64,000 nt of DNA, taken from contig NZ_CP116805.1 in the NCBI RefSeq assembly GCF_028463845.1, positions 3,406,001 to 3,470,000 on the forward strand, written 5' to 3'. Numbering within the stretch: the stretch's first letter is position 1; the number at the start of each line of letters is the position of its first letter. The notes below the pieces were generated by a model. The model did not search any database. It was not told the origin of the DNA and saw only the letters and a program-made list of their open reading frames with translations. The position numbers and the translations under genes were made by a program. Source of the DNA: Gimibacter soli (GTDB lineage: Bacteria > Pseudomonadota > Alphaproteobacteria > Sphingomonadales > Kordiimonadaceae). Shown here in pieces: positions 1 to 64,000 of the stretch.

Positions 1-2314
1 TGAGCGCCACCCGGTAGGCGAAGCCGTCAAGCCAGCCCGACAGGAAATAGAAAGCCACAGGCCAGGCAATCAGGTTGGCAATCAGGATCGGCTTCGAGAA
101 TTGCCACAGGAACAGCGTGACGATGTCCATGAGGCTCGCCCCCAGTACCTTGCGGATGCCGATTTCCCGCGTGCGGCGTTCGGCGGTGAAGGACGCAAGG
201 CCGTAAAGCCCCATGGCCGAGATCGTTACCGCCAGCAGCGTGAAGATGGTGAGCATGTCACCGAGCCGGTTATCGGTCTGGTATTGAAGCTCGACCAGTT
301 CCGCCATCGAACGATAATCGAGGATGTTCCCCGGGTAGGTTTCCCGCCAAGCATCCCGAATGGCCTCGAGGGCCGCATCGCGGTTCGTACCATCAATGCG
401 CACCGACATGTCGGACTGGCGCTGCTCGTCCACATAATAGATGCCGGGGCGGATCACATCGCGGGCGCTGTCGAAATGGAAATCATCCACGACACCGACG
501 ATGGTTGCATCGATCAGCAGGTCGCTTGTCAGATGCACCGTCGCCTGCCGGCCGATGGCTGCGTCCGGCCCTGTGAAGCCCAGCAGCTTGGCAGCTGACG
601 CATTGATCACGATGTTACCCGTCTGCTTGTAGGTGGCCTCGTCAGCACGAGCCCGCATGACATCGGCCTCTGCCGGGGACAGATAGCGGCCGGCCAAAAG
701 GTCAATCTCGTAAGCCTTGAAGAAATCCGGGCCGATCGTCAGGCCATCAAGCGTGACGAGATCACCCCCCGTCACGGGGCGCATCTGCAGCCGGTCCTCG
801 CTGCCTTCGGTCGGCACGTCCGACGAACGACCGACGGCTTTGATATGGGGGCTGGCGAGCAGGCGGTTTTTGAGTGTCTCGGACTGCTCGTTATTGGTAC
901 CCGCGACAACGATCAGATTGTCCGGATTGAAGCCGAGATCAAGCGCCTGCATATATTGCGTCTGCTTGTTCACGAAGAAGGCGATGATCATCAGTGCCGC
1001 CGAAATGGAGAACTGCGCAACCACCAGAAGCTGGCGCAAGCGGCCGGTGCCATTGTCGGCGCTGGTGCTGCTATAAAGCACATCGTGCGGGCGCAGCATG
1101 GCGAAATAGGCCGCCTGGAAACTGCCGGCACTGATCCCGACACCAAGGCCGAGCACCAGAAGCAGCAGAAGTACCGCTGGCTCCCGCACCAGATCAAGCT
1201 CCACGACCGACGACAGGAAGGCGTTATAGTGCGGCAGCGCCACTTCAACGAGCGCGAGTGCGATCGTCAGGGCCACGAATGCCAGAAGGATTGATTCCCC
1301 GAGGAACTGCTGCACGATCTGCCGGCGCGCAGCACCGAGCACCTTACGCATCGCCACTTCGCGCGCCCGGTGCGCCGTCCGCGCCATCGACAGGTTGAGG
1401 AAATTGACAACCGCGATGATGAGGATAAGAAGCGCCACACCAAGGAAGCCGTAAAGCACGTCAATATCACCGGCAGCATTGGCGCCTTCCAGATGCACCT
1501 TGCCAAGCGGGACAAGGTTTGTTTTCACCGACCATCTGGTGCCGGTCTCCATGCCATCGCCGCTCGCATGCATATGGCGCTCCACAAGGGCGGGCAAATC
1601 GTTGCGGATCAAGTCCACATCAGTGCCCGGCGCGACGCGCATGAAAGTGCTGCGATAAGCAAATCGCCAGTCCTCGCTGAACCAGCGGGCGGCAAGGAAA
1701 TAGTCGCGGACGAAGGGGACGATAAAATCTGACTGAACCGTGGTATCGACCACCGGATCCTCGATCACACCGCTGACCTTGAAATCGACAAACTGACCGG
1801 CAAGGCGGATCGGCAGCACCTTGCCGAGGGCCGGTGCGTCGCCGAAGTATTTCTGCGCGGTGCGGTGGCTGAGAACGATGCTGCGCGGGTCGTCAAAGGC
1901 CGTCGCCACATCGCCTTCAAGGAACCGGAACTGGAAGAAGGAGAGGAAATTCTCGTCCGCCGCCACAACTTGCTGGGCGTAGAGATCATCATGATACTGG
2001 ATCGTCACATCGGCCGAAATATAGCGGGTGATATCCTCGACCTCGGGATAGGTATCCAACATCAGGTCCTTCAGGGGATCGACCGCATTCGGGGTGCGCC
2101 GGTCGGGGTGGCCCGCCAGCACATAGGTGTTTTCGATGCGATACAGGTCATCGGCGCGCGCCCAATGATCGTCCCACGAGAATTCATCGCGCACGAACAG
2201 CACGATCAGGATGAAGGCCGCAAGCCCGATGGCGAGCCCGGCGATATTGATCACCGAGAAAAGCTTGTTCCGCATCAGATTGCGCAGCGCGGTCTTTATA
2301 TAATTCTGAAGCAT
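1..2314 (-). CDS. FtsX/MacB-type ABC transporter permease (C-terminus cut by window edge)
   Basis: About 771 residues are visible and, by comparison with its upstream paralogue, roughly 40 C-terminal residues lie outside the window. The N-terminus has a short cytoplasmic leader and a first membrane segment (INIAGLAIGLAAFILIVL, about residues 23-40). A large periplasmic MacB-like domain follows, then a membrane block near residues 285-430, a second periplasmic domain, and the characteristic FtsX-like end (TAERRTREIGIRKVLGAS) before the last membrane segments. The ATG at 2314 has GGAGG nine bases upstream. It is the last gene of the operon that begins at 7029 and is paralogous to the gene at 2381-4861, so the two permeases probably form a heterodimer driven by the ATPase at 4922. 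The family includes MacB, LolC/E and BceB-like proteins; the substrate cannot be read from sequence. Confidence 0.88.
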   Translation of the reverse strand, partial: MLQNYIKTALRNLMRNKLFSVINIAGLAIGLAAFILIVLFVRDEFSWDDHWARADDLYRIENTYVLAGHPDRRTPNAVDPLKDLMLDTYPEVEDITRYISADVTIQYHDDLYAQQVVAADENFLSFFQFRFLEGDVATAFDDPRSIVLSHRTAQKYFGDAPALGKVLPIRLAGQFVDFKVSGVIEDPVVDTTVQSDFIVPFVRDYFLAARWFSEDWRFAYRSTFMRVAPGTDVDLIRNDLPALVERHMHASGDGMETGTRWSVKTNLVPLGKVHLEGANAAGDIDVLYGFLGVALLILIIAVVNFLNLSMARTAHRAREVAMRKVLGAARRQIVQQFLGESILLAFVALTIALALVEVALPHYNAFLSSVVELDLVREPAVLLLLLVLGLGVGISAGSFQAAYFAMLRPHDVLYSSTSADNGTGRLRQLLVVAQFSISAALMIIAFFVNKQTQYMQALDLGFNPDNLIVVAGTNNEQSETLKNRLLASPHIKAVGRSSDVPTEGSEDRLQMRPVTGGDLVTLDGLTIGPDFFKAYEIDLLAGRYLSPAEADVMRARADEATYKQTGNIVINASAAKLLGFTGPDAAIGRQATVHLTSDLLIDATIVGVVDDFHFDSARDVIRPGIYYVDEQRQSDMSVRIDGTNRDAALEAIRDAWRETYPGNILDYRSMAELVELQYQTDNRLGDMLTIFTLLAVTISAMGLYGLASFTAERRTREIGIRKVLGASLMDIVTLFLWQFSKPILIANLIAWPVAFYFLSGWLDGFAYRVAL

Positions 2315-2380
2315 GATGCCTCCACTCCCTGCTGTCGTTTGATCGGGGCCGGATGCATTGCCCGGCCCCGTTTGCTCTGG

Positions 2381-4861
2381 TTATTCGTAGCGCAGCGCCT
2401 TGATCGGGTTGGAGCGGGCAACCTGGGCCGCGTTACCGCCAACTGTTGCCCACGCGATGCCAAGCGCGATCAGGCCGGCGATCAGGCAAAGCGGCCCCAG
2501 CACCCAGGCTTCCATCCGGTAGGGGAAGTTTTCGAGCCACGAAAGCATGCCCCAGACCGCGATCGGCCAGGCGATCAGGTTGGCGATGATGACGGGCTTC
2601 GAGAACTGCCACAGCAGCAGGCGGACAATATCGGTCACGGTCGCCCCCATCACCTTGCGGATGCCGATTTCCTTGGTGCGGCGTTCAGCGGTGAAGGCGG
2701 CAAGACCATAGAGACCGAGGCAGGCGACGAACACGGCGAGCCCGGCAAACAGCGCCAGCATGGTGGCCGTTGCCTCTTCCTGATCGAATTCCTCAGCCAG
2801 CGCCTCATCCACGAATTCGTAGGAGAAAGGCACCTCGGTGACGATGGACGACCAGATGCGCTCGACGCTTGCGACCAGTGCTTTCGGATCACCCGAGAAG
2901 CGAACAGTCAGGTTGCCGTAGTTATCGGAGTCGAGCAGATACATCTCCGGCCGCTTCAAGGTCTTCAGCGACTGGAAATTGATATCCGCCACAACACCCA
3001 CGATGGTCAGGTAGTTTTTGACACCGTTGCCGCGACCGATCACGAAGACCTTGCCAAGGGCTTCCTCGGGCGTACCGAAACCAAGGCGGGTCAACACGCT
3101 TTCGTTGACGATGATGTTGCTGTTGACGATGTCGCCTTCCTTCAGCCCTTCAACGCTCGGCTTGGTGTCGCCCGCATACTGGCGATCATAATCACGGCCA
3201 GCGATCATCGGGATCTGGTAGGTCTTGAAGAAGTCATGATCCACATCCTGCACACCGATAAGGATGGTGCCGGTGTTTTCCTGACCCGGAATTTCGACAG
3301 ACGTGTTGTTTTCGTCCGAGCTGCCCGGCGTATCGCCCGAGAAGGCTGCCGATACAACACCCGGCAGGCGCACGATTTCAGCCTTGATGGCGTCGCGCCG
3401 CTCTTCCACACCTTTCCGGTCGGTCCGGTGCAGGACAAACATGTTTTCCTTGGTGTAGCCAGGGTCCATGGTCGTGGCGTACTTCAGCTGGCCGTACACG
3501 CCGGAGGTGCCCACGATCAGCGCGATCGAAACCGCAAACTGGAAGATCACAAGACCGCTGCGCAGGGCTGCCGAACCCGACGATTCCGCCGACTTGTTGG
3601 CTTTCAGGACCCAGGCAGGACGGAAGCCCGACAGGATGACCGCCGGATAGACGCCGCCCACGATGCCGACCGTGGCCACAAGGCCTGCAAGAATCGCAAG
3701 CGTCATGCCGTCGGTATAATCGAAGCTGAGGTCACGACCGATGAAATCGCTGTAGAAGGGCAGTGCCGCTTCAACAATCATGACACCGGCGATCAGACCA
3801 ATCAGGGCGATCAGCACCGATTCCCCGATGAACTGGACGATCAGCTGGCCGCGGCCCGCGCCCAGCACTTTCCGGAGCGCCACTTCACGCGCACGTTGGG
3901 TCGATTTGGCGGTCGCCAGGTTCATGAAGTTGATGCAGGCGATCACAAGGATCAGGCCGGCGATCGAAGCAAAGATGATGACGGTGGTGATATTGCCCGT
4001 GGGCTTCATCTCGCCAAGGCCCGCCGGATGCAGCTGGGCGTCCACAAGCTTGGTGGTGCCGAATTGCACAAAGGCCGACGCGCCCTTGCCATCTGAAATC
4101 TGGGACGGGATCTCGATGCTGTCGTCAGCGAAGGCGTTGAAACGGCTGCTGACCGTATCAATCGCCACACCCGGCTTCAGCGTGAAGAGGACCGTGTTGT
4201 TCACCGAGAACCAGCTGTCAAACAGGAACGGCTGGGTGTGCCAGTCATTCTCGTCGATCATAGCCAGCATTTCGACGGCGAGCACCGTATTGTGCGGCAG
4301 GTCCTTGAAGACGGCAGCAACGCGGTAGTCGCGCTTCAGGTCATAGTTGGTGATGGTCATCACCTGCCCGACCGCCGGCTTGTCGCCGAAATATTTGTGG
4401 GCCATTTTCTCAGAGAGCGCGATCGCGCTGTTGTCGGTCAGGGCCGTTTTCATGTCCCCTGAAACAACATCGAAATCGAGGATGCTCCCTACATTCGTGT
4501 CGGCGAAAATCATTTCGTCGGTATAAAGCGCGTTGCCGATCTGGACGACCGGGTTCAGCGACTGAAGCCGGGCGACCTGATCGATCTCCTCGGCGTAAAA
4601 ACGCTCCAGCGCGCCTTTCGACGGTCCGGGCGACACCACGGTCACGAAAGGCTCGCGTCCCGGAATGGCGAAGGTGGTGTTCAGGCGGTAAAGGCGGTCG
4701 GCCTTTGTCCAGAACTGGTCGTAGGAAAGCTCATCGCGCACGAAAAGCGTGATGAGGATACAGGCCGCAAGGCCGATGGCCAGACCGACGATATTGATGG
4801 CGCTATAGAGCTTGTTTTTCACAAGGTTCCGGAGCGCGACGCTGACATAATTGCTGAACAT
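2381..4861 (-). CDS. FtsX/MacB-type ABC transporter permease
   Basis: This 826-residue permease has the duplicated MacB/FtsX layout. There is one N-terminal membrane segment (residues about 20-40) and a MacB periplasmic core domain. A three-helix FtsX block with the signature QRAREVALRKVLGAG sits near residues 325-415. A second periplasmic domain follows, then a second FtsX block containing AERRTKEIGIRKVMGAT. The start ATG is preceded by GGGGAGG, an excellent ribosome site. It lies between the ATPase gene (4922) and its paralogue (1-2314), 60 and 66 bases away, in one transcription unit. Two full-length permeases plus one ATPase and one adaptor suggest a tripartite system that moves a substrate across or out of the envelope. 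The substrate is unknown. Confidence 0.92.
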   Translation of the reverse strand: MFSNYVSVALRNLVKNKLYSAINIVGLAIGLAACILITLFVRDELSYDQFWTKADRLYRLNTTFAIPGREPFVTVVSPGPSKGALERFYAEEIDQVARLQSLNPVVQIGNALYTDEMIFADTNVGSILDFDVVSGDMKTALTDNSAIALSEKMAHKYFGDKPAVGQVMTITNYDLKRDYRVAAVFKDLPHNTVLAVEMLAMIDENDWHTQPFLFDSWFSVNNTVLFTLKPGVAIDTVSSRFNAFADDSIEIPSQISDGKGASAFVQFGTTKLVDAQLHPAGLGEMKPTGNITTVIIFASIAGLILVIACINFMNLATAKSTQRAREVALRKVLGAGRGQLIVQFIGESVLIALIGLIAGVMIVEAALPFYSDFIGRDLSFDYTDGMTLAILAGLVATVGIVGGVYPAVILSGFRPAWVLKANKSAESSGSAALRSGLVIFQFAVSIALIVGTSGVYGQLKYATTMDPGYTKENMFVLHRTDRKGVEERRDAIKAEIVRLPGVVSAAFSGDTPGSSDENNTSVEIPGQENTGTILIGVQDVDHDFFKTYQIPMIAGRDYDRQYAGDTKPSVEGLKEGDIVNSNIIVNESVLTRLGFGTPEEALGKVFVIGRGNGVKNYLTIVGVVADINFQSLKTLKRPEMYLLDSDNYGNLTVRFSGDPKALVASVERIWSSIVTEVPFSYEFVDEALAEEFDQEEATATMLALFAGLAVFVACLGLYGLAAFTAERRTKEIGIRKVMGATVTDIVRLLLWQFSKPVIIANLIAWPIAVWGMLSWLENFPYRMEAWVLGPLCLIAGLIALGIAWATVGGNAAQVARSNPIKALRYE

Positions 4862-4921
4862 GGGATGCCTCCCCGCTGTCGTGTTCGTTTTTGTTTGTTA
4901 TTTGTCAGTCGGCTGCGCGCC

Positions 4922-5602
4922 TTATGCGGCGCGCAGGTTTTCCGTTACCACCTGGCCATCGAACAGGTTGATGGTGCGGCGGGCATAGTCGGCATGGGCC
5001 GGGCTGTGGGTCACCATCACGATGGTGGTGCCTTCTTCATTCAGGCCCTGCAGCATTTCCATGACCTCCTGGCCGTGGGCGCTGTCGAGGTTACCGGTCG
5101 GCTCATCCGCGAGGATCATCGACTGGTTGCCGACAACCGCACGGGCAACGGCCACACGCTGCTGCTGACCGCCCGAAAGCTGGCTCGGCATATGCTTGGC
5201 GCGGTGGGCGATGCCAACCTTGTCCATCACGGCGGCCACACGGTCACGGCGTTCGCTGGCAGCGATATCGTGGTAGAGAAGTGCGAGCTCGATATTCTCG
5301 GCGACCGTCAGTTCATCGATCAGGTTGAACGACTGGAAGATGAAGCCGATGTGGCGCTTGCGGATGTTCGCCAGCTTGGCTTCCGAGTAGCGGGCCACGT
5401 CCTCGCCGAGGAAGACATATTCACCTTCCGACGGGTTATCGAGCATGCCGACGATGTTGAGAAGCGTCGACTTGCCGCAACCCGACGGCCCCATGATGGC
5501 GACGAATTCGCCAGAGTTGATTTCGATATTCACATTGTTGAGGGCGATGGTCTCGACCTCGTCGGTGCGGTAGATTTTCGAAAGATTGTGCATCTTGAGC
5601 AT
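4922..5602 (-). CDS. ABC transporter ATP-binding protein, LolD/MacB type
   Basis: The 226-residue protein is a single nucleotide-binding domain. It carries Walker A (GPSGCGKST, about residues 39-47), a Q-loop, the ABC signature LSGGQQQR, Walker B (MILADEPT) and the switch histidine in MVTHSP. Length and sequence match the MacB/LolD subfamily that energises FtsX-type permeases rather than importers. It sits directly upstream of two such permeases and downstream of the adaptor gene, all on the minus strand, so it is the probable shared motor. AAGGA precedes the ATG. The leader also contains the 8-mer ACGACAGC found before the other three genes of this operon. Confidence 0.95.
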   Translation of the reverse strand: MLKMHNLSKIYRTDEVETIALNNVNIEINSGEFVAIMGPSGCGKSTLLNIVGMLDNPSEGEYVFLGEDVARYSEAKLANIRKRHIGFIFQSFNLIDELTVAENIELALLYHDIAASERRDRVAAVMDKVGIAHRAKHMPSQLSGGQQQRVAVARAVVGNQSMILADEPTGNLDSAHGQEVMEMLQGLNEEGTTIVMVTHSPAHADYARRTINLFDGQVVTENLRAA

Positions 5603-5670
5603 GGTATTTCCTTCCCGTTTATCGCTGTCGTCACTCTGGCCGATATGGCCGTTTTCTCGCTGTTCAGACC

Positions 5671-7029
5671 TTATTTTTCACCAAGCTTCAGGCGGTCCAT
5701 GTCCTTGAAGTTCGTATAGGGCGACGTGATCACCTTCTCGCCAAGGTCGAGGCCATCAAGGACTTCGATATGGCGGGTGTTGCGGCGGCCGAGGCGCACG
5801 TTGCGCTTCACGGCTTCCGTACCGTCGGACGAGACGACGAAGACCCAGTGACCGCCGGTATCCTGGAAGAAGGCACCGTTCGGAATAAGGCGGGCTTCGC
5901 TGGCATCGCCGAGCGTCAGTTTCAGCTGGATCGTCTGGCCGCGGCGGATGGCTTTGGCTTCCTCGCCGTCGAACACCAGATCGACCGTGAAGAGACCACC
6001 GGTGACCTGCGGATAGATCTTGGCGATCTGCAGGGCATAGTCGCTGCCGCCCTGTTCGAACGTCGCGATCTGGCCAAGGTCCACGCGGTTCAGGTAAAAT
6101 TCGTCAATCTCGGCTTCGAGCTTGAAGCGGTTCGGATCGTCGATCTGGCCAAGGCGGCCGCCGCGTTCGATGCTCTGGCCGATTTCCACGTTGAAACCCG
6201 AAAGCTTGCCGTCGACCGGCGCTTTCACTTCAAGGGCTTCAAGGTTGCCGCGGGCGAACTCGAGGCTCTTTTCAAGCTGGCCGCCGGCTTTCTGCAGGAA
6301 ATCAAGCTGCTGCTTCTGCATCCGCATGTCGGTCGCCTGGCTTTCCACCGTCACATCGCGCTTGGCGATATAATAGGCGAGCGCATCTTCGGTATCATCG
6401 AGCTTGGCCTGCGATACCGCACCCGTCTTGATCAGGTCGCGCTCGCGCTCGGCCTGACGCGACAGCCGCGTGATCTCGTAATTGATTTCAACAAGGTTGC
6501 GCTTGTGGTCCAGCCGGTTGCGCTCCAGCCCGAGTTCGGTGGTGCGCAGGTTATTCAGTTGCTCGGTGACGAGCGCTTCGTTCTGGATCACTTCAAGCTG
6601 CAGGCCGGCGTTCGACAGTTCGACGATCGGCTGCCCCGCCTTGACGATGGCGCCGTCTTCCACCAGCACGCGTTCCACCCGGCCGCCTTCGATGGCGTCA
6701 AGGAACACAGTCTTCAAAGGCGTCACGCGGGCACGAACGGGGATGAAATCCTCGAACGTGCCGCTTTGCACTTCGGAAATCTCCAGCCGGTCCTTGCCGA
6801 CCTTGAGCGAGCGGCCACCGGTCGCCTGCATGGCAAGCGCTGAGGCAACCGCCACAAACAGGACACCGCCACCGATCCAGCCGATCTTTTTGAGCGGCAG
6901 TTTCTTTTTCTCCACACGGCGGTCCATGCCGGACCCCGATACGGCACCCGAATGCGGCCTCCCTGAGCCCGGGTTCGGATTGTTCTTCGGCTGTTTCGAC
7001 GGATTATCCATATTCGTGACAGTACCCAT
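5671..7029 (-). CDS. HlyD/MacA-like periplasmic adaptor protein of the efflux/ABC system
   Basis: The 452-residue protein has a cytoplasmic, proline- and lysine-rich N-terminus. One membrane segment follows (WIGGGVLFVAVASALAM), then a barrel/lipoyl half motif (VLVEDGAIVKAGQPIVELS), a long alpha-helical hairpin, the second lipoyl half (VKAPVDGKLSGFNVEIGQ) and a beta-barrel domain. This is the membrane-fusion protein architecture that links inner-membrane transporters to outer components. The reading frame stays open upstream to 7089, but I take the ATG at 7029: it has GGAAA at proper spacing, and the sigma-54 promoter at 7098-7114 would start transcription near 7089, inside the longer version. 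It is the first gene of the operon. No outer-membrane TolC partner is in view. Confidence 0.9.
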   Translation of the reverse strand: MGTVTNMDNPSKQPKNNPNPGSGRPHSGAVSGSGMDRRVEKKKLPLKKIGWIGGGVLFVAVASALAMQATGGRSLKVGKDRLEISEVQSGTFEDFIPVRARVTPLKTVFLDAIEGGRVERVLVEDGAIVKAGQPIVELSNAGLQLEVIQNEALVTEQLNNLRTTELGLERNRLDHKRNLVEINYEITRLSRQAERERDLIKTGAVSQAKLDDTEDALAYYIAKRDVTVESQATDMRMQKQQLDFLQKAGGQLEKSLEFARGNLEALEVKAPVDGKLSGFNVEIGQSIERGGRLGQIDDPNRFKLEAEIDEFYLNRVDLGQIATFEQGGSDYALQIAKIYPQVTGGLFTVDLVFDGEEAKAIRRGQTIQLKLTLGDASEARLIPNGAFFQDTGGHWVFVVSSDGTEAVKRNVRLGRRNTRHIEVLDGLDLGEKVITSPYTNFKDMDRLKLGEK

Positions 7030-7097
7030 TGCTGTTTCCGTTCGTGCTATGCCCCGTTTTGTTTTTTGGGGTCCTCGCTGTCGTGACACCCCCTTAT

Positions 7098-7114
7098 CCG
7101 CAAGGGCCGTGCCA
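7098..7114 (-). promoter_or_regulatory. Sigma-54 (-24/-12) promoter of the transport operon
   Basis: Read on the minus strand, the sequence is TGGCACGGCCCTTGCGG, an exact match to the -24 element TGGCAC, a five-base spacer and the -12 element TTGC. Transcription would begin near 7089 and give a leader of about 60 bases before the adaptor ATG at 7029. The divergent gene encodes a sigma-54 activator, which makes the assignment strong. Confidence 0.9.
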
Positions 7115-7124
7115 GTTTATAAAC

Positions 7125-7140
7125 CCGCAGATTTCTGCGG
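7125..7140. repeat. Short inverted repeat between the sigma-54 promoter and its upstream sites
   Basis: The arms CCGCAG and CTGCGG flank four bases. The repeat lies between the -24 element and the two palindromes, where an IHF or other DNA-bending site is often found in sigma-54 promoters. I cannot assign a protein to it. Confidence 0.35.
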
Positions 7141-7154
7141 CTTTGATAGGCCGG

Positions 7155-7194
7155 TGTTCGATATCGAACATTTTTGTGTGTACGATATCGAACA
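7155..7194. promoter_or_regulatory. Twin 16-bp palindromes, likely binding sites of the divergent NtrC-type regulator
   Basis: A perfect palindrome, TGTTCGATATCGAACA (7155-7170), is followed after eight bases by a copy with one change, TGTACGATATCGAACA (7179-7194). Their centres lie about 74 and 98 bases upstream of the predicted sigma-54 start, a usual position for an upstream activating sequence. They are also just ahead of the regulator gene at 7237, so they may serve for autoregulation. Confidence 0.82.
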
Positions 7195-7236
7195 GTTGCG
7201 ATAGGCTCCGCCCGAACTGGCAAAGGGGCGAAAAGC

Positions 7237-8634
7237 GTGGCGGAAAAGGCAGGCAGCATTCTGATTGTGGACGATGACGAGGATATCCTTGTCGCCGGAC
7301 GGCTGCTGCTGAAACGCCATTTCAACCGGGTGACCACGACCAACCGCCCCGCCGACATCCGCGAGCTTCTGGCTCGCGAAAAGTTCGATGCCATCCTCCT
7401 TGATATGAATTTCGGCCCCGGCGAATCGTCAGGGGAAGAGGGATTCGCCTGGCTCCAGGTGATTCTGGAGCTGGACCCCGAAGCGGTCGTCGTGATGATC
7501 ACGGCCCATGGCGGCGTGGATACCGCGGTTGAAGCCATGAAGCAGGGCGCCACCGACTTCATCGCCAAGCCGTGGCAGAACGAAAAGGTGGTCGCGACCC
7601 TTTCGGCGGCTGTGAAGCTTGGCCAGAGCCGGGACGAAACCGCCCGCCTGAAGGGCGCCAACAAAACGCTCGCCGCCGCCAGTGTGGGCAGCGCCCCGAC
7701 CATCATCGGCGACGCACCGCCGATGCAGGAACTGATGCGGCTGATCGCACGCGCCGCGCCCACCGACGCCAACGTGATGATTCTCGGTGAAAACGGCACC
7801 GGCAAGGAGTTGGTGGCACGCGAACTTCATAGGCAATCGAGGCGTTCCAGTGCTGTCTTCATGGGGGTCGATCTCGGCAGCATCGCGGAGTCGCTATTCG
7901 AGTCGGAGCTGTTCGGCCACAAGAAGGGCGCCTTCACGGACGCGAAGGAAGACCGCACCGGGCGGTTCGTGGCGGCCTCGGGCGGCACCCTGTTCCTCGA
8001 CGAGATCGGCAACCTGCCCCTGCATCTGCAAGCCAAGCTCCTGACCGTGCTGGAGCGCCGCGAGGTGACCCCGGTTGGCGCCACACGGCCTGTACCCATC
8101 GATGTGCGGGTGATCGCCGCCACCAATATCGCGCTCGACCAGCTGCATGATGAAGCCCGCTTCCGGCAGGATTTGCTGTTCCGCCTGAATACGGTGACAC
8201 TGACCCTGCCGCCCCTGCGCGACCGGCGCGAGGATATCCCGGCCCTTGCCACCCATTACGCGGCTTTCTATGCCCGTAAATATGGCAAGGCGGAAAAGCC
8301 TTTCTCGCCCGACGCGCTGGCCGCCCTCGCCGCGCTGGACTGGCCCGGCAACGTGCGGGCACTGCGCCACGCCATCGAGCGGGCGACAATCCTTTCGGAT
8401 ACGGAACGGTTTGAGGCGCGCGACTTCGCGGATGGTGCCGCCGCTGCCCCCGCCGCCCCGGTGAACGGCGACGCCGCTGCCCCGGCGCTGGATGACCTGA
8501 ACCTCGAGCGGCTGGAGCTTGCCGCCATCAGCACCGCGCTCAAGAAGCATCGCTACAATATCAGCCACGCGGCGAAGGACCTGGGCCTGACCCGCGCCGC
8601 GCTCTATCGCCGGATGGAAAAACATGGGCTTTAA
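7237..8634 (+). CDS. Sigma-54-dependent response regulator, NtrC family
   Basis: The 465-residue protein starts at a GTG preceded by AAGGGG; the longer frame from 7174 would run through the palindromes and lacks a ribosome site. Residues 1-125 form a receiver domain with phosphoacceptor Asp56 (ILLDM), a switch Thr and the conserved Lys in AKPW. The central AAA+ domain has Walker A (GENGTGKE, about 183-190), a sigma-54 contact loop reading GAFTDA rather than the classical GAFTGA, Walker B (GTLFLDEIGN) and an arginine-finger region. The C-terminus is a Fis-type helix-turn-helix ending in LTRAALYRRMEKHGL. It overlaps the following kinase gene by 11 bases and very probably activates the divergent transport operon. 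Confidence 0.93.
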   Translation: MAEKAGSILIVDDDEDILVAGRLLLKRHFNRVTTTNRPADIRELLAREKFDAILLDMNFGPGESSGEEGFAWLQVILELDPEAVVVMITAHGGVDTAVEAMKQGATDFIAKPWQNEKVVATLSAAVKLGQSRDETARLKGANKTLAAASVGSAPTIIGDAPPMQELMRLIARAAPTDANVMILGENGTGKELVARELHRQSRRSSAVFMGVDLGSIAESLFESELFGHKKGAFTDAKEDRTGRFVAASGGTLFLDEIGNLPLHLQAKLLTVLERREVTPVGATRPVPIDVRVIAATNIALDQLHDEARFRQDLLFRLNTVTLTLPPLRDRREDIPALATHYAAFYARKYGKAEKPFSPDALAALAALDWPGNVRALRHAIERATILSDTERFEARDFADGAAAAPAAPVNGDAAAPALDDLNLERLELAAISTALKKHRYNISHAAKDLGLTRAALYRRMEKHGL

Positions 8635-9988
8635 ACGTTTCAGCCTCTATCTCGTCCTGCGGCTTGGCCTTATCGCCCTGCTGCTTGCGGCCTTTGTCGC
8701 ACTCCTCATTGCACCCGGCTATCAGGTCGCGACGCTTGTGGCGCTGGCGTCGGCCGGGCTTGCTACCATGGAAACGCACCGCTTCATCAGCCGCACGAAT
8801 GCCGAGCTGAACCGCTTCCTTGATGCAGCCCGCTACGGCGATTATGGCCAGCGCTTCAACCTCACCGCGCTTGGCGCAGGCTTCGGCGAACTGGGCGAAA
8901 CCTTCACTGCGATCCTTGACCGCTTCCGCGCCGAGCGCACGGGGCAGGAAGAAGAACTGCGCCATCACAAGGCACTGATCGAGCATGTGCCCGTACCGCT
9001 CATTTCGGTGCACGGCGACGGGCTCGTCACCGTCTGGAACAATGCTGCCCGCCGCCTGTTCGGCAGCCATCACCCGCGCCGCATTTCGGACCTCGCCATC
9101 TTCGGGGATGAGTTCAAGCGGCAGGTGACGGTGATCGAACCCGGCCAGCGTACGCTGGCGCCCTTCAATGCTGACGGCGCCGAGGGGCAAGTGGCGATTG
9201 CCGCCACGCAGATCATGATCGGCGGCAGGCCCGAGCGGATCGTCAGCCTGCAGGATATCGGCAGCGAACTGGATCAGGCCCAGCTTGAAGCCTGGCAATC
9301 GCTCGTCCGCGTGCTGACGCATGAAATCATGAATTCGATCACACCAGTTGCCTCCCTCGCCAAAACAGCGGCGGACTTGGTGGAGGATGCGGCGGCCAAG
9401 GTGACAGACCACCCCGAAGCCGTGGCCGAGCTTGAAGACGTGCTTGATGCCGTCAACACCGTGGCGCGCCGCTCGGACGGGCTGATGCAGTTCGTGCAAA
9501 GCTATCGGCGCCTCACCCGCCTGCCCCCGCCCGAGAAAGCCCGCCTTTCGGTCAAAATGCTTCTGGAGGAAGCCGCACGGCTGGCGACCCACGATTGGGA
9601 AGCCCGCAAGATCGGCCTGCTGATCGATGTGGAGCCCACGTCGCTTGAGGTCATGGCAGACCACGACATGCTGATGCAGGTATTGATCAACCTGATGCAG
9701 AACGCCGCACAGGCGCTGGCGGGCGAAGGTGGCCCGAAAGAGGGAGCGGAAGTCACACTATCGGCCCGGCTCAACCGGCGCGGCCGTGTGGTTGTCGAGG
9801 TGGCGGACAATGGCCCCGGCATCCCGGATGCCATTGCCCGGCAGGTTTTTGTGCCCTTCTACACCACCAAACGGGATGGGTCGGGCGTTGGCCTGGCGCT
9901 CACCCGGCAGGTGATGATCGCCCATGGCGGCGGGGTGTCGCTCGCCACCCGCGAAGGCGGCGGCGCGCTTTTCACCCTCACCTTCTAA
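8624..9988 (+). CDS. Membrane sensor histidine kinase, partner of the NtrC-type regulator
   Basis: The 454-residue protein has two closely spaced membrane helices in the first 50 residues with almost no periplasmic loop, so the signal is probably sensed in the membrane or cytoplasm. A HAMP-like linker and a PAS-like domain (about 120-225) follow. The dimerisation/phosphoacceptor box is LTHEIMNSITP with His233. The ATPase domain has the N box (NLMQNAAQAL), G1 (DNGPGIP) and G2 (GSGVGLAL). Its start lies inside the end of the regulator gene, indicating translational coupling. NtrB/NtrY-like kinases that pair with sigma-54 activators share this form. Confidence 0.93.
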   Translation: MGFKRFSLYLVLRLGLIALLLAAFVALLIAPGYQVATLVALASAGLATMETHRFISRTNAELNRFLDAARYGDYGQRFNLTALGAGFGELGETFTAILDRFRAERTGQEEELRHHKALIEHVPVPLISVHGDGLVTVWNNAARRLFGSHHPRRISDLAIFGDEFKRQVTVIEPGQRTLAPFNADGAEGQVAIAATQIMIGGRPERIVSLQDIGSELDQAQLEAWQSLVRVLTHEIMNSITPVASLAKTAADLVEDAAAKVTDHPEAVAELEDVLDAVNTVARRSDGLMQFVQSYRRLTRLPPPEKARLSVKMLLEEAARLATHDWEARKIGLLIDVEPTSLEVMADHDMLMQVLINLMQNAAQALAGEGGPKEGAEVTLSARLNRRGRVVVEVADNGPGIPDAIARQVFVPFYTTKRDGSGVGLALTRQVMIAHGGGVSLATREGGGALFTLTF

Positions 9989-10759
9989 TCAGGCAGCAAG
10001 CTCGGCCTTGAAACGTTCCTTCAGGCCGGCCATCGCCTCGCGGTAGGGCCGCGGGCCATAGCTCGCCCGCGCAACGCCGAGCGATGCCATCTCGGCAACC
10101 GTGCCAATGCCGCCGAACATCATCACATTCACCGGCAGGGCAACCGCCCCGCACACCGCGCGGATCAGGGCATGGTCCGCAAGTGCCGGCACGAAGAAGC
10201 CATCGGCCCCCGCTGCCTTGTAGGCTTCGGCGCGGATCACGGCCTCGGCGATCAGGCCCTGATGTTTGGCGCGGTCGCCTTCCTGCAGGAACAGGTCAGT
10301 GCGGGCATTGATGAAAAGGTCGATACCTTCGGCGTCTGCCGCTGCACGCACCGCCCTGATGCGGGCCGCTTGTGCCTCGACCGGATGGACACCACTGCCG
10401 CCCACCACCTGATCCTCGAAATTGATGCCGACAATGCCAGTCTGGACCGCGCGGCGCACGTTCGCCGTCACGCCCGCCGGGTCTTCAGCATAGCCACCTT
10501 CGAAATCGAGCGTGAAGGGCACGTCCACCGTACCGGCGATCCGCCCGGCGATGGCAAGGACCGTATCCAGCGGGATATCCTCCCCGTCCTTGTAGCCCTG
10601 CGCATCGGCAACCGACCAGCTGCCGGTCGCCACCGCCTTGGCGCCAGCCTCGGCAATGGCGCGCGCACTGCCCGCGTCCCAGATATTATAAAGCACCACG
10701 GGATCGCCCGCCTTGTGCAGGCTGCGGAATAGCCGGGCGCGGTCCTGTTGGGTTTGCAT
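9989..10759 (-). CDS. Isocitrate lyase/PEP mutase superfamily protein
   Basis: The 256-residue protein is an alpha/beta-barrel enzyme of the PEP mutase/isocitrate lyase superfamily. It shows the early GSWSVADAQGY segment, the metal-binding LDFEGGYAE and INFEDQ strands, and the INARTD strand. The KKCGH catalytic motif of true isocitrate lyase is absent, so it is not a glyoxylate-cycle enzyme. Members of this branch include carboxyphosphonoenolpyruvate mutase-like proteins, dimethylmalate lyase and oxaloacetate decarboxylase, and I cannot choose between them. The frame is open to 10843, but the ATG at 10759 has a perfect AGGAGG and is preferred. The gene ends directly against the kinase gene of the other strand. 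A 26-base inverted repeat lies upstream. Confidence 0.88.
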   Translation of the reverse strand: MQTQQDRARLFRSLHKAGDPVVLYNIWDAGSARAIAEAGAKAVATGSWSVADAQGYKDGEDIPLDTVLAIAGRIAGTVDVPFTLDFEGGYAEDPAGVTANVRRAVQTGIVGINFEDQVVGGSGVHPVEAQAARIRAVRAAADAEGIDLFINARTDLFLQEGDRAKHQGLIAEAVIRAEAYKAAGADGFFVPALADHALIRAVCGAVALPVNVMMFGGIGTVAEMASLGVARASYGPRPYREAMAGLKERFKAELAA

Positions 10760-10833
10760 CTTTGTCCTCCTGTCCGTTTTTGTTTTGGGTATCCCTTCAT
10801 AACGGAGAAGGCCGCAGGCACGCAGGCGGAAAT

Positions 10834-10859
10834 CGGACATCAATATGATTTGATGTCCG
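10834..10859. promoter_or_regulatory. Perfect 10-bp inverted repeat, candidate operator or weak terminator
   Basis: The arms CGGACATCAA and TTGATGTCCG flank six bases. The repeat is 75 bases upstream of the PEP mutase-like ATG and 25 bases after the peroxidase stop. There is no U-rich tail on the minus strand, so an operator for a dimeric regulator is more likely than an intrinsic terminator. Confidence 0.55.
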
Positions 10860-10883
10860 ACCCGCCAGCCTGCATGCGAAAGA

Positions 10884-11381
10884 TCAGACCGGCGCAGTTA
10901 CTTTCGCCAGCTCTTCCTCGATCCGGTCGGTGATCAGCTTGTTGTCTGGCCCTACGATCGAGGGCCAGAAGCCCACAAGCTTGCCGTCCATGCCGATCAG
11001 ATATTTGTGGAAGTTCCAGCGCGGCGGAGCATTCACGCCGCCCTCCTCCGCCAGCCATTTGAACAGCGGGATCGCCGCATCCCCAGCCACATGCGCCTTC
11101 GCAGCCATGGGGAAGGACACGCCGTAATTCACCATGCAGAACTGGGCGATCTGGTCGGCCAGCGCAAATTCCTGCTTGGCGAAATCGTCGGACGGCACAC
11201 CGATCAGCGCGAGGCCGGCCTGGCGGTATTTTTCATACAGCGCCTGCAGGCCTTCATACTGGTTCGTGAAGCGGCATTTGGAAGCGGTGTTGATCACCAG
11301 CACGGGCCGCCCGCGATAATCGGAAAGGCGGATGGGGGCAGCCCCGGTAAGCGGGGACAGGGAAAACTGATAGGCACTCAT
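10884..11381 (-). CDS. Glutathione peroxidase family protein
   Basis: The 165-residue protein has the thioredoxin-like peroxidase fold of the GPx/BtuE family. The peroxidatic Cys36 lies in NTASKCRFTNQYEGLQ, Gln70 in FAKQEF, and Trp122-Asn123 in WNFHKYL; these are the Cys-Gln-Trp-Asn catalytic set. It has Cys rather than selenocysteine, as usual in bacteria. Such enzymes reduce organic hydroperoxides, often with thioredoxin as donor, in the cytoplasm. The ATG at 11381 has AAGGAATATG-like upstream sequence. It stands alone between two inverted repeats. Confidence 0.93.
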   Translation of the reverse strand: MSAYQFSLSPLTGAAPIRLSDYRGRPVLVINTASKCRFTNQYEGLQALYEKYRQAGLALIGVPSDDFAKQEFALADQIAQFCMVNYGVSFPMAAKAHVAGDAAIPLFKWLAEEGGVNAPPRWNFHKYLIGMDGKLVGFWPSIVGPDNKLITDRIEEELAKVTAPV

Positions 11382-11444
11382 AACATATTCCTTCTGGTTG
11401 CCTTGTAGGTCGGCCCAGGCAGGAAAGCAGAAGCGCGTGATCGG

Positions 11445-11481
11445 GTGAAACGAACAAAGCCGATATCTCTGTTCGCTTCAC
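11445..11481. repeat. 12-bp inverted repeat upstream of the glutathione peroxidase gene
   Basis: The arms GTGAAACGAACA (11445-11456) and TGTTCGCTTCAC (11470-11481) differ at one position. In minus-strand RNA that position becomes a G-U pair, so the hairpin is complete only in the direction of the flanking genes. It lies 64 bases upstream of the peroxidase start and 27 bases after the small lysine-rich gene. No U-tract follows it. Confidence 0.5.
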
Positions 11482-11507
11482 ACGTTTAAAATTTTAGCGA
11501 AGTGGCC

Positions 11508-11612
11508 TCAGCCCTTGGCGGCCTTCTTGGCGGCCTTGGCTGCTTTCTTCTCCTTGGGCGAAAGCAGCGGCTTCTTCTTTTCTTCTTTCTTGGAGTCTTG
11601 TGATTTGCTCAT
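11508..11612 (-). CDS. Small lysine-rich protein, 34 residues
   Basis: The short frame begins at an ATG preceded by AAGGAG at seven bases, which is the main reason to believe it. The product starts MSKSQDSKKEEKKK, then PLLSPKEKKAA, and ends in Ala/Lys repeats. It is strongly basic, low in complexity and has no hydrophobic segment, so it probably binds nucleic acid or ribosomes, or is disordered. No known family is recognised. An overlapping 65-residue frame at 11494-11691 lacks a good ribosome site. Confidence 0.6.
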   Translation of the reverse strand: MSKSQDSKKEEKKKPLLSPKEKKAAKAAKKAAKG

Positions 11613-11700
11613 GGCTCATCTCCTTGATCCGAGCAGATTGCACATTTGAATATAATGGCCCCCGCGAATCGCCGGAAGACCCTGCAAGCACAAGCTTTTC

Positions 11701-12141
11701 TTATCGTTCCACTTTGGTGGAAAGGATAACCGCCGACTGGGTCCGCTCCACACCTTTGAGCCGCCCCAGCGCATCCAGCGCCTGATCGAGCGCGGCGGTT
11801 GTCTCCGCCCGCAGGATGGCGGCGAGGTCAAACTCGCCCGAGATCGTGTAAAGCGACAGCAGCTCCTTCAGCTTCTTCGCCTGCGCCACCACCTCGTCCT
11901 GCGCCTTCGGCACGATCTTCAGGAACACATGGGCGCGCACATCGCGTTCCGTCATCTGCTCATTCAGGCGCACCGTATAGCCCGCGATCACGCCGCGCCC
12001 CTCAAGGCGCGACAGCCTGTCCTGCACCGTGGATCGCGACACGCCCATGCGGCGGGCCAGCTCGGACAGTGGCAGGCGGGCGTCCGCCCGAAGCAGGTCG
12101 ATCAGGGCGCGGTCGGTATCATCCAGCAGATGGATAGGCAT
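11701..12141 (-). CDS. Lrp/AsnC family transcriptional regulator
   Basis: The protein has about 146 residues: an N-terminal winged helix-turn-helix (DRALIDLLRADARLPLSELA then MGVSRSTVQDRL) and a C-terminal RAM/AsnC ligand-binding domain (HVFLKIVPKAQDEVV to the end). ATG 12141 is used here, but the in-frame GTG at 12147 has better spacing (GGAG, five bases) and may be the true start. It is divergent from the lysine/saccharopine dehydrogenase gene at 12301 across 159 bases. Lrp-type regulators often control an adjacent amino-acid catabolic operon in response to the amino acid, so lysine or an intermediate is a reasonable guess for the ligand. Confidence 0.92.
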   Translation of the reverse strand: MPIHLLDDTDRALIDLLRADARLPLSELARRMGVSRSTVQDRLSRLEGRGVIAGYTVRLNEQMTERDVRAHVFLKIVPKAQDEVVAQAKKLKELLSLYTISGEFDLAAILRAETTAALDQALDALGRLKGVERTQSAVILSTKVER

Positions 12142-12300
12142 ATTCACGAAAACTCCGTTAAATCGCACAATAATATCGGTCGAATTGGGCAGCCTGTCCA
12201 TTTATTTCGGCGGATTGCCCCCCTATCCTGAAAGGCGAAGGGTGGGGACCCGGACAGACCGTGCGACCTCGCCAGAAATCCGTTTGGAGGGATACTCAAA

Positions 12301-13395
12301 ATGAAAAACATTCTTCTCATGGGCGCCGGCAAGATCGGCGAGATGATTTCCACGATGCTCGCCATTTCGGGCGACTATCATGTGACCGTGGCCGACCGCG
12401 ACGACGCGGCCCTCGCCCGTATGCCGAAGCATGACGGCATCTCGACGCTGAAGCTCGATGCCACCGATGCAGGCGCCATGGACGCCGCCCTCAAGGGCAA
12501 GTTCGCCGTTCTCTCGGCCTGCCCCTACACCATGACGAAGATCATCGCACCCGCCGCCAAGAAGGCCGGCGTGCATTATCTCGACCTCACCGAAGACGTC
12601 GCCTCGACCCGCCTTGTGAAAGAGCTGGCCGAAGGTGCGAATTCGGCCTTCATCCCCCAATGTGGACTGGCGCCGGGCTTCATCTCCATCGTCGCTTACG
12701 ACATGGCGAAGAAGTTCGACAAACTGCGCAACGTCCACATGCGCGTTGGCGCGCTCCCCAAGTATCCGTCCAACGCGCTCAAATATAACCTGACCTGGTC
12801 GACCGATGGCCTCATCAACGAATATTGCAATCCTTGCGAAGCCATCGTGAACGGCCGGCTCACGGAAGTACCGCCCCTCGAGGAAGTCGAGCATTTCTCG
12901 CTCGACGGTATGGAATATGAAGCCTTCAACACCTCGGGCGGCCTTGGCACCCTTTGTGAAACGCTTTCGGGCAAGGTTGATAACCTCAACTACCGCACCG
13001 TGCGTTACCCCGGCCACCGCGACATCCTGAAGCTGCTCCTTCAGGACCTGCGTCTCTCCGAGCGTCAGGACCTGATGAAGGACATCTTCGAGCATGCCCT
13101 GCCGATCACCCTGCAGGATGTGGTGCTGGTGTTCGTCACCGTGACCGGCATGAAAGACGGCCGTTTCACGCAGGAAACCTATGCCCACAAGGTTTACGCC
13201 AAGGATATCGGCGGCAAGCGATTCTCGGCGATCCAGATCACCACATCGGCCGGTATCTGCACCGTGCTTGACCTTCTGGCGAACGGCAAACTGCCGCAAA
13301 AAGGCTTCGTGCGTCAGGAAGACGTCAACTTCGACGATTTCATTGTAAACCGTTTCGGTTCGGCCTATGCACAAGCGGTCGAGGTGGGCGCCTGA
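12301..13395 (+). CDS. Saccharopine dehydrogenase family protein, probable L-lysine 6-dehydrogenase
   Basis: The 364-residue protein has an N-terminal Rossmann NAD(P)-binding domain (ILLMGAGKIGEM at residues 4-15) and a C-terminal saccharopine-reductase-like domain with the conserved segment QCGLAPGFISIVAYD. Saccharopine-forming reductases and bacterial L-lysine 6-dehydrogenases both belong to this family. The length near 365-385 and the lack of a fused LKR domain fit lysine 6-dehydrogenase, which oxidises the lysine epsilon-amino group to give allysine/piperideine-6-carboxylate. The gene two positions downstream encodes an ALDH7-type enzyme that would oxidise that product, which supports the assignment. 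GGAGG precedes the ATG. The exact substrate remains an inference. Confidence 0.83.
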   Translation: MKNILLMGAGKIGEMISTMLAISGDYHVTVADRDDAALARMPKHDGISTLKLDATDAGAMDAALKGKFAVLSACPYTMTKIIAPAAKKAGVHYLDLTEDVASTRLVKELAEGANSAFIPQCGLAPGFISIVAYDMAKKFDKLRNVHMRVGALPKYPSNALKYNLTWSTDGLINEYCNPCEAIVNGRLTEVPPLEEVEHFSLDGMEYEAFNTSGGLGTLCETLSGKVDNLNYRTVRYPGHRDILKLLLQDLRLSERQDLMKDIFEHALPITLQDVVLVFVTVTGMKDGRFTQETYAHKVYAKDIGGKRFSAIQITTSAGICTVLDLLANGKLPQKGFVRQEDVNFDDFIVNRFGSAYAQAVEVGA

Positions 13396-13445
13396 GGCGC
13401 CCATCCACCACATTTAAGCGACGCGAACTGGGGAACGGGGACGGT

Positions 13446-15107
13446 ATGAGCGACGGGATGGTGACGGGTGGTCAGGCGCTGATCGAGGCGCTGATTGCCA
13501 ATGGTGCGGATCTGGCCTTCGGGGTGCCGGGCGAGAGCTATCTTGCAGCCCTCGATGCCATGCATGAAGTGGGCGACAAGTTCCGCTTCATCACCACCCG
13601 CCACGAGGCCGGTGCCGCCAACATGGCGGAAGCTTATGGCAAGCTGACCGGTCGTCCCGGCATCTGCTTTGTCACCCGTGGCCCCGGCGCCACCCACGCC
13701 ACCATCGGCCTCCACACCGCCTTCCAGGACAGCACGCCCATGATCATGTTGATCGGGCAGGTGGCGGCCGATCAGGTGGAACGCGAAGCCTTCCAGGAAA
13801 TCGACTATCGTCGCTTCCTTTCGGAAGTGACCAAATGGACGGCCGAGATCAACGATGCTTCGCGCATTGCCGAATATGTGGGCCGCGCCTTCCGCGTTGC
13901 CACGTCCGGTCGCCCCGGCCCGGTTGCGCTGGCGCTGCCTGAAGATATGCTGACGCATCTTGTGAAGGCGCAGCCCTCGGTACCCTACACGCCCGCGAAG
14001 GCGCATCCGGGCGCTGCCGACATGGCAGAACTGAAACGCCTTCTGGACGGCGCCAAAAAGCCCTTCGTGCTGCTGGGCGGTTCGGGCTGGACGCAGGAAG
14101 CTGTAACCGAGGTTGAGACCTTCGCGGCGGCCAACAACCTGCCGGTCAGCGTTTCCTTCCGCTGCCAAGACCGGTTCAATAACGATCACCCGAACTATGT
14201 GGGCGATATGGGCATCGGCGCGAATCCCGCGCTTGTGAAGCGCATGACGGACGCCGACGTGATCCTCTGCCTCGGCCCCCGCCTTGGCGAGATGACGACC
14301 GGCGGCTACACCCGCCTTTCGGTGCCGGTGCCGACCCAGACGCTGATCCATGTGCATCAGGGCGCCGAGGAGCTTGGCCGGGTTTACCAGCCGGCGCTTG
14401 GTATCAACGCCACGCCGACGACGATCGCACCCTTGCTTGCCACCATGAAGCTCGCGAATGCAGCTGACTGGGCGGCGGATACGAAAGAGTGTCGCGCGTC
14501 TTATGAGAAGTGGCAGCAGCCGACCGCGATCCCCGGCAATGTGCAACTTGCCGAGCTGTACCTGCATATGCGCGAAAAGCTCGCCGCTGACACCATCTAC
14601 TGCAACGGCGCCGGCAACTATGCGATTTGGCTGCACCGGTTCAACCGCTGGCGCACCTTCCCCTCGCAGCTGGCCCCGACCTCGGGCGCCATGGGTTACG
14701 GCGTCCCCGCCGGAATCGCCGCCAAGATCATGTATCCCGAGCGCACGGTGATTGCAGCCGGCGGCGACGGCTGCTTCATGATGAGCGCCATGGAGCTTGC
14801 CACCGCAGCGCGCTACAACGCCGCTGTCATTTTCCTCGTGTTCAATAACTCGATGCTCGGCACCATCCGCATGCATCAGGAACGCGACTATCCGGGGCAT
14901 ATCTCCGGGACCGGCCTCACGAACCCCGATTTCGTGAAGTTCGCCGAGAGCTTCGGCGCCCATGCCGCGCGTGTGGAAAGGACGGAGGATTTCGCCCCCG
15001 CCCTTGACGCCGCCATCGCATCGGGCAAGCCGGCGCTGATTGAAATCATGGTCGAGCAGGAAGCGATCACGCCGGTGGCGACGCTTTCCTCGCTTGGCAA
15101 ACGCTGA
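13446..15107 (+). CDS. Thiamine-diphosphate-dependent enzyme, acetolactate synthase-like
   Basis: The 553-residue protein has the three-domain layout of the acetolactate synthase/benzoylformate decarboxylase family. The N-terminal Pyr domain carries catalytic Glu54 (TRHEAGAANM), the middle domain has a degenerate nucleotide fold, and the C-terminal PP domain has the ThDP/Mg motif GGDGCF near residue 440, ending with NN about 27 residues later. It is encoded 50 bases after the lysine dehydrogenase-like gene and 22 bases before the ALDH, so it belongs to the same operon. It has no partner regulatory subunit, unlike ilvB. A decarboxylase or ligase acting on a lysine-derived 2-oxo acid, such as 2-oxoadipate, is possible but only an inference. 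Confidence 0.85.
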   Translation: MSDGMVTGGQALIEALIANGADLAFGVPGESYLAALDAMHEVGDKFRFITTRHEAGAANMAEAYGKLTGRPGICFVTRGPGATHATIGLHTAFQDSTPMIMLIGQVAADQVEREAFQEIDYRRFLSEVTKWTAEINDASRIAEYVGRAFRVATSGRPGPVALALPEDMLTHLVKAQPSVPYTPAKAHPGAADMAELKRLLDGAKKPFVLLGGSGWTQEAVTEVETFAAANNLPVSVSFRCQDRFNNDHPNYVGDMGIGANPALVKRMTDADVILCLGPRLGEMTTGGYTRLSVPVPTQTLIHVHQGAEELGRVYQPALGINATPTTIAPLLATMKLANAADWAADTKECRASYEKWQQPTAIPGNVQLAELYLHMREKLAADTIYCNGAGNYAIWLHRFNRWRTFPSQLAPTSGAMGYGVPAGIAAKIMYPERTVIAAGGDGCFMMSAMELATAARYNAAVIFLVFNNSMLGTIRMHQERDYPGHISGTGLTNPDFVKFAESFGAHAARVERTEDFAPALDAAIASGKPALIEIMVEQEAITPVATLSSLGKR

Positions 15108-15129
15108 AGTACAAGAACAGGAGTTTTCC

Positions 15130-16641
15130 ATGCAGGCTCGCGTTAACGACCTTCTGAAAGAACTGGGCATCGATCCGGCCACCATGCATGGCGGCGACCT
15201 CGAGGTCTTTTCGCCCATCGACGGCAGCCTGATGGGCGCCGTGAAGACCGACCGCAAGGAACAGGTCGACGCCAAGATCGCCGCCGCCCACGAGGCTTAC
15301 CTCAAGTGGCGCACCGTGCCGGCCCCGCGCCGGGGCGAGCTCGTCCGCCTGCTTGGTGAAGAACTGCGCAAGCACAAGGATGCTCTTGGCGCCCTCGTCA
15401 CTGCCGAGTGCGGCAAGATCCTCGAGGAAGGCAAAGGCGAAGTGCAGGAAATGATCGACATCTGCGATTTCGCGGTCGGCCTTTCCCGCCAGCTGTACGG
15501 CCTCACCATCGTGTCCGAGCGTCCAGGCCACCATATGCGTGAATATTGGCAGCCCATCGGCCCTGTCGGCATCATCTCGGCCTTCAACTTCCCGGTTGCT
15601 GTATGGGCTTGGAACGCCGCCCTCGCGCTTGTTTGCGGCGACAGCATCATCTGGAAGCCCAGCGAGAAGACCCCGATGGTCGCGCTTGTCTGCCAGGCGA
15701 TCCTCGAATCCGCCATCAAGAAATTCGGCACCGACGCGCCCGAGGGCCTGTCGTCCGTGATCATCGGCTTCGCTGACGTTGGCGAGCAACTGGTGGACGA
15801 CCACCGCGTACCGCTCATCTCGGCTACCGGCTCCACCCGCATGGGCCGCGCCGTTGGCCCGCGTGTGGCCCAGCGCTTTGGCAAATCGATCCTCGAGCTT
15901 GGCGGCAACAACGCCATCATCGTGGCACCGTCGGCTGATCTCAATCTCGCCGTCCCCGGCATCGTGTTCGGTGCGGTCGGCACCTGCGGCCAGCGCTGCA
16001 CCACCACGCGCCGCGTGATCGTGCATGAAAGCCTGAAGGACACGCTCGTCGAGAAGCTGAAGAAAGCCTATTCGGGCATCCGCCTTGGCGATCCGCTTGA
16101 AAAAGGCACGCTCGTTGGTCCGCTGATCGACGAAGCTGCTTTCAACGGCATGGAGCATGCCATCGGCAAAGCCAAGGCTGAAGGCGGCAAGGTCACCGGC
16201 GGTGGCCGCGCGCTTGCCGACAAGTTCCCCGGCGGCTTCTATGTGAACCCGGCGATTGTCGAGATGCCGGCCCAGACCGACGCCGTGAAGGAAGAAACCT
16301 TCGCGCCGATCCTTTACATCCTTACCTACAAGACGTTTGACGAAGCGATGGCGCTGCAGAACGGCGTGCCGCAAGGCCTGTCGTCATCGATCTTCACCAC
16401 CGACATCCGCGAAGCAGAATCCTTCATCGCAACGTCCGGTTCGGATTGCGGTATCGCCAACGTCAATATCGGCACCTCGGGCGCTGAAATCGGCGGCGCC
16501 TTCGGCGGCGAGAAAGAAACCGGCGGCGGCCGCGAGAGCGGGTCGGATGCCTGGAAGGCCTATATGCGCCGCCAGACCTCGACCGTGAACTTCAGCCGCG
16601 AACTGCCGCTCGCCCAGGGCATCAAGTTCGACCTGAACTAA
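15130..16641 (+). CDS. amaB: Aldehyde dehydrogenase, ALDH7/AASADH type (probable piperideine-6-carboxylate dehydrogenase)
   Basis: The 503-residue enzyme has the complete aldehyde dehydrogenase catalytic set: the Asn in SAFNFPVAVWAWNAA, Glu256 in ELGGNNAI and nucleophile Cys290 in CGQRCTTTRR. ELGGNNAI and the C-terminal EIGGAFGGEKETGGGRESGSD segment are typical of the ALDH7A1/AmaB branch, which oxidises alpha-aminoadipate semialdehyde to alpha-aminoadipate with NAD. ATG 15130 has AGGAG six bases upstream; the longer frame from 15040 overlaps the previous gene and is rejected. Together with the gene at 12301 it forms a plausible lysine to 2-aminoadipate route. Confidence 0.88.
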   Translation: MQARVNDLLKELGIDPATMHGGDLEVFSPIDGSLMGAVKTDRKEQVDAKIAAAHEAYLKWRTVPAPRRGELVRLLGEELRKHKDALGALVTAECGKILEEGKGEVQEMIDICDFAVGLSRQLYGLTIVSERPGHHMREYWQPIGPVGIISAFNFPVAVWAWNAALALVCGDSIIWKPSEKTPMVALVCQAILESAIKKFGTDAPEGLSSVIIGFADVGEQLVDDHRVPLISATGSTRMGRAVGPRVAQRFGKSILELGGNNAIIVAPSADLNLAVPGIVFGAVGTCGQRCTTTRRVIVHESLKDTLVEKLKKAYSGIRLGDPLEKGTLVGPLIDEAAFNGMEHAIGKAKAEGGKVTGGGRALADKFPGGFYVNPAIVEMPAQTDAVKEETFAPILYILTYKTFDEAMALQNGVPQGLSSSIFTTDIREAESFIATSGSDCGIANVNIGTSGAEIGGAFGGEKETGGGRESGSDAWKAYMRRQTSTVNFSRELPLAQGIKFDLN

Positions 16642-16666
16642 GCTCGGGTCAAACAGCGAAATATGA

Positions 16667-16695
16667 AAAGGCCGGCTCCCATGGGGCCGGCCTTT
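16667..16695. terminator. Bidirectional intrinsic terminator between the lysine cluster and the MATE gene
   Basis: The ten-base arms AAAGGCCGGC and GCCGGCCTTT enclose a nine-base loop. A T-rich run follows on the plus strand and a shorter T-containing run on the minus strand. It sits between two convergent gene ends (16641 and 16705) and can stop transcription from both. Confidence 0.85.
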
Positions 16696-16704
16696 CTCTT
16701 TGTG

Positions 16705-18105
16705 TCAGGCTTCTGCCGGTGTGTGCCGGAACAGGCCGAAACGGGCGCCGGTGCGCTTGCCAATGCGGGTCAGCACGAAAATGGCGATCAGCGTCAGCGC
16801 CACATCGCCGACCGGCGACGAGAGCCAGATGCCACGCTCACCAAGCGCGAAGGGCAGCAAGAGAATGAGCGGCAGCGAGAAGAGATACGGTTTGGCGAGC
16901 CCCATGAAAGCCGCCATGCGCGCGTCCCCGAGCGCCTGGAAATAGCCCGAAAGGATGAAGCACGGCCCGAAGATGAAGAAGGTGAGCATCATCAGCGGCA
17001 TGATCCGGCCGACTTCGTTGATCACCGCAGCGTCCGACACAAAGATGCTGCCGATCCACGGCGCACCCGCGATCATCACGCCTTCCATGAGCGCGCAGTA
17101 AAGCAGTGCCGACGCCAGCGCCACGCGCAGCGCCCCGTCAGAGCGGTCATAGCGTTCCGCCCCGAAGTTGTTGCCGACAATGGCCTGCGCGGCCATCGAA
17201 AGCCCCAGAAGCGGCAGGAAGGTGAAGCCCGAGATGCGGGTGATCACTCCGTAGGCCGCGACACTGGTGCCATAGCCATCCCCGGCCCAGCCCTGCAGCG
17301 TGAAGATCACAAGGCCGGAGACAAGGCTGACACCAAGGAAGCTGAGGGAAGGCGGCAGGCCGAGCGCGAGGATACGCTTCCAGAGGCCGAGCACGTCGCC
17401 GTGCGGTACGGCAATGAAGGGCAGCTTCATGTTGCCGCGCTTGCGCAGGATATAAACGAGCACAAAGGCCACGCCCTGCGCCATCAGCGTACCGATGGCC
17501 GAGCCGAACACGCCCATCTGCAACTGCACGATCAGGATATAGTTGAAGATACCATTGAGGAAGGTGGCCGCCACGGCGATCAGCGTGGTCGCGCCGACCT
17601 TGCCCTCGGCCCGCAGCGCATCCCAGTGTACGCCCACGAAGAAGTTGAGCGCCGCCCCCACCACCAGCGGCCCGATATAATCCATGCTGAGCCCGGCGAG
17701 CGAGGCATCGCCCGCTGCCATGGCAAGGATCAGCCCCTTGCCGACAGTGAAGTAAAGCAGGTTCAGAAGCAGCCAGAAAACGATGGTGAGAAGCTGTGCA
17801 GCCCCGAAGGTATCGCGCGCTCCTGCCACGTCGCCCGCGCCCAGCCGCCGCGCCACGATCGACACCATGCCGCCGCCCACAAGATTGCCAAGCGCCACGA
17901 AAAACATGAAGACAGGGAACATCAGCGTGACAGCCGACAGCGCCTCCGGCCCCACAAAGTGGCCGATGAAGGCGGCGTCCACCACGGTATAGAGCCCGTT
18001 GATCATCATCACGAGGATCATCGGCAACGCGGTTTTCACATAAAGCCGCGACAGCGACCCCTCAAGATATGGATTGGCAGCCTGATGCTGCGCTTGTTCT
18101 GACAT
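16705..18105 (-). CDS. MATE family multidrug/toxin efflux transporter
   Basis: The 466-residue protein is almost entirely hydrophobic with about twelve membrane helices in two matching halves. It has the family features FIGHFVGPEALSAVT in the first half and VGNNFGAERYDR in the second. MATE proteins export cationic or amphipathic compounds using sodium or protons across the inner membrane. It is monocistronic, with a terminator after the stop codon. Closest subgroup and substrate are not readable from sequence. The upstream 180 bases to rpsU hold no recognised operator. Confidence 0.92.
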   Translation of the reverse strand: MSEQAQHQAANPYLEGSLSRLYVKTALPMILVMMINGLYTVVDAAFIGHFVGPEALSAVTLMFPVFMFFVALGNLVGGGMVSIVARRLGAGDVAGARDTFGAAQLLTIVFWLLLNLLYFTVGKGLILAMAAGDASLAGLSMDYIGPLVVGAALNFFVGVHWDALRAEGKVGATTLIAVAATFLNGIFNYILIVQLQMGVFGSAIGTLMAQGVAFVLVYILRKRGNMKLPFIAVPHGDVLGLWKRILALGLPPSLSFLGVSLVSGLVIFTLQGWAGDGYGTSVAAYGVITRISGFTFLPLLGLSMAAQAIVGNNFGAERYDRSDGALRVALASALLYCALMEGVMIAGAPWIGSIFVSDAAVINEVGRIMPLMMLTFFIFGPCFILSGYFQALGDARMAAFMGLAKPYLFSLPLILLLPFALGERGIWLSSPVGDVALTLIAIFVLTRIGKRTGARFGLFRHTPAEA

Positions 18106-18209
18106 GATATCCTCGCTTGGTTTATTTTTACCCGGATAAATATCTACGCATCCCGATCAGAGTCAAGCATGTTCATGACAATCGGTGAAGCAGCAAGGCC
18201 CAAATAGGC

Positions 18210-18243
18210 GAAGCCCGCCGCCGATTGCTCGACCGCGGGCTTC
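18210..18243 (-). terminator. Inverted repeat after rpsU, possible terminator
   Basis: The nine-base arms GAAGCCCGC and GCGGGCTTC are separated by sixteen bases, about 43 bases past the rpsU stop codon. The stem is strong, but the following minus-strand sequence is only weakly T-rich, so termination is likely but not certain. Confidence 0.5.
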
Positions 18244-18285
18244 AGGTTCTAACGCATGACCGGACGAACCGGCGGTGCGATTTGA

Positions 18286-18504
18286 TCAGCGATTATGGCT
18301 CATGATGCCATCGCGTTCCATACGCTTGCGCTCCAGTTTACGGGCGCGGCGGACGGCGGCGGCTTGTTCACGTGCCTTCTTCTCCGAGGGTTTCTCGTAG
18401 AAACGGCGCATTTTCATCTCGCGATAAACGCCTTCACGCTGAAGTTTTTTCTTCAGAGCGCGAAGCGCCTGGTCAACGTTGTTATCCCGAACGACAACCT
18501 GCAT
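18286..18504 (-). CDS. rpsU: 30S ribosomal protein bS21
   Basis: The 72-residue basic protein matches bS21 over its length: it begins [20 protein letters not shown] and has the [10 protein letters not shown] segment typical of alphaproteobacteria. bS21 binds the small-subunit platform near the anti-Shine-Dalgarno sequence and helps mRNA initiation. AAAGGGGTGAG lies upstream of the ATG. The gene is monocistronic here, not with dnaG/rpoD as in enterobacteria, which is normal for alphaproteobacteria. Confidence 0.96.
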
Positions 18505-18773
18505 AGGTTGCTCACCCCTTTCTAATGGTTAGATTGACCGGCGACTAGTCGGGCGCACACCGGTCGTACCGAAGGCGCCCGTATAGCAAAACCCGCCAAG
18601 TCACACAAGGTTTTTCACGCGAAAGAACCGTCCCCGCCAAAAGGCCGGCCAGTTTCCCCCGCGTTCATGCCTGCATCATAGCAAAGCCTGGTCCCTCTTG
18701 CAATGGCGCGGCCTTTCCTCGGCCACAGGTGCGTGTTAGGAATAGAGACTGACTTTTTGCGAGGATGATCCCC

Positions 18774-19436
18774 ATGGCCAAAGCCGACCTCACGCCCGAA
18801 GAACTGCGCAAGCCCCTTCTTGACGCCATGCTGGCCCATGTGCCGTTCGATGGCTGGAGCGACAAGGCACTCAAGGCCGCGGCGGAGGACGCCGGCGTGT
18901 CGGCAGGCATCGCCGAACTGGCCTTCCCGCGCGGCGCCATCGAAGCGCTTGAGATGCATCTGGCGGACGCCGACGCCCGCATGGCAGCCGCCATTGCCGA
19001 ACTTGACCTGCCCGCGATGAAAATCCGTGACCGCGTCACCGCCGCCATCCGCATCCGGCTGGATCAGGCTGAAGGCCACCGTGAGGCTGTGCGCCGCGGT
19101 CTTGCCACCCTCGCCCTGCCCACCCACGCCGGCCTTGGCGCCAAGGCGCTGTGGAACACCGCCGACACGATCTGGCGGTCGCTTGGCGACACGTCGACCG
19201 ATCACAACTGGTACACCAAGCGGATGACGCTTTCGGCGGTCTATTCCGCTGTGCTTCTTTACTGGCTGTCGGACGAATCGGAAGGCTATACCGATACCCA
19301 CGCTTTCCTTGATCGCCGGATCGAGGGCGTGATGAAGATCGAAAAGGCCAAATGGGAATTCCGCAAGGCGAAGGAAAACATGCCCTCCATCGCCCGCTTC
19401 CTCGGGCGGCTGCGCTACCCCGGACGGGCGGCGTGA
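18774..19436 (+). CDS. COQ9 family ubiquinone biosynthesis protein
   Basis: The 220-residue protein matches the COQ9 family found in mitochondria and alphaproteobacteria. It has a TetR-like helical N-terminal part (LLDAMLAHVPFDGWSDKALKAAA) and the conserved central region with NTADTIWRSLGDTSTDHNWYTKR, then LYWLSDESEGY. COQ9 binds lipid and assists the COQ7 hydroxylation step of ubiquinone synthesis at the membrane. ATG 18774 has AGG at a good distance; an ATG three codons earlier sits too close to the ribosome site. It overlaps the start of xerC by four bases, so the two are translationally coupled. Confidence 0.92.
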   Translation: MAKADLTPEELRKPLLDAMLAHVPFDGWSDKALKAAAEDAGVSAGIAELAFPRGAIEALEMHLADADARMAAAIAELDLPAMKIRDRVTAAIRIRLDQAEGHREAVRRGLATLALPTHAGLGAKALWNTADTIWRSLGDTSTDHNWYTKRMTLSAVYSAVLLYWLSDESEGYTDTHAFLDRRIEGVMKIEKAKWEFRKAKENMPSIARFLGRLRYPGRAA

Positions 19437-20398
19437 GCGACAGCGCCGCGCCTGAAGACTTTGTCGGCGCCCCGGCCCTTGCCTCATTGGACGACACCCT
19501 CGCCGCTGCCGTGCTGCGCTGGCGGCGCTACCTGACCAGTGAAAAGCGCATGTCCCCCCACACGGTTGCCGCCTATGGCCGCGACATGGGCGATTTCCTG
19601 ACCTTCATGAGCGGCTACAAGGGCGGCATGCTTAGCCTTGCCACCCTCGGTGCGCTGCATGTGCGCGAGTTCCGCGCCTTTCTGGCCGCCCGCCGGGGCG
19701 ACGGGCTTTCCTCGCGCAGCATGGCCCGCACCCTTTCCGCCATCCGCAATTTCTACCGCTACATGGACCGTGCCGAGGGCGTGCATTCGGATGCCATTTC
19801 GGCCATCGAAGCGCCGAAACTGCCGCACCGGGTGCCCCGCCCCCTGAGCGAGGCCGACGCCCGCCGTGCGCTCGACACCGTCGCCGAGATGGAAGACGAG
19901 CCGTGGGTCGCCGCACGTGACGTGGCTGTCCTCACGCTTCTCTATGGCTGCGGCTTGCGCATCGCCGAGGCGCTGTCGCTGACCCCGCGCGATATCCCGG
20001 AAGGCGATACGATGCGGGTGACCGGCAAACGCAACAAGGAACGGATCGTGCCGCTGCTGCCTGCCGTGCGTGAGGCCATCGCGGATTACAGGAAGGCCTG
20101 CCCCTACAGCCTCGGGGCCGACGAACCGCTTTTTCGGGCCAAGCGCGGCGGAGCGCTTTCCCCGCGCGCGATACAGGCCGCCATGCAGCGCATGCGGGCC
20201 GCGCTCGGCCTGCCCGACAGCGCCACGCCCCATGCCCTGCGGCACAGTTTTGCCACGCACCTGCTGTCACGCGGCGGGGACCTGCGCACCATTCAGGAGC
20301 TGCTGGGCCACGCCGATCTGGCAAGCACACAGGTTTATACAGAGGTAGACGGCGCCCGGCTTGAGGCCGTATATGCGGAAGCCTTCCGGAGACGCTGA
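19433..20398 (+). CDS. xerC: Site-specific tyrosine recombinase XerC
   Basis: The 321-residue recombinase has an N-terminal SAM-like DNA-binding domain (about 25-115) and a C-terminal catalytic domain. All catalytic residues are visible: Arg176 (GCGLRIAEA), Lys199 (TGKRNKER), His267-x-x-Arg270 (HALRHS), His293 (LLGHADL) and Tyr302 (STQVYTEV). With XerD it resolves chromosome dimers at dif near division. The GTG at 19433 overlaps the COQ9 stop codon by four bases; the longer frame upstream lies inside COQ9 and is not used. Core context and lack of mobile features argue against a phage integrase. Confidence 0.92.
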   Translation: MSDSAAPEDFVGAPALASLDDTLAAAVLRWRRYLTSEKRMSPHTVAAYGRDMGDFLTFMSGYKGGMLSLATLGALHVREFRAFLAARRGDGLSSRSMARTLSAIRNFYRYMDRAEGVHSDAISAIEAPKLPHRVPRPLSEADARRALDTVAEMEDEPWVAARDVAVLTLLYGCGLRIAEALSLTPRDIPEGDTMRVTGKRNKERIVPLLPAVREAIADYRKACPYSLGADEPLFRAKRGGALSPRAIQAAMQRMRAALGLPDSATPHALRHSFATHLLSRGGDLRTIQELLGHADLASTQVYTEVDGARLEAVYAEAFRRR

Positions 20399-20404
20399 CA
20401 GACC

Positions 20405-20737
20405 ATGACCCTGACACCCCATCACGACCCGCGCATCGAAGCGCTTCGCGGCTACGGCCTCACGGCGCTTTATGCCTCGCTCGGTCTTCTCGCCCTGATG
20501 CTGATCTTCGCGGCCTTTCGCCTGTGGCCTGCCGCCCATGGTTCGGACGCCAATATCGAGGTCATCGTGCTGGTGCTGGCGGGCGGCGCCACGGCGCTCG
20601 CGTCCGGGCGCACCACGATCCAATACTGGCGAGGCCTGCGCGCCAAGCCACCGGCCTGCCCGCCCCTGAAACTCGCACCCTTCTATCTGATGGCCTTCAC
20701 GCTGCTTGTCGCCAGCGTTTACTTCACGGGCTTCTGA
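20405..20737 (+). CDS. Small membrane protein of unknown function
   Basis: The 110-residue protein has three predicted membrane segments: about 20-40 (ALYASLGLLALMLIFAAF), 52-66 and 90-108 (FYLMAFTLLVASVYFTGF). No family is recognised. It begins seven bases after xerC stops and may be cotranscribed with COQ9 and xerC. The coding frame has normal GC and codon use for the region. No residues suggest an enzyme. Confidence 0.72.
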   Translation: MTLTPHHDPRIEALRGYGLTALYASLGLLALMLIFAAFRLWPAAHGSDANIEVIVLVLAGGATALASGRTTIQYWRGLRAKPPACPPLKLAPFYLMAFTLLVASVYFTGF

Positions 20738-20799
20738 GTACCCGATCTAAGTCCGAAAATCGCGAGTGATGATGGCCGACTTCCGCTATCATCCCGCCC

Positions 20800-21393
20800 A
20801 TGACCGAAGACCGACATATCCTTTATGAAGCGCTCCTGCACCGTGATGAACGGTATGACGGCAAGCTCTTCTTTGCGGTGACGACCACCGGCATCTATTG
20901 CAGGCCGATCTGCCCGGCACCGAAGCCGAAGCCGCAGAATGTGCTCTATTTCGCGAGCGCCGAGGATGCACAGACCGCCGGCTTCCGCGCCTGCAAGCGC
21001 TGCCGCCCTGAAACCCGTCCCGGCAGCCCGGCATGGGAGGGCAGCAAGACGACGGTGGTGCGTGCCCTGCGCCTGATGGCAACAGGTGACGCCCCCGAAA
21101 CGCTCGCTGAACTCGCCGACAAGCTGGGCGTTACCGACCGCCACCTGCGGCGCCTGTTCGCCACGCACGGCGAGGAAAGCCCCGTGAAGAAGGCGCAGGA
21201 GAACCGGCTGTCGCTCGCCCGCGTGTTGCTCGCCACCAGCGACGCGCCGATTGCAGACGTTGCCTTCTCCGCCGGATACAAAAGCCTGCGCCGGTTCAAC
21301 GAAGCCTTCAAGGCGGCCGAGGGCATCAGCCCCACCGCCTGGCGCAACAGCCAATCCAATAATGATAAGGACCCGGGTCATGACAGCCCTTGA
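20800..21393 (+). CDS. adaA: AdaA-type methylphosphotriester transferase and AraC-family activator
   Basis: The 197-residue protein has an Ada zinc domain (residues about 1-75) with Cys34, Cys38, Cys65 and Cys68, spaced exactly as Cys38/42/69/72 of E. coli Ada. Cys34 is therefore the expected methyl acceptor. A C-terminal AraC helix-turn-helix pair follows (LADKLGVTDRHLRRLF and IADVAFSAGYKSLRRFNEAF). It lacks the C-terminal O6-methylguanine transferase domain of enterobacterial Ada, which is instead encoded by the next, overlapping gene. Methylation of the zinc cysteine converts such proteins into activators of the adaptive response to alkylation. Confidence 0.92.
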   Translation: MTEDRHILYEALLHRDERYDGKLFFAVTTTGIYCRPICPAPKPKPQNVLYFASAEDAQTAGFRACKRCRPETRPGSPAWEGSKTTVVRALRLMATGDAPETLAELADKLGVTDRHLRRLFATHGEESPVKKAQENRLSLARVLLATSDAPIADVAFSAGYKSLRRFNEAFKAAEGISPTAWRNSQSNNDKDPGHDSP

Positions 21394-21883
21394 ACGCACC
21401 AACATCGAAAGCCCCATCGGCAGCATCACGCTGGTGCTGGACGGAGGCACCATCGTCATCTGTGAATTCAGCGACCGCGAGGCCCGTGTCAGCCGCCAGC
21501 TTGCGAAATGCTATCCTGGCAGGCCGGTCACCGATATCGGCGCACCAGCAGTCATCAAGGCCGCCTTCGATGCTTATTTCACAGGCGTCAGGGATGCGCT
21601 TGATACCTTGCCGAGCGCCCCGAAGGGCACGCCCTTTCAGGAACGGGTGTGGGCAACCCTTAAACGCATCCCGGCGGGCACGGCATGGAGCTATGCCGAT
21701 CTCGCCGCAGCGGTCGGCTCACACCCCCGCGCGGTGGGCGGTGCGAACGGTGCCAACCCGTGCGCCCTCCTCCATCCCTGCCACCGGGTGATCGGCGCCG
21801 ATGGCAGCCTCACCGGCTATGCTGGCGGCATCGAGCGCAAGGCGTGGCTGCTCGCGCATGAAGAGTATCAAGTAAAGGCCTGA
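21380..21883 (+). CDS. adaB: Methylated-DNA--protein-cysteine methyltransferase (AdaB/Ogt type)
   Basis: The 167-residue suicide enzyme carries the active-site motif LLHPCHRVIG near residue 134 and the DNA-binding helix-turn-helix segment SYADLAAAVGSHPRAVGGANGANP. It removes methyl groups from O6-methylguanine in DNA by transfer to its own cysteine. ATG 21380 has AAGGAC upstream and overlaps the adaA end by 14 bases; the longer frame from 21251 lies wholly within adaA. The overlap strongly suggests co-translation with AdaA, which probably also activates it. Confidence 0.94.
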   Translation: MTALERTNIESPIGSITLVLDGGTIVICEFSDREARVSRQLAKCYPGRPVTDIGAPAVIKAAFDAYFTGVRDALDTLPSAPKGTPFQERVWATLKRIPAGTAWSYADLAAAVGSHPRAVGGANGANPCALLHPCHRVIGADGSLTGYAGGIERKAWLLAHEEYQVKA

Positions 21884-21964
21884 ATCTCGGCTCTTGCGTC
21901 AAGACCAGTTCCTGACTAGGAATCGAGAAGCCCGAGTGAACGAGTAACCGGATGGGGACGGCCC

Positions 21965-22465
21965 TTGTCCATGAGACAGTATCTAGTAGGGAAAAGCGCC
22001 CTTATCGCTTTCAGCAATCGCCAACTGGCCAAACTGGTGCGGGATTTTCTGCGCGCAAACGGCGTTGAATATTGCGCCATCGCAGAAACATCGCAGGCGG
22101 CAGTCAGCTTGACCGAAGCACGACCGGTTGACCTTTTCTTCATCGACTATGACCTTGAACCGATTGGCGGAATCTTTTTCGTCAAATTCCTGCGCATGCA
22201 ACAGGGTGCGGTTGCCGAGGCACCTTGCGTGATGGTGATCCCCTCGCCGTCGAGGGAAAAGGTGTGGGAAGCACGCGACGCCGGCGTCAACGAAATCCTC
22301 GGGCTGCCGCTCACATCGGAACTCCTGAAAAGCCGGCTGACCAAAATCTATACTGAACCCCGCCCCTTCATCCGCGCTGCCACCTATATCGGGCCATGCC
22401 GGCGGATTCGGCAGGTACAAATCTATCACGGGGAAGACCGCAGGCAGCAGAAGGCGCGCAAATAG
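21965..22465 (+). CDS. Receiver-domain protein with degenerate active site
   Basis: The 166-residue protein has a CheY-like receiver fold without an output domain. Asp61 (LFFIDYD) sits at the phosphoacceptor position. The usual N-terminal acidic pair is replaced by neutral residues (ALIAFSNRQ), and the conserved Lys before Pro is Leu114 (ILGLPLTS). Magnesium binding and phosphorylation are therefore doubtful, and it may act as a protein-interaction module. A TTG at 21965 has GGGGA at good spacing; ATG 21971, two codons later, is the alternative start. It stands alone, with no kinase beside it. Confidence 0.78.
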   Translation: MSMRQYLVGKSALIAFSNRQLAKLVRDFLRANGVEYCAIAETSQAAVSLTEARPVDLFFIDYDLEPIGGIFFVKFLRMQQGAVAEAPCVMVIPSPSREKVWEARDAGVNEILGLPLTSELLKSRLTKIYTEPRPFIRAATYIGPCRRIRQVQIYHGEDRRQQKARK

Positions 22466-22542
22466 CCCGGTTTACGCGCCGGGGGCAATGCAGCCCTGGG
22501 TTATGCCTGCTCCAAGCCCGGCCACAGGCCATGGGGCGGTGA

Positions 22543-23373
22543 TCAATAGTCGAATTCGACCTCGGGCAATTTCATCCGGCTGTCGATAAACTCGATTTCC
22601 CGTTCGCTCAGCGACAGCCGGTTCGCCGACGATTGCACCAGGCTGATCTCGCGCTGCTCGGGCGGCAGGCTGGCGAGATAGCTTTCTTTATCAAGGCTTG
22701 AAACCGGCCCCTTCAGGCCAAGTTCGCGGCGCAGGATTTTTTTCTGCACATAATCCAGAAAACCGGCCTTGTCGGCATTGATGGCATCGTAGCGAACGAT
22801 ATGGATATCCTTGGCGCCGCTTTCAGCTTCGATGATCGCTGTCAGATTGTTCCAGCGCCGCTCCATTTTTACCAGCACCTGTTGGCGATAGTCAAAATCA
22901 GGATCGAAATAGCGCGGGTCGCGGTGGTCGGCCAGATGGCGACACAGCGATCGAAAAACCGCCTTCGGCTCGCGGTACACGATCACATTCTGGCTGGCCG
23001 GAAAGATGGCGCGGATTTCTGCCAGATGGAACACGTTGCGGGGTGATTTCTCGACGATGACCTGACAATCATCGGGGACCTGTTCGCCCGCGAAGAAAAC
23101 CTTCAGGAAAATATCGCGCTGGATGCGGCGCACGAGGCTCGTCGATACCGGATTCAGGCTGCCACGGTTGTCATAGACCTCGCGGTTCACGATCGCGATA
23201 TTCTTGTTGTATTCCTTGAACAGAAGCCCGGTCCGTTCCGCAAAGATGCGGAAGAAATCGAACTCGCCCTTGGCGTAAACCGTGTTGATGAGATCGAAGG
23301 CACGACCGGTCAGGGTCGTGCCACTCTTTGTGTATCCACCAATGAATACGGCATCCAGCCGGCGCGTTGCCAT
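22543..23373 (-). CDS. Sulfotransferase family protein
   Basis: The 276-residue protein has the 5'-phosphosulfate-binding loop FIGGYTKSGTTLT near residues 10-22 and the 3'-phosphate-binding segment VIVYREPKAVFRS, the two PAPS-binding elements of cytosolic-type sulfotransferases. These transfer sulfate to a hydroxyl or amino group of a carbohydrate, lipid or protein; the acceptor is unknown. ATG 23373 has AGGGGA five bases upstream and is preferred over 23421. It starts 16 bases after lpdA ends on the same strand, so it may ride at the end of the TCA operon, an unexpected neighbour. No PAPS-synthesis genes are nearby. Confidence 0.83.
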   Translation of the reverse strand: MATRRLDAVFIGGYTKSGTTLTGRAFDLINTVYAKGEFDFFRIFAERTGLLFKEYNKNIAIVNREVYDNRGSLNPVSTSLVRRIQRDIFLKVFFAGEQVPDDCQVIVEKSPRNVFHLAEIRAIFPASQNVIVYREPKAVFRSLCRHLADHRDPRYFDPDFDYRQQVLVKMERRWNNLTAIIEAESGAKDIHIVRYDAINADKAGFLDYVQKKILRRELGLKGPVSSLDKESYLASLPPEQREISLVQSSANRLSLSEREIEFIDSRMKLPEVEFDY

Positions 23374-23389
23374 TATTTCCCCTGCCCGA

Positions 23390-24796
23390 TCAGATGTGGA
23401 TCGGACGCCCGTGAACGGCAAGCGCGGCTTCTTTCATGGCTTCCGTTTCGGTCGGGTGCGCATGGCAGGTCAGCGCAATATCCTCGGACGAGGCACCAAA
23501 TTCCATCGCGGTCGCCGCTTGGGCAATCATGTTGCCGGCGTCGGCGCCGATGATATGGACGCCAAGCACGCGGTCCGTCACCTTGTCGGCGAGGATTTTC
23601 ACGAAGCCTTCGGTCTGCAGGTTCGCCTTGGCACGGCTGTTGGCCATGAAGGGGAACTTGCCGACATTGTAGGCCACACCGGCGGCCTTCAGGTCTTCTT
23701 CAGTTTTGCCGACAGAGGCAACCTCGGGCGAGGTGTAAACGACGCCCGGAATGATGTCGTGGTTTACCACGCCGTGCAGGCCGGCGATATTCTCGGCGCA
23801 GGCCACGCCTTCGTCTTCGGCCTTATGGGCGAGCATGGGGCCGGCGATCACGTCGCCGATGGCCCAGATGCCCGGCACATTGGTCGAGAAATCGTGGCCG
23901 GTTTTCACGCGGCTGCGGTCGTCCATCGCCACGCCCACCGTTTCAAGGCCAAGGCCGTGGGTGTAGGGACGGCGACCAACCGCCACCAGCACGACGTCGC
24001 AATCGATCGTCTGGGCGTCGCCGCCCTTCACGGGCTCGAAGGTCACCTTCACGCCGGATTTCGACTTCTTCACCTCGGTCACTTTCGAGGAAAGATTGAG
24101 CGTCATGCCCTGCTTCTTGAGGATACGGCCAAACTGCTTGCGCACTTCGCCGTCCATACCCGGCAGCACTTCGTCCATAAACTCGACAACGGTGACTTCA
24201 GCGCCTAGGCGGCGCCACACCGAGCCAAGCTCCAGCCCGATCACGCCGCCGCCGATCACCACCAGATGCTTCGGCACCTTCGGCAGCGAAAGCGCGCCCG
24301 TCGAGGAAACGATCTGTTTCTCGTCAATCTCGATGCCCGGCAGGCTCGCCACATCCGAACCCGTCGCGATGATCGTGTTCTTGGCTTTCAGGGTGCGGGT
24401 GCCGCCTTCATTGAGCGCAACTTCGACCGTGTCCTTGGCGGTGAAGCGGCCAGTGCCCTTCAGCCATTCGATCTTGTGCTTCTTGAAGAGGAAGGCGATG
24501 CCACCGGTGAGGCCCGTGACGGTATTGTCCTTGTGGGCGAGCATGGCAGCCAGATCCAGCTTCACACCGGTCGCCTTGATGCCAAACTTTTCGAACTCGT
24601 GATTGGCTTCGTCATAAAGGTGCGAAGCATGCAGCAGCGCCTTCGAAGGCATGCAGCCCACATTGAGGCAGGTACCGCCAAGCGTATCGCGCTTGTCGAT
24701 GCAAGCTACCTTCAGGCCGAGCTGGGCAGCGCGAATTGCAGCCACATAACCGCCGGGGCCGGCACCGATCACAACGAGGTCGAAATTATCAGACAT
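23390..24796 (-). CDS. lpdA: Dihydrolipoyl dehydrogenase (E3)
   Basis: The 468-residue flavoprotein has the FAD-binding GAGPGG motif at residues 11-16, redox-active Cys43 and Cys48 ([13 protein letters not shown]), a second Rossmann motif ([12 protein letters not shown]) for NAD and the catalytic His447-Glu452 pair (HPTETE) of the dimer interface. It reoxidises dihydrolipoamide of E2 with NAD. Its place after sucB identifies it as the E3 of the 2-oxoglutarate dehydrogenase complex, though it may also serve others. Length is standard. Confidence 0.97.
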
Positions 24797-24834
24797 TGTT
24801 CTTGTCCCTTATTACGCAAGGCCCTTCATGGGCC

Positions 24835-24862
24835 AATGGGTGGAAGCAAGCCCCCACCCATT
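24835..24862 (-). repeat. Intercistronic hairpin between sucB and lpdA
   Basis: The nine-base arms AATGGGTGG and CCACCCATT flank ten bases in the 91-base gap between sucB and lpdA. No U-tract follows. It could protect the upstream mRNA from exonucleases or lower lpdA expression; the sequence does not tell which. Confidence 0.45.
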
Positions 24863-24887
24863 TCAACTGTTCCATCCGGTCCGCTTC

Positions 24888-26162
24888 TTACATGTCCAGA
24901 AGGAGGCGGGTCGGGTCTTCAAGCGCTTCCTTGACGCGGACGAGGAAGGTCACTGCCTCGCGACCGTCGATCAGGCGGTGGTCATAGGAAAGGGCGAGAT
25001 ACATCATCGGGCGGATGACGATCTGGCCGTTTTCCACAACCGGGCGGTCCTGGATCTTGTGCATGCCAAGAATGCCGGACTGCGGGGTATTCAGGATCGG
25101 GCTCGACATCAGCGACCCGAAGATGCCGCCGTTCGAAATGGTGAAGGTGCCGCCCTGCATGTCTTCAACGGTCAGCTTGCCGTCGCGGGCCTTCTTGCCG
25201 AAGTTGGCGATGCCAAGCTCGGTATCCGCGAAGGACATGTTCTGTGCGTCCTTCAGGACCGGCACGACAAGGCCGTTCGGGGCGGAAACCGCCACGCCGA
25301 TGTTGGCATAGTTGAAGTACACGACTTCATCGCCGTCGATCTGGGCGTTCACCGACGGGATTTCCTTCAGCGCAAGGCAGCAGGCCTTGGTGAAGAAGCT
25401 CATGAAGCCGAGCTTGATGCCGTGCTTCTTGGCAAAGAGATCCTTGTAACGGTCGCGCGCAGCCATCACAGCCGTCATGTCCACCTCGTTATAGGTGGTG
25501 AGCATCGCGGCAGTGTTCTGGGCTTCCTTCAGGCGCTCGGCGATCCGCTTCCTAAGGCGGGTCATCTTCACGCGCTCTTCACGCGGGCCAGTCGAGACAG
25601 CCACAGCACCAGCGGCGGGTGCGCTGAGTGTCTTGGCGGTGCCGCTTTCGATGGCAGCGAGAACATCGCCCTTGGTCAGGCGGCCATCCTTGCCGGAAGC
25701 CGGGATCGTCGACGCATCAAGGTTATATTCCTCGACAAGGCGGCGAACAGCCGGGGCAAGCGGCATGGCGTCCTTCGCGGAACCACCGCTTGCGGCAGGT
25801 GCAGCAGCGACCGGCTCGGCCTTAGGCGCAGGTGCCGGGGCTTCTGCTTTCGGCGCAGGGGCAGCTTCAGCTTTTTTCTCGGGTGCCTTGGCAGCGGCAG
25901 GGGCGGCAGCCGCACCTTTGCCGGACGTGTCCACACGGGCGATCAGCGCACCGATTTCCACCGTGTCGCCTTCAGCGACCAGCGTTTCGATCAGAACACC
26001 GGCCACCGGGCTCGGCACTTCCATCGCAACCTTGTCGGTCTCGACCTCGACAATCGGTTCGTCGGCGGCAACGGCGTCGCCCACCTTCTTCAGCCAGGAG
26101 CCGATGGAGCCTTCGGTGATCGATTCACCAAGCTGCGGGATTACAATATCTTCGATAGCCAC
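24888..26162 (-). CDS. sucB: 2-oxoglutarate dehydrogenase E2, dihydrolipoyl succinyltransferase
   Basis: The 424-residue protein has one lipoyl domain with lipoylated Lys44 (ETDKVAME), an Ala/Pro/Lys-rich flexible linker (about 80-120), the E3-binding domain ([15 protein letters not shown]) and the catalytic domain with active-site His395 and Asp399 ([12 protein letters not shown]). It transfers the succinyl group from ThDP on E1 to coenzyme A. It starts 20 bases after sucA stops and is followed by lpdA. Single-lipoyl structure and order are those of the alphaproteobacterial operon. Confidence 0.97.
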
Positions 26163-26182
26163 CTTAACGGTCTCCTACCCTG

Positions 26183-29089
<2,907 letters not shown>

Positions 29090-29188
29090 GTCCCAAACGC
29101 TCCTTTGGCGCGATGCGGCCTGACTGATACGCGGCCTTGTAACGGGTTACAGGGGCGGCCACCAAGCCACCCCTGCCTTACTGGTTTC

Positions 29189-30064
29189 TCAGGCGCCCAT
29201 GGCCTTAAGAAGAGTCTCGCCGAGGGCTGCCGGGCTGTCCGAGACAACGATACCGGCCGACTTCATGGCCTCGATCTTGTCTTCGGCGCCGCCTTTGCCG
29301 CCCGAAACGATGGCGCCGGCGTGGCCCATGGTGCGGCCCTTCGGTGCCGTGCGGCCAGCGATGAAGCCTGCAATCGGCTTCTTCGTCTTGGACGCTTTCA
29401 GGAACTCGGCTGCCTCTTCCTCGGCCGAACCACCGATCTCGCCGATCATGATGATCGCTTCGGTCTCGGGATCGCCCAGGAACATGTCGAGGCAGTCGAT
29501 GAAGTTGGTGCCGTTGACCGGATCGCCGCCGATACCGATACAGGTCGACTGGCCGAGACCGGCTGCGGTGGTCTGCGCAACAGCTTCATAGGTCAGCGTG
29601 CCGGAACGCGACACGATACCAACCTTGCCGCGACGGTGGATGTGGCCCGGCATGATGCCGATCTTGCACTCGCCGGGGGTGATCACGCCCGGGCAGTTCG
29701 GGCCCACAAGGCGGGTGCCCGAGTTTTTGAGCGCGCGCTTCACACGGACCATATCGAGGACCGGGATACCTTCGGTGATGCAGACAACGAGCGGCAGCTC
29801 GGCATCGATCGCCTCAAGGATCGCGTCAGCCGCGAACGGCGGCGGAACATAGATGACCGAGGCATTGGCGCCGGTTTTGGAAACGGCATCAGCCACGGTG
29901 TCGAACACCGGCAGGTCCAGATGCTTGGTGCCGCCTTTGCCGGGGGTTACGCCGCCGACCATCTTGGTGCCGTAAGCGATTGCCTGCTCGGAGTGGAAGG
30001 TGCCCTGCGCGCCGGTGAAGCCCTGGCAGATGACCTTGGTGTCCTTATTGACGAGAACAGCCAT
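29189..30064 (-). CDS. sucD: Succinyl-CoA synthetase alpha subunit
   Basis: The 291-residue protein has the N-terminal CoA-binding Rossmann domain ([19 protein letters not shown]) and the phosphorylated active-site His248 in [13 protein letters not shown]. It carries the phosphohistidine between the nucleotide site of SucC and succinyl phosphate. It begins one base after sucC ends, so the subunits are made in equal amounts. Length is standard. Confidence 0.97.
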
Positions 30065-31234
30065 TTACGCGGCCTCCTTCACTGCTTTCACCACCTTCTG
30101 GGCGGCGTCATTGAGATTGTCGGCGGCAATGATCGGCAGGCCGCTATCGGCCATGATCTGTTTGCCGAGCTCGACGTTCGTGCCTTCAAGGCGCACGACA
30201 AGCGGTACCGAAAGTGCAACCTCGCGGGCAGCCGAAACTACGCCCTCAGCGATAACATCACAGCGCATGATACCGCCGAAGATGTTGACGAGGATGCCTT
30301 CGACGTTCGGGTCCGACAGGATGATCTTGAAAGCTTCGGTCACGCGTTCTTTGGTGGCACCACCGCCCACATCAAGGAAGTTGGCGGGTTCGCCGCCCTT
30401 CAGCTTGATGATGTCCATGGTGGCCATGGCGAGGCCGGCACCGTTCACCATGCAGCCGATGTTGCCATCGAGGCTGACATAGTTGAGGTCGTATTTGGAC
30501 GCTTCGATCTCTTTCGGATCTTCTTCCGACTCGTCACGCAGCTCTTTCACATCCGGGTGGCGGAAAAGCGCGTTGCCGTCGAACGACATTTTGGCATCGA
30601 GGACGATCATCTTGTCGTCTTCGGTGAGCACCAGCGGGTTGATTTCAAGGAGCGAGGCGTCGAGCTCGGTGAAAGCCTTGTAGAGGCTGGAGATGAGCTT
30701 GATGCATTCCTTGGCGGCATTGCCTTCAAGGCCGAGGCCGTAGGCCACGCGGCGGCAGTGGTAAGCCTGCAGGCCGGCAACCGGATCGATGGTGATCGTG
30801 TTGATCTTTTCCGGGGTGTGCTCGGCCACTTCCTCGATGTCCATCCCGCCTTCGGTGGAGGACACGATGGCGATGCGGCTGGTGGCACGGTCAACGAGCA
30901 GCGAAAGATAGTATTCTTTCTTGATGCGGCAACCGTCTTCCACATAGATCCGCTTGACTTCCTTGCCCTCGGGGCCGGTCTGGTGGGTTACCAGCGTCTT
31001 GCCGATCAGTTCCTTGGCCATCGCCTCGACATCGTCGAGCGACTTGACAACTTTCACGCCGCCAGCCTTGCCGCGACCGCCTGCGTGGATCTGGGCCTTC
31101 ACGACCCAGACCGGACCGCCGAGCTTCTTGGCGGCATCCACCGCTTCGTGCGGCGTGTAAGCAACACCGCCATCAAGGACCGGTGCGCCGAACTTTTTCA
31201 GAAGGCCCTTGGCCTGATACTCATGGATATTCAT
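30065..31234 (-). CDS. sucC: Succinyl-CoA synthetase (ADP-forming) beta subunit
   Basis: The 389-residue protein has an ATP-grasp domain opening with [19 protein letters not shown] and containing [18 protein letters not shown]. The C-terminal ligase domain includes [15 protein letters not shown]. It binds ADP/GDP and succinate, and with SucD makes ATP or GTP from succinyl-CoA. It lies 36 bases downstream of mdh and directly abuts sucD. Confidence 0.97.
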
Positions 31235-31270
31235 TGTCCCTCAACTCCTGTTCGAAGGGAGCCCTCGCCC

Positions 31271-32314
<1,044 letters not shown>

Positions 32315-32457
32315 CTAGCGCGTTTGGCATGCACTGGCAACCGGGAAACCGCTTTCCGTCCCAAGTTTCAAAGTCAGCCGGACCACTCTAAGCCCTGAGG
32401 GACGAAAAGCACGTTCTTTTTTAGGGGGTCAGCCATGTGCCGGACGCATGGAACGAC

Positions 32458-32492
32458 AAGGCCCGCCACCGGACCAATCGGCAGCGGGCCTT
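32458..32492 (-). terminator. Hairpin after the PEP-CTERM array, probable terminator
   Basis: The nine-base arms AAGGCCCGC and GCGGGCCTT are separated by 17 bases and begin 24 bases after the last PEP-CTERM stop codon. The minus-strand tail has only scattered T residues, so efficiency is uncertain. Confidence 0.6.
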
Positions 32493-32515
32493 ATCAATTC
32501 CGCGTGAAAGCCGCC

Positions 32516-33238
32516 TCAGGCCGCCAGCACCAACCGGCGGCGGCGCATCGCGACACCGGCAAGGCCGAAACCCATGATCAGGGTGAGCCATGTGGCGGGT
32601 TCAGGGACGGCGGGGGTTGTCATGGTCACCAAATGCCCCTTAGGCTGACTAACGGTAGCAAATGTTATTTCCATGACTGAGCTGTCCAGATTGTTGAACT
32701 CAAAGATTCTGTCCGCGTCGACACCGTCAAAACTATCATGTCGATCTGAATAGGCGCCGAACCAAAGAATTTCATCGCCAAAACTACCATCTGTGAAAAC
32801 ACTAGGATAAATCCACGTAGTGAATTCTATGTTATCCTGCGCAAATCCACCCGAATTAGGAGCATAAGTATCTGTTATTATTATATCCCCATCAGAAGTC
32901 GCTGTTTTATTGCCAATGACCCATTCAACCAGTTCAACCTTGTACGTGGCCACCCGAGCGTTCTGATTAGACCCTATCCAAGTCATGTCAGGATTAGGGT
33001 TAGCCTCCGAGGTTTCTTCATAATGAATAGCGTCGGCAACTTTCAGCGTGGGATCGAAATGCAGCGTCGCAACCACATCAACATACAAGCTGTCCTCAAC
33101 ACCGAAATAACTTGCTAGCGCAGCGCTGTACATTTTTGCCTTGTGTGTAAACACAAACGTCTGCACAGCAGCCTGCGCGCCCGCGCTCAACCCCATCGCC
33201 AGTACCGCAGCAGCGGCTGCCTTCTTCATGAACGACAT
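32516..33238 (-). CDS. PEP-CTERM sorting domain protein, array copy 4
   Basis: The 240-residue protein has a Sec signal peptide (MKKAAAAAVLAMGLSAGAQA), a divergent central domain rich in Asp, Thr and aromatic residues, and a C-terminal sorting tag: VPEPATW, a hydrophobic helix and an RRRR cluster. The early mature region contains TFVF and FGVED, shared with the three genes before it. PEP-CTERM tags are cut by an exosortase at the inner membrane, and the protein is then exported or surface-attached. It starts 15 bases after copy 3 ends, with GAGG before ATG. Its central codons are more AT-rich than flanking genes. Confidence 0.87.
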   Translation of the reverse strand: MSFMKKAAAAAVLAMGLSAGAQAAVQTFVFTHKAKMYSAALASYFGVEDSLYVDVVATLHFDPTLKVADAIHYEETSEANPNPDMTWIGSNQNARVATYKVELVEWVIGNKTATSDGDIIITDTYAPNSGGFAQDNIEFTTWIYPSVFTDGSFGDEILWFGAYSDRHDSFDGVDADRIFEFNNLDSSVMEITFATVSQPKGHLVTMTTPAVPEPATWLTLIMGFGLAGVAMRRRRLVLAA

Positions 33239-33253
33239 AATTTTATCCTCGGG

Positions 33254-33919
33254 TTACTGAGCTGCAAATGCCACCCGGCGGCGGCGCACCGCGACACCGG
33301 CAAGGCCGAAGCCCGTGATCAGGGTGAGCCAAGTGGCGGGTTCGGGGACGGCGGGGGCGAGGGACATGGTCACATAATGCTTATTGCCGGCAGGATAATT
33401 CTCAGCAGCCCCACCAAAGATGAAAGCATAGCTCCCAATGGCTTGGTTAAATTTCAGGATATTGCTCGCATCCGCACCGTCTAAAAAGTCGGCAGGAGAG
33501 ATTCCCGTCTCAACACCAATCGTGAAGAAATCAATACCGTTGGAAAAAGTCGGGCCAGCAACCACCAGCGAAATATAGTCGCCGTTAATGCCGTCGTGAA
33601 TTCCAAGCCACACGCTGTTCGCGATAACTGTCTGGTTCCCAAATTGCACCACCGCCGCGGCAACACCATAACTCGCATAGGTGAATGTACTTGCGTATTG
33701 GACGTAATACGCATTCTCAGGAGTTTGAGCGGTGTCGAAGTCAAGACGCGCAGAAAACGAGCTGGTGACCCCATCCACCACACCGAACTGAGCGGCAATT
33801 TCTGGGTTAAAATATTCATACGTACCTTCAAACACAAACGTCTGCACGGCTGCCTGCGCACCCGCACTCAGCCCCATCGCCAGCACCGCAGCGGCAGCTG
33901 CTTTTTTCATAAACAACAT
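33254..33919 (-). CDS. PEP-CTERM sorting domain protein, array copy 3
   Basis: The 221-residue protein has the same signal peptide as copy 4 (identical from MKKA to AQA), a different central region and the tag VPEPATW followed by a hydrophobic helix and RRRR. The shared core is TFVFEGTYEY, then AAQFGVVDG and LDFDTAQ. The segment before the tag has DGADASNILKFN, matching DGVDADRIFEFN of copy 4. ATG 33919 is chosen by the signal peptide; the frame is open to 33985 but those residues do not form a leader. It overlaps nothing and lies 16 bases from copy 2. Confidence 0.86.
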   Translation of the reverse strand: MLFMKKAAAAAVLAMGLSAGAQAAVQTFVFEGTYEYFNPEIAAQFGVVDGVTSSFSARLDFDTAQTPENAYYVQYASTFTYASYGVAAAVVQFGNQTVIANSVWLGIHDGINGDYISLVVAGPTFSNGIDFFTIGVETGISPADFLDGADASNILKFNQAIGSYAFIFGGAAENYPAGNKHYVTMSLAPAVPEPATWLTLITGFGLAGVAVRRRRVAFAAQ

Positions 33920-33935
33920 AAATCTACTCTCAGGA

Positions 33936-34661
33936 TTACTGGGCAACACACGCCAACCGGCGGCGGCGCACCGCGACACCGGCAAGGCCGAAGCCCATGA
34001 TCAGGGTGAGCCATGTGGCGGGTTCGGGGACACCTGCGACTGACAATTGAATGTCCGTGAACTGATAAAAGTTGCTGTTAATAGCGAAGTTTCCGCCTTC
34101 ACCTAGGGTACCGCCATATCGGGTGCCACCAAGAGAGTTGAAATCGAGAAAATGCTGAATTCCAAAGTCGTCAATTGAGTCAAATGGCATCCCGACGTTG
34201 AAAGTCATTCCATGGGACGATTTTCCGCTAGCAAGCTGGAGCGGTTCGTAGATGCCTAGATCAGCGTTGAAACCAACTGTAGCATCAATCGACACCCTGT
34301 CCGAATAGGGGCCGAGATAACCTTTGGCATCCGTAACGATTACAATGACCCGATCTAAGGTGACTTGCTGGTTCCCCAGATGGCCGGTAAAATTGTTGCC
34401 GTAATAATTGGCGTGATGGAACGGCGTCCCATCAGAAGCAGTGTTCATTGTGGTAGAATAGCCTGGTGGCAGAGCGGTATCCAAATCGAAGCTAAAATCA
34501 AAGCGACCGACTGTACCTTCCACAACGCCAAACGAAGCTGCCGCCTCTTCCGTCCAGAATTCCACATTCCCAGTAAGATTGAAGGTCTGCACGGCAGCCT
34601 GCGAACCCGCGCTCAGCCCCATCGCCAGCACCGCAGCGGCGGCTTTCTTCAGAATAGCCAT
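33936..34661 (-). CDS. PEP-CTERM sorting domain protein, array copy 2
   Basis: The 241-residue protein begins MAILKKAAAAVLAMGLSAG with cleavage likely after SQA. Its mature part has TFNLTGNVEFW and AASFGVVEG near the start and a glycine-rich stretch (GGTRYGGTLGEGGNF) before the VPEPATW tag, hydrophobic helix and RRRR. GGAGA precedes the ATG. It follows copy 1 after 18 bases. No catalytic motif is seen, and the function is unknown. Confidence 0.86.
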   Translation of the reverse strand: MAILKKAAAAVLAMGLSAGSQAAVQTFNLTGNVEFWTEEAAASFGVVEGTVGRFDFSFDLDTALPPGYSTTMNTASDGTPFHHANYYGNNFTGHLGNQQVTLDRVIVIVTDAKGYLGPYSDRVSIDATVGFNADLGIYEPLQLASGKSSHGMTFNVGMPFDSIDDFGIQHFLDFNSLGGTRYGGTLGEGGNFAINSNFYQFTDIQLSVAGVPEPATWLTLIMGFGLAGVAVRRRRLACVAQ

Positions 34662-34679
34662 CTATCCATTCTCCGAGAA

Positions 34680-35402
34680 TTATTGAACGGCACACGCCAC
34701 CCGGCGGCGGCGCACTGCGACACCGGCAAGGCCGAAGCCCATGATCATAGTGAGCCATGTGGCGGGTTCGGGGACGCCGCCAACCGTCATCGTGATATTG
34801 CCAAGGGTGATCAGGCCTTCATTGGTCGAGACGCGACCCCAGTTAAGGTCCGTTATCTCGTTGAAGGCGAAAAGGTTGGATGCGTTGGCTGTCGGCCAGA
34901 AGGTTTCGTCCAGCATTTGCCCGTGAACATTCGAGAACAGCACCGACAGGCCGTTGACAAGAAAGATATCACTGATCCCCGAAGCATAGGTGCTGTCGTG
35001 AGTCAGCGAGGTGCCATCCATGATGCCGTTGCGCACATAGACATCGTTGGGGTTGCCGGATGCACCGACACCGCTGCCATCGTAAGACCAGGACTGGTCG
35101 TCCAGCGTCCAGCTGAAGCTTTCATAATAATAGCGGGCTATTTCCTGCTCGAACGGATTGCCCGGCTTCGGATCGATCTTGCTGTAGGTCCAGGCATCTG
35201 TCGTCGTTTGCCCGGCATCGAACTTCAGGGTCGCTGTGAAGGTCCCGACCGTGCCGGAGAGAATGCCAAATTTCTGGGCCAAAGCCTCGGATTCGTATGA
35301 TGCTTCCCCCGAAAAGACGAAGGTGGTGACAGCCGCCTCGGCACCCACGCTCAACCCGGTTGCAAGCAGCGCCGCAGCGGCGGCTTTCTTCAGAACAGAC
35401 AT
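34680..35402 (-). CDS. PEP-CTERM sorting domain protein, array copy 1 (first gene)
   Basis: The 240-residue protein starts MSVLKKAAAAALLATGLSVG with cleavage likely after AEA. The mature part shows TFVFSGEASYES and AQKFGILSG as in its paralogues, then ASNLFAFN and the tag VPEPATW, hydrophobic helix, RRRR. ATG 35402 has GGGGG upstream; the longer frame to 35495 adds residues unlike a signal peptide. It is the first gene of the array, and a CtrA-like site lies 100 bases upstream. Its codon use is closer to the genome average than that of copies 2-4. Confidence 0.87.
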   Translation of the reverse strand: MSVLKKAAAAALLATGLSVGAEAAVTTFVFSGEASYESEALAQKFGILSGTVGTFTATLKFDAGQTTTDAWTYSKIDPKPGNPFEQEIARYYYESFSWTLDDQSWSYDGSGVGASGNPNDVYVRNGIMDGTSLTHDSTYASGISDIFLVNGLSVLFSNVHGQMLDETFWPTANASNLFAFNEITDLNWGRVSTNEGLITLGNITMTVGGVPEPATWLTMIMGFGLAGVAVRRRRVACAVQ

Positions 35403-35502
35403 ACGACCCCCATGATCAATTGCCGGAAAGCGCCGTGGCAACACCACCATGACGCACATAGGACGATTTGCACACGCAGAGGGCGTATCGGTCAATCGAA
35501 TT

Positions 35503-35517
35503 TTAATGAAGTTTTAA
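35503..35517. promoter_or_regulatory. CtrA-like full site upstream of the PEP-CTERM array
   Basis: The sequence is TTAATGAAGTTTTAA, an exact TTAA-N7-TTAA, 100 bases upstream of the first array gene. CtrA, the alphaproteobacterial cell-cycle and motility regulator, binds such sites. The local DNA is AT-rich, so a chance match cannot be excluded. Confidence 0.5.
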
Positions 35518-35623
35518 CTGTAGGCCCCGTCTGCATAATTTCTGCAGAATTTCAAAGGCGCGCAATGGCATGACTGTCCCGATTTGGGACATGCATCCTT
35601 CATCTCGCGAGCGGAAATCACAA

Positions 35624-35641
35624 CCACAGATGAATCTGTGG
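35624..35641 (-). terminator. Hairpin just after zapE, possible terminator
   Basis: The eight-base arms CCACAGAT and ATCTGTGG have a two-base loop, 14 bases past the zapE stop codon, and the minus-strand tail is TTGTGATTT. A second dyad, TGTCCC and GGGACA around five bases, lies at 35575-35591. Confidence 0.5.
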
Positions 35642-35655
35642 CGCTTCCGGGGCGT

Positions 35656-36870
35656 TCAGCCCTGCGCTTCCGGCACACCGTGGCCGCGGGCGAGATAGTC
35701 TTCGGATTGCATCTCCATGAGGCGCGATACGGTGCGCTCAAACTCGAAGGCGCCGTCGCCTTCGGTATAAAGCGCTTCGGGCGGCACCTCGGCATTGCAC
35801 AGGAGCTTCACGCCGTGCTCGTAAAGCGCGTCGATAAGCGTGACAAAGCGCCGGGCCTCGTTCCTTTTGGCGGGGCCGAGCTTCGGGATCGCGACCAGAA
35901 TGACGGTGTGATAATGCCGCGCAATGGTGAGATAATCGGCGGGGCCGAGCGCCGAAGCGCACAGCCGCTTGAAGGAGAAAACCGCTACGCCCTTCGCCGC
36001 CTTCGGCACGAAAACGGTGCGGCCAAGCACCGTCAGTTCCTCGGACGGCACCTTGTCGCGGTCCGAAACATCACGGTCGGTCAGCTTGAAAAAGGCAGCC
36101 GAAAGCCGGTCGGTCGTTTCCTGATCGACTGGCACCAGATAGGTTTCCACACCCTTCATGCGGTCCAGCCGGTAATCAACCGGGCCGTCCAGTGTCATCA
36201 CGTCAAACTCGGCCTCGAGCCGCGCGATGAAGGGCAGGAATAGCTGGCGGTTCAGGCCGTCCTTATACAGGTCCTTCGGCGGGCGGTTGGAGGTGGCCAC
36301 GATCACCACGCCGCGCGACATCAGGCCTTCAAAGAGGCGCGACAGAACCATGGCATCCGCAATATCGGTCACCTGCATTTCATCGAAACACAGAAGCGTC
36401 GCTTCATAAGCGATCTGGCGGGCTATCGGCGGGATCGGGTCGTCTTCGGTCGCGCGTGCGCCCATCTTCAGCCGCTCGGCCGGGCTCATCTGGCGCCAGG
36501 CATTGAGCCGCGCATGGATATCCAGCATGAATTCGTGGAAATGGACGCGCTTCTTGGCTTTCACCGGGGCGGTCTCGAAAAACAGGTCCATCAGCATGGA
36601 TTTGCCGCGCCCGACGCCGCCATAAAGGTAAAGCCCGCGCGGTACCTTCTTCTCGTTATTGCCCCAGCTGAAAAGCGTGGAAAGCCGCCACGACCGCACG
36701 CTGAGGCCGGTGGCATGACCCGACAGCTCGGGATAGTCCTTCAGCTCGCCCCACAGCCGTTCGAGCCGCGCCACAACCCGCGCCTGATCGCCGTCCGGCC
36801 TGATCTCGCCTGCCGCCTGCAGGGCATGATAGCGGGCGGTTGGCCCTGATGGGTCGAAACTGGCTGTCAC
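35656..36870 (-). CDS. zapE: ZapE/AFG1-family ATPase
   Basis: The 404-residue AAA+-like ATPase has Walker A (YLYGGVGRGKSMLMD, near residue 80-95), Walker B (TLLCFDEMQVTD), a sensor segment (VVIVATSNRPP) and the family's conserved DLYKDGLNRQLFLPFI and HFHEFM segments. Bacterial ZapE acts at the divisome; the mitochondrial relative AFG1/LACE1 assists respiratory protein turnover. Length slightly exceeds the usual 370-380. It stands alone here between the PEP-CTERM array and a divergent phosphatase; in many alphaproteobacteria the gene lies near mdh-sucCD or sdh, as it does here. Confidence 0.93.
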   Translation of the reverse strand: MTASFDPSGPTARYHALQAAGEIRPDGDQARVVARLERLWGELKDYPELSGHATGLSVRSWRLSTLFSWGNNEKKVPRGLYLYGGVGRGKSMLMDLFFETAPVKAKKRVHFHEFMLDIHARLNAWRQMSPAERLKMGARATEDDPIPPIARQIAYEATLLCFDEMQVTDIADAMVLSRLFEGLMSRGVVIVATSNRPPKDLYKDGLNRQLFLPFIARLEAEFDVMTLDGPVDYRLDRMKGVETYLVPVDQETTDRLSAAFFKLTDRDVSDRDKVPSEELTVLGRTVFVPKAAKGVAVFSFKRLCASALGPADYLTIARHYHTVILVAIPKLGPAKRNEARRFVTLIDALYEHGVKLLCNAEVPPEALYTEGDGAFEFERTVSRLMEMQSEDYLARGHGVPEAQG

Positions 36871-37023
36871 ACACGGGCTCCCCGAGTCTCATCGTCTTTC
36901 CTGTGTCCTAGCACGCGCCGAAAGCTGCCAGCAATGCCAAAGCGCGGCGCGCAGCCTGCGTGGCCCACCCTGTTGACAGCCCCCCGCGCCGCTTCCACAC
37001 TGGGGCCAGAACAGGAAAGAAAA

Positions 37024-37836
37024 ATGCCAGAAAGCCTAGACCTCCCGAGACGACTGATCCCGCTGACCGGCGTGAAGAATTTGCGCGACCTTGGCGGATA
37101 CCATACAGCGGACGGCCGCCAGACGCGCTGGGGCGCGCTTTTCCGGTCCGGCCACCTGGCCGACATGACCGAGGAATGCGGCACCGAAATGTGCGTGCGC
37201 GACATCGAAACCGTGATCGATTTCCGCACCGATCATGAGAAGGTCCGCCATCCCGTTCACTGGCCCTGCATGTGGACGCCGCGCTATCACGCCGTGCCCA
37301 TCGGCGGCAATGTGGCGGCCCGCATCAAGGAACTGTTCGACAGCCTGACCGCCGGCAGCGTGTTTCCGGCGCACGAGCTGGACGAAGGTTTCCGCGCGGC
37401 GTTCGAAACCATCCCGATCGCCAATGCGTCCGGCCTGAGGCGGATGATGGATGTGCTGATCGACGATCATCAGGGCAATGCCGCCCTCATCCATTGCACT
37501 GCCGGCAAGGATCGCACCGGCATCGGCTGCGCGCTTGTCCTGACCGCCCTTGGCGTGGACGCGGACGAAGTGGTGGAGGATTTCCTGCTGACCAACAGCG
37601 CGGTGGACCGCGATGCGGCGACCGAGCGCATGTCGGACTATATCTTCGCCAAGTCCGGCCACCGGGTGACGCCGCGCGCGCTGCGCCCGCTGGTGGGCGT
37701 GGAGGCCGACTGGCTGATGCGCGCATGGCACGCGATGGAGCAAAGCTTCGGGTCAATCGACGGCTACCTGCAAACCGCCCTCGGGCTGGATGACGCCCGC
37801 CGAGAAAAGCTGCGCGAGCGGTTCCTCACCCCGTGA
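37024..37836 (+). CDS. Tyrosine-protein phosphatase, Tyr_phosphatase3 (lipid phosphatase-like) family
   Basis: The 270-residue protein has the family opening GVKNLRDLGGY, then LFRSGHLADM and VIDFRTDHEK, and the active-site P-loop HCTAGKDRTGIG with nucleophile Cys in the CX5R motif. Relatives dephosphorylate phosphotyrosine or phosphoinositide-like substrates; bacterial members are poorly defined. ATG 37024 has AGGAAAG upstream; the longer frame from 36934 has no ribosome site. It is divergent from zapE by 153 bases. No signal peptide is visible, so it is probably cytoplasmic. Confidence 0.9.
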   Translation: MPESLDLPRRLIPLTGVKNLRDLGGYHTADGRQTRWGALFRSGHLADMTEECGTEMCVRDIETVIDFRTDHEKVRHPVHWPCMWTPRYHAVPIGGNVAARIKELFDSLTAGSVFPAHELDEGFRAAFETIPIANASGLRRMMDVLIDDHQGNAALIHCTAGKDRTGIGCALVLTALGVDADEVVEDFLLTNSAVDRDAATERMSDYIFAKSGHRVTPRALRPLVGVEADWLMRAWHAMEQSFGSIDGYLQTALGLDDARREKLRERFLTP

Positions 37837-37846
37837 TAACCCGAGC

Positions 37847-38566
37847 CTAGTGCGCCTTGTTGGCGCGCAAGGCCTTGCCGATCAGCGCATCAATCCGACC
37901 GTCCGATTTCATGCGGGCAATCGCCGCATTCAGGCCGGGCAACTGGTCGGCATGGTCCTTGTGAACCCTGATCCTGAGGCCATAGCGCTGGGTAACGGGG
38001 CCAAGGACAACCGGCAGCGGATTGGCCGCCTGCATGCGGAAAAACTCCTGCACGCCGAACACGGTGACATCCGCCCGGCCATCGGCGAGGGCATCGAATG
38101 CATCTTCAATGGTCTCGACCGGCACCCGCAGGCGGATCTGGTTATCCAGCGTATAGTTGAAGCCCTTCACAGTCGCAAAACGCAGCCCTTCCAGATTAAT
38201 GGGGGCGTCCGTCGCGGGCCTGCGTACATTGGGGCCAAGGATCAGGTGATCGGCCGCGACGAAAAAATGGTCGCTGAAAAGCTGGACTTCGGCTTCATCA
38301 GCACGCGTGCGCCACTCGGGGATGGAGCAGCAGTCCATATCCAGATCGCCGCTTACAAAGCGGTCGCGCAGCACATCGACGGTAGCGTGAATGATTTCGG
38401 CCTCGAATCCTGCTTCCTTGACGATGGCAACAATCGCATCGTCATAGATGGTGCTGTCGATGAGGCCAATCCGCAACGGCTCAGCCTGCGCGGCGGGCGT
38501 GAAAGCCAGCGGCAACAGCAGCAGGGCCGCCATTCCGGCAGCCATATTCGAATTTCCCCACTTCAT
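37847..38566 (-). CDS. Orphan periplasmic substrate-binding protein (SBP_bac_3 type)
   Basis: The 239-residue protein has a Sec signal peptide (MAAGMAALLLLPLAFTPAAQA) followed by a type-II binding fold: EPLRIGLIDSTIYDDAIVAIV, then VKGFNYTL and ALADGRADVTVFG. This resembles amino-acid-type ABC binding proteins, yet no permease or ATPase gene is near. It may work with a transporter elsewhere or as a sensor. The double Cys in LDMDCCSIPEW is unusual for the family. ATG 38566 (MKWGNSN) is used; an ATG at 38581 is possible, and neither has a strong ribosome site. Confidence 0.78.
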   Translation of the reverse strand: MKWGNSNMAAGMAALLLLPLAFTPAAQAEPLRIGLIDSTIYDDAIVAIVKEAGFEAEIIHATVDVLRDRFVSGDLDMDCCSIPEWRTRADEAEVQLFSDHFFVAADHLILGPNVRRPATDAPINLEGLRFATVKGFNYTLDNQIRLRVPVETIEDAFDALADGRADVTVFGVQEFFRMQAANPLPVVLGPVTQRYGLRIRVHKDHADQLPGLNAAIARMKSDGRIDALIGKALRANKAH

Positions 38567-38618
38567 CAGTCGGCACCACACTTAGAAACACAGGGGCAGT
38601 GCCTGTCTGCCCATTCCC

Positions 38619-38638
38619 TGGCGCCTTTATCGGCGCCA
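38619..38638. repeat. Short inverted repeat upstream of the binding-protein gene
   Basis: The seven-base arms TGGCGCC and GGCGCCA flank six bases, 53 bases upstream of the binding-protein ATG and past the sdh terminator. It may be an operator or a second hairpin of the sdh transcript end. Confidence 0.35.
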
Positions 38639-38706
38639 ACCCTTAAAAAGTCCTAAAAATTTGTTGAATAAGCGTAAATGCGCCGGGCATTTCGGGGCTG
38701 CTTCCT

Positions 38707-38739
38707 CAAAAGAAAAGGGCCGGCAAACGCCAGCCCTTT
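38707..38739 (-). terminator. Intrinsic terminator of the sdh operon
   Basis: On the minus strand a hairpin with arms AAAGGGC and GCCCTTT, extended inward by a wobble pair and GGC/GCC, is followed directly by TCTTTT. It begins 25 bases after the sdhB stop codon. Confidence 0.85.
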
Positions 38740-38763
38740 GATCCGATTGATGAAAGGCCGAAA

Positions 38764-39543
38764 TCAGCCTTTGCGTTCCACCATCATCTTCTTGATCTCG
38801 GCAATCGCCTTCGCGGGGTTCAGACCCTTCGGGCAGGCGTTCGCGCAGTTCATGATCGTGTGGCAGCGATAAAGCCGGAACGGATCCTCAAGGTTATCGA
38901 GGCGGTCGCCGGTGGCTTCGTCGCGGCTGTCGATGATCCAGCGATAAGCCTGCAGGAGGATAGCAGGGCCGAGATATTTGTCGCCGTTCCACCAGTAGCT
39001 CGGGCACGAGGTCGAGCAGCAGGCGCAGAGGATACATTCGTAAAGCCCATCGAGCTTTTCGCGGTCTTCAACCGACTGCAGACGCTCTTTTTCAGGCGTC
39101 GTTGACTGCGTCTGCATCCACGGCTTGATCGAGGCATATTGCGCATAGAAGTTGGTCAGGTCCGGCACCAGATCCTTCACCACTTCCAGATGCGGCAGCG
39201 GGGTGATCTTCACTTCGCCCTTCACGTCTTCGATGGCGCGGGTGCAGGCGAGCGTGTTCTTGCCATCGATATTCATCGCGCACGAACCGCACACGCCTTC
39301 GCGGCACGAACGCCGGAAGGTCAGCGTGCTGTCCATCTCGTTCTTGATCTTGATAAGGGCATCAAGAACCATCGGACCGCAGCTGTCCATGTCCACTTCG
39401 AACGTGTCCATGCGCGGGTTTTCGCCATCATCCGGGTTCCAGCGGTAAACCGAGAACTTGCGGATATTCTTGGCGCCATCGGCAGCCTTGACGGTTTTGC
39501 CCTTGCCGATCTTCGAGTTTGCAGGAAGCGAGAATTCAGCCAT
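38764..39543 (-). CDS. sdhB: Succinate dehydrogenase iron-sulfur subunit
   Basis: The 259-residue protein has ligands for all three clusters: the [2Fe-2S] set in [13 protein letters not shown] plus the later Cys of TLAC, the [4Fe-4S] set in [13 protein letters not shown], and the [3Fe-4S] set in [14 protein letters not shown]. It conducts electrons from the SdhA flavin to ubiquinone at the membrane subunits. It is the last gene of the operon, 17 bases after sdhA, and is followed by a terminator. Confidence 0.97.
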
Positions 39544-39560
39544 TTGTTTTCATCCCTTCC

Positions 39561-41348
39561 TTAGTACACCCGGGCCTTCGGCTTGATATAGCCGATTTCC
39601 TCGGTAAGCGTGAAATCATGGACCGGACGATCGCCAAGCGTCACCTTCTTGCCGTCGAACCAGCAAACAGTGTGCTTCATCCAGTTCTTGTCGTCGCGGT
39701 CAGGGAAGTCTTCGTGCATATGAGCACCACGGCTTTCCTTGCGATTTTCCGCCGAATGCATGGTCAGCACGGCCTGGCCGATCAGGTTCTGCAGTTCCAG
39801 CGTCTCAATGAGGTCGCTGTTCCAGACGAGGCTCCTATCACTGGTCTTCAGGTCGCCCATACCGGCGGCAACCTCGTCGATCATCTTGACACCTTCCTCG
39901 AGGACTTCCTTGGTGCGGAACACCGCGCAGTTGTTCTGCATGGTGCGCTGCATCTTCAGGCGCATCTCGGCGGTCGGGGTCGAGCCCGAGGCATAGCGGG
40001 CAGCGTCGAGGCGGCTGAGGGCCATGTCGGCATAGCCTTCCGCCAGCGCCTTCTGGGTTGCACCCGACTTGACGATCTCCGGCACCCGCTTGCCAACCGC
40101 GCGACCGAACACCACAAGGTCGATGAGCGAGTTGGAGCCGAGACGGTTTGCACCGTGGACCGATACACAGGCTGCCTCGCCAACCGCGAACAGACCCGGC
40201 ACCACAGCGTCCGGATTGTCCTTCGTCGGGTTGATGACCTCGCCGTGATAGTTCGTCGGTATACCGCCCATGTTGTAATGAACGGTAGGCAGGATCGGGA
40301 TCGGCTCTTTGGTCACATCGACGCCTGCGAAGATTTTCGCGGATTCCGAAATGCCCGGCAGGCGCTTGTGCAGCACATCAGCCGGCAGGTGCTCAAGGTG
40401 CAGGAACATGTGATCCTTGTTGGCGCCAACGCCGCGGCCTTCACGGATCTCGTTCGAGATCGAGCGCGAAACCACATCGCGCGAGGCCAGATCCTTCGCC
40501 GATGGTGCATAGCGTTCCATGAAACGCTCACCTTCGGAGTTCCGCAGGATACCGCCTTCACCGCGGGCACCCTCGGTGATCAGCACGCCGGCACCGTAGA
40601 TGCCGGTCGGGTGGAACTGGACGAACTCCAGATCCTGCAGGGCAAGGCCTGCCCGCAGCACCATGCCGCCGCCGTCACCGGTGCAGGTGTGGGCGCTGGT
40701 GGCCGAGAAGTAGGCACGGCCATAACCGCCGGTCGCCAGCACGGTGGCCTGGGACCGGAAGGCATGGATCGAACCGTCTTCCATATTCATCGCGATCACA
40801 CCACGGCATTCACCGTTTTCCATGATCAGGTCGATGGCGAAATATTCGATATAGAAGTCGCTATCGTACTTCAGCGACTGCTGATAAAGCGCGTGCAGCA
40901 TGGCGTGGCCGGTACGGTCGGCGGCAGCGCAGGTGCGCTGGGCTGCCGGGCCTTCACCGAACTTGGTGGTCATACCACCGAACGGGCGCTGGTAGATTTT
41001 GCCCTCTTCGGTACGGCTGAAGGGCACACCATAATGTTCCAGTTCGTAAACCGCTGCCGGAGCCTCGCGGACCATATATTCGATCGCGTCCTGGTCACCG
41101 AGCCAGTCGGAGCCCTTGACGGTGTCATACATGTGCCACTGCCAGTTATCCTCGCCCATGTTGCCAAGCGACGCGGCGATGCCGCCTTGCGCTGCCACGG
41201 TGTGCGAACGGGTCGGGAAAACCTTGGTGATGCACGCCGTCTTGAGCCCGCTTTCAGCAAGGCCCATGGTCGCACGGAGGCCAGAGCCACCGGCGCCGAC
41301 AACAACGGCATCATAGGTATGAAGGGTAATGGGATAGGCCTTGGACAT
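39561..41348 (-). CDS. sdhA: Succinate dehydrogenase flavoprotein subunit
   Basis: The 595-residue protein has an FAD-binding Rossmann motif ([13 protein letters not shown]), the covalent FAD His in [11 protein letters not shown] (residue 49), the succinate-site segment with HPTGIYGAG and REGRG, and a C-terminal helical domain ending KPKARVY. It oxidises succinate to fumarate on the cytoplasmic face. ATG 41348 has GGGGG upstream; a GTG one codon earlier directly abuts the sdhD stop codon. Translation is probably coupled to sdhD. Confidence 0.97.
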
Positions 41349-41351
41349 CAC

Positions 41352-41735
41352 TTATCCCCCAAAGGCGATCTTGAGAATGGAAAAGGCGCCAAGCGCCGCG
41401 AGCAGGATCGTGCCGAAGGTGATGGCCGTCATCACGATGATCTTGTTCATCTTCGTGTGGACATAATCCTCGACCATCACCTGCAGGCCGAGGCGCAGGT
41501 GCCAGGTCACGTTCAGGACGAAAAGCAGCATCAGCACAGCCACGAGCGGCTGCTGGAGCCACGAAACCCAATCAGCATAGGGCTTGCCGGCATTGCCGAT
41601 GAAAGAGGTCACAACAAACAGCGTCAGCGGGATGTTGGCCACGCCGCTCATGCGCTGCACCCACCAGTGATGGGTGCCTTCCTTGGCGGAACCAAGGCCA
41701 CGGACCTTGGCGAGAGGGGCTTTGAAATCGCTCAT
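41352..41735 (-). CDS. sdhD: Succinate dehydrogenase membrane anchor subunit
   Basis: The 127-residue protein has three membrane helices (about 30-48, 62-80 and 100-122). The first region GTHHWWVQRMSGVANIPLT is typical of SdhD, and the conserved His in VTWHLRLGLQVMVEDY is expected to take part in heme b binding. Together with SdhC it anchors SdhAB and forms the quinone site. It starts two bases after sdhC ends. Confidence 0.95.
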   Translation of the reverse strand: MSDFKAPLAKVRGLGSAKEGTHHWWVQRMSGVANIPLTLFVVTSFIGNAGKPYADWVSWLQQPLVAVLMLLFVLNVTWHLRLGLQVMVEDYVHTKMNKIIVMTAITFGTILLAALGAFSILKIAFGG

Positions 41736-41737
41736 GA

Positions 41738-42133
41738 TCAGATCATCCCCAGCATGCGGTAACCCATCACCCAGATCACGATTGTGGCGGCGATGGAAAA
41801 CACGAATGTGAATTTGGCCGAAGCCGCATTGATCTTCAGGCTATACATACGGCCGCTGTCCATGATCAGATGGCGGATGCCGGAGGCAAAATGCTGCATC
41901 AGGGCCCAGGTGAGGCCGAAGAGCACGAAACGCCCCAGGGGACTCGCCAGACACGTCATCACTGTATCGAAGCTCTCCGGGCCGGAAGCCAGAGCCATGA
42001 GCCACCAGACAAGGATAACCGTCCCCACCGCGAGCGCCGAACCGGTCGCACGGTGAAGGATGGAGGCAGCCATTGCGGCGCTCCAGCGGTAAACCTGCAG
42101 GTGGGGAGAAAGCGGGCGGTTCGCCTGTGCCAT
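41738..42133 (-). CDS. sdhC: Succinate dehydrogenase cytochrome b556 subunit
   Basis: The 131-residue protein carries the SdhC signature RPLSPHLQVYRW and SILHRATG, whose Ser and Arg line the ubiquinone site, and three membrane helices. The His in HFASGIRHLIMD is the likely heme ligand. ATG 42133 has AGGGGA upstream; the frame to 42196 adds residues unlike SdhC. It is the first gene of sdhCDAB. Confidence 0.95.
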   Translation of the reverse strand: MAQANRPLSPHLQVYRWSAAMAASILHRATGSALAVGTVILVWWLMALASGPESFDTVMTCLASPLGRFVLFGLTWALMQHFASGIRHLIMDSGRMYSLKINAASAKFTFVFSIAATIVIWVMGYRMLGMI

Positions 42134-42373
42134 GAAAAATCCCCTAGAAGAAATACAATGTTGAGGCGGGCACGGCCCTCGATCCGGGCCCGTCATCGTC
42201 CGACGCCCCTTTTAACGCCGCGTCGCCTTGTTCCGCAAGGCGGATATTCAACAAACGCCCAACTTTCGCCACGCTTCTGCCGACGCGAAATATTCACAAC
42301 CCAAACGATTGCACATTGAAACTTTGGTTGGTAGCTTCGATCCATAAAATTGTATTCATGGATTTGACCCTAT

Positions 42374-44347
42374 ATGCGCCATTCCCTGCGGGCAGCCTTT
42401 CTGGCCTTCACCCTTGCCTTCCCTGCGTTTGCTGAAGAAGCGACAACCCCGCCCCCGCTTTACCCGGTGGAGCAGTTCGCCGCGCTCGCGCGGGTCAACC
42501 AACTGACCGTCTCACCGGACGGGGAGTTTATCGCCTATATCTCGCCGCTTGGCGGGCGCCAGCATGTGGTGATGCACCGACTGGGCGAGAAAGACTTCAA
42601 CAAGATGGTGATCCTGCCGCCAATCGACGAGGGCAGATTGACGGCCGACGTCAGCTGGATCCGCTGGGCCAACAATGAACGGCTGTTCGTTTCCTACCGC
42701 TTCACCAATGACGACGCCTTCCGGCGTTATGTCCGCACTGCCATGTTCAGCGTGCCGCGCGAAGGCAAAATCAAATGGGTCGATATGGCCCAGCCCAGCC
42801 GAGACCAGCGGAAGCAGGGATATAAAGCGTCGCCAGCCCAGTTCAAGGACGACATTATCGATCATCTGCCGGACGAGCCGGATTTTGTCCTGCAGTCTAT
42901 CGACAGTGACCAGGATGGCAGCGACGAAATCCGGAAGGTGAATGTTCACACCGGCAAATATTCCGTGGTGACCGAAGGCCGGGCCAGTATTCAGAATTGG
43001 CTTGTCGATGCCAATCATGAGCCCCGGCTCGGCTGGGGATATGACCAGTATTCGAACAGCAAGACGATCTACCGCAGCCCCGAAACCGGCAAATTCATCG
43101 ACCTGACGGACACCGAATGGCTTGATTCCGACAGGATCAACCCGATCGGCTTCACCGACGACCCCCGCATCGTTTATGCCCTTGAAACCGTCAGTGACAC
43201 GGTCAAGCGGCTGGTCTCCTTTGACGTTCTGGAAGGCAAGGTGAAAAGCATCCTGTTCGAGCGCGAGGGCGCCACCGCCACGGGCCTGCGCCGTCACCCG
43301 GTCAATGACGTTGTCATCGGTTATACCTATAGCGATGAAGACGGCGGCGACACTTTCTACACCGATCCCTTCCTGAACAAGCTGAAAGCACGGATCGATC
43401 AGCTGCTGCCGGATGGCTATAACCGGATTGTCGATTTTGTACCCGCACGCAGCCAGTATTTCATCCTGCATAGCAACGAACGCAATGAAGGCACCTATTT
43501 CATCCTCGACCTGAAATCCAAGACGCTGACGCCCGAGATCAATCGCCGCGACTTTGCGCCGGATACAATGGCCAGCACGCTCAGCTATACGGTGGCGGCC
43601 CGTGACGGGCTCGAATTCAAGGCGATGCTGACCCTGCCGGTTGGACGGAAGGCCGAGAACCTGCCGTTGATCGTCATGCCGCACGGTGGCCCCCATGCAC
43701 GCACATCCGGCGGTTTCCAGTATCAACGCCAGTTTTTCGCCAATCGTGGCTACGCGGTGCTCGAACCCGATTTCCGCGGGTCCACGGGCTATGGCACCCA
43801 GTTCAAGGAAGCCGGCTTCAACGAATGGGGCGGCAAGATGCAGGATGACGTGACCGACGCCACCAAATGGGCAATTGAAAAGGGTATCGCAGACCCTGCC
43901 CGCATCTGCATTGTCGGCGGTTCCTACGGCGGTTACGCGTCCCTCATGGGCACCATCATGGCGCCTGGCATGTATGCTTGCGCCATCAGCATCAACGGTG
44001 TGGCCGACATCCCCGGCATGCTGCGGTTCGACCGCTATTTCCTCGGCGGCCGCGAGTGGAACAAGAAGATCATCCCCGAAGGCCGCAAGGCGACAGATAT
44101 CTCGCCCGTCGACCGCGCAGCAGAAGTTTCGGCCCCTGTTCTGATCATCCACGCGAAGGACGATCCGGTCGTGCGCTTCGATCAGGGCAAGGGGATGTAT
44201 TCCAAACTCAAATCGCTTGGCAAACCCGTTGAATTCATTGAGCTGAAATCAGGTGACCATTATCTCGATACCACCGAAGCCCGCCTCGCGACGCTCACCG
44301 CGATGGAGGCTTTCCTGAAAACACATCTGGGCGCACCCGCACCCTGA
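42374..44347 (+). CDS. Secreted S9 family peptidase (prolyl oligopeptidase type), copy 1
   Basis: The 657-residue protein has a signal peptide (AFLAFTLAFPAFA), an N-terminal beta-propeller (about 30-390) and a C-terminal alpha/beta-hydrolase domain with the catalytic triad Ser517 (GGSYGGYA), Asp597 (HAKDDPVV) and His629 (SGDHYLD). This is the S9C acylaminoacyl/dipeptidyl-peptidase type, acting on short peptides in the periplasm or outside. Its ribosome site is weak. A paralogue follows after 26 bases, so the two form an operon. A 240-base region divides them from sdhC. Confidence 0.93.
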   Translation: MRHSLRAAFLAFTLAFPAFAEEATTPPPLYPVEQFAALARVNQLTVSPDGEFIAYISPLGGRQHVVMHRLGEKDFNKMVILPPIDEGRLTADVSWIRWANNERLFVSYRFTNDDAFRRYVRTAMFSVPREGKIKWVDMAQPSRDQRKQGYKASPAQFKDDIIDHLPDEPDFVLQSIDSDQDGSDEIRKVNVHTGKYSVVTEGRASIQNWLVDANHEPRLGWGYDQYSNSKTIYRSPETGKFIDLTDTEWLDSDRINPIGFTDDPRIVYALETVSDTVKRLVSFDVLEGKVKSILFEREGATATGLRRHPVNDVVIGYTYSDEDGGDTFYTDPFLNKLKARIDQLLPDGYNRIVDFVPARSQYFILHSNERNEGTYFILDLKSKTLTPEINRRDFAPDTMASTLSYTVAARDGLEFKAMLTLPVGRKAENLPLIVMPHGGPHARTSGGFQYQRQFFANRGYAVLEPDFRGSTGYGTQFKEAGFNEWGGKMQDDVTDATKWAIEKGIADPARICIVGGSYGGYASLMGTIMAPGMYACAISINGVADIPGMLRFDRYFLGGREWNKKIIPEGRKATDISPVDRAAEVSAPVLIIHAKDDPVVRFDQGKGMYSKLKSLGKPVEFIELKSGDHYLDTTEARLATLTAMEAFLKTHLGAPAP

Positions 44348-44373
44348 CCTTTATCCAGACGTCCGGAGACTTT

Positions 44374-46374
44374 ATGAAATTCTCAACTGCCTTTCTCGGC
44401 ACATTCGCCAGAACCACCTGCATCGCAGCTCTCCTCACGGGGGTTGCACAGGCTGCCGTAGCCGACACGCCGCCAGCCCTGATCCCGGTTGAACGCTTCG
44501 CCGAGCTGCCCTCTGCCCAGCATTTCAACCTTTCGCCGGGCGGCGATTATGTCGCCTATGTCTCGCCCATCAACGGGCGCCAGCATGTGTTCATGCATCC
44601 GATCGGCGACACAAGCCCTGAAACGCTCGTTGTCCTGCCGCCGATCGATCAGGGCCGGATCACCGCCGACATTTCCTGGATCGACTGGGCCAACAATGAA
44701 ACGCTCCTCATTGCCTATCGCTTCACCGACCGCATTCGCGGCGAAGAATTTACCCGCACCGACATGTTCAGCCTGAACCGCAAGAAGGGTTCAAAATTCA
44801 TGAGCATGGCGCGCCCCAGCAAACGGGAGAAGGACGAAGGCCTCACGTCGTCACGCGCCCAGTTCAAGGACCGGGTGATCGACATGCTGCCCGATGACCC
44901 CGAGCATATCCTGACCACCCTCGACCCCGAGATGAACGGCAAATACGAAATCCGCAAGGTGAAGGTGAAGAACGGCCAGTTCAGCGTGGTCAGCGATGGC
45001 ATGCACGGCATCCAGCAATGGATGACCGACGAGAACCACGAGCCCCGCATCGGCTGGGGCTACGACCGCACCGAATTCCATATCGTTTACAAGGACCCGG
45101 ATACCGACCGCCTCGGCGATATTCAGGATTCGGGCATGATGGCGAGCGGCGAGATCGAGCTGCTCTCCTTCACCCAGGATCCCAAGGTTGCCTATGCCCT
45201 GCATCTGCAGGAAGACGGCAACCACACGCTTGTCACCTACAACATCCCCTCGGGGCAAATCGTCGAAACCCTTTTTGCGCCCGAAGAAGGTGATGTGACC
45301 GGCCTGAAGCGCGATCCCGAAACCGACGCCGTCATCGGCTATCGCTATAACGGCCCTGACGGCGGGCGCGTTCATTATATCGACAAGCAGATCGCCGGCC
45401 TGAAGACCAGCATCGACAAGCTGCTGCCGGACGGATTGAACGAGATCACCGATATCGTGCGCAGCCAGAAGATGTTCCTGATCCTGCACAGCAGTGTGCG
45501 TGATCCCGGCAGCTATTATCTTCTGGACCTGAAATCGAAGCAGCTGTCGCCGATCACCCGCACCCGGAATATCGATCCGGCAACGCTGACCGATATCGAG
45601 GTGCAGAAGATCGCCGCCCGTGACGGGCTGGAGTTTGAGGTGCTGGTCACCAAACCGGCCGGTAGCGAGGCAAAGAATCTGCCGATGGTGGTTTTCCCCC
45701 ATGGTGGACCACATTCCCGCAGCTCCATCTCCTTCCACTATATGGCGCAGTTCATGGCAAACCGTGGCTATGTCGTACTGCAGCCGAACTTCCGGGGCTC
45801 CACCGGGTACGGTGATGCCTTCGTGGAAGCCGGCTACAATGAATGGGGCCGCAAAATGCAGGAAGATGTGACCGACGCGACCAAGTGGGCAATCGAACAG
45901 GGGCTGGCCGATCCGAAGCGCATCTGCATCGCTGGCGGTTCCTACGGCGGTTATGCTGCCCTCATGGGTGCGATCACCGAGCCTGATCTATATGCCTGCG
46001 CGATCAGCTTCAACGGAGTGGCCGATATTCCCCGCATGATCGAGGCCGACAAGGGCTTCATTGGCGGGAAATTCCGGGTGAAGAAAATCATCCCCGAAGG
46101 GATGAAGAAGGAAGACATCTCGCCAGTGCACCGCGCCGCCGAGATCAAGGCCCCGATCCTGCTCATTCACGCCAAGGATGATCCGGTCGTACCGTTCGAC
46201 CATGGCCGCGCCATGAACAGCAAGCTGAAAAGCCTGCAAAAGTCGGTCGAGTTCGTAGAAATGGATTCCGGTGACCATCATCTGGAATCCGCAGAAGCGC
46301 GCCTCGCGACGCTCAACGCGATGGAAGCTTTCCTCGCCCGTCACATCGGCGCGGGAACTGCGGCGGGGCGCTGA
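44374..46374 (+). CDS. Secreted S9 family peptidase (prolyl oligopeptidase type), copy 2
   Basis: The 666-residue paralogue of the previous gene has a signal peptide (TTCIAALLTGVAQAAVA), the beta-propeller with matching blocks (VAYVSPINGRQHVFMH against IAYISPLGGRQHVVMH in copy 1) and the hydrolase domain with Ser523 (GGSYGGYA), Asp in HAKDDPVVP and His in SGDHHLE. GGAG precedes the ATG. The gene pair probably arose by tandem duplication; differing propellers suggest different peptide preferences. It is convergent with the MCP gene at 46415. Confidence 0.93.
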   Translation: MKFSTAFLGTFARTTCIAALLTGVAQAAVADTPPALIPVERFAELPSAQHFNLSPGGDYVAYVSPINGRQHVFMHPIGDTSPETLVVLPPIDQGRITADISWIDWANNETLLIAYRFTDRIRGEEFTRTDMFSLNRKKGSKFMSMARPSKREKDEGLTSSRAQFKDRVIDMLPDDPEHILTTLDPEMNGKYEIRKVKVKNGQFSVVSDGMHGIQQWMTDENHEPRIGWGYDRTEFHIVYKDPDTDRLGDIQDSGMMASGEIELLSFTQDPKVAYALHLQEDGNHTLVTYNIPSGQIVETLFAPEEGDVTGLKRDPETDAVIGYRYNGPDGGRVHYIDKQIAGLKTSIDKLLPDGLNEITDIVRSQKMFLILHSSVRDPGSYYLLDLKSKQLSPITRTRNIDPATLTDIEVQKIAARDGLEFEVLVTKPAGSEAKNLPMVVFPHGGPHSRSSISFHYMAQFMANRGYVVLQPNFRGSTGYGDAFVEAGYNEWGRKMQEDVTDATKWAIEQGLADPKRICIAGGSYGGYAALMGAITEPDLYACAISFNGVADIPRMIEADKGFIGGKFRVKKIIPEGMKKEDISPVHRAAEIKAPILLIHAKDDPVVPFDHGRAMNSKLKSLQKSVEFVEMDSGDHHLESAEARLATLNAMEAFLARHIGAGTAAGR

Positions 46375-46414
46375 GCCCCACCGGTCATCTGATATCGAAA
46401 ATCCGCGCGGTGCC

Positions 46415-47650
46415 TCAGGCGCCGCGCAGGTCTTTCAGGAAGGTCTCGACCCGGTCGCTGAGCGTTTCTGCTTCGGCCGACAGGCTTTCCGCCGCCTCAC
46501 CGACTTCGCTGGCACCACGCTCGGTTTTCGCCGAGGCCGTGCTCACGCTTGCCACGTTCCGGGAAACATCCTGCGTGCCTTCGGCCGCTTCGCGGACATT
46601 GTTCGAAATCTCGCCAGCAACGACCGTTTGTTCGTCGACCGCGCTCGCGATGGTGCGGGCACTGGTGCCCACGTTGGCGATGCGGGTATCGATGGTGCGG
46701 ATGGCTTCGGCGGTCTCATCCGATGCGGTTTGCATCGCGGCCACTTCGGCGGTGATTTCCATCGTCGCCTGTGCCGTCTGGTTCGCAAGGTTCTTCACCT
46801 CGTTCGCCACAACGGCAAAGCCCTTGCCGGCCTCGCCTGCCCGCGCGGCCTCAATCGTGGCGTTGAGGGCCAATAGGTTGGTCTGGTCCGCAATCTTGCG
46901 GATGAAGGTCAGCACACCACCGATCTTTTCAGCCGCCACCGCCAGCCGGGTCACGGCCTCGGTCGCAACGCGCGACGCGGTCACGGCCTGTTCGGCGGCG
47001 CCGTTTGTCTCGGCGACCTGACGGTTGATTTCGGTGATCGAGCCTGAAAGCTGCTCGGTTGCCTCTGCCACCGTCTGCACATTGGCGGACGCCTGTTCGG
47101 AAGCCGCCGCCATCGAAACGGCAAGGCCGCTCGTTGTCTGCGCATCTTCTTTCAGGGCGCTCGCCGTCGCATCCAGCTGGGCGACAGACGCCTTGAGCGT
47201 GGAGACAACCCCCATCACATGGGAGTGGAATTCCTGCGCCAGCGCCTCGCGGCGGGCATGTTCGTCCGCTTCCATCTGCTGCATGCGGGCCGATGCCCGG
47301 TTGATGATGGCCGCCCCCCGGCCAAACGCGCCGCGCATGCCGGTGGTCAGGAATTTGCGGTGGTAACGGCCTTCAACCGCAGCATCAAGGGCCGCCGCAC
47401 TTTCACGCACATAGGCGTCCGTCAGGTCGAGCATATGGTTGAGATCGCGCAGAACTTCGGAATGAGCGCCGTGGCTTTGCCAGCCAATGATGCGGGCTTC
47501 GCTGTCACCATCCCGGAAGCGGCCAGAGACGGCAGCAATCGCGTTGAAGGCTTTTTCATAGCCCGCGAGCTTGTCCTCAAGATCACGCACATAGGCCGGA
47601 TCATATTTCGGGGCGCTTGCAGCAGCCTTGTCTTTCAGAAAACCGAACAT
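46415..47650 (-). CDS. Soluble methyl-accepting chemotaxis protein (signalling half of a split Aer-like receptor)
   Basis: The 411-residue protein has no membrane segment. Residues about 30-130 form a helical region with features of Aer/PAS-coupled receptors ([22 protein letters not shown]), and the rest is an MCP signalling domain with the conserved hairpin tip [21 protein letters not shown]. Methylation-type helices flank the tip. It begins six bases after the PAS-domain gene ends, so the sensor and signal parts that are fused in Aer are here two proteins in one operon. It would couple to CheW/CheA, which are not in view. Confidence 0.91.
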
Positions 47651-47656
47651 CTTCTT

Positions 47657-48187
47657 CTACTCCTGCAGCGACCAGACGAATTCGTCGTAGGTGAGGCCGG
47701 CATCCTTCAGCGTCTTCACGAGCAGCGCTTCACCAGCAGCAAGCCCTGCCTTGGGGTCAGCATGGCGTTTTTCTTCTGCCAGCAGCGCTTCATAGATTTT
47801 CGAAATCTGCGCGACGGCCTGTTTCGACGGCACCCGGCGATTGGAATGGTAACCGATGATCTCGCCGCTTTGGTCGAGCGTCGGGGTCACATGGGCAAAC
47901 ACCCAGTAATAGCCACCATCCTTGGCGATGTTTTTCACATAGGCGAAAATCTCGCGCTTCGATTTCAGCGTTTCCCAGAGCAGCTTGAACACTGTCCGCG
48001 GCATGTCGGGATGGCGGATCAGGCTGTGCGGCTTGCCGACCATCTCGTCTTCGCGGAAGCCGGAGATCTTGCAGAAGATGTCGTTGGCATAGGTGATCCA
48101 GCCGCGCGTGTCGGTTTTGGATACGATGATTTCATCATTGCCGAAGCGATGCTCGACATTGGTCGGCTGGATAGGATGGTGGTCCAT
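47657..48187 (-). CDS. PAS-domain protein, Aer-type sensor
   Basis: The 176-residue protein is mostly one PAS domain (about 20-120) of the Aer type: GWITYANDIFCKISGF, then EDEMVGKPHSLIRHPDMPR and DGGYYWVFAHVTPT. This subtype often binds FAD and senses redox state. A short helical C-terminus ends TYDEFVWSLQE. ATG 48187 has GGGGA upstream; the open frame to 48259 is not needed. It is directly followed by the soluble MCP, which is its probable partner. Confidence 0.88.
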   Translation of the reverse strand: MDHHPIQPTNVEHRFGNDEIIVSKTDTRGWITYANDIFCKISGFREDEMVGKPHSLIRHPDMPRTVFKLLWETLKSKREIFAYVKNIAKDGGYYWVFAHVTPTLDQSGEIIGYHSNRRVPSKQAVAQISKIYEALLAEEKRHADPKAGLAAGEALLVKTLKDAGLTYDEFVWSLQE

Positions 48188-48265
48188 CGAATGTTCCCCA
48201 AAAACATTGCCGGGTATGTGCAGAATCACAGAACGGGCGGGAGCCAGCATCCTGCACACGAGTGG

Positions 48266-48280
48266 TTAACGCGGGGTTAC
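48266..48280. promoter_or_regulatory. Near-match CtrA site upstream of the PAS/MCP pair
   Basis: The sequence TTAA, seven bases, TTAC is one base off the CtrA full site, about 80 bases upstream of the PAS gene ATG. It overlaps the stop codon of the neighbouring gene, so part of the match is forced. Confidence 0.25.
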
Positions 48281-49135
48281 ACCAGCAAGCCCGCCGCGTG
48301 CAAGAACGCGTCGCGCTTCTTCCACATGCAGGGCTTCAATCATGCGACCATTATGCACCGCAACGCCCTTGCCTTCCACTGATGCGCGCTCGAAAATTTC
48401 GACCAGTTCTTTGGCTGCCTGAAGCTCCTCGGGCGAGGGCGCGTAGGCCGCGAGGACGAGCGGGATTTGGGCCGGGTGGATGAGCGACTTGCCATCAAAG
48501 CCGAACTCAAGCGCCTGCCGGCATTCAGCGGAAAAGCCTGTTTCATCGCGGAAATCGGCATAAACCGCATCGATCACGCCAATACCGGCGGCGCGCGCCG
48601 CCATCACAACCTGCCCCATGGCATAAAGAAGCGGCGCCCGCCCGGCCACGTGCCGCGCCCGCAATTCCTTCACCAGATCATTGGCGCCAAGGATCAGTCC
48701 GGCGAGCCGCGGCGAGGCCGCCGCAATGGCGCCAGCGGCCAGAACACCCTTCGGTGTTTCGATCATCGCCCACACGCGGGCGGGCGACTGTGCGACATCA
48801 AGTCGCACCGTCAGATCGGCCATCGCCGCCGCCGCTTCCACCTTCGGCACGACAAGATGTTCGACCCCTGCCTCGATCGCCGCCGCGAGGTCTTCGCCAC
48901 CCCACGGTGTATCCAGCGCATTGATGCGGATCGCCACCATCCGGTCGCCGAACCCGCCTTCACGGACTGCCGCCACCGCCTGATCGCGGGCCATCGCCTT
49001 GGCGTCGGGGCTTACAGCATCCTCAAGGTCAAGAATGATGGCGTCCGCTGACAGTCCCCGTGCCTTCTCGATCGCGCGTGCGTTAGAAGCGGGCATGAAA
49101 AGGGGCGCGACCGGGATTCTCGTTTCAGGTGTCAT
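48266..49135 (-). CDS. CitE/HpcH-HpaI family lyase (CoA ester lyase-like)
   Basis: The 289-residue enzyme has the CitE-like barrel: PLFMPASNARAIEKA at the start, ILDLEDAVSPDAK, the magnesium-binding Glu in MIETPKGVL and the Asp in LGANDLVKEL, and GKSLIHPAQI near the end. Family members cleave citryl-, malyl- or methylmalyl-CoA. It has no CitD/CitF partners, so a malyl-CoA-type lyase or thioesterase is more likely than citrate lyase. ATG 49135 is used because GGAAAA lies upstream; ATG 49153 is possible. The gene stands alone. Confidence 0.88.
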   Translation of the reverse strand: MTPETRIPVAPLFMPASNARAIEKARGLSADAIILDLEDAVSPDAKAMARDQAVAAVREGGFGDRMVAIRINALDTPWGGEDLAAAIEAGVEHLVVPKVEAAAAMADLTVRLDVAQSPARVWAMIETPKGVLAAGAIAAASPRLAGLILGANDLVKELRARHVAGRAPLLYAMGQVVMAARAAGIGVIDAVYADFRDETGFSAECRQALEFGFDGKSLIHPAQIPLVLAAYAPSPEELQAAKELVEIFERASVEGKGVAVHNGRMIEALHVEEARRVLARGGLAGVTPR

Positions 49136-49297
49136 AGTTGCAATTTTCCGCATTCATCAGGTTGAATATTGCTAATTCTTTGGAATTACTGGATCAACCA
49201 TCTCTGATTGAATTTTTTCTTGTAGGCATTTCTACTGATCTGAACGATACTTGGGCCATACATGGATGACAGAATCATATGAATTCCGGCGTATTTC

Positions 49298-50506
49298 ATG
49301 ACCTTCATCGCCCCGATCAGCAGCAACAGGGAAACGGGTGACAGCTTGGTTGCCTCCTTACCAGACCTTGGCGGCATGAGCTATATGACAGCAGCCCTTG
49401 GCGTCGTCGGCAAGGCTCTTGATGCGCGCCTTGTGGCGCTGATGCCCCCTGCCCGCGCCGCCGATGAACTGGCCGTCAGCCTTGCGGCTGTTGACCGTGA
49501 TGGCACCGCAGACCCGGTCAAGTTCCGCACCCTGCCGAAGGAAGCCGATTGCCGCTACATGGTGACGGCAGAAAAGCTCGCCACATGGGACGCCGTCGAC
49601 AGCGCCTATCTTTCGCTTGAAGACGCCGACCATCAGTCGCTCGGGTATGTCATCGCGCTGACTGCCAAGCCGGCCACCAACGAGATGCTCGTGGCGGCGG
49701 TGAAGTCTCTCGGTCTGCGTTTCATCGAGGAAGTCCGCCAGCTGGAGCAGCTCTCCCGGCTTGAGCTTGCCTTGCAGAACGAGCGGTTCACCAACCAAGC
49801 CAAATCGATCTTCATGGCCAATATCAGCCGCGAGATCCGCAATCCCTTGAGCGCCATCATCGGCTACGCCAGCCTGTTGAAGAACCGCGAGTTGCCGCCC
49901 GAGGAAATCCAGGAATTCGCGCTCGAGATTTCGCAAACAGGCGAGCAGCTGCTGGCCTTGATCAGCGACATTCTGGACCTTTCCACCCTCGATCTTTCAA
50001 GTGGTGTCGCCAAGCAGGAAAGCTTTGACTTGGGCGAGGTTGCCCGCGCCGCACGGCGCATCATGCTGGAGCAGGCCGCATCCCGGCACCTCGAATTCCC
50101 CGGCAGCGAACGCGGCGAGCCCCTGTGGGCGCTCGGCGACATGGAAATGACCCGCAAGGCCGTGCTGGTGCTGGTGTCGAACGCCATCAAATATACCAAC
50201 AAGGGCGAGATCAGGATCGACCTTGAAGAACGCCCCGGTGGCGAGGTGGCCCTCATTGTCCGCGATACCGGTATCGGCATGACACCCGATGAACTGAAGC
50301 AGGTGAGCAAGCCCATTGGCGCGCTGGACACCGCCTATAGCGTGCACAGCGATGGCTCCGGCCTCGGCCTGCCCCTGAGCTTCCTGTTCGCCGAACGGCA
50401 AGGGGCGCGCATCGCGATCGATAGCGAAAAAGGTGTCGGCACATCAGCCGCGATCATCTTCCAGCCGGGCAAGCCACCCTCATCCGGCGAAGACAGTTTC
50501 ATCTGA
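49298..50506 (+). CDS. Histidine-kinase-like protein lacking the phosphoacceptor His
   Basis: The 402-residue cytoplasmic protein has a GAF-like N-terminal region (about 25-145), a short coiled coil, a HisKA-like dimerisation domain and an ATPase domain. The H box reads FMANISREIRNPLSAIIGY, so the usual His is Arg178 (codon CGC at 49829). The N box (VLVLVSNAIKYTNKG), G1 (VRDTGIGM) and G2 (GSGLGLPLSF) look intact. It can probably bind ATP but cannot autophosphorylate at the standard site. It may regulate another kinase. No clear ribosome site precedes ATG 49298. It is monocistronic. Confidence 0.86.
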   Translation: MTFIAPISSNRETGDSLVASLPDLGGMSYMTAALGVVGKALDARLVALMPPARAADELAVSLAAVDRDGTADPVKFRTLPKEADCRYMVTAEKLATWDAVDSAYLSLEDADHQSLGYVIALTAKPATNEMLVAAVKSLGLRFIEEVRQLEQLSRLELALQNERFTNQAKSIFMANISREIRNPLSAIIGYASLLKNRELPPEEIQEFALEISQTGEQLLALISDILDLSTLDLSSGVAKQESFDLGEVARAARRIMLEQAASRHLEFPGSERGEPLWALGDMEMTRKAVLVLVSNAIKYTNKGEIRIDLEERPGGEVALIVRDTGIGMTPDELKQVSKPIGALDTAYSVHSDGSGLGLPLSFLFAERQGARIAIDSEKGVGTSAAIIFQPGKPPSSGEDSFI

Positions 50507-50507
50507 T

Positions 50508-50533
50508 AAAAAAGGGGGCCAAATGGCCCCCTT
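50508..50533. terminator. Intrinsic terminator between the kinase-like gene and asd
   Basis: The nine-base arms AAGGGGGCC and GGCCCCCTT enclose a four-base loop. A run of six A on the plus strand gives a U-tract for minus-strand asd transcripts. It lies between convergent genes and may act both ways, more strongly for asd. Confidence 0.9.
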
Positions 50534-50558
50534 CTCGTAAAATCAGTTTCAGCGCCGC

Positions 50559-51584
50559 TTATGCAGCAGCCTTCAGGAGGCCCTGGTTGATCAGGCTCTC
50601 GGCGATCTGCACGGCATTGAGCGCGGCACCTTTGCGAAGGTTATCCGACACGACCCACATATTGAGGCCGTTCTTCACCGTCGGGTCCTTGCGGATGCGC
50701 GAGATGAAGGTCGCATAGTCGCCAACGCATTCAACGGGGGTGATGTAGCCGCCGTCTTCGCGCTTGTCGATCACGAGGCAACCCGGTGCTTCGCGCAGGA
50801 TATTGCGGGCCTGCGTATCGGTGAGCGGGTTTTCGAACTCGATATTGATCGATTCCGAGTGGCCGACGAACACCGGCACGCGCACGCAGGTCGCCGTCAC
50901 CTCGATATCGGGGTCCAGCATCTTGTGCGTTTCGGCAACCATCTTCCATTCTTCCTTGGTGGAGCCGTCCTCAAGGAAAACATCGATGTGCGGGATCACG
51001 TTGAAGGCGATCTGCTTCGAGAATTTCTCGCGCTTGATTTCGTCATTCACGAAAATCGCCCGCGTCTGCGTGAACAGCTCGTCCATCGCCTCGTTGCCCG
51101 CACCCGAAACCGACTGGTAGGTCGACACGACAACGCGCTTGATCTTGGCGGCGTCATGCAGGGGCTTCAACGCCACCAGCATCTGCGCGGTCGAGCAGTT
51201 GGGGTTGGCGATGATGTTCTTCTTCTTGTAGCCGGCCAGCGCCTGCGGGTTCACTTCCGGCACCACGAGCGGAACGTCGGGGTCCATGCGGAAGTGGGAG
51301 CTGTTGTCGATGACGATGGCGCCGGCAGCGGCTGCCTTCGGGCCATATTCTTTCGAAACCGAGCCACCAGCCGAGAAGAGCGCGATGTCGACGCCTTTGA
51401 AATCGAAGGTATCAAGTGCGACCACCTTCAGTTCCTTGTCGCCATAGCCCACAGTCTGGCCAATCGATTTTCGCGACGCAATGGCAATAATCTCGGTGGC
51501 CGGGAACTCCCGCTCCGCCAGGATATTCATCATTTCGCGCCCGACATTGCCGGTTGCGCCTACGACTGCGACACGAAAACCCAT
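50559..51584 (-). CDS. asd: Aspartate-semialdehyde dehydrogenase
   Basis: The 341-residue enzyme has the NADP-binding AVVGATGNVGREM motif (residues 6-18), nucleophile Cys130 in NPNCSTAQM and the substrate-binding EMKREKFS-like region. It reduces aspartyl phosphate to aspartate semialdehyde for lysine, methionine and threonine synthesis. It starts 35 bases after leuB ends, giving the common alphaproteobacterial order leuC-leuD-leuB-asd. A terminator follows. Confidence 0.97.
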   Translation of the reverse strand: MGFRVAVVGATGNVGREMMNILAEREFPATEIIAIASRKSIGQTVGYGDKELKVVALDTFDFKGVDIALFSAGGSVSKEYGPKAAAAGAIVIDNSSHFRMDPDVPLVVPEVNPQALAGYKKKNIIANPNCSTAQMLVALKPLHDAAKIKRVVVSTYQSVSGAGNEAMDELFTQTRAIFVNDEIKREKFSKQIAFNVIPHIDVFLEDGSTKEEWKMVAETHKMLDPDIEVTATCVRVPVFVGHSESINIEFENPLTDTQARNILREAPGCLVIDKREDGGYITPVECVGDYATFISRIRKDPTVKNGLNMWVVSDNLRKGAALNAVQIAESLINQGLLKAAA

Positions 51585-51619
51585 TTTAATTCTCCATATT
51601 GGGTCGTTTGGGAAGTTGT

Positions 51620-52711
51620 TCAGTTCTTCTGAAGCTCTGCGAGGATGGCATCGCCCATGCCGGTGGTGCCGACACGGGTCATGCCGCCCGACATGATATC
51701 GCCAGTGCGGAAGCCCGCATTGAGGGCGCCGTCCACGGCTTTCTCGATCCGGTCTGCGGCTTCACCGAGGCCGAGCGAATAGCGCAGCGCCATCGCCATC
51801 GAAAGGATCATGGCGATGGGATTGGCCACGCCCTTGCCCGCGATATCGGGGGCCGAACCGTGCACGGGCTCATAGAGCCCCGGACCACCGTCACCGAGCG
51901 ACGCCGACGGCAGCATGCCGAGCGAGCCGGTGAGCATCGCGGCGGCGTCCGAAAGGATATCGCCGAAAAGGTTATCGGTGAGGATGATGTCATATTGCTT
52001 GGGCGCGCGAACCAGCTGCATGGCGCAGTTATCGGCCAGCACATGCTCCAGCGCCACGTCAGGGTATTCGGCATCACGAAGTTTGGTGACTTCCTCGCGC
52101 CACAGCACACCCGATTCCATCACGTTCGCCTTGTCGGCAGATGCCACACGGCTGCCGCGCTTGCGGGCCATTTCGAATGCCACGCGAGCCACGCGGATGA
52201 TCTCTTTGTCGGTATAGCGCTGGGTGTTGATCCCCACCCGGCCACCTTCAGGCAGGTCTTCGATGCCGCGGGGGTTACCGAAGTACACGCCGCTCGAAAG
52301 CTCCCGCACGAAAAGGATATCGAGGCCCGCGACCAGATCACGCTTCAGACTCGAAGCATCCGCGAGCGCATCGAAACAGATTGCCGAGCGCAGGTTGGCG
52401 AACACATCCAGTTCCTTGCGGAGCTTCAGGAGACCGGCTTCCGGGCGCTTGTCGTAAGCGACCTTGCCGTCCCACTGCGGACCACCGACCGAACCCATGA
52501 CAACCGCGTCCGATGCCTTTGCCTTGGCAAGCGTTTCGTCCGCCAGCGGTACGCCGTATTTCTCGTACGCGCAGCCACCGATCAGATCTTCGGATACATT
52601 GAAGGTAACGCCGTATTCAGCCGCTGCCCAATCGAGCACGCGCTTGGCTTCGGTCATGATTTCAGGGCCGATACCATCGCCGGGCAACAGGAGAAGGTTG
52701 AAACTCGTCAT
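51620..52711 (-). CDS. leuB: 3-isopropylmalate dehydrogenase
   Basis: The 363-residue enzyme has the family opening [12 protein letters not shown], substrate-binding arginines in [14 protein letters not shown] and the metal-binding Asp residues in [14 protein letters not shown], plus the NAD-binding [10 protein letters not shown] motif. It oxidatively decarboxylates 3-isopropylmalate. Its start codon shares one base with the leuD stop codon, so the two are translated together. Confidence 0.97.
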
Positions 52712-53322
52712 CAGGCATTCCCTCCAAACAGCCAGGGCGTCATCGCGGCCTGTTTGGCCTCATAGGACTTGATCGCCGGGCTTGCTGCCAGCGTCTGGCC
52801 GATTTCATCCAGCCCCTCAAGCAGCATTTTCTTGTGCACCGGGTTAAATTCAAACGTGTAGCGGGCATTGCCTGCCGTCACCGACTGGTCCTCAAGATCC
52901 ACCGTGATTGCCACGCCGCCTTCAGCCGCCAGCACAAGGGCATCGATTTCTTCCTGTTTCAGCGTCACGGTCAGGATGCCGTTCTTCACGCAGTTGCCGG
53001 CGAAAATGTCGGCAAAGCCCGGTGCCAGAACGGTGCGGAAGCCCATGTCGGCAAGCGCCCACGGCGCATGCTCGCGGCTCGATCCGCAGCCGAAATTGCG
53101 GCCTGCTATCAGGATTTCCGAACCTGCATATTTCGGGCTGTCGAACACGTTATCCGCAATGTGGGTGCCATCCGCCCGGTAGCGCACGGTTTCAAACGCA
53201 TGCTTGCCGAGGCCCGACCGCGTGATCGTTTTCAGGTGCTTGGCCGGGACGATAATATCCGTATCCACATTCATCCGCGGGAAGGGAACAGCCTTGGCGG
53301 TGACTTTGGTGAAAGCGCGCAT
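52711..53322 (-). CDS. leuD: 3-isopropylmalate dehydratase small subunit
   Basis: The 203-residue protein begins [22 protein letters not shown] and has the aconitase swivel-domain motifs [12 protein letters not shown] and [17 protein letters not shown]. With LeuC it isomerises 2- to 3-isopropylmalate. ATG 53322 has AAGGAG at seven bases; the longer frame to 53535 lies inside leuC. It begins 17 bases after leuC ends. Confidence 0.97.
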
Positions 53323-53339
53323 GGGTCTTCTCCTTTCCC

Positions 53340-54740
53340 TTAAAACTTGCGGACGTCGACGAAGTGGCCGGCGATGCCTGCCGCCGCCGCCATCGCGGGG
53401 CTGACAAGATGCGTGCGTGCGCCCGGCCCCTGACGACCCACAAAGTTGCGGTTCGAGGTGGAAGCCACGCGCTCGCCCGGCCCTGCCTTGTCCGGGTTCA
53501 TGCCAAGGCACATGCTGCAGCCCGGATCGCGCCACTGGAAGCCGGCATCCGTGAACACACGATCAAGGCCTTCGGCCTCGGCCTGTTCCTTCACAAGGCC
53601 CGAACCCGGCACCACGATCGCCTCGATAACATGGCCCGCCACCTTGCGGCCCTTGATGACGGCAGCGGCAGCGCGCAGATCTTCGATCCGGCTGTTGGTG
53701 CAGGAACCGATGAACACGCGGTCCACCTTCACGTCGGTCATGGGCTGGCCTTCGCTGAGGCCCATGTAAGCGAGCGCCTTTTCAGCGGCGTCGCGCTTGT
53801 TTTCGTCCTCGAAGCTCGCGAGCGTCGGCACCGCACCCGTCACCGGCACCACGTCCTCGGGGCTCGTGCCCCAGGTGACAAGCGGCACGATTTCCGAGCC
53901 ATCAACCGTCACTTCACGGTCAAACACGGCACCCGCGTCAGACTTCAGCCCGCGCCAGAAGGCAACCGCCTTGTCCCACGCTTCACCCTTGGGCGACATC
54001 GGACGGCCGTTCAGATAATCGAACGTCTTGTCATCCGGCGCCACAAGGCCTGCACGCGCGCCAGCCTCGATCGCCATGTTACAGACGGTCATCCGGCCTT
54101 CCATCGACAGGGCTTCCATCACGGGGCCTGCATATTCGATCACATGGCCGGTGCCGCCGTTGGTGCCGATCTTGCCGATGATGGCGAGTGCCACGTCCTT
54201 CGCCGTGCAGCCGGCGGGCAGCGTGCCCGTGACCGTGACGCGCATGTTGGCGGCTTTCTTCAGCAGCAGCGTTTGCGTGGCAAGCACATGCTCGACCTCG
54301 CTAGTCCCGATCCCGAAGGCGAGCGCGCCGAAGGCACCATGCGTGGAGGTGTGGCTGTCACCGCACACGAGTGTGACGCCCGGCAGCGTGAAGCCCTGCT
54401 CCGGCCCGATCACATGGACGATGCCCTGCCGGCGATCATCCATGGGGATATAGTTCAGCCCGAACTCCTTGGCGTTGGCATCAAGGGCCGCGAGCTGCGC
54501 CGCCGACATTTCATCGGGGTTCGGCAGGTCACGGTCTTTCGTCGGCACGTTATGGTCGGGCACGGCAAGGATGCTGTCGATGCTGTGCACGCCGCGGCCA
54601 GCCGCGCGCAGGCCGTCGAAAGCCTGCGGGCTTGTCACTTCATGCACTAGATGGCGATCGATATAGATTAGTGCGACGCCCTCGCCCCGGTCTTCAACAC
54701 GGTGCAGGTCCCAGATCTTGTCATACAGCGTCGTCGCCAT
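53340..54740 (-). CDS. leuC: 3-isopropylmalate dehydratase large subunit
   Basis: The 466-residue aconitase-family protein has the substrate/metal signature [16 protein letters not shown] and the cluster cysteines in FIGSCTNSR and [10 protein letters not shown], three ligands for a [4Fe-4S] cluster. It is the first gene of the leuC-leuD-leuB-asd group. AGGAAG lies before its ATG. The 160-base leader upstream has no leucine-rich short frame, so classical attenuation is unlikely; a dyad at 54899-54938 overlaps a possible promoter. Confidence 0.97.
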
Positions 54741-54898
54741 CTTCTATCTTCCTCAAACAGTTGTCGGCCCCGTTCAGGCACCCGCTTGTGGGTGTCCGGC
54801 TGGCCCTCGCCTATTGAAAGGGATCAGGCCCCTGAAGGCCCGCCCCGGCTTCATATCCGCCCCGGCAACCAAGCGCAACAAAAAATCGCCGGAACACT

Positions 54899-54938
54899 GA
54901 TTGTTGAAATTTATGGAAAGTTTCCAGTTTCAACAATC
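54899..54938 (-). promoter_or_regulatory. Nested inverted repeat overlapping a possible leuC promoter
   Basis: Outer arms GATTGTTGAAA (54899-54909) and TTTCAACAATC (54928-54938) enclose an inner dyad TGGAAA-G-TTTCCA (54914-54926). On the minus strand, TTGTTG, 17 bases and TAAATT form a plausible sigma-70 promoter within it, giving a leuC leader of about 160 bases. A dimeric repressor could cover the promoter here. It could instead be a transcript-end hairpin. Confidence 0.5.
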
Positions 54939-54943
54939 CAAAC

Positions 54944-54972
54944 AAAAAGGCCGCCCGGTGGGGCGGCCTTTT
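54944..54972 (-). terminator. Intrinsic terminator after rplS
   Basis: Arms AAAGGCCGCCC and GGGCGGCCTTT with a four-base loop are followed on the minus strand by TTTTGTTT. It ends the ffh-rpsP-rimM-trmD-rplS unit 43 bases past the rplS stop codon and separates it from leuC. Confidence 0.93.
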
Positions 54973-55015
54973 GCAGTTCTTGCCTCGGAAACCGGGGGCG
55001 CCCCGGCCCCTCGCG

Positions 55016-55384
55016 TTACTTCGTATAGTCGCGCTTCTCGGTAATACGAGCAGCCTTACCACGAAGGTTACGGAGGTAGTAAAGTTTCGCGCGGCGCACT
55101 TTACCGCGACGAACCACGGTGATGCCGGCAACGGTCGGGCCATAGAGCGGGAATACGCGCTCGACGCCTTCGCCGTAGGAAATCTTGCGAACGGTGAAGT
55201 TCGACGAAATGCCTTTGTTCGAACGGGCAATCACAACGCCTTCGTAAGCCTGGATACGCTCGCGGGTACCCTCGACCACTTTCACGTCAACGCGTACGGT
55301 GTCACCAGCCTGGAAGTCCGGGATGGTTTTGCCGTCGGTGAGCTTGGCGATTTGTTCTGCTTCGAGCTTCTGAATGATATTCAT
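55016..55384 (-). CDS. rplS: 50S ribosomal protein bL19
   Basis: The 122-residue basic protein matches bL19: [25 protein letters not shown], then [21 protein letters not shown] and the C-terminal [19 protein letters not shown]. It sits at the subunit interface. It starts three bases after trmD ends and precedes a strong terminator. Length is normal. Confidence 0.97.
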
Positions 55385-55387
55385 GGT

Positions 55388-56110
55388 TTAGTCCTTTGCT
55401 TCTTTCTTGCCCCGGACATAGGACGACCACAAATCGGGCCGACGTAACCTGGTCAGTTCTTCACTTTGTTGTCGCCGCCACTCGGCGATTTTCTTGTGGT
55501 GCCCACTGGTGAGCACCTCCGGGATTTCCCGGCCTTCCCAGACCACCGGCCTGGTATAGTGCGGATACTCAAGGAGCCCGCACTCGAAACTTTCTTCATG
55601 CAGCGTTTCGGCTGCACCCATCACACCGGGCAGCAACCGCACCACCGCATCCAGCATGGCAATCGCCGCCGGCTCGCCGCCCGAGAGGATGAAATCGCCA
55701 AGGCTGATTTCTTCCACACCACGGGCTTCCAGCACGCGCTGGTCAACGCCCTCGAAGCGACCGCAGATCAGCGTCACCCCGCCGGCATCCTTCCAGCGCA
55801 CCGCCTCATTCTGGTCGAAGCGGCGGCCGCGAGGGCTGAGATAAAGGAGCGGCCATTGAGGCGCTGCTTCAGCCCGGGCCGCATCGATCGCCATGCCCAG
55901 AATATCGGCGCGGAGCACCATACCGGGGCCGCCACCAGCTGGGGTGTCGTCCACGGAGCGGTGCTTATCGCTCGAAAAGTCCCGGATGTCCAGCGTTTTC
56001 AGCGCCCATTTGCCCTCATCCAGACCCTTGCCTGCAAGGGACTGGCCAAGGGTTCCCGGAAACATATCCGGGTAGAGGGTCAGGAGCTGTGCGGTGAACA
56101 TCGGATTCAT
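55388..56110 (-). CDS. trmD: tRNA (guanine-37-N1)-methyltransferase
   Basis: The 240-residue SPOUT enzyme has [20 protein letters not shown] at the N-terminus and the knotted SAM site [14 protein letters not shown] and [14 protein letters not shown]. It methylates G37 of tRNAs reading CNN codons to prevent frameshifting. Its start overlaps the rimM stop by four bases (ATGA). An internal ATG two codons later (MFTAQ) is an alternative. Confidence 0.97.
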
Positions 56111-56727
56111 GCGTCGTCCCCGTCCCCGCCCTCTTCGGATTCCGGCGCAAAGCCGCCTTCTTTCATGGCTTCCACCCAGTCGGCGAAGGCGATGACGAGG
56201 CGGCTGCCCTTGATGTCCACCACAGGTACGAAGACCTTGCGGAAGGGCACGAACGCGAAGCGACCGATGCCCTCGACGGGCGCTTTCAGTACGATCTCGA
56301 CCAGATCTTCGGCGCCGAAGTTTTCAACGGCGCGCACAAAACCGATCTCGGTGCCACCCTCGTCCTCGGCCGTGAGGCCAATGAGGTCGGCGAGGTAAAA
56401 TTCGTCTTCGTCGGCGAGGTCATCGAGTGCCTCGCGCGGCACGAACAGCTTGCGGCCCTTCAGCGCCATCGCGTCTTCGCGGGTCTTCACCCCGTCGACC
56501 GTGACAACGAAACCGTCGTCTTTGTCGTCGCGCTTCTTTTTCAGCTTCACAAGCGGGCCGTTGGCGCCGCGATGCAAGGCCTTGAAGGCGAAAAGGTCGG
56601 TCGGGTTTTCGGTGAAGGCGCGAACCTTGATATCGCCGTGCACACCGTGGGCGGGGCCAAAGGCACCCACACAGACCCAGCCTTCTTCAAGGCCCTGGTT
56701 GCGGCGTTCGGTTGAACCGTTGGACAT
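56107..56727 (-). CDS. rimM: 16S rRNA processing protein RimM
   Basis: The 206-residue protein has the N-terminal RimM domain ([24 protein letters not shown]) and the PRC-barrel domain ([17 protein letters not shown] to [14 protein letters not shown]). The C-terminal tail is acidic ([11 protein letters not shown]) and longer than in enterobacteria. It binds uS19 and assists 30S maturation. It overlaps trmD by four bases. Confidence 0.96.
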
Positions 56728-56758
56728 GGCGATCAGATCCCAAAGGGGGCCACAAACA

Positions 56759-56787
56759 CATCATGCCGGGGCTGGCCCGGCATGATG
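56759..56787 (-). repeat. Perfect 12-bp hairpin between rpsP and rimM
   Basis: The arms CATCATGCCGGG and CCCGGCATGATG enclose a five-base loop in the 87-base gap between rpsP and rimM. The minus-strand tail TGTTTGTGG is only modestly U-rich. Partial termination or mRNA processing would allow more S16 than RimM/TrmD, as is needed in other bacteria; this is an inference. Confidence 0.65.
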
Positions 56788-56814
56788 GTATTCAGTCGGA
56801 AGTCGCGAAAAGCC

Positions 56815-57261
56815 TCAGGCTTCGGTCGCTTCTTCAGCAGCAGCTTCAGCAGCCGGAGCTTCTTCAGCGGCAGCTTCTTCAACAGCCGGAGCGGCAGCAG
56901 CAGCGGCAGCAGCTTCAGCGGCGTCAGCGATCTTCTGGGCTTTCTCTTCAGCGCGCTCGACAGCTTTCTGGCCCGGCTTGCCCTTGTTCGGGTTGTTGCG
57001 GGTCTTGCCTTCGACGAGGCCGGCTTTTTCGAGGAGGCGAGCAACGCGGTCGGTCGGCTGGGCGCCTTTCGACAGCCAGTGCTGGATGCGCTCGGTCACG
57101 AACTGGGCGCGCTGGTCGCTGTCTTTCGGGAGCATCGGGTTGTAGGTGCCGACTTTCTCGATGAACTTGCCATCGCGCGAGGCACGGCTGTCAGCCACAA
57201 CAACGCGGTAGTAAGGACGCTTCTTCGCGCCACCACGGGCGAGACGGATTGCAATTGCCAT
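56815..57261 (-). CDS. rpsP: 30S ribosomal protein bS16 with long Ala/Glu-rich tail
   Basis: The first 80 or so residues are a standard bS16 ([19 protein letters not shown], then [12 protein letters not shown]-like sequence and [19 protein letters not shown]). The remaining roughly 65 residues are a low-complexity tail, first Lys/Asn-rich and then Ala/Glu-rich to the end, total 148. Extended tails are known among alphaproteobacterial bS16 proteins. The tail is probably flexible and solvent-exposed. It follows ffh after 94 bases, a gap containing a weak seven-base-arm dyad. Confidence 0.95.
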
Positions 57262-57355
57262 TTTGGTCTTCCTTTCAAAGTGCCGTCCTTTTTCCTGATA
57301 ATTATGGACGGCGGGTCGTTAGGTTACTGGTCTCTCCTGACCTCGTGGCGCGAGA

Positions 57356-58723
57356 TCAGGGGAGAAACTTGTCAAAACCCGGCGGCATCGCCCCCGGCAT
57401 CATCGGCATCCGTCCGGATTTACCCATCTTGGACATCTGCTTCATCATCTTGGCCATCTGCATATGTGCCTTGAGGAGCTTGTTCACCTCGGACACTTCA
57501 ACACCGGCCCCCGCAGCGATCCGCTTCTTCCTCGAAGCATTCAGCACCTGCGGTTTCTTGCGTTCGGTCGGCGTCATCGAATTGATGATCGCCTCCTGGC
57601 GCCGGAATACCTTGTCGTCGATACTCGCGCCGGCCATCGCCTGCTTGATCTTGCCCATGCCGGGCAGCATCCCGAGGATCGACTGCACGCCGCCAAGCTT
57701 CGACATCTGGCGAAGCTGGGTGCGCATGTCATCCAGATCGAATTCGCCCTTGGCCATTTTTTTGGCCATCTTCTCGGCGTCTTCTTTCTCGATCGTCGCG
57801 GCCGCTTTCTCGACAAGGCTGACCACGTCGCCCATGCCAAGGATACGGCTTGCCACGCGCTCGGGATGGAAATCCTCAAGCGCGTCCATCTTCTCGCCGA
57901 AGCCCGCAAGCTTGATCGGCTTGCCGGTCACGGCGCGCATCGAAAGCGCAGCACCACCACGGCCGTCGCCGTCCATACGGGTCAGCGCCACGCCGGTGAT
58001 GCCGACCTCGCCGTCGAACGCCTTGGCCACATTCACCGCGTCCTGACCGGTCAGGCTGTCGGCGACGAGCAGCGTTTCAAGCGGCTGGCTCGCATCACGC
58101 ACGGCCTTCACTTCGGCCATCAGCTCGGCGTCTACATGCAGGCGGCCGGCGGTATCCAGCATCAGCACGTCGAAGCCCTGCAGGCGCGCGGCATCCATCG
58201 CGCGGCGGGTGATATCGACCGGCATCTGGCCCGCAACGATCGGCAGCGTCTTCACGCCGATCTGCTCACCAAGCACCTTCAGCTGCTCCTGGGCTGCCGG
58301 GCGGCGGACGTCCAGCGACGCCATCATCACCTTCTTGCCTTCCTTTTCGGTCAGGCGTTTGGCGAGCTTGGCGGTGGTCGTCGTTTTACCCGAGCCCTGC
58401 AGACCAACCATCAGGATCACGACCGGCGGCACACCGAGAAGGTTGATGCCGCTGGCTTCCGCACCGAGCATGGCGACAAGCTCGTCATGGACGATCTTGA
58501 TGACCTGCTGGCCGGGCGTCACCGACTTCAGGACCGACTGGCCAATGGCCTTGTCCTTCACCCGGTTGACGAAATCCTTGACGACGGGCAGCGCCACATC
58601 GGCTTCAAGGAGGGCGATCCGGACTTCCCGAAGCGCGTCGGAAACATCCGATTCCTTCAGCGCGCCACGGCGCTTCAGGCCATCGAAAATTCCGCTCAAA
58701 CGTTCGGAAAGACTATCGAACAT
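57356..58723 (-). CDS. ffh: Signal recognition particle protein Ffh
   Basis: The 455-residue GTPase has the N domain, the G domain with GLQGSGKTTTTAKLAK, DVRRPAAQEQL, DTAGRLHVD and TRMDGDGRGG, and the methionine-rich M domain that binds 4.5S RNA and signal sequences (MLPGMGKIKQAM and the Met-rich end QMAKMMKQMSKMGKSGRMPMM). It targets membrane proteins together with FtsY, whose gene lies at 63139. It is first in the ffh-rpsP-rimM-trmD-rplS unit. Confidence 0.97.
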   Translation of the reverse strand: MFDSLSERLSGIFDGLKRRGALKESDVSDALREVRIALLEADVALPVVKDFVNRVKDKAIGQSVLKSVTPGQQVIKIVHDELVAMLGAEASGINLLGVPPVVILMVGLQGSGKTTTTAKLAKRLTEKEGKKVMMASLDVRRPAAQEQLKVLGEQIGVKTLPIVAGQMPVDITRRAMDAARLQGFDVLMLDTAGRLHVDAELMAEVKAVRDASQPLETLLVADSLTGQDAVNVAKAFDGEVGITGVALTRMDGDGRGGAALSMRAVTGKPIKLAGFGEKMDALEDFHPERVASRILGMGDVVSLVEKAAATIEKEDAEKMAKKMAKGEFDLDDMRTQLRQMSKLGGVQSILGMLPGMGKIKQAMAGASIDDKVFRRQEAIINSMTPTERKKPQVLNASRKKRIAAGAGVEVSEVNKLLKAHMQMAKMMKQMSKMGKSGRMPMMPGAMPPGFDKFLP

Positions 58724-58907
58724 AGGGTCGCGTATCCTTGACTAAACTCTTGTTTCAACACCTGAAAAACCAGTTCAGACCAAACCAAGCAGTAATGGCA
58801 CCAGTGTGCGAAACTCGCTGACTGGTGGGCACCCTCGGGCGCGCGATGGTCTATAGGCTTCTCAGGAAGCGGAGCCGGAAGTAAGCCAGAACGGCGGCAG
58901 AGTCAAG

Positions 58908-59342
58908 TCAGGCCTTGCTTTCCATCGCTTTTTCGATCGCCAAAAAAAGCGCGTCGCGGCTGATCGGCTTGCCGACCACGCCATCGATCCCGACATTCAG
59001 GTAAAGCTCCATATCCTCGTCGGATACATTCGCGGTGAAGGCAAGGATACAGATGTTGCCCCGCGTGCCCTCGATCGAGCGGATGCCTTCGGCGGCCTCG
59101 ATGCCGCTCATGCCGGGCATCTTGATATCCATGAGGACAAGATCGAACGGCTGCTTGCTGTAGCGCACGGCATCAATGGCATCGAATCCGTTCGACACCA
59201 GCTTGACCTCATAATTCCCAAGTTCTAGGAAACGGCTGATGAGGGCCTGATTGATCTTGTTGTCTTCGGCAACCAGCACCCTGCAGGAGCGTTTTGCAAC
59301 TTCCGGGTAGCGTGGCACCTCGATCGGCTCGAGATAATCCAT
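58908..59342 (-). CDS. Single-domain response regulator (receiver only)
   Basis: The 144-residue protein is a receiver domain with an 18-residue N-terminal extension. The acidic pair is Glu26-Asp27 (VLVAEDNKINQ), the phosphoacceptor is Asp72 (LVLMDIKMPGMSG) and the conserved Lys is in VGKPIS. The sequence resembles receivers fused to hybrid kinases but stands alone, so it probably relays phosphate or controls a protein partner. ATG 59342 has AGGA close upstream; the much longer frame to 59669 overlaps the divergent transporter gene and is rejected. Confidence 0.88.
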   Translation of the reverse strand: MDYLEPIEVPRYPEVAKRSCRVLVAEDNKINQALISRFLELGNYEVKLVSNGFDAIDAVRYSKQPFDLVLMDIKMPGMSGIEAAEGIRSIEGTRGNICILAFTANVSDEDMELYLNVGIDGVVGKPISRDALFLAIEKAMESKA

Positions 59343-59500
59343 ATGTCCTGGCCTTAAAACTCTGTACTCGGCCCCCGTCCGGCACTTTACCGTAAGCTGT
59401 GGCCCCCGCCAACAGTCTTCTGCATACAATACTCCGCCGCAGACTTGATCGGCGCGACCCTTGCCCCTAGTCTCGGGCCCTTGAGGGGAGATTTGCATCG

Positions 59501-60967
59501 ATGACAAGCCAACAGGCGCCGGCAGCCGCAGCCGACCGTCCACTTTACCAGCGTATCGGCCTTGTGGCCGGGCCGCTTCTCTTTGCGCTGATCCTCCTGA
59601 TGGATGCGCCCGAGGGAATGAGCGACACGGCATGGAAGACCGTTGCTGTCGCCGCGCTGATGGCGGCATGGTGGGCGACCGAAGCCATCCCCCTGCCGGT
59701 GACGAGCCTTCTGCCCATCGTGATGTTGCCGATGCTCGATGTCGTGCCCATGAAGGCGGCGACCGGGCCTTATGCGGCCCCGGTGATCTTCCTCCTGATG
59801 GGCGGTTTCATCGCGGCAATGGCGATGCAGCGCTGGCACCTGCACCGGCGGATCGCGCTTACCATCCTGTCGCTCGCCGGCGACAAGCCGGGTGCGCTGA
59901 TCGGCGGCTTCATGGCCACGTCCGCCATCCTTTCGATGTGGATTTCAAACACGGCGACCGCGCTTCTCGTGGTCCCCATCGCCATTTCAGTGGCGGAAAC
60001 CATCCTCGGGCCGCGCGTTGAAGGCCACCGTTTCCTGATCGCGCTGCTGATCGGCTGCGCCTGGTCGGCCTCCATCGGCGGCCTTGGCACCTATATCGGC
60101 ACCCCGCCCAACCTGTTTGTAAAAGGCTTCATCCTTGATGCCACCGGCCGCGACATCCAGTTCCTTGAATGGATGGCCTTCGCCGTCCCCGTTGTTGCCG
60201 TCATGGTGCCGCTGGCCTGGTTCGTGCTGACCCGCATCTGTTTTCGTTTCGATGCCGAAACGGCAACAGGTGGTGCCGCCGTCATTGCCGAAGAACGCGC
60301 CGCTATCGGCGGCTGGACCAAACCGGAGCGCCGTGTAGCAATGGTGATGGGCGCCATGGCCTTCGCCTGGAGCTTCCTGCCCTTCTTCAAGGATGCCCTG
60401 CCCTTCCTTTCCGGCGTTGACGATACCCATGTGGCAGTCGCCGGAGCCATTGCCATGTTCCTGGTGCCGTCGGGCAACCGGGACGGCAACATGCTACTCG
60501 ACTGGCCGACCGCCGTGCGCCTGCCGTGGGGTGTGATCCTGCTGTTCGGTGGCGGGCTCAGCCTTGCCGCAGCCGTGCAGGCGACCGGCCTTGCTGAATG
60601 GCTCGGCACGAGCATGAGCGGTATCACCGCCGCGCCCCTTATCCTCATCATGTTCTCGGTGACGCTGCTTGTGATCTTCCTGACGGAGCTGACAAGCAAC
60701 ACGGCAACCGTCGCCGCCCTTGTGCCGATCATGGCGGCGCTGGCCGCAAGCGCGCATATCGACCCCCTCTATCTCGCCGCCCCCGTGGCGCTCGCCGGGT
60801 CATCCGCCTTCATGCTGCCGGTGGCGACAGGGCCAAACGCGGTGGTCTTCACCACGGGATACCTGCATGTGCCGGATATGGTGAAGGCGGGGCTGATCCT
60901 GAACATCCTTGGCAGCTTCGTGATCACCGGGCTTTGCTTCTGGCTGTTGCCCATCATCTTCCCCTGA
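59501..60967 (+). CDS. DASS/SLC13 family anion (dicarboxylate) transporter
   Basis: The 488-residue membrane protein has about eleven helices and the two family SNT motifs (MWISNTATALLVVPIA and ELTSNTATVAALVPIM) that form the sodium and substrate sites. IGTPPNLFVKGF near residue 200 is also typical. Family members such as VcINDY and CitT import succinate, malate or citrate with sodium or by exchange. GAGGGGAGA lies before the ATG. The substrate cannot be fixed from sequence alone. It is followed by dapF after 48 bases. Confidence 0.92.
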   Translation: MTSQQAPAAAADRPLYQRIGLVAGPLLFALILLMDAPEGMSDTAWKTVAVAALMAAWWATEAIPLPVTSLLPIVMLPMLDVVPMKAATGPYAAPVIFLLMGGFIAAMAMQRWHLHRRIALTILSLAGDKPGALIGGFMATSAILSMWISNTATALLVVPIAISVAETILGPRVEGHRFLIALLIGCAWSASIGGLGTYIGTPPNLFVKGFILDATGRDIQFLEWMAFAVPVVAVMVPLAWFVLTRICFRFDAETATGGAAVIAEERAAIGGWTKPERRVAMVMGAMAFAWSFLPFFKDALPFLSGVDDTHVAVAGAIAMFLVPSGNRDGNMLLDWPTAVRLPWGVILLFGGGLSLAAAVQATGLAEWLGTSMSGITAAPLILIMFSVTLLVIFLTELTSNTATVAALVPIMAALAASAHIDPLYLAAPVALAGSSAFMLPVATGPNAVVFTTGYLHVPDMVKAGLILNILGSFVITGLCFWLLPIIFP

Positions 60968-61015
60968 AGATTCTGTCAATAGACTCTTCACCCCTGCGGC
61001 CTTATAAGCACGCGC

Positions 61016-61837
61016 ATGAGTGAACGCGCGCCACATACGCCTTTTCTGAAGATGCATGGCCTCGGCAATGACTTTGTCATTTTCGATGCGCGCCGGCGCA
61101 CGCTCGATTTTGACGCCGGCCTCGTGCGCCGGCTGGCCAGCCGCCGCCGTGGTATCGGGTTCGACCAGATGGTCGTGCTGCGCCCGTCTGCCAATGCCGA
61201 TGCCTTCATGGAAATCTGGAATGCCGACGGCAGCGAGGTCGCGGCCTGCGGCAATGCCACGCGCTGTGTGGGCAAACTCCTCATCGCTGAACATGGCGGT
61301 GACAAGGCCTCGATTGAAACGAAAGCGGGGCTTCTGTCCGCGGTGCGCGCTGACGAGCGGATCAGTGTCAACATGGGCCCCGCGCGGCTCGACTGGCAGG
61401 AAATCCCCCTCGCCCATGCCGCCGATACGCTGCATATCCCCTATGCCATGGGCATGCTGGATGATCCGGTTGCCGTCAACATGGGCAACCCGCACGCCGT
61501 CTTCTTCGTGGAAGATGCCGATGCCGTGCCGCTCCAAGACCTCGGCCCCCAGATCGAAACCGATCCGCTGTTCCCCGAACGGGTGAATGTATCGGTCGCG
61601 ACCGTGAAAGACGGCCATATCCGCCTGCGCGTGTGGGAACGCGGCGCCGGCATCACCGAAGCCTGCGGCACCGCTGCGTGCGCGGCCACCGTTGCCGCCT
61701 TCCGGCGCGGACTGACTGACCGCCATGCCACTGTCGAGCTTGACGGCGGCACGCTCGAGATCGTCTGGTTGCCCGATGGCAGCGTGCAGATGACAGGCGA
61801 CGCCGTCCTTTCCTATGCGGGCGAGGTGGCGCTGTGA
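61016..61837 (+). CDS. dapF: Diaminopimelate epimerase
   Basis: The 273-residue enzyme has the two catalytic cysteines in symmetrical positions, in AACGNATRCV and EACGTAACAA, and the family opening FLKMHGLGNDFVIFDAR. It converts LL- to meso-diaminopimelate for lysine and peptidoglycan. No clear ribosome site is seen before the ATG. It overlaps mtaB by four bases and forms a dapF-mtaB-ftsY operon common in alphaproteobacteria. Confidence 0.97.
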   Translation: MSERAPHTPFLKMHGLGNDFVIFDARRRTLDFDAGLVRRLASRRRGIGFDQMVVLRPSANADAFMEIWNADGSEVAACGNATRCVGKLLIAEHGGDKASIETKAGLLSAVRADERISVNMGPARLDWQEIPLAHAADTLHIPYAMGMLDDPVAVNMGNPHAVFFVEDADAVPLQDLGPQIETDPLFPERVNVSVATVKDGHIRLRVWERGAGITEACGTAACAATVAAFRRGLTDRHATVELDGGTLEIVWLPDGSVQMTGDAVLSYAGEVAL

Positions 61838-63123
61838 GCGACACGATGAAAGAACATGGGGTCGATATCGTCACCTTCGGCTGCCGCCTCAACGCCTATG
61901 AAAGCGAAGTGATGCGCCGCCACGCAGAGGCAGCGGGCCTTGAAGATATCATCATCATCAACACCTGCGCGGTCACGGCCGAGGCGACCCGTCAGGCACG
62001 CCAGTCTATCCGCAAGCTGAAGCGCGAGCGCCCCGACGCCAAGATCGTCGTCACCGGCTGCGCGGCGCAGGTTGACCCCGGCCAGTTCGCCAGCATGGAA
62101 GAAGTGACCAGCGTGATCGGCAACCAGGAAAAGCTGGAAGCCAAATCCTTCGCCTCGCTCGCCACCAACGGGCTGGAGCGTGTGGCGGTGAATGACATTT
62201 TCTCGGTTAAGGAAACGGCGGGTCACCTGATCGACGGCTTCGGCGAACGCGCCCGCGCCTTCGTGCAAATCCAGAATGGCTGTAATCACCGCTGCACCTT
62301 CTGCATCATCCCCTATGGCCGCGGCAACAGCCGCTCGGTTCCGATGGGTGAAGTGATTGACCAGATCAAACGCCTCACCGACCGTGGCTTCAAGGAAGTG
62401 GTGCTGACGGGCGTGGATATCACCTCATTCGGCGAAGACCTGCCGGGCACGCCGTCCCTCGGTGCCCTCGTCCAGAAAATCCTGAAGCTGGTGCCGGATC
62501 TGCCGCGCCTGCGCATTTCCTCCATCGACAGTATCGAGGTCGACGAGCCGCTGTATGACGCCATCACCGGCGACGCCCGCGTGATGCCGCACCTGCATCT
62601 GTCCTTGCAGGCTGGCGACAATATGATCCTGAAGCGGATGAAACGCCGGCACTTGCGGGAAGATGCCATCGAATTCGCGACCCGCGTGCGCGCCCATCGC
62701 CCCGATATGGTGTTCGGCGCCGATATCATCGCCGGGTTCCCGACCGAAACCGAAGAGATGTTCGAAAACTCGCTGAAGCTTGTGGACGACTGCAGCCTCA
62801 CCTGGCTGCATGTCTTCCCCTATTCCGAGCGCGAGGGCACACCTGCCGCCAAGATTCCCAATCAGGTGCCGAAGCAGATCCGCAAGGACCGCGCTGCGCG
62901 CCTGCGTGCGGCTGGCGAGAAAAAAGTCGCCGAGCTATTCGCCGCCAGCGTGGGCCGTGAAGCCATGGTGCTCGTCGAGCGCACTGATGCCGACGGCAAG
63001 GCCACCGGCCATACCGAACAATTCATTCCCGTCGTCCTCGACCGCCCGGCCGAGCCCGGCGATCTCGTGAAAGTGCGCCTCGCCGCGCTTTCGGATGCCG
63101 TGATGGCGGGCACAACGATCTAG
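61834..63123 (+). CDS. mtaB: tRNA N6-threonylcarbamoyladenosine methylthiotransferase MtaB
   Basis: The 429-residue radical SAM enzyme has the N-terminal MTTase domain with cluster cysteines in TFGCRLNAYE, INTCAVTAEA and TGCAAQ, the radical SAM motif CNHRCTFCIIPYGRG (CX3CX2C) and a C-terminal TRAM domain. It converts t6A37 to ms2t6A37 in tRNAs reading ANN codons. The GTG start overlaps the dapF stop codon. The CRLN variant of the first motif marks MtaB rather than MiaB or RimO. Confidence 0.95.
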   Translation: MSDTMKEHGVDIVTFGCRLNAYESEVMRRHAEAAGLEDIIIINTCAVTAEATRQARQSIRKLKRERPDAKIVVTGCAAQVDPGQFASMEEVTSVIGNQEKLEAKSFASLATNGLERVAVNDIFSVKETAGHLIDGFGERARAFVQIQNGCNHRCTFCIIPYGRGNSRSVPMGEVIDQIKRLTDRGFKEVVLTGVDITSFGEDLPGTPSLGALVQKILKLVPDLPRLRISSIDSIEVDEPLYDAITGDARVMPHLHLSLQAGDNMILKRMKRRHLREDAIEFATRVRAHRPDMVFGADIIAGFPTETEEMFENSLKLVDDCSLTWLHVFPYSEREGTPAAKIPNQVPKQIRKDRAARLRAAGEKKVAELFAASVGREAMVLVERTDADGKATGHTEQFIPVVLDRPAEPGDLVKVRLAALSDAVMAGTTI

Positions 63124-63138
63124 TTTCCAAGGATTTCC

Positions 63139-64000
63139 ATGTCGGATACGCAGAAGAAAAGCTGGTTCCAGCGCCTGAAGGATGGCCTTAAACGCTCCAC
63201 GGGTGCGATCTCCACGGGCATCGGCAACATCTTCACCAAGCGCAAGCTGGATGACGACACGCTTGAAGAGCTGGAAGAACTGCTGATCACCGCCGACCTC
63301 GGCGTGTCGGTGGCGGGCAAGCTGACGCAAGCGCTCGCCAAGGGTCGCTACGACAAGGAAATCGACGAGGAAGAGGTGAAAACCGTCCTCGCTGCCGAGA
63401 TCGAGGCCATGCTGGCGCCCGTTGCCAAGCCGCTTGATGTGAACAAGGGCCTGAAGCCCCATGTGATCCTGATGACCGGTGTGAACGGGGCGGGCAAAAC
63501 CACCACCATCGGCAAGCTCGCCAAGCAGTACCGCGATGCCGGCAAGCGCGTGATGATGGCGGCGGGCGACACGTTCCGCGCCGCCGCCGTCGAGCAGCTT
63601 GTGGTGTGGGGCGAGCGCGCCGGGGTGCCTGTCATCACCAAGGAGATCGGGTCGGATGCCGCAGCCCTCGCCTTTGAAGCCGTTGACCGCGCCATTCAGG
63701 ACGGCGTCGATGTGCTGCTGATCGATACTGCCGGCCGCCTGCAGAACCGCCGCGAACTGATGGACGAACTGGCCAAGGTTGTCCGCGTGATCGGCAAGAA
63801 GCTCGACGGTGCTCCGCACGACACCGTCATCGTGCTGGATGCCACCACGGGCCAGAATGCCCTGCATCAGGTGGAGGTTTTCAAGGAAATCGCCAAACTG
63901 ACCGGCATCGTCATGACGAAGCTGGATGGCACCGCACGCGGCGGTGTGCTCGTTGCCTGCGCCGAGAAATTCAGCCTGCCCGTCCATGCCATCGGTGTGG
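63139..64000 (+). CDS. ftsY: Signal recognition particle receptor FtsY (3' end cut by window edge)
   Basis: The visible 287 residues contain the N domain (LKDGLKRSTGAISTGIGNIF, then LEELEELLITADLGV) and most of the G domain: GVNGAGKTTTIGKLAK, DTFRAAAVEQL, LIDTAGRLQNRREL and TKLDGTARGG. Only the last roughly 25-30 residues are missing. The acidic A domain of the E. coli protein is absent, as usual in alphaproteobacteria. AAGGA precedes the ATG. It docks SRP-ribosome complexes at the membrane. Confidence 0.97.
   Translation, partial: MSDTQKKSWFQRLKDGLKRSTGAISTGIGNIFTKRKLDDDTLEELEELLITADLGVSVAGKLTQALAKGRYDKEIDEEEVKTVLAAEIEAMLAPVAKPLDVNKGLKPHVILMTGVNGAGKTTTIGKLAKQYRDAGKRVMMAAGDTFRAAAVEQLVVWGERAGVPVITKEIGSDAAALAFEAVDRAIQDGVDVLLIDTAGRLQNRRELMDELAKVVRVIGKKLDGAPHDTVIVLDATTGQNALHQVEVFKEIAKLTGIVMTKLDGTARGGVLVACAEKFSLPVHAIGV

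Follow-up and report, generated by a model that had tools for sequence, protein, structure and literature searches.

The window, that is, the whole stretch of 64,000 nucleotides of the Gimibacter soli genome that was analysed, contained on its forward strand a gene for a soluble histidine-kinase-like protein. The genes around this site, which we take to be sdh, S9 peptidases, citE, the window gene, asd, leuB, leuD, leuC, rplS, trmD, rpsP and ffh in this order, kept their arrangement to varying extents in relatives. The window gene was divergent from the citE-like gene and convergent with asd, and thus no cognate regulator was adjacent to it. Two tandem genes at 42374-46374 (+), presumably encoding S9-type peptidases judging by their sequence features, were located near the locus, and the number of matching frames differed among relatives. 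The features of the window gene and its upstream region were as follows.

49154..49297, no strand: intergenic region common to the window gene and the divergent citE-like gene (upstream comparison with Pseudokordiimonas caeni)
49298..50506 (stop codon included), +: histidine-kinase-like protein, soluble, 402 aa (ORF and Pfam)
49298..49771, +: N-terminal region, degenerate GAF-like, residues 1-158 (alignment; GAF models match some orthologues)
49799..49993, +: HisKA/DHp domain, residues 168-232 (PF00512, 61.2 bits)
49829..49831, +: CGC codon of Arg178, which occupies the phosphoacceptor site (sequence, H box NISREIRNPL)
49841..49843, +: Asn182, at H+4 in the phosphatase motif E-x-x-N (sequence; role of the position from an excerpt of PMC3510030)
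50150..50458, +: HATPase_c/CA domain, residues 285-387 (PF02518, 61.6 bits)
50168..50170, +: Val291 in place of the first N-box Asn (comparison of 24 kinases)
50492..50503, +: C-terminal tail D-S-F-I, residues 399-402, with a Glu just before it (type of end kept in 11 orthologues)

Domains and active-site residues

Pfam analysis of the window protein placed it in the sequence family of HisKA-type histidine kinases, since both domains scored above their cut-offs (HisKA, 61.2 against 26.9 bits; HATPase_c, 61.6 against 26.4 bits). The phosphoacceptor His, which is required of an active kinase of this type, was absent. The sequence agreed with the initial annotation, which had read the H box as NISREIRNPL with Arg178 encoded by CGC. 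Glu179, Asn182 and Pro183 were retained after Arg178, and the phosphatase motif E-x-x-N/T was present as E179 and N182. The N, G1 and G2 boxes had all been described as intact; this held for G1 (DTGIGM) and G2 (GSGLGLPL), but not for the N box, in which Val took the place of the first Asn in the common motif NLLxNA in both species of the window genus (N291V), while the second Asn (N295) and K298 were kept. Position 291 was Asn in the other 22 of the 24 kinases compared, a set that comprised, besides the two window-genus proteins, 9 orthologues and 13 outgroup or own-genome kinases. The substitution N291V may weaken ATP binding.

A GAF-like N-terminus had also been proposed. No Pfam GAF domain was found in the window protein itself, but GAF models matched some orthologues (E up to 0.01), with PF01590 in 3 of 10, GAF_2 in 2 of 10 and GAF_3 in 1 of 10. 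Of three orthologues viewed in detail, L017 exceeded the cut-off (27.2 against 22.4 bits), L022 fell short of it and L019 showed no match. The N-terminal region of the window protein contained a gap of 16-18 residues in the alignment with the orthologues. The maximal 19-residue mean Kyte-Doolittle value was only 1.33, and no obvious membrane helix was seen, in line with the soluble architecture described before. The structural model had a mean pLDDT of 72.8 and a pTM of 0.50, with low confidence in parts of the N-terminal region and values below 50 for the tail residues 397-402. HK853-RR468 entries were the top PDB matches in a fold search with this model, and DivL and RetS were also matched, so that the model, which is of moderate quality, does not discriminate among the readings discussed below.

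The phosphoacceptor site in orthologues

An orthologue was found in the congener P. caeni LB-31 (family Kordiimonadaceae); its protein was 91% identical to the window protein and carried the same CGC codon, although the two genes differed by 161 nucleotides. Within the family, asd was detected in 27 of 29 genomes, and a kinase relative was located beside it in 11 of these 27, the copy in G002 being detected by position only. No kinase relative was seen beside asd in the other 16, two of which (G017 and G028) had less than 1 kb of sequence beyond asd; citE directly followed asd in 9 of the 16. An order-wide profile search of 396 genomes gave only ten genomes with a match below 1e-150, all in the family, and the next match was at 5.2e-68; as it was limited to four scored candidates in each genome and did not detect the copy of G002, other divergent copies may have escaped it as well.

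The 11 positional orthologues showed His at the site in seven cases, Arg in three and Asp in one. The seven His proteins belonged to one genus (G021, G027, G024, G022, G009, G011 and G014) and used CAC six times and CAT once. Arg was encoded by CGC in both members of the window genus and by CGA in G005, and Asp was encoded by GAT in G002; G005 and G002 represented two other genera. The H+4 residue was neither Asn nor Thr in 3 of the 11 orthologues (Glu, Met and Ser); of the two further lineages without His, G005 had the Glu and G002 the Ser. The G002 orthologue (L135, 2656-3564, -), with Asp at the phosphoacceptor site, was a protein of 303 aa in which the GAF region was replaced by sequence with many Pro, Thr, Arg and Glu residues.

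In the tree of the kinases, the 11 orthologues were grouped with a support of 100, G005 and G002 were paired at 85, and the window genus joined the His group with a support of only 62. The nine-protein tree without outgroup instead placed G005 with G004 (100) and G002 with other genera (79). Three state changes were needed on the tree built without the column of the site, for which the program warned that the two long branches of G005 and G002 meet; their join may be false. Not one of 200 bootstrap trees (0%) united the four non-His members, yet such a group was not rejected by the AU test (p 0.0946). One to three losses of His are possible, and two are favoured if His was never regained.

The comparison of the window gene with that of P. 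caeni gave a dN/dS of 0.072, with 0.042 for the HisKA part, and the values of 12 neighbouring genes ranged from 0.035 to 0.143, so that the window gene lay inside their range. The changed residue was thus kept, in a gene under purifying selection, in the two species available for comparison. Upstream of the start codon, a stretch of 200 bases that included the intergenic region was 93% identical to P. caeni, and the synonymous divergence of the gene was 0.61; because citE shares that region, its conservation is not a proof for the window gene alone. The mean ratio of kinase to species distance, taken to five His members, was 3.4-3.5 for the window genus, 4.4 for G005 and 5.3 for G002, and was 2.8-3.4 among the five His members. 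The window gene looks constrained, and the faster evolution of the genes in G005 and G002 fits a partial relaxation there.

Arg in a canonical H box was rare. When 385 alphaproteobacterial genomes were searched with a DNA pattern corresponding approximately to N-[I/M]-[S/T]-R-E-x-x-x-P, the single genome with a match was the window genome itself, with 0 control matches among the matches listed; the pattern is narrow and covers neither AGR codons nor variant H boxes, for example the ones in G005 and G002. The counterpart with His gave 182 matches (forward and reverse) in 31 of 58 genomes and detected just 4 of the 27 located His kinases of the window genome, and the rate is therefore valid for canonical H boxes only. 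The window genome (3.59 Mb, one contig) contained 37 HATPase_c matches, and the orthologue profile matched 30 ORFs among 37 stretches that were examined. The H-box residue was His in 27 of these ORFs, Tyr in one (L112) and Arg in the window protein, and one (L114) had no H box. L112 (1977-4325, -, at ~62 kb of G000:C1) was DivL-like, with PAS domains and Tyr in the H box NMSYELRTPL. One HATPase_c match, at G000:C1:2399654-2399986 (-), was located in a frame that held one TGA and was possibly an interrupted kinase gene.

The C-terminal tail and candidate partners

All orthologues ended in the same type of tail, D-F-I in 8 of 11 and D-S-F-I in 3 of 11, even the 303-aa copy of G002 without the GAF region. 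An end in FI was found on only 2 of the 29 other ORFs of the window genome: L081, a protein of 572 aa with PAS domains that ends in ADDNFI, and L100, a protein of 674 aa with HAMP and PAS domains that ends in DDDDFI. L081 (1971-3686, -, G000:C1:2537597-2539312) was a conserved double-PAS kinase with His in its H box. It was matched in 35 of 41 genomes, and 30 orthologue loci were looked at, 23 in the family and 7 outside. Within the family, the L081 orthologues ended in FI (18), YI (2), VI (2) or none of these (1), and the two VI ends (G003 and G010) had no acidic cluster; at the 7 loci outside the family, no FI end was found. A DUF2336 gene, recognized by Pfam in P. caeni, lay upstream of L081. 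In P. caeni, part of the 3' end of the L081 orthologue was duplicated ~2.3 kb away (L233), after a frame of 682 codons, and this copy gave an extra match to the tail pattern described below. L100 (360-2381, +, G000:C1:751627-753648), likewise with His in its H box, was matched only in the two species of the window genus (2 of 41 genomes, E up to 1e-80).

A DNA pattern of the tail matched two sites in the whole window genome, both of them kinase ends, with 0 matches of the control; the window gene itself was missed because of a Glu. In 45 other genomes, the pattern was noisy and matched many sites. Among 30 of its loci that were checked, the pattern was preceded by an open frame of 100 codons or more in 4; two of these frames were kinases, and one of the remaining two had a stop inside the pattern. 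The tail was dropped as a genome-wide DNA marker. Similarity of the DHp domain did not reveal a partner either, as no kinase of the window genome stood out (best L080, 46.4% identity; L081, 37.7%).

A tail of this kind has a counterpart in WalK of Streptococcus mutans and Staphylococcus aureus, whose acidic Trp-containing tail is reported, in the excerpt of PMC9087282, to be needed for WalR binding, phosphotransfer and phosphatase activity. The window protein likewise has an aromatic residue among acidic ones in its C-terminal tail; WalK, in contrast, is an active membrane kinase and its aromatic residue is Trp, whereas the tail of the window protein ends in Phe-Ile. The WalK tail is an analogy for that of the window protein, not a homology.

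The initial annotation had also pointed to a receiver-only protein at 58908 as a possible partner. This protein (58908-59339, -) was best read from about 59339, with 143 aa and a Response_reg score of 80.2 bits. In relatives, the matching receiver formed the C-terminus of a hybrid kinase encoded upstream of ffh; in the window genus, the kinase part may have been lost and the receiver alone retained. The search for the receiver covered 16 stretches, 8 of which gave no match; several of these did not include ffh, and the absence of a match there tells little. Co-occurrence did not link the two proteins, because the hybrid kinase was also present in genomes with no kinase beside asd (G007, G016, G017 and G020), and the suggested pairing was not borne out by this approach.

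Possible functions of the protein

Given the chemistry of the family, ordinary autophosphorylation and phosphotransfer through residue 178 are not expected with Arg in place of the phosphoacceptor His. The window protein is best read as a soluble pseudokinase that would act by binding, possibly as a phosphatase or a decoy for a shared regulator, a reading that we hold to be somewhat more probable than not. The gene would persist through a selected function other than autophosphorylation at residue 178. Most likely, the protein would form a DHp dimer that carries a CA domain, and both the face of the DHp domain and the conserved C-terminal tail would contact its partner, probably a response regulator. 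With Glu179 and Asn182 retained, the proteins of the window genus would remain able to dephosphorylate the bound regulator; failing that, they might act by sequestration of the regulator or by modulating an active kinase. The most concrete guess is a partner common to the window protein and L081, because this conserved double-PAS kinase has the same type of tail; it is from the tail that the guess is drawn, the DHp domain of the window protein being no closer to L081 than to several other own kinases. An extension of this guess, which we consider speculative and unlikely, is that the acidic-aromatic tail is a docking code of the Kordiimonadaceae that tethers several unrelated kinases to one partner, and that the asd-linked kinase was converted, possibly repeatedly and with differing outcomes (Arg, Asp), from a signalling enzyme into a decoy or phosphatase, held by its tail, of the pathway that L081 feeds.

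Several known proteins resemble the window protein in part. Like DivL of Caulobacter (Tyr550), it is an alphaproteobacterial protein with a HisKA and CA fold and no phosphoacceptor His. As had been annotated, it is not of the DivL architecture; it has Arg instead of Tyr at the site, no PAS match, a length of 402 aa, and positional orthologues with His in one genus; the genome encodes the separate DivL-like protein L112, and the Tyr and PAS-containing architecture typical of DivL were not found in the window protein. DivL is reported, in an excerpt of PMC4211667, to bind DivK~P without kinase or phosphatase activity. With the bifunctional HisKA kinases CrdS, EnvZ and HK853, the window protein shares the fold, the Glu at H+1 and the Asn at H+4, but it has neither their phosphoacceptor His nor the first N-box Asn. 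RetS and a pseudokinase variant of ChrS are described in excerpts of PMC4866733 and PMC9491836 as kinase-family proteins that act on other kinases through heterodimers; unlike the window protein, RetS is a hybrid kinase (PMC4866733) and the variant of ChrS goes back to a frameshift within the CA domain.

The alternative with the most in its favour is a former kinase that is now only a phosphatase, in which the loss of His would have removed the kinase half of the activity, leaving an enzyme dedicated to dephosphorylating the original response regulator. The retention of Glu179 and Asn182 in the window genus points in this direction, and so do the CrdS mutants reported in an excerpt of PMC3510030: H371A lost the kinase activity and kept most of the phosphatase activity, with a CrdA~P half-life of 2.6 min compared with 0.7 min for the wild type and 53.5 min with no CrdS, and N375A, at the H+4 Asn, abolished the phosphatase activity. 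In the same excerpt, however, PleC H610A lost both the kinase and the phosphatase activities, and DivL is without phosphatase activity (PMC4211667, in the part cited). Judged from N182, phosphatase activity is possible in the window genus, but it would not be a family-wide trait because the other two lineages without His have Glu (G005) and Ser (G002) at H+4. Taken together, a phosphatase-only protein is a possible but not a probable explanation.

A trans-acting subunit, which would form a heterodimer with an active kinase and either phosphorylate the His of this partner through its CA domain or inhibit the partner as RetS does GacS, appears doubtful. The window genus does not have the first N-box Asn, and no strikingly similar DHp domain was found in the own genome (best 46.4%), although the CA domain was above the cut-off with intact G1 and G2 boxes, the ChrS pseudokinase is reported to heterodimerise with HrrS (excerpt of PMC9491836) and RetS is reported to block the autophosphorylation of GacS (excerpt of PMC4866733).

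Still more doubtful is a gene on its way out, in which the catalytic loss would be the first step in the decay of a dispensable gene. The patchy presence, with 16 of 27 family genomes showing no kinase relative beside asd, the degenerate GAF region, N291V, and the raised distance ratios in G005 (4.4) and G002 (5.3) against 2.8-3.4 would all fit such a decay. They are opposed by the frame, which was open in 11 of 11 orthologues, the conserved tail, the dN/dS of 0.072 in the window genus, the ratio of the window genus (3.4-3.5) at the top of the range of the His members, and the upstream region with its identity of 93%, though citE shares the latter. The chance of a sequencing or assembly error at codon 178, where one transition parts the CAC of six His orthologues from CGC, is practically nil, as the identical CGC codon in P. 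caeni, in a gene with 161 differences, ruled it out, and other genera have Arg (CGA) or Asp (GAT) at this site. Orthologues with His, which the initial annotation had regarded as a sign of error or decay, were indeed found (7 of 11), but neither conclusion follows because the separately sequenced congener shares the Arg under purifying selection and two further genera are also non-His.

A regulatory pseudokinase, as first suggested, therefore stays the best general interpretation of the window protein and is plausible by inference from its sequence and those of its orthologues. Pseudo-histidine-kinases are already known as a kind; in the part of the open-access literature searched by titles and abstract openings, no report of the window protein, of a pseudo-histidine-kinase of Kordiimonas or of a HisKA protein with Arg for His was found. 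The features of the present variant are the differing replacements among positional orthologues, some of which have His, and a tail common to other kinases of the family. With His and non-His orthologues at the same chromosomal site and two different replacement residues among them, the steps from enzyme to pseudoenzyme could be tested directly, and the shared C-terminal tail is a concrete, falsifiable handle on the partner.
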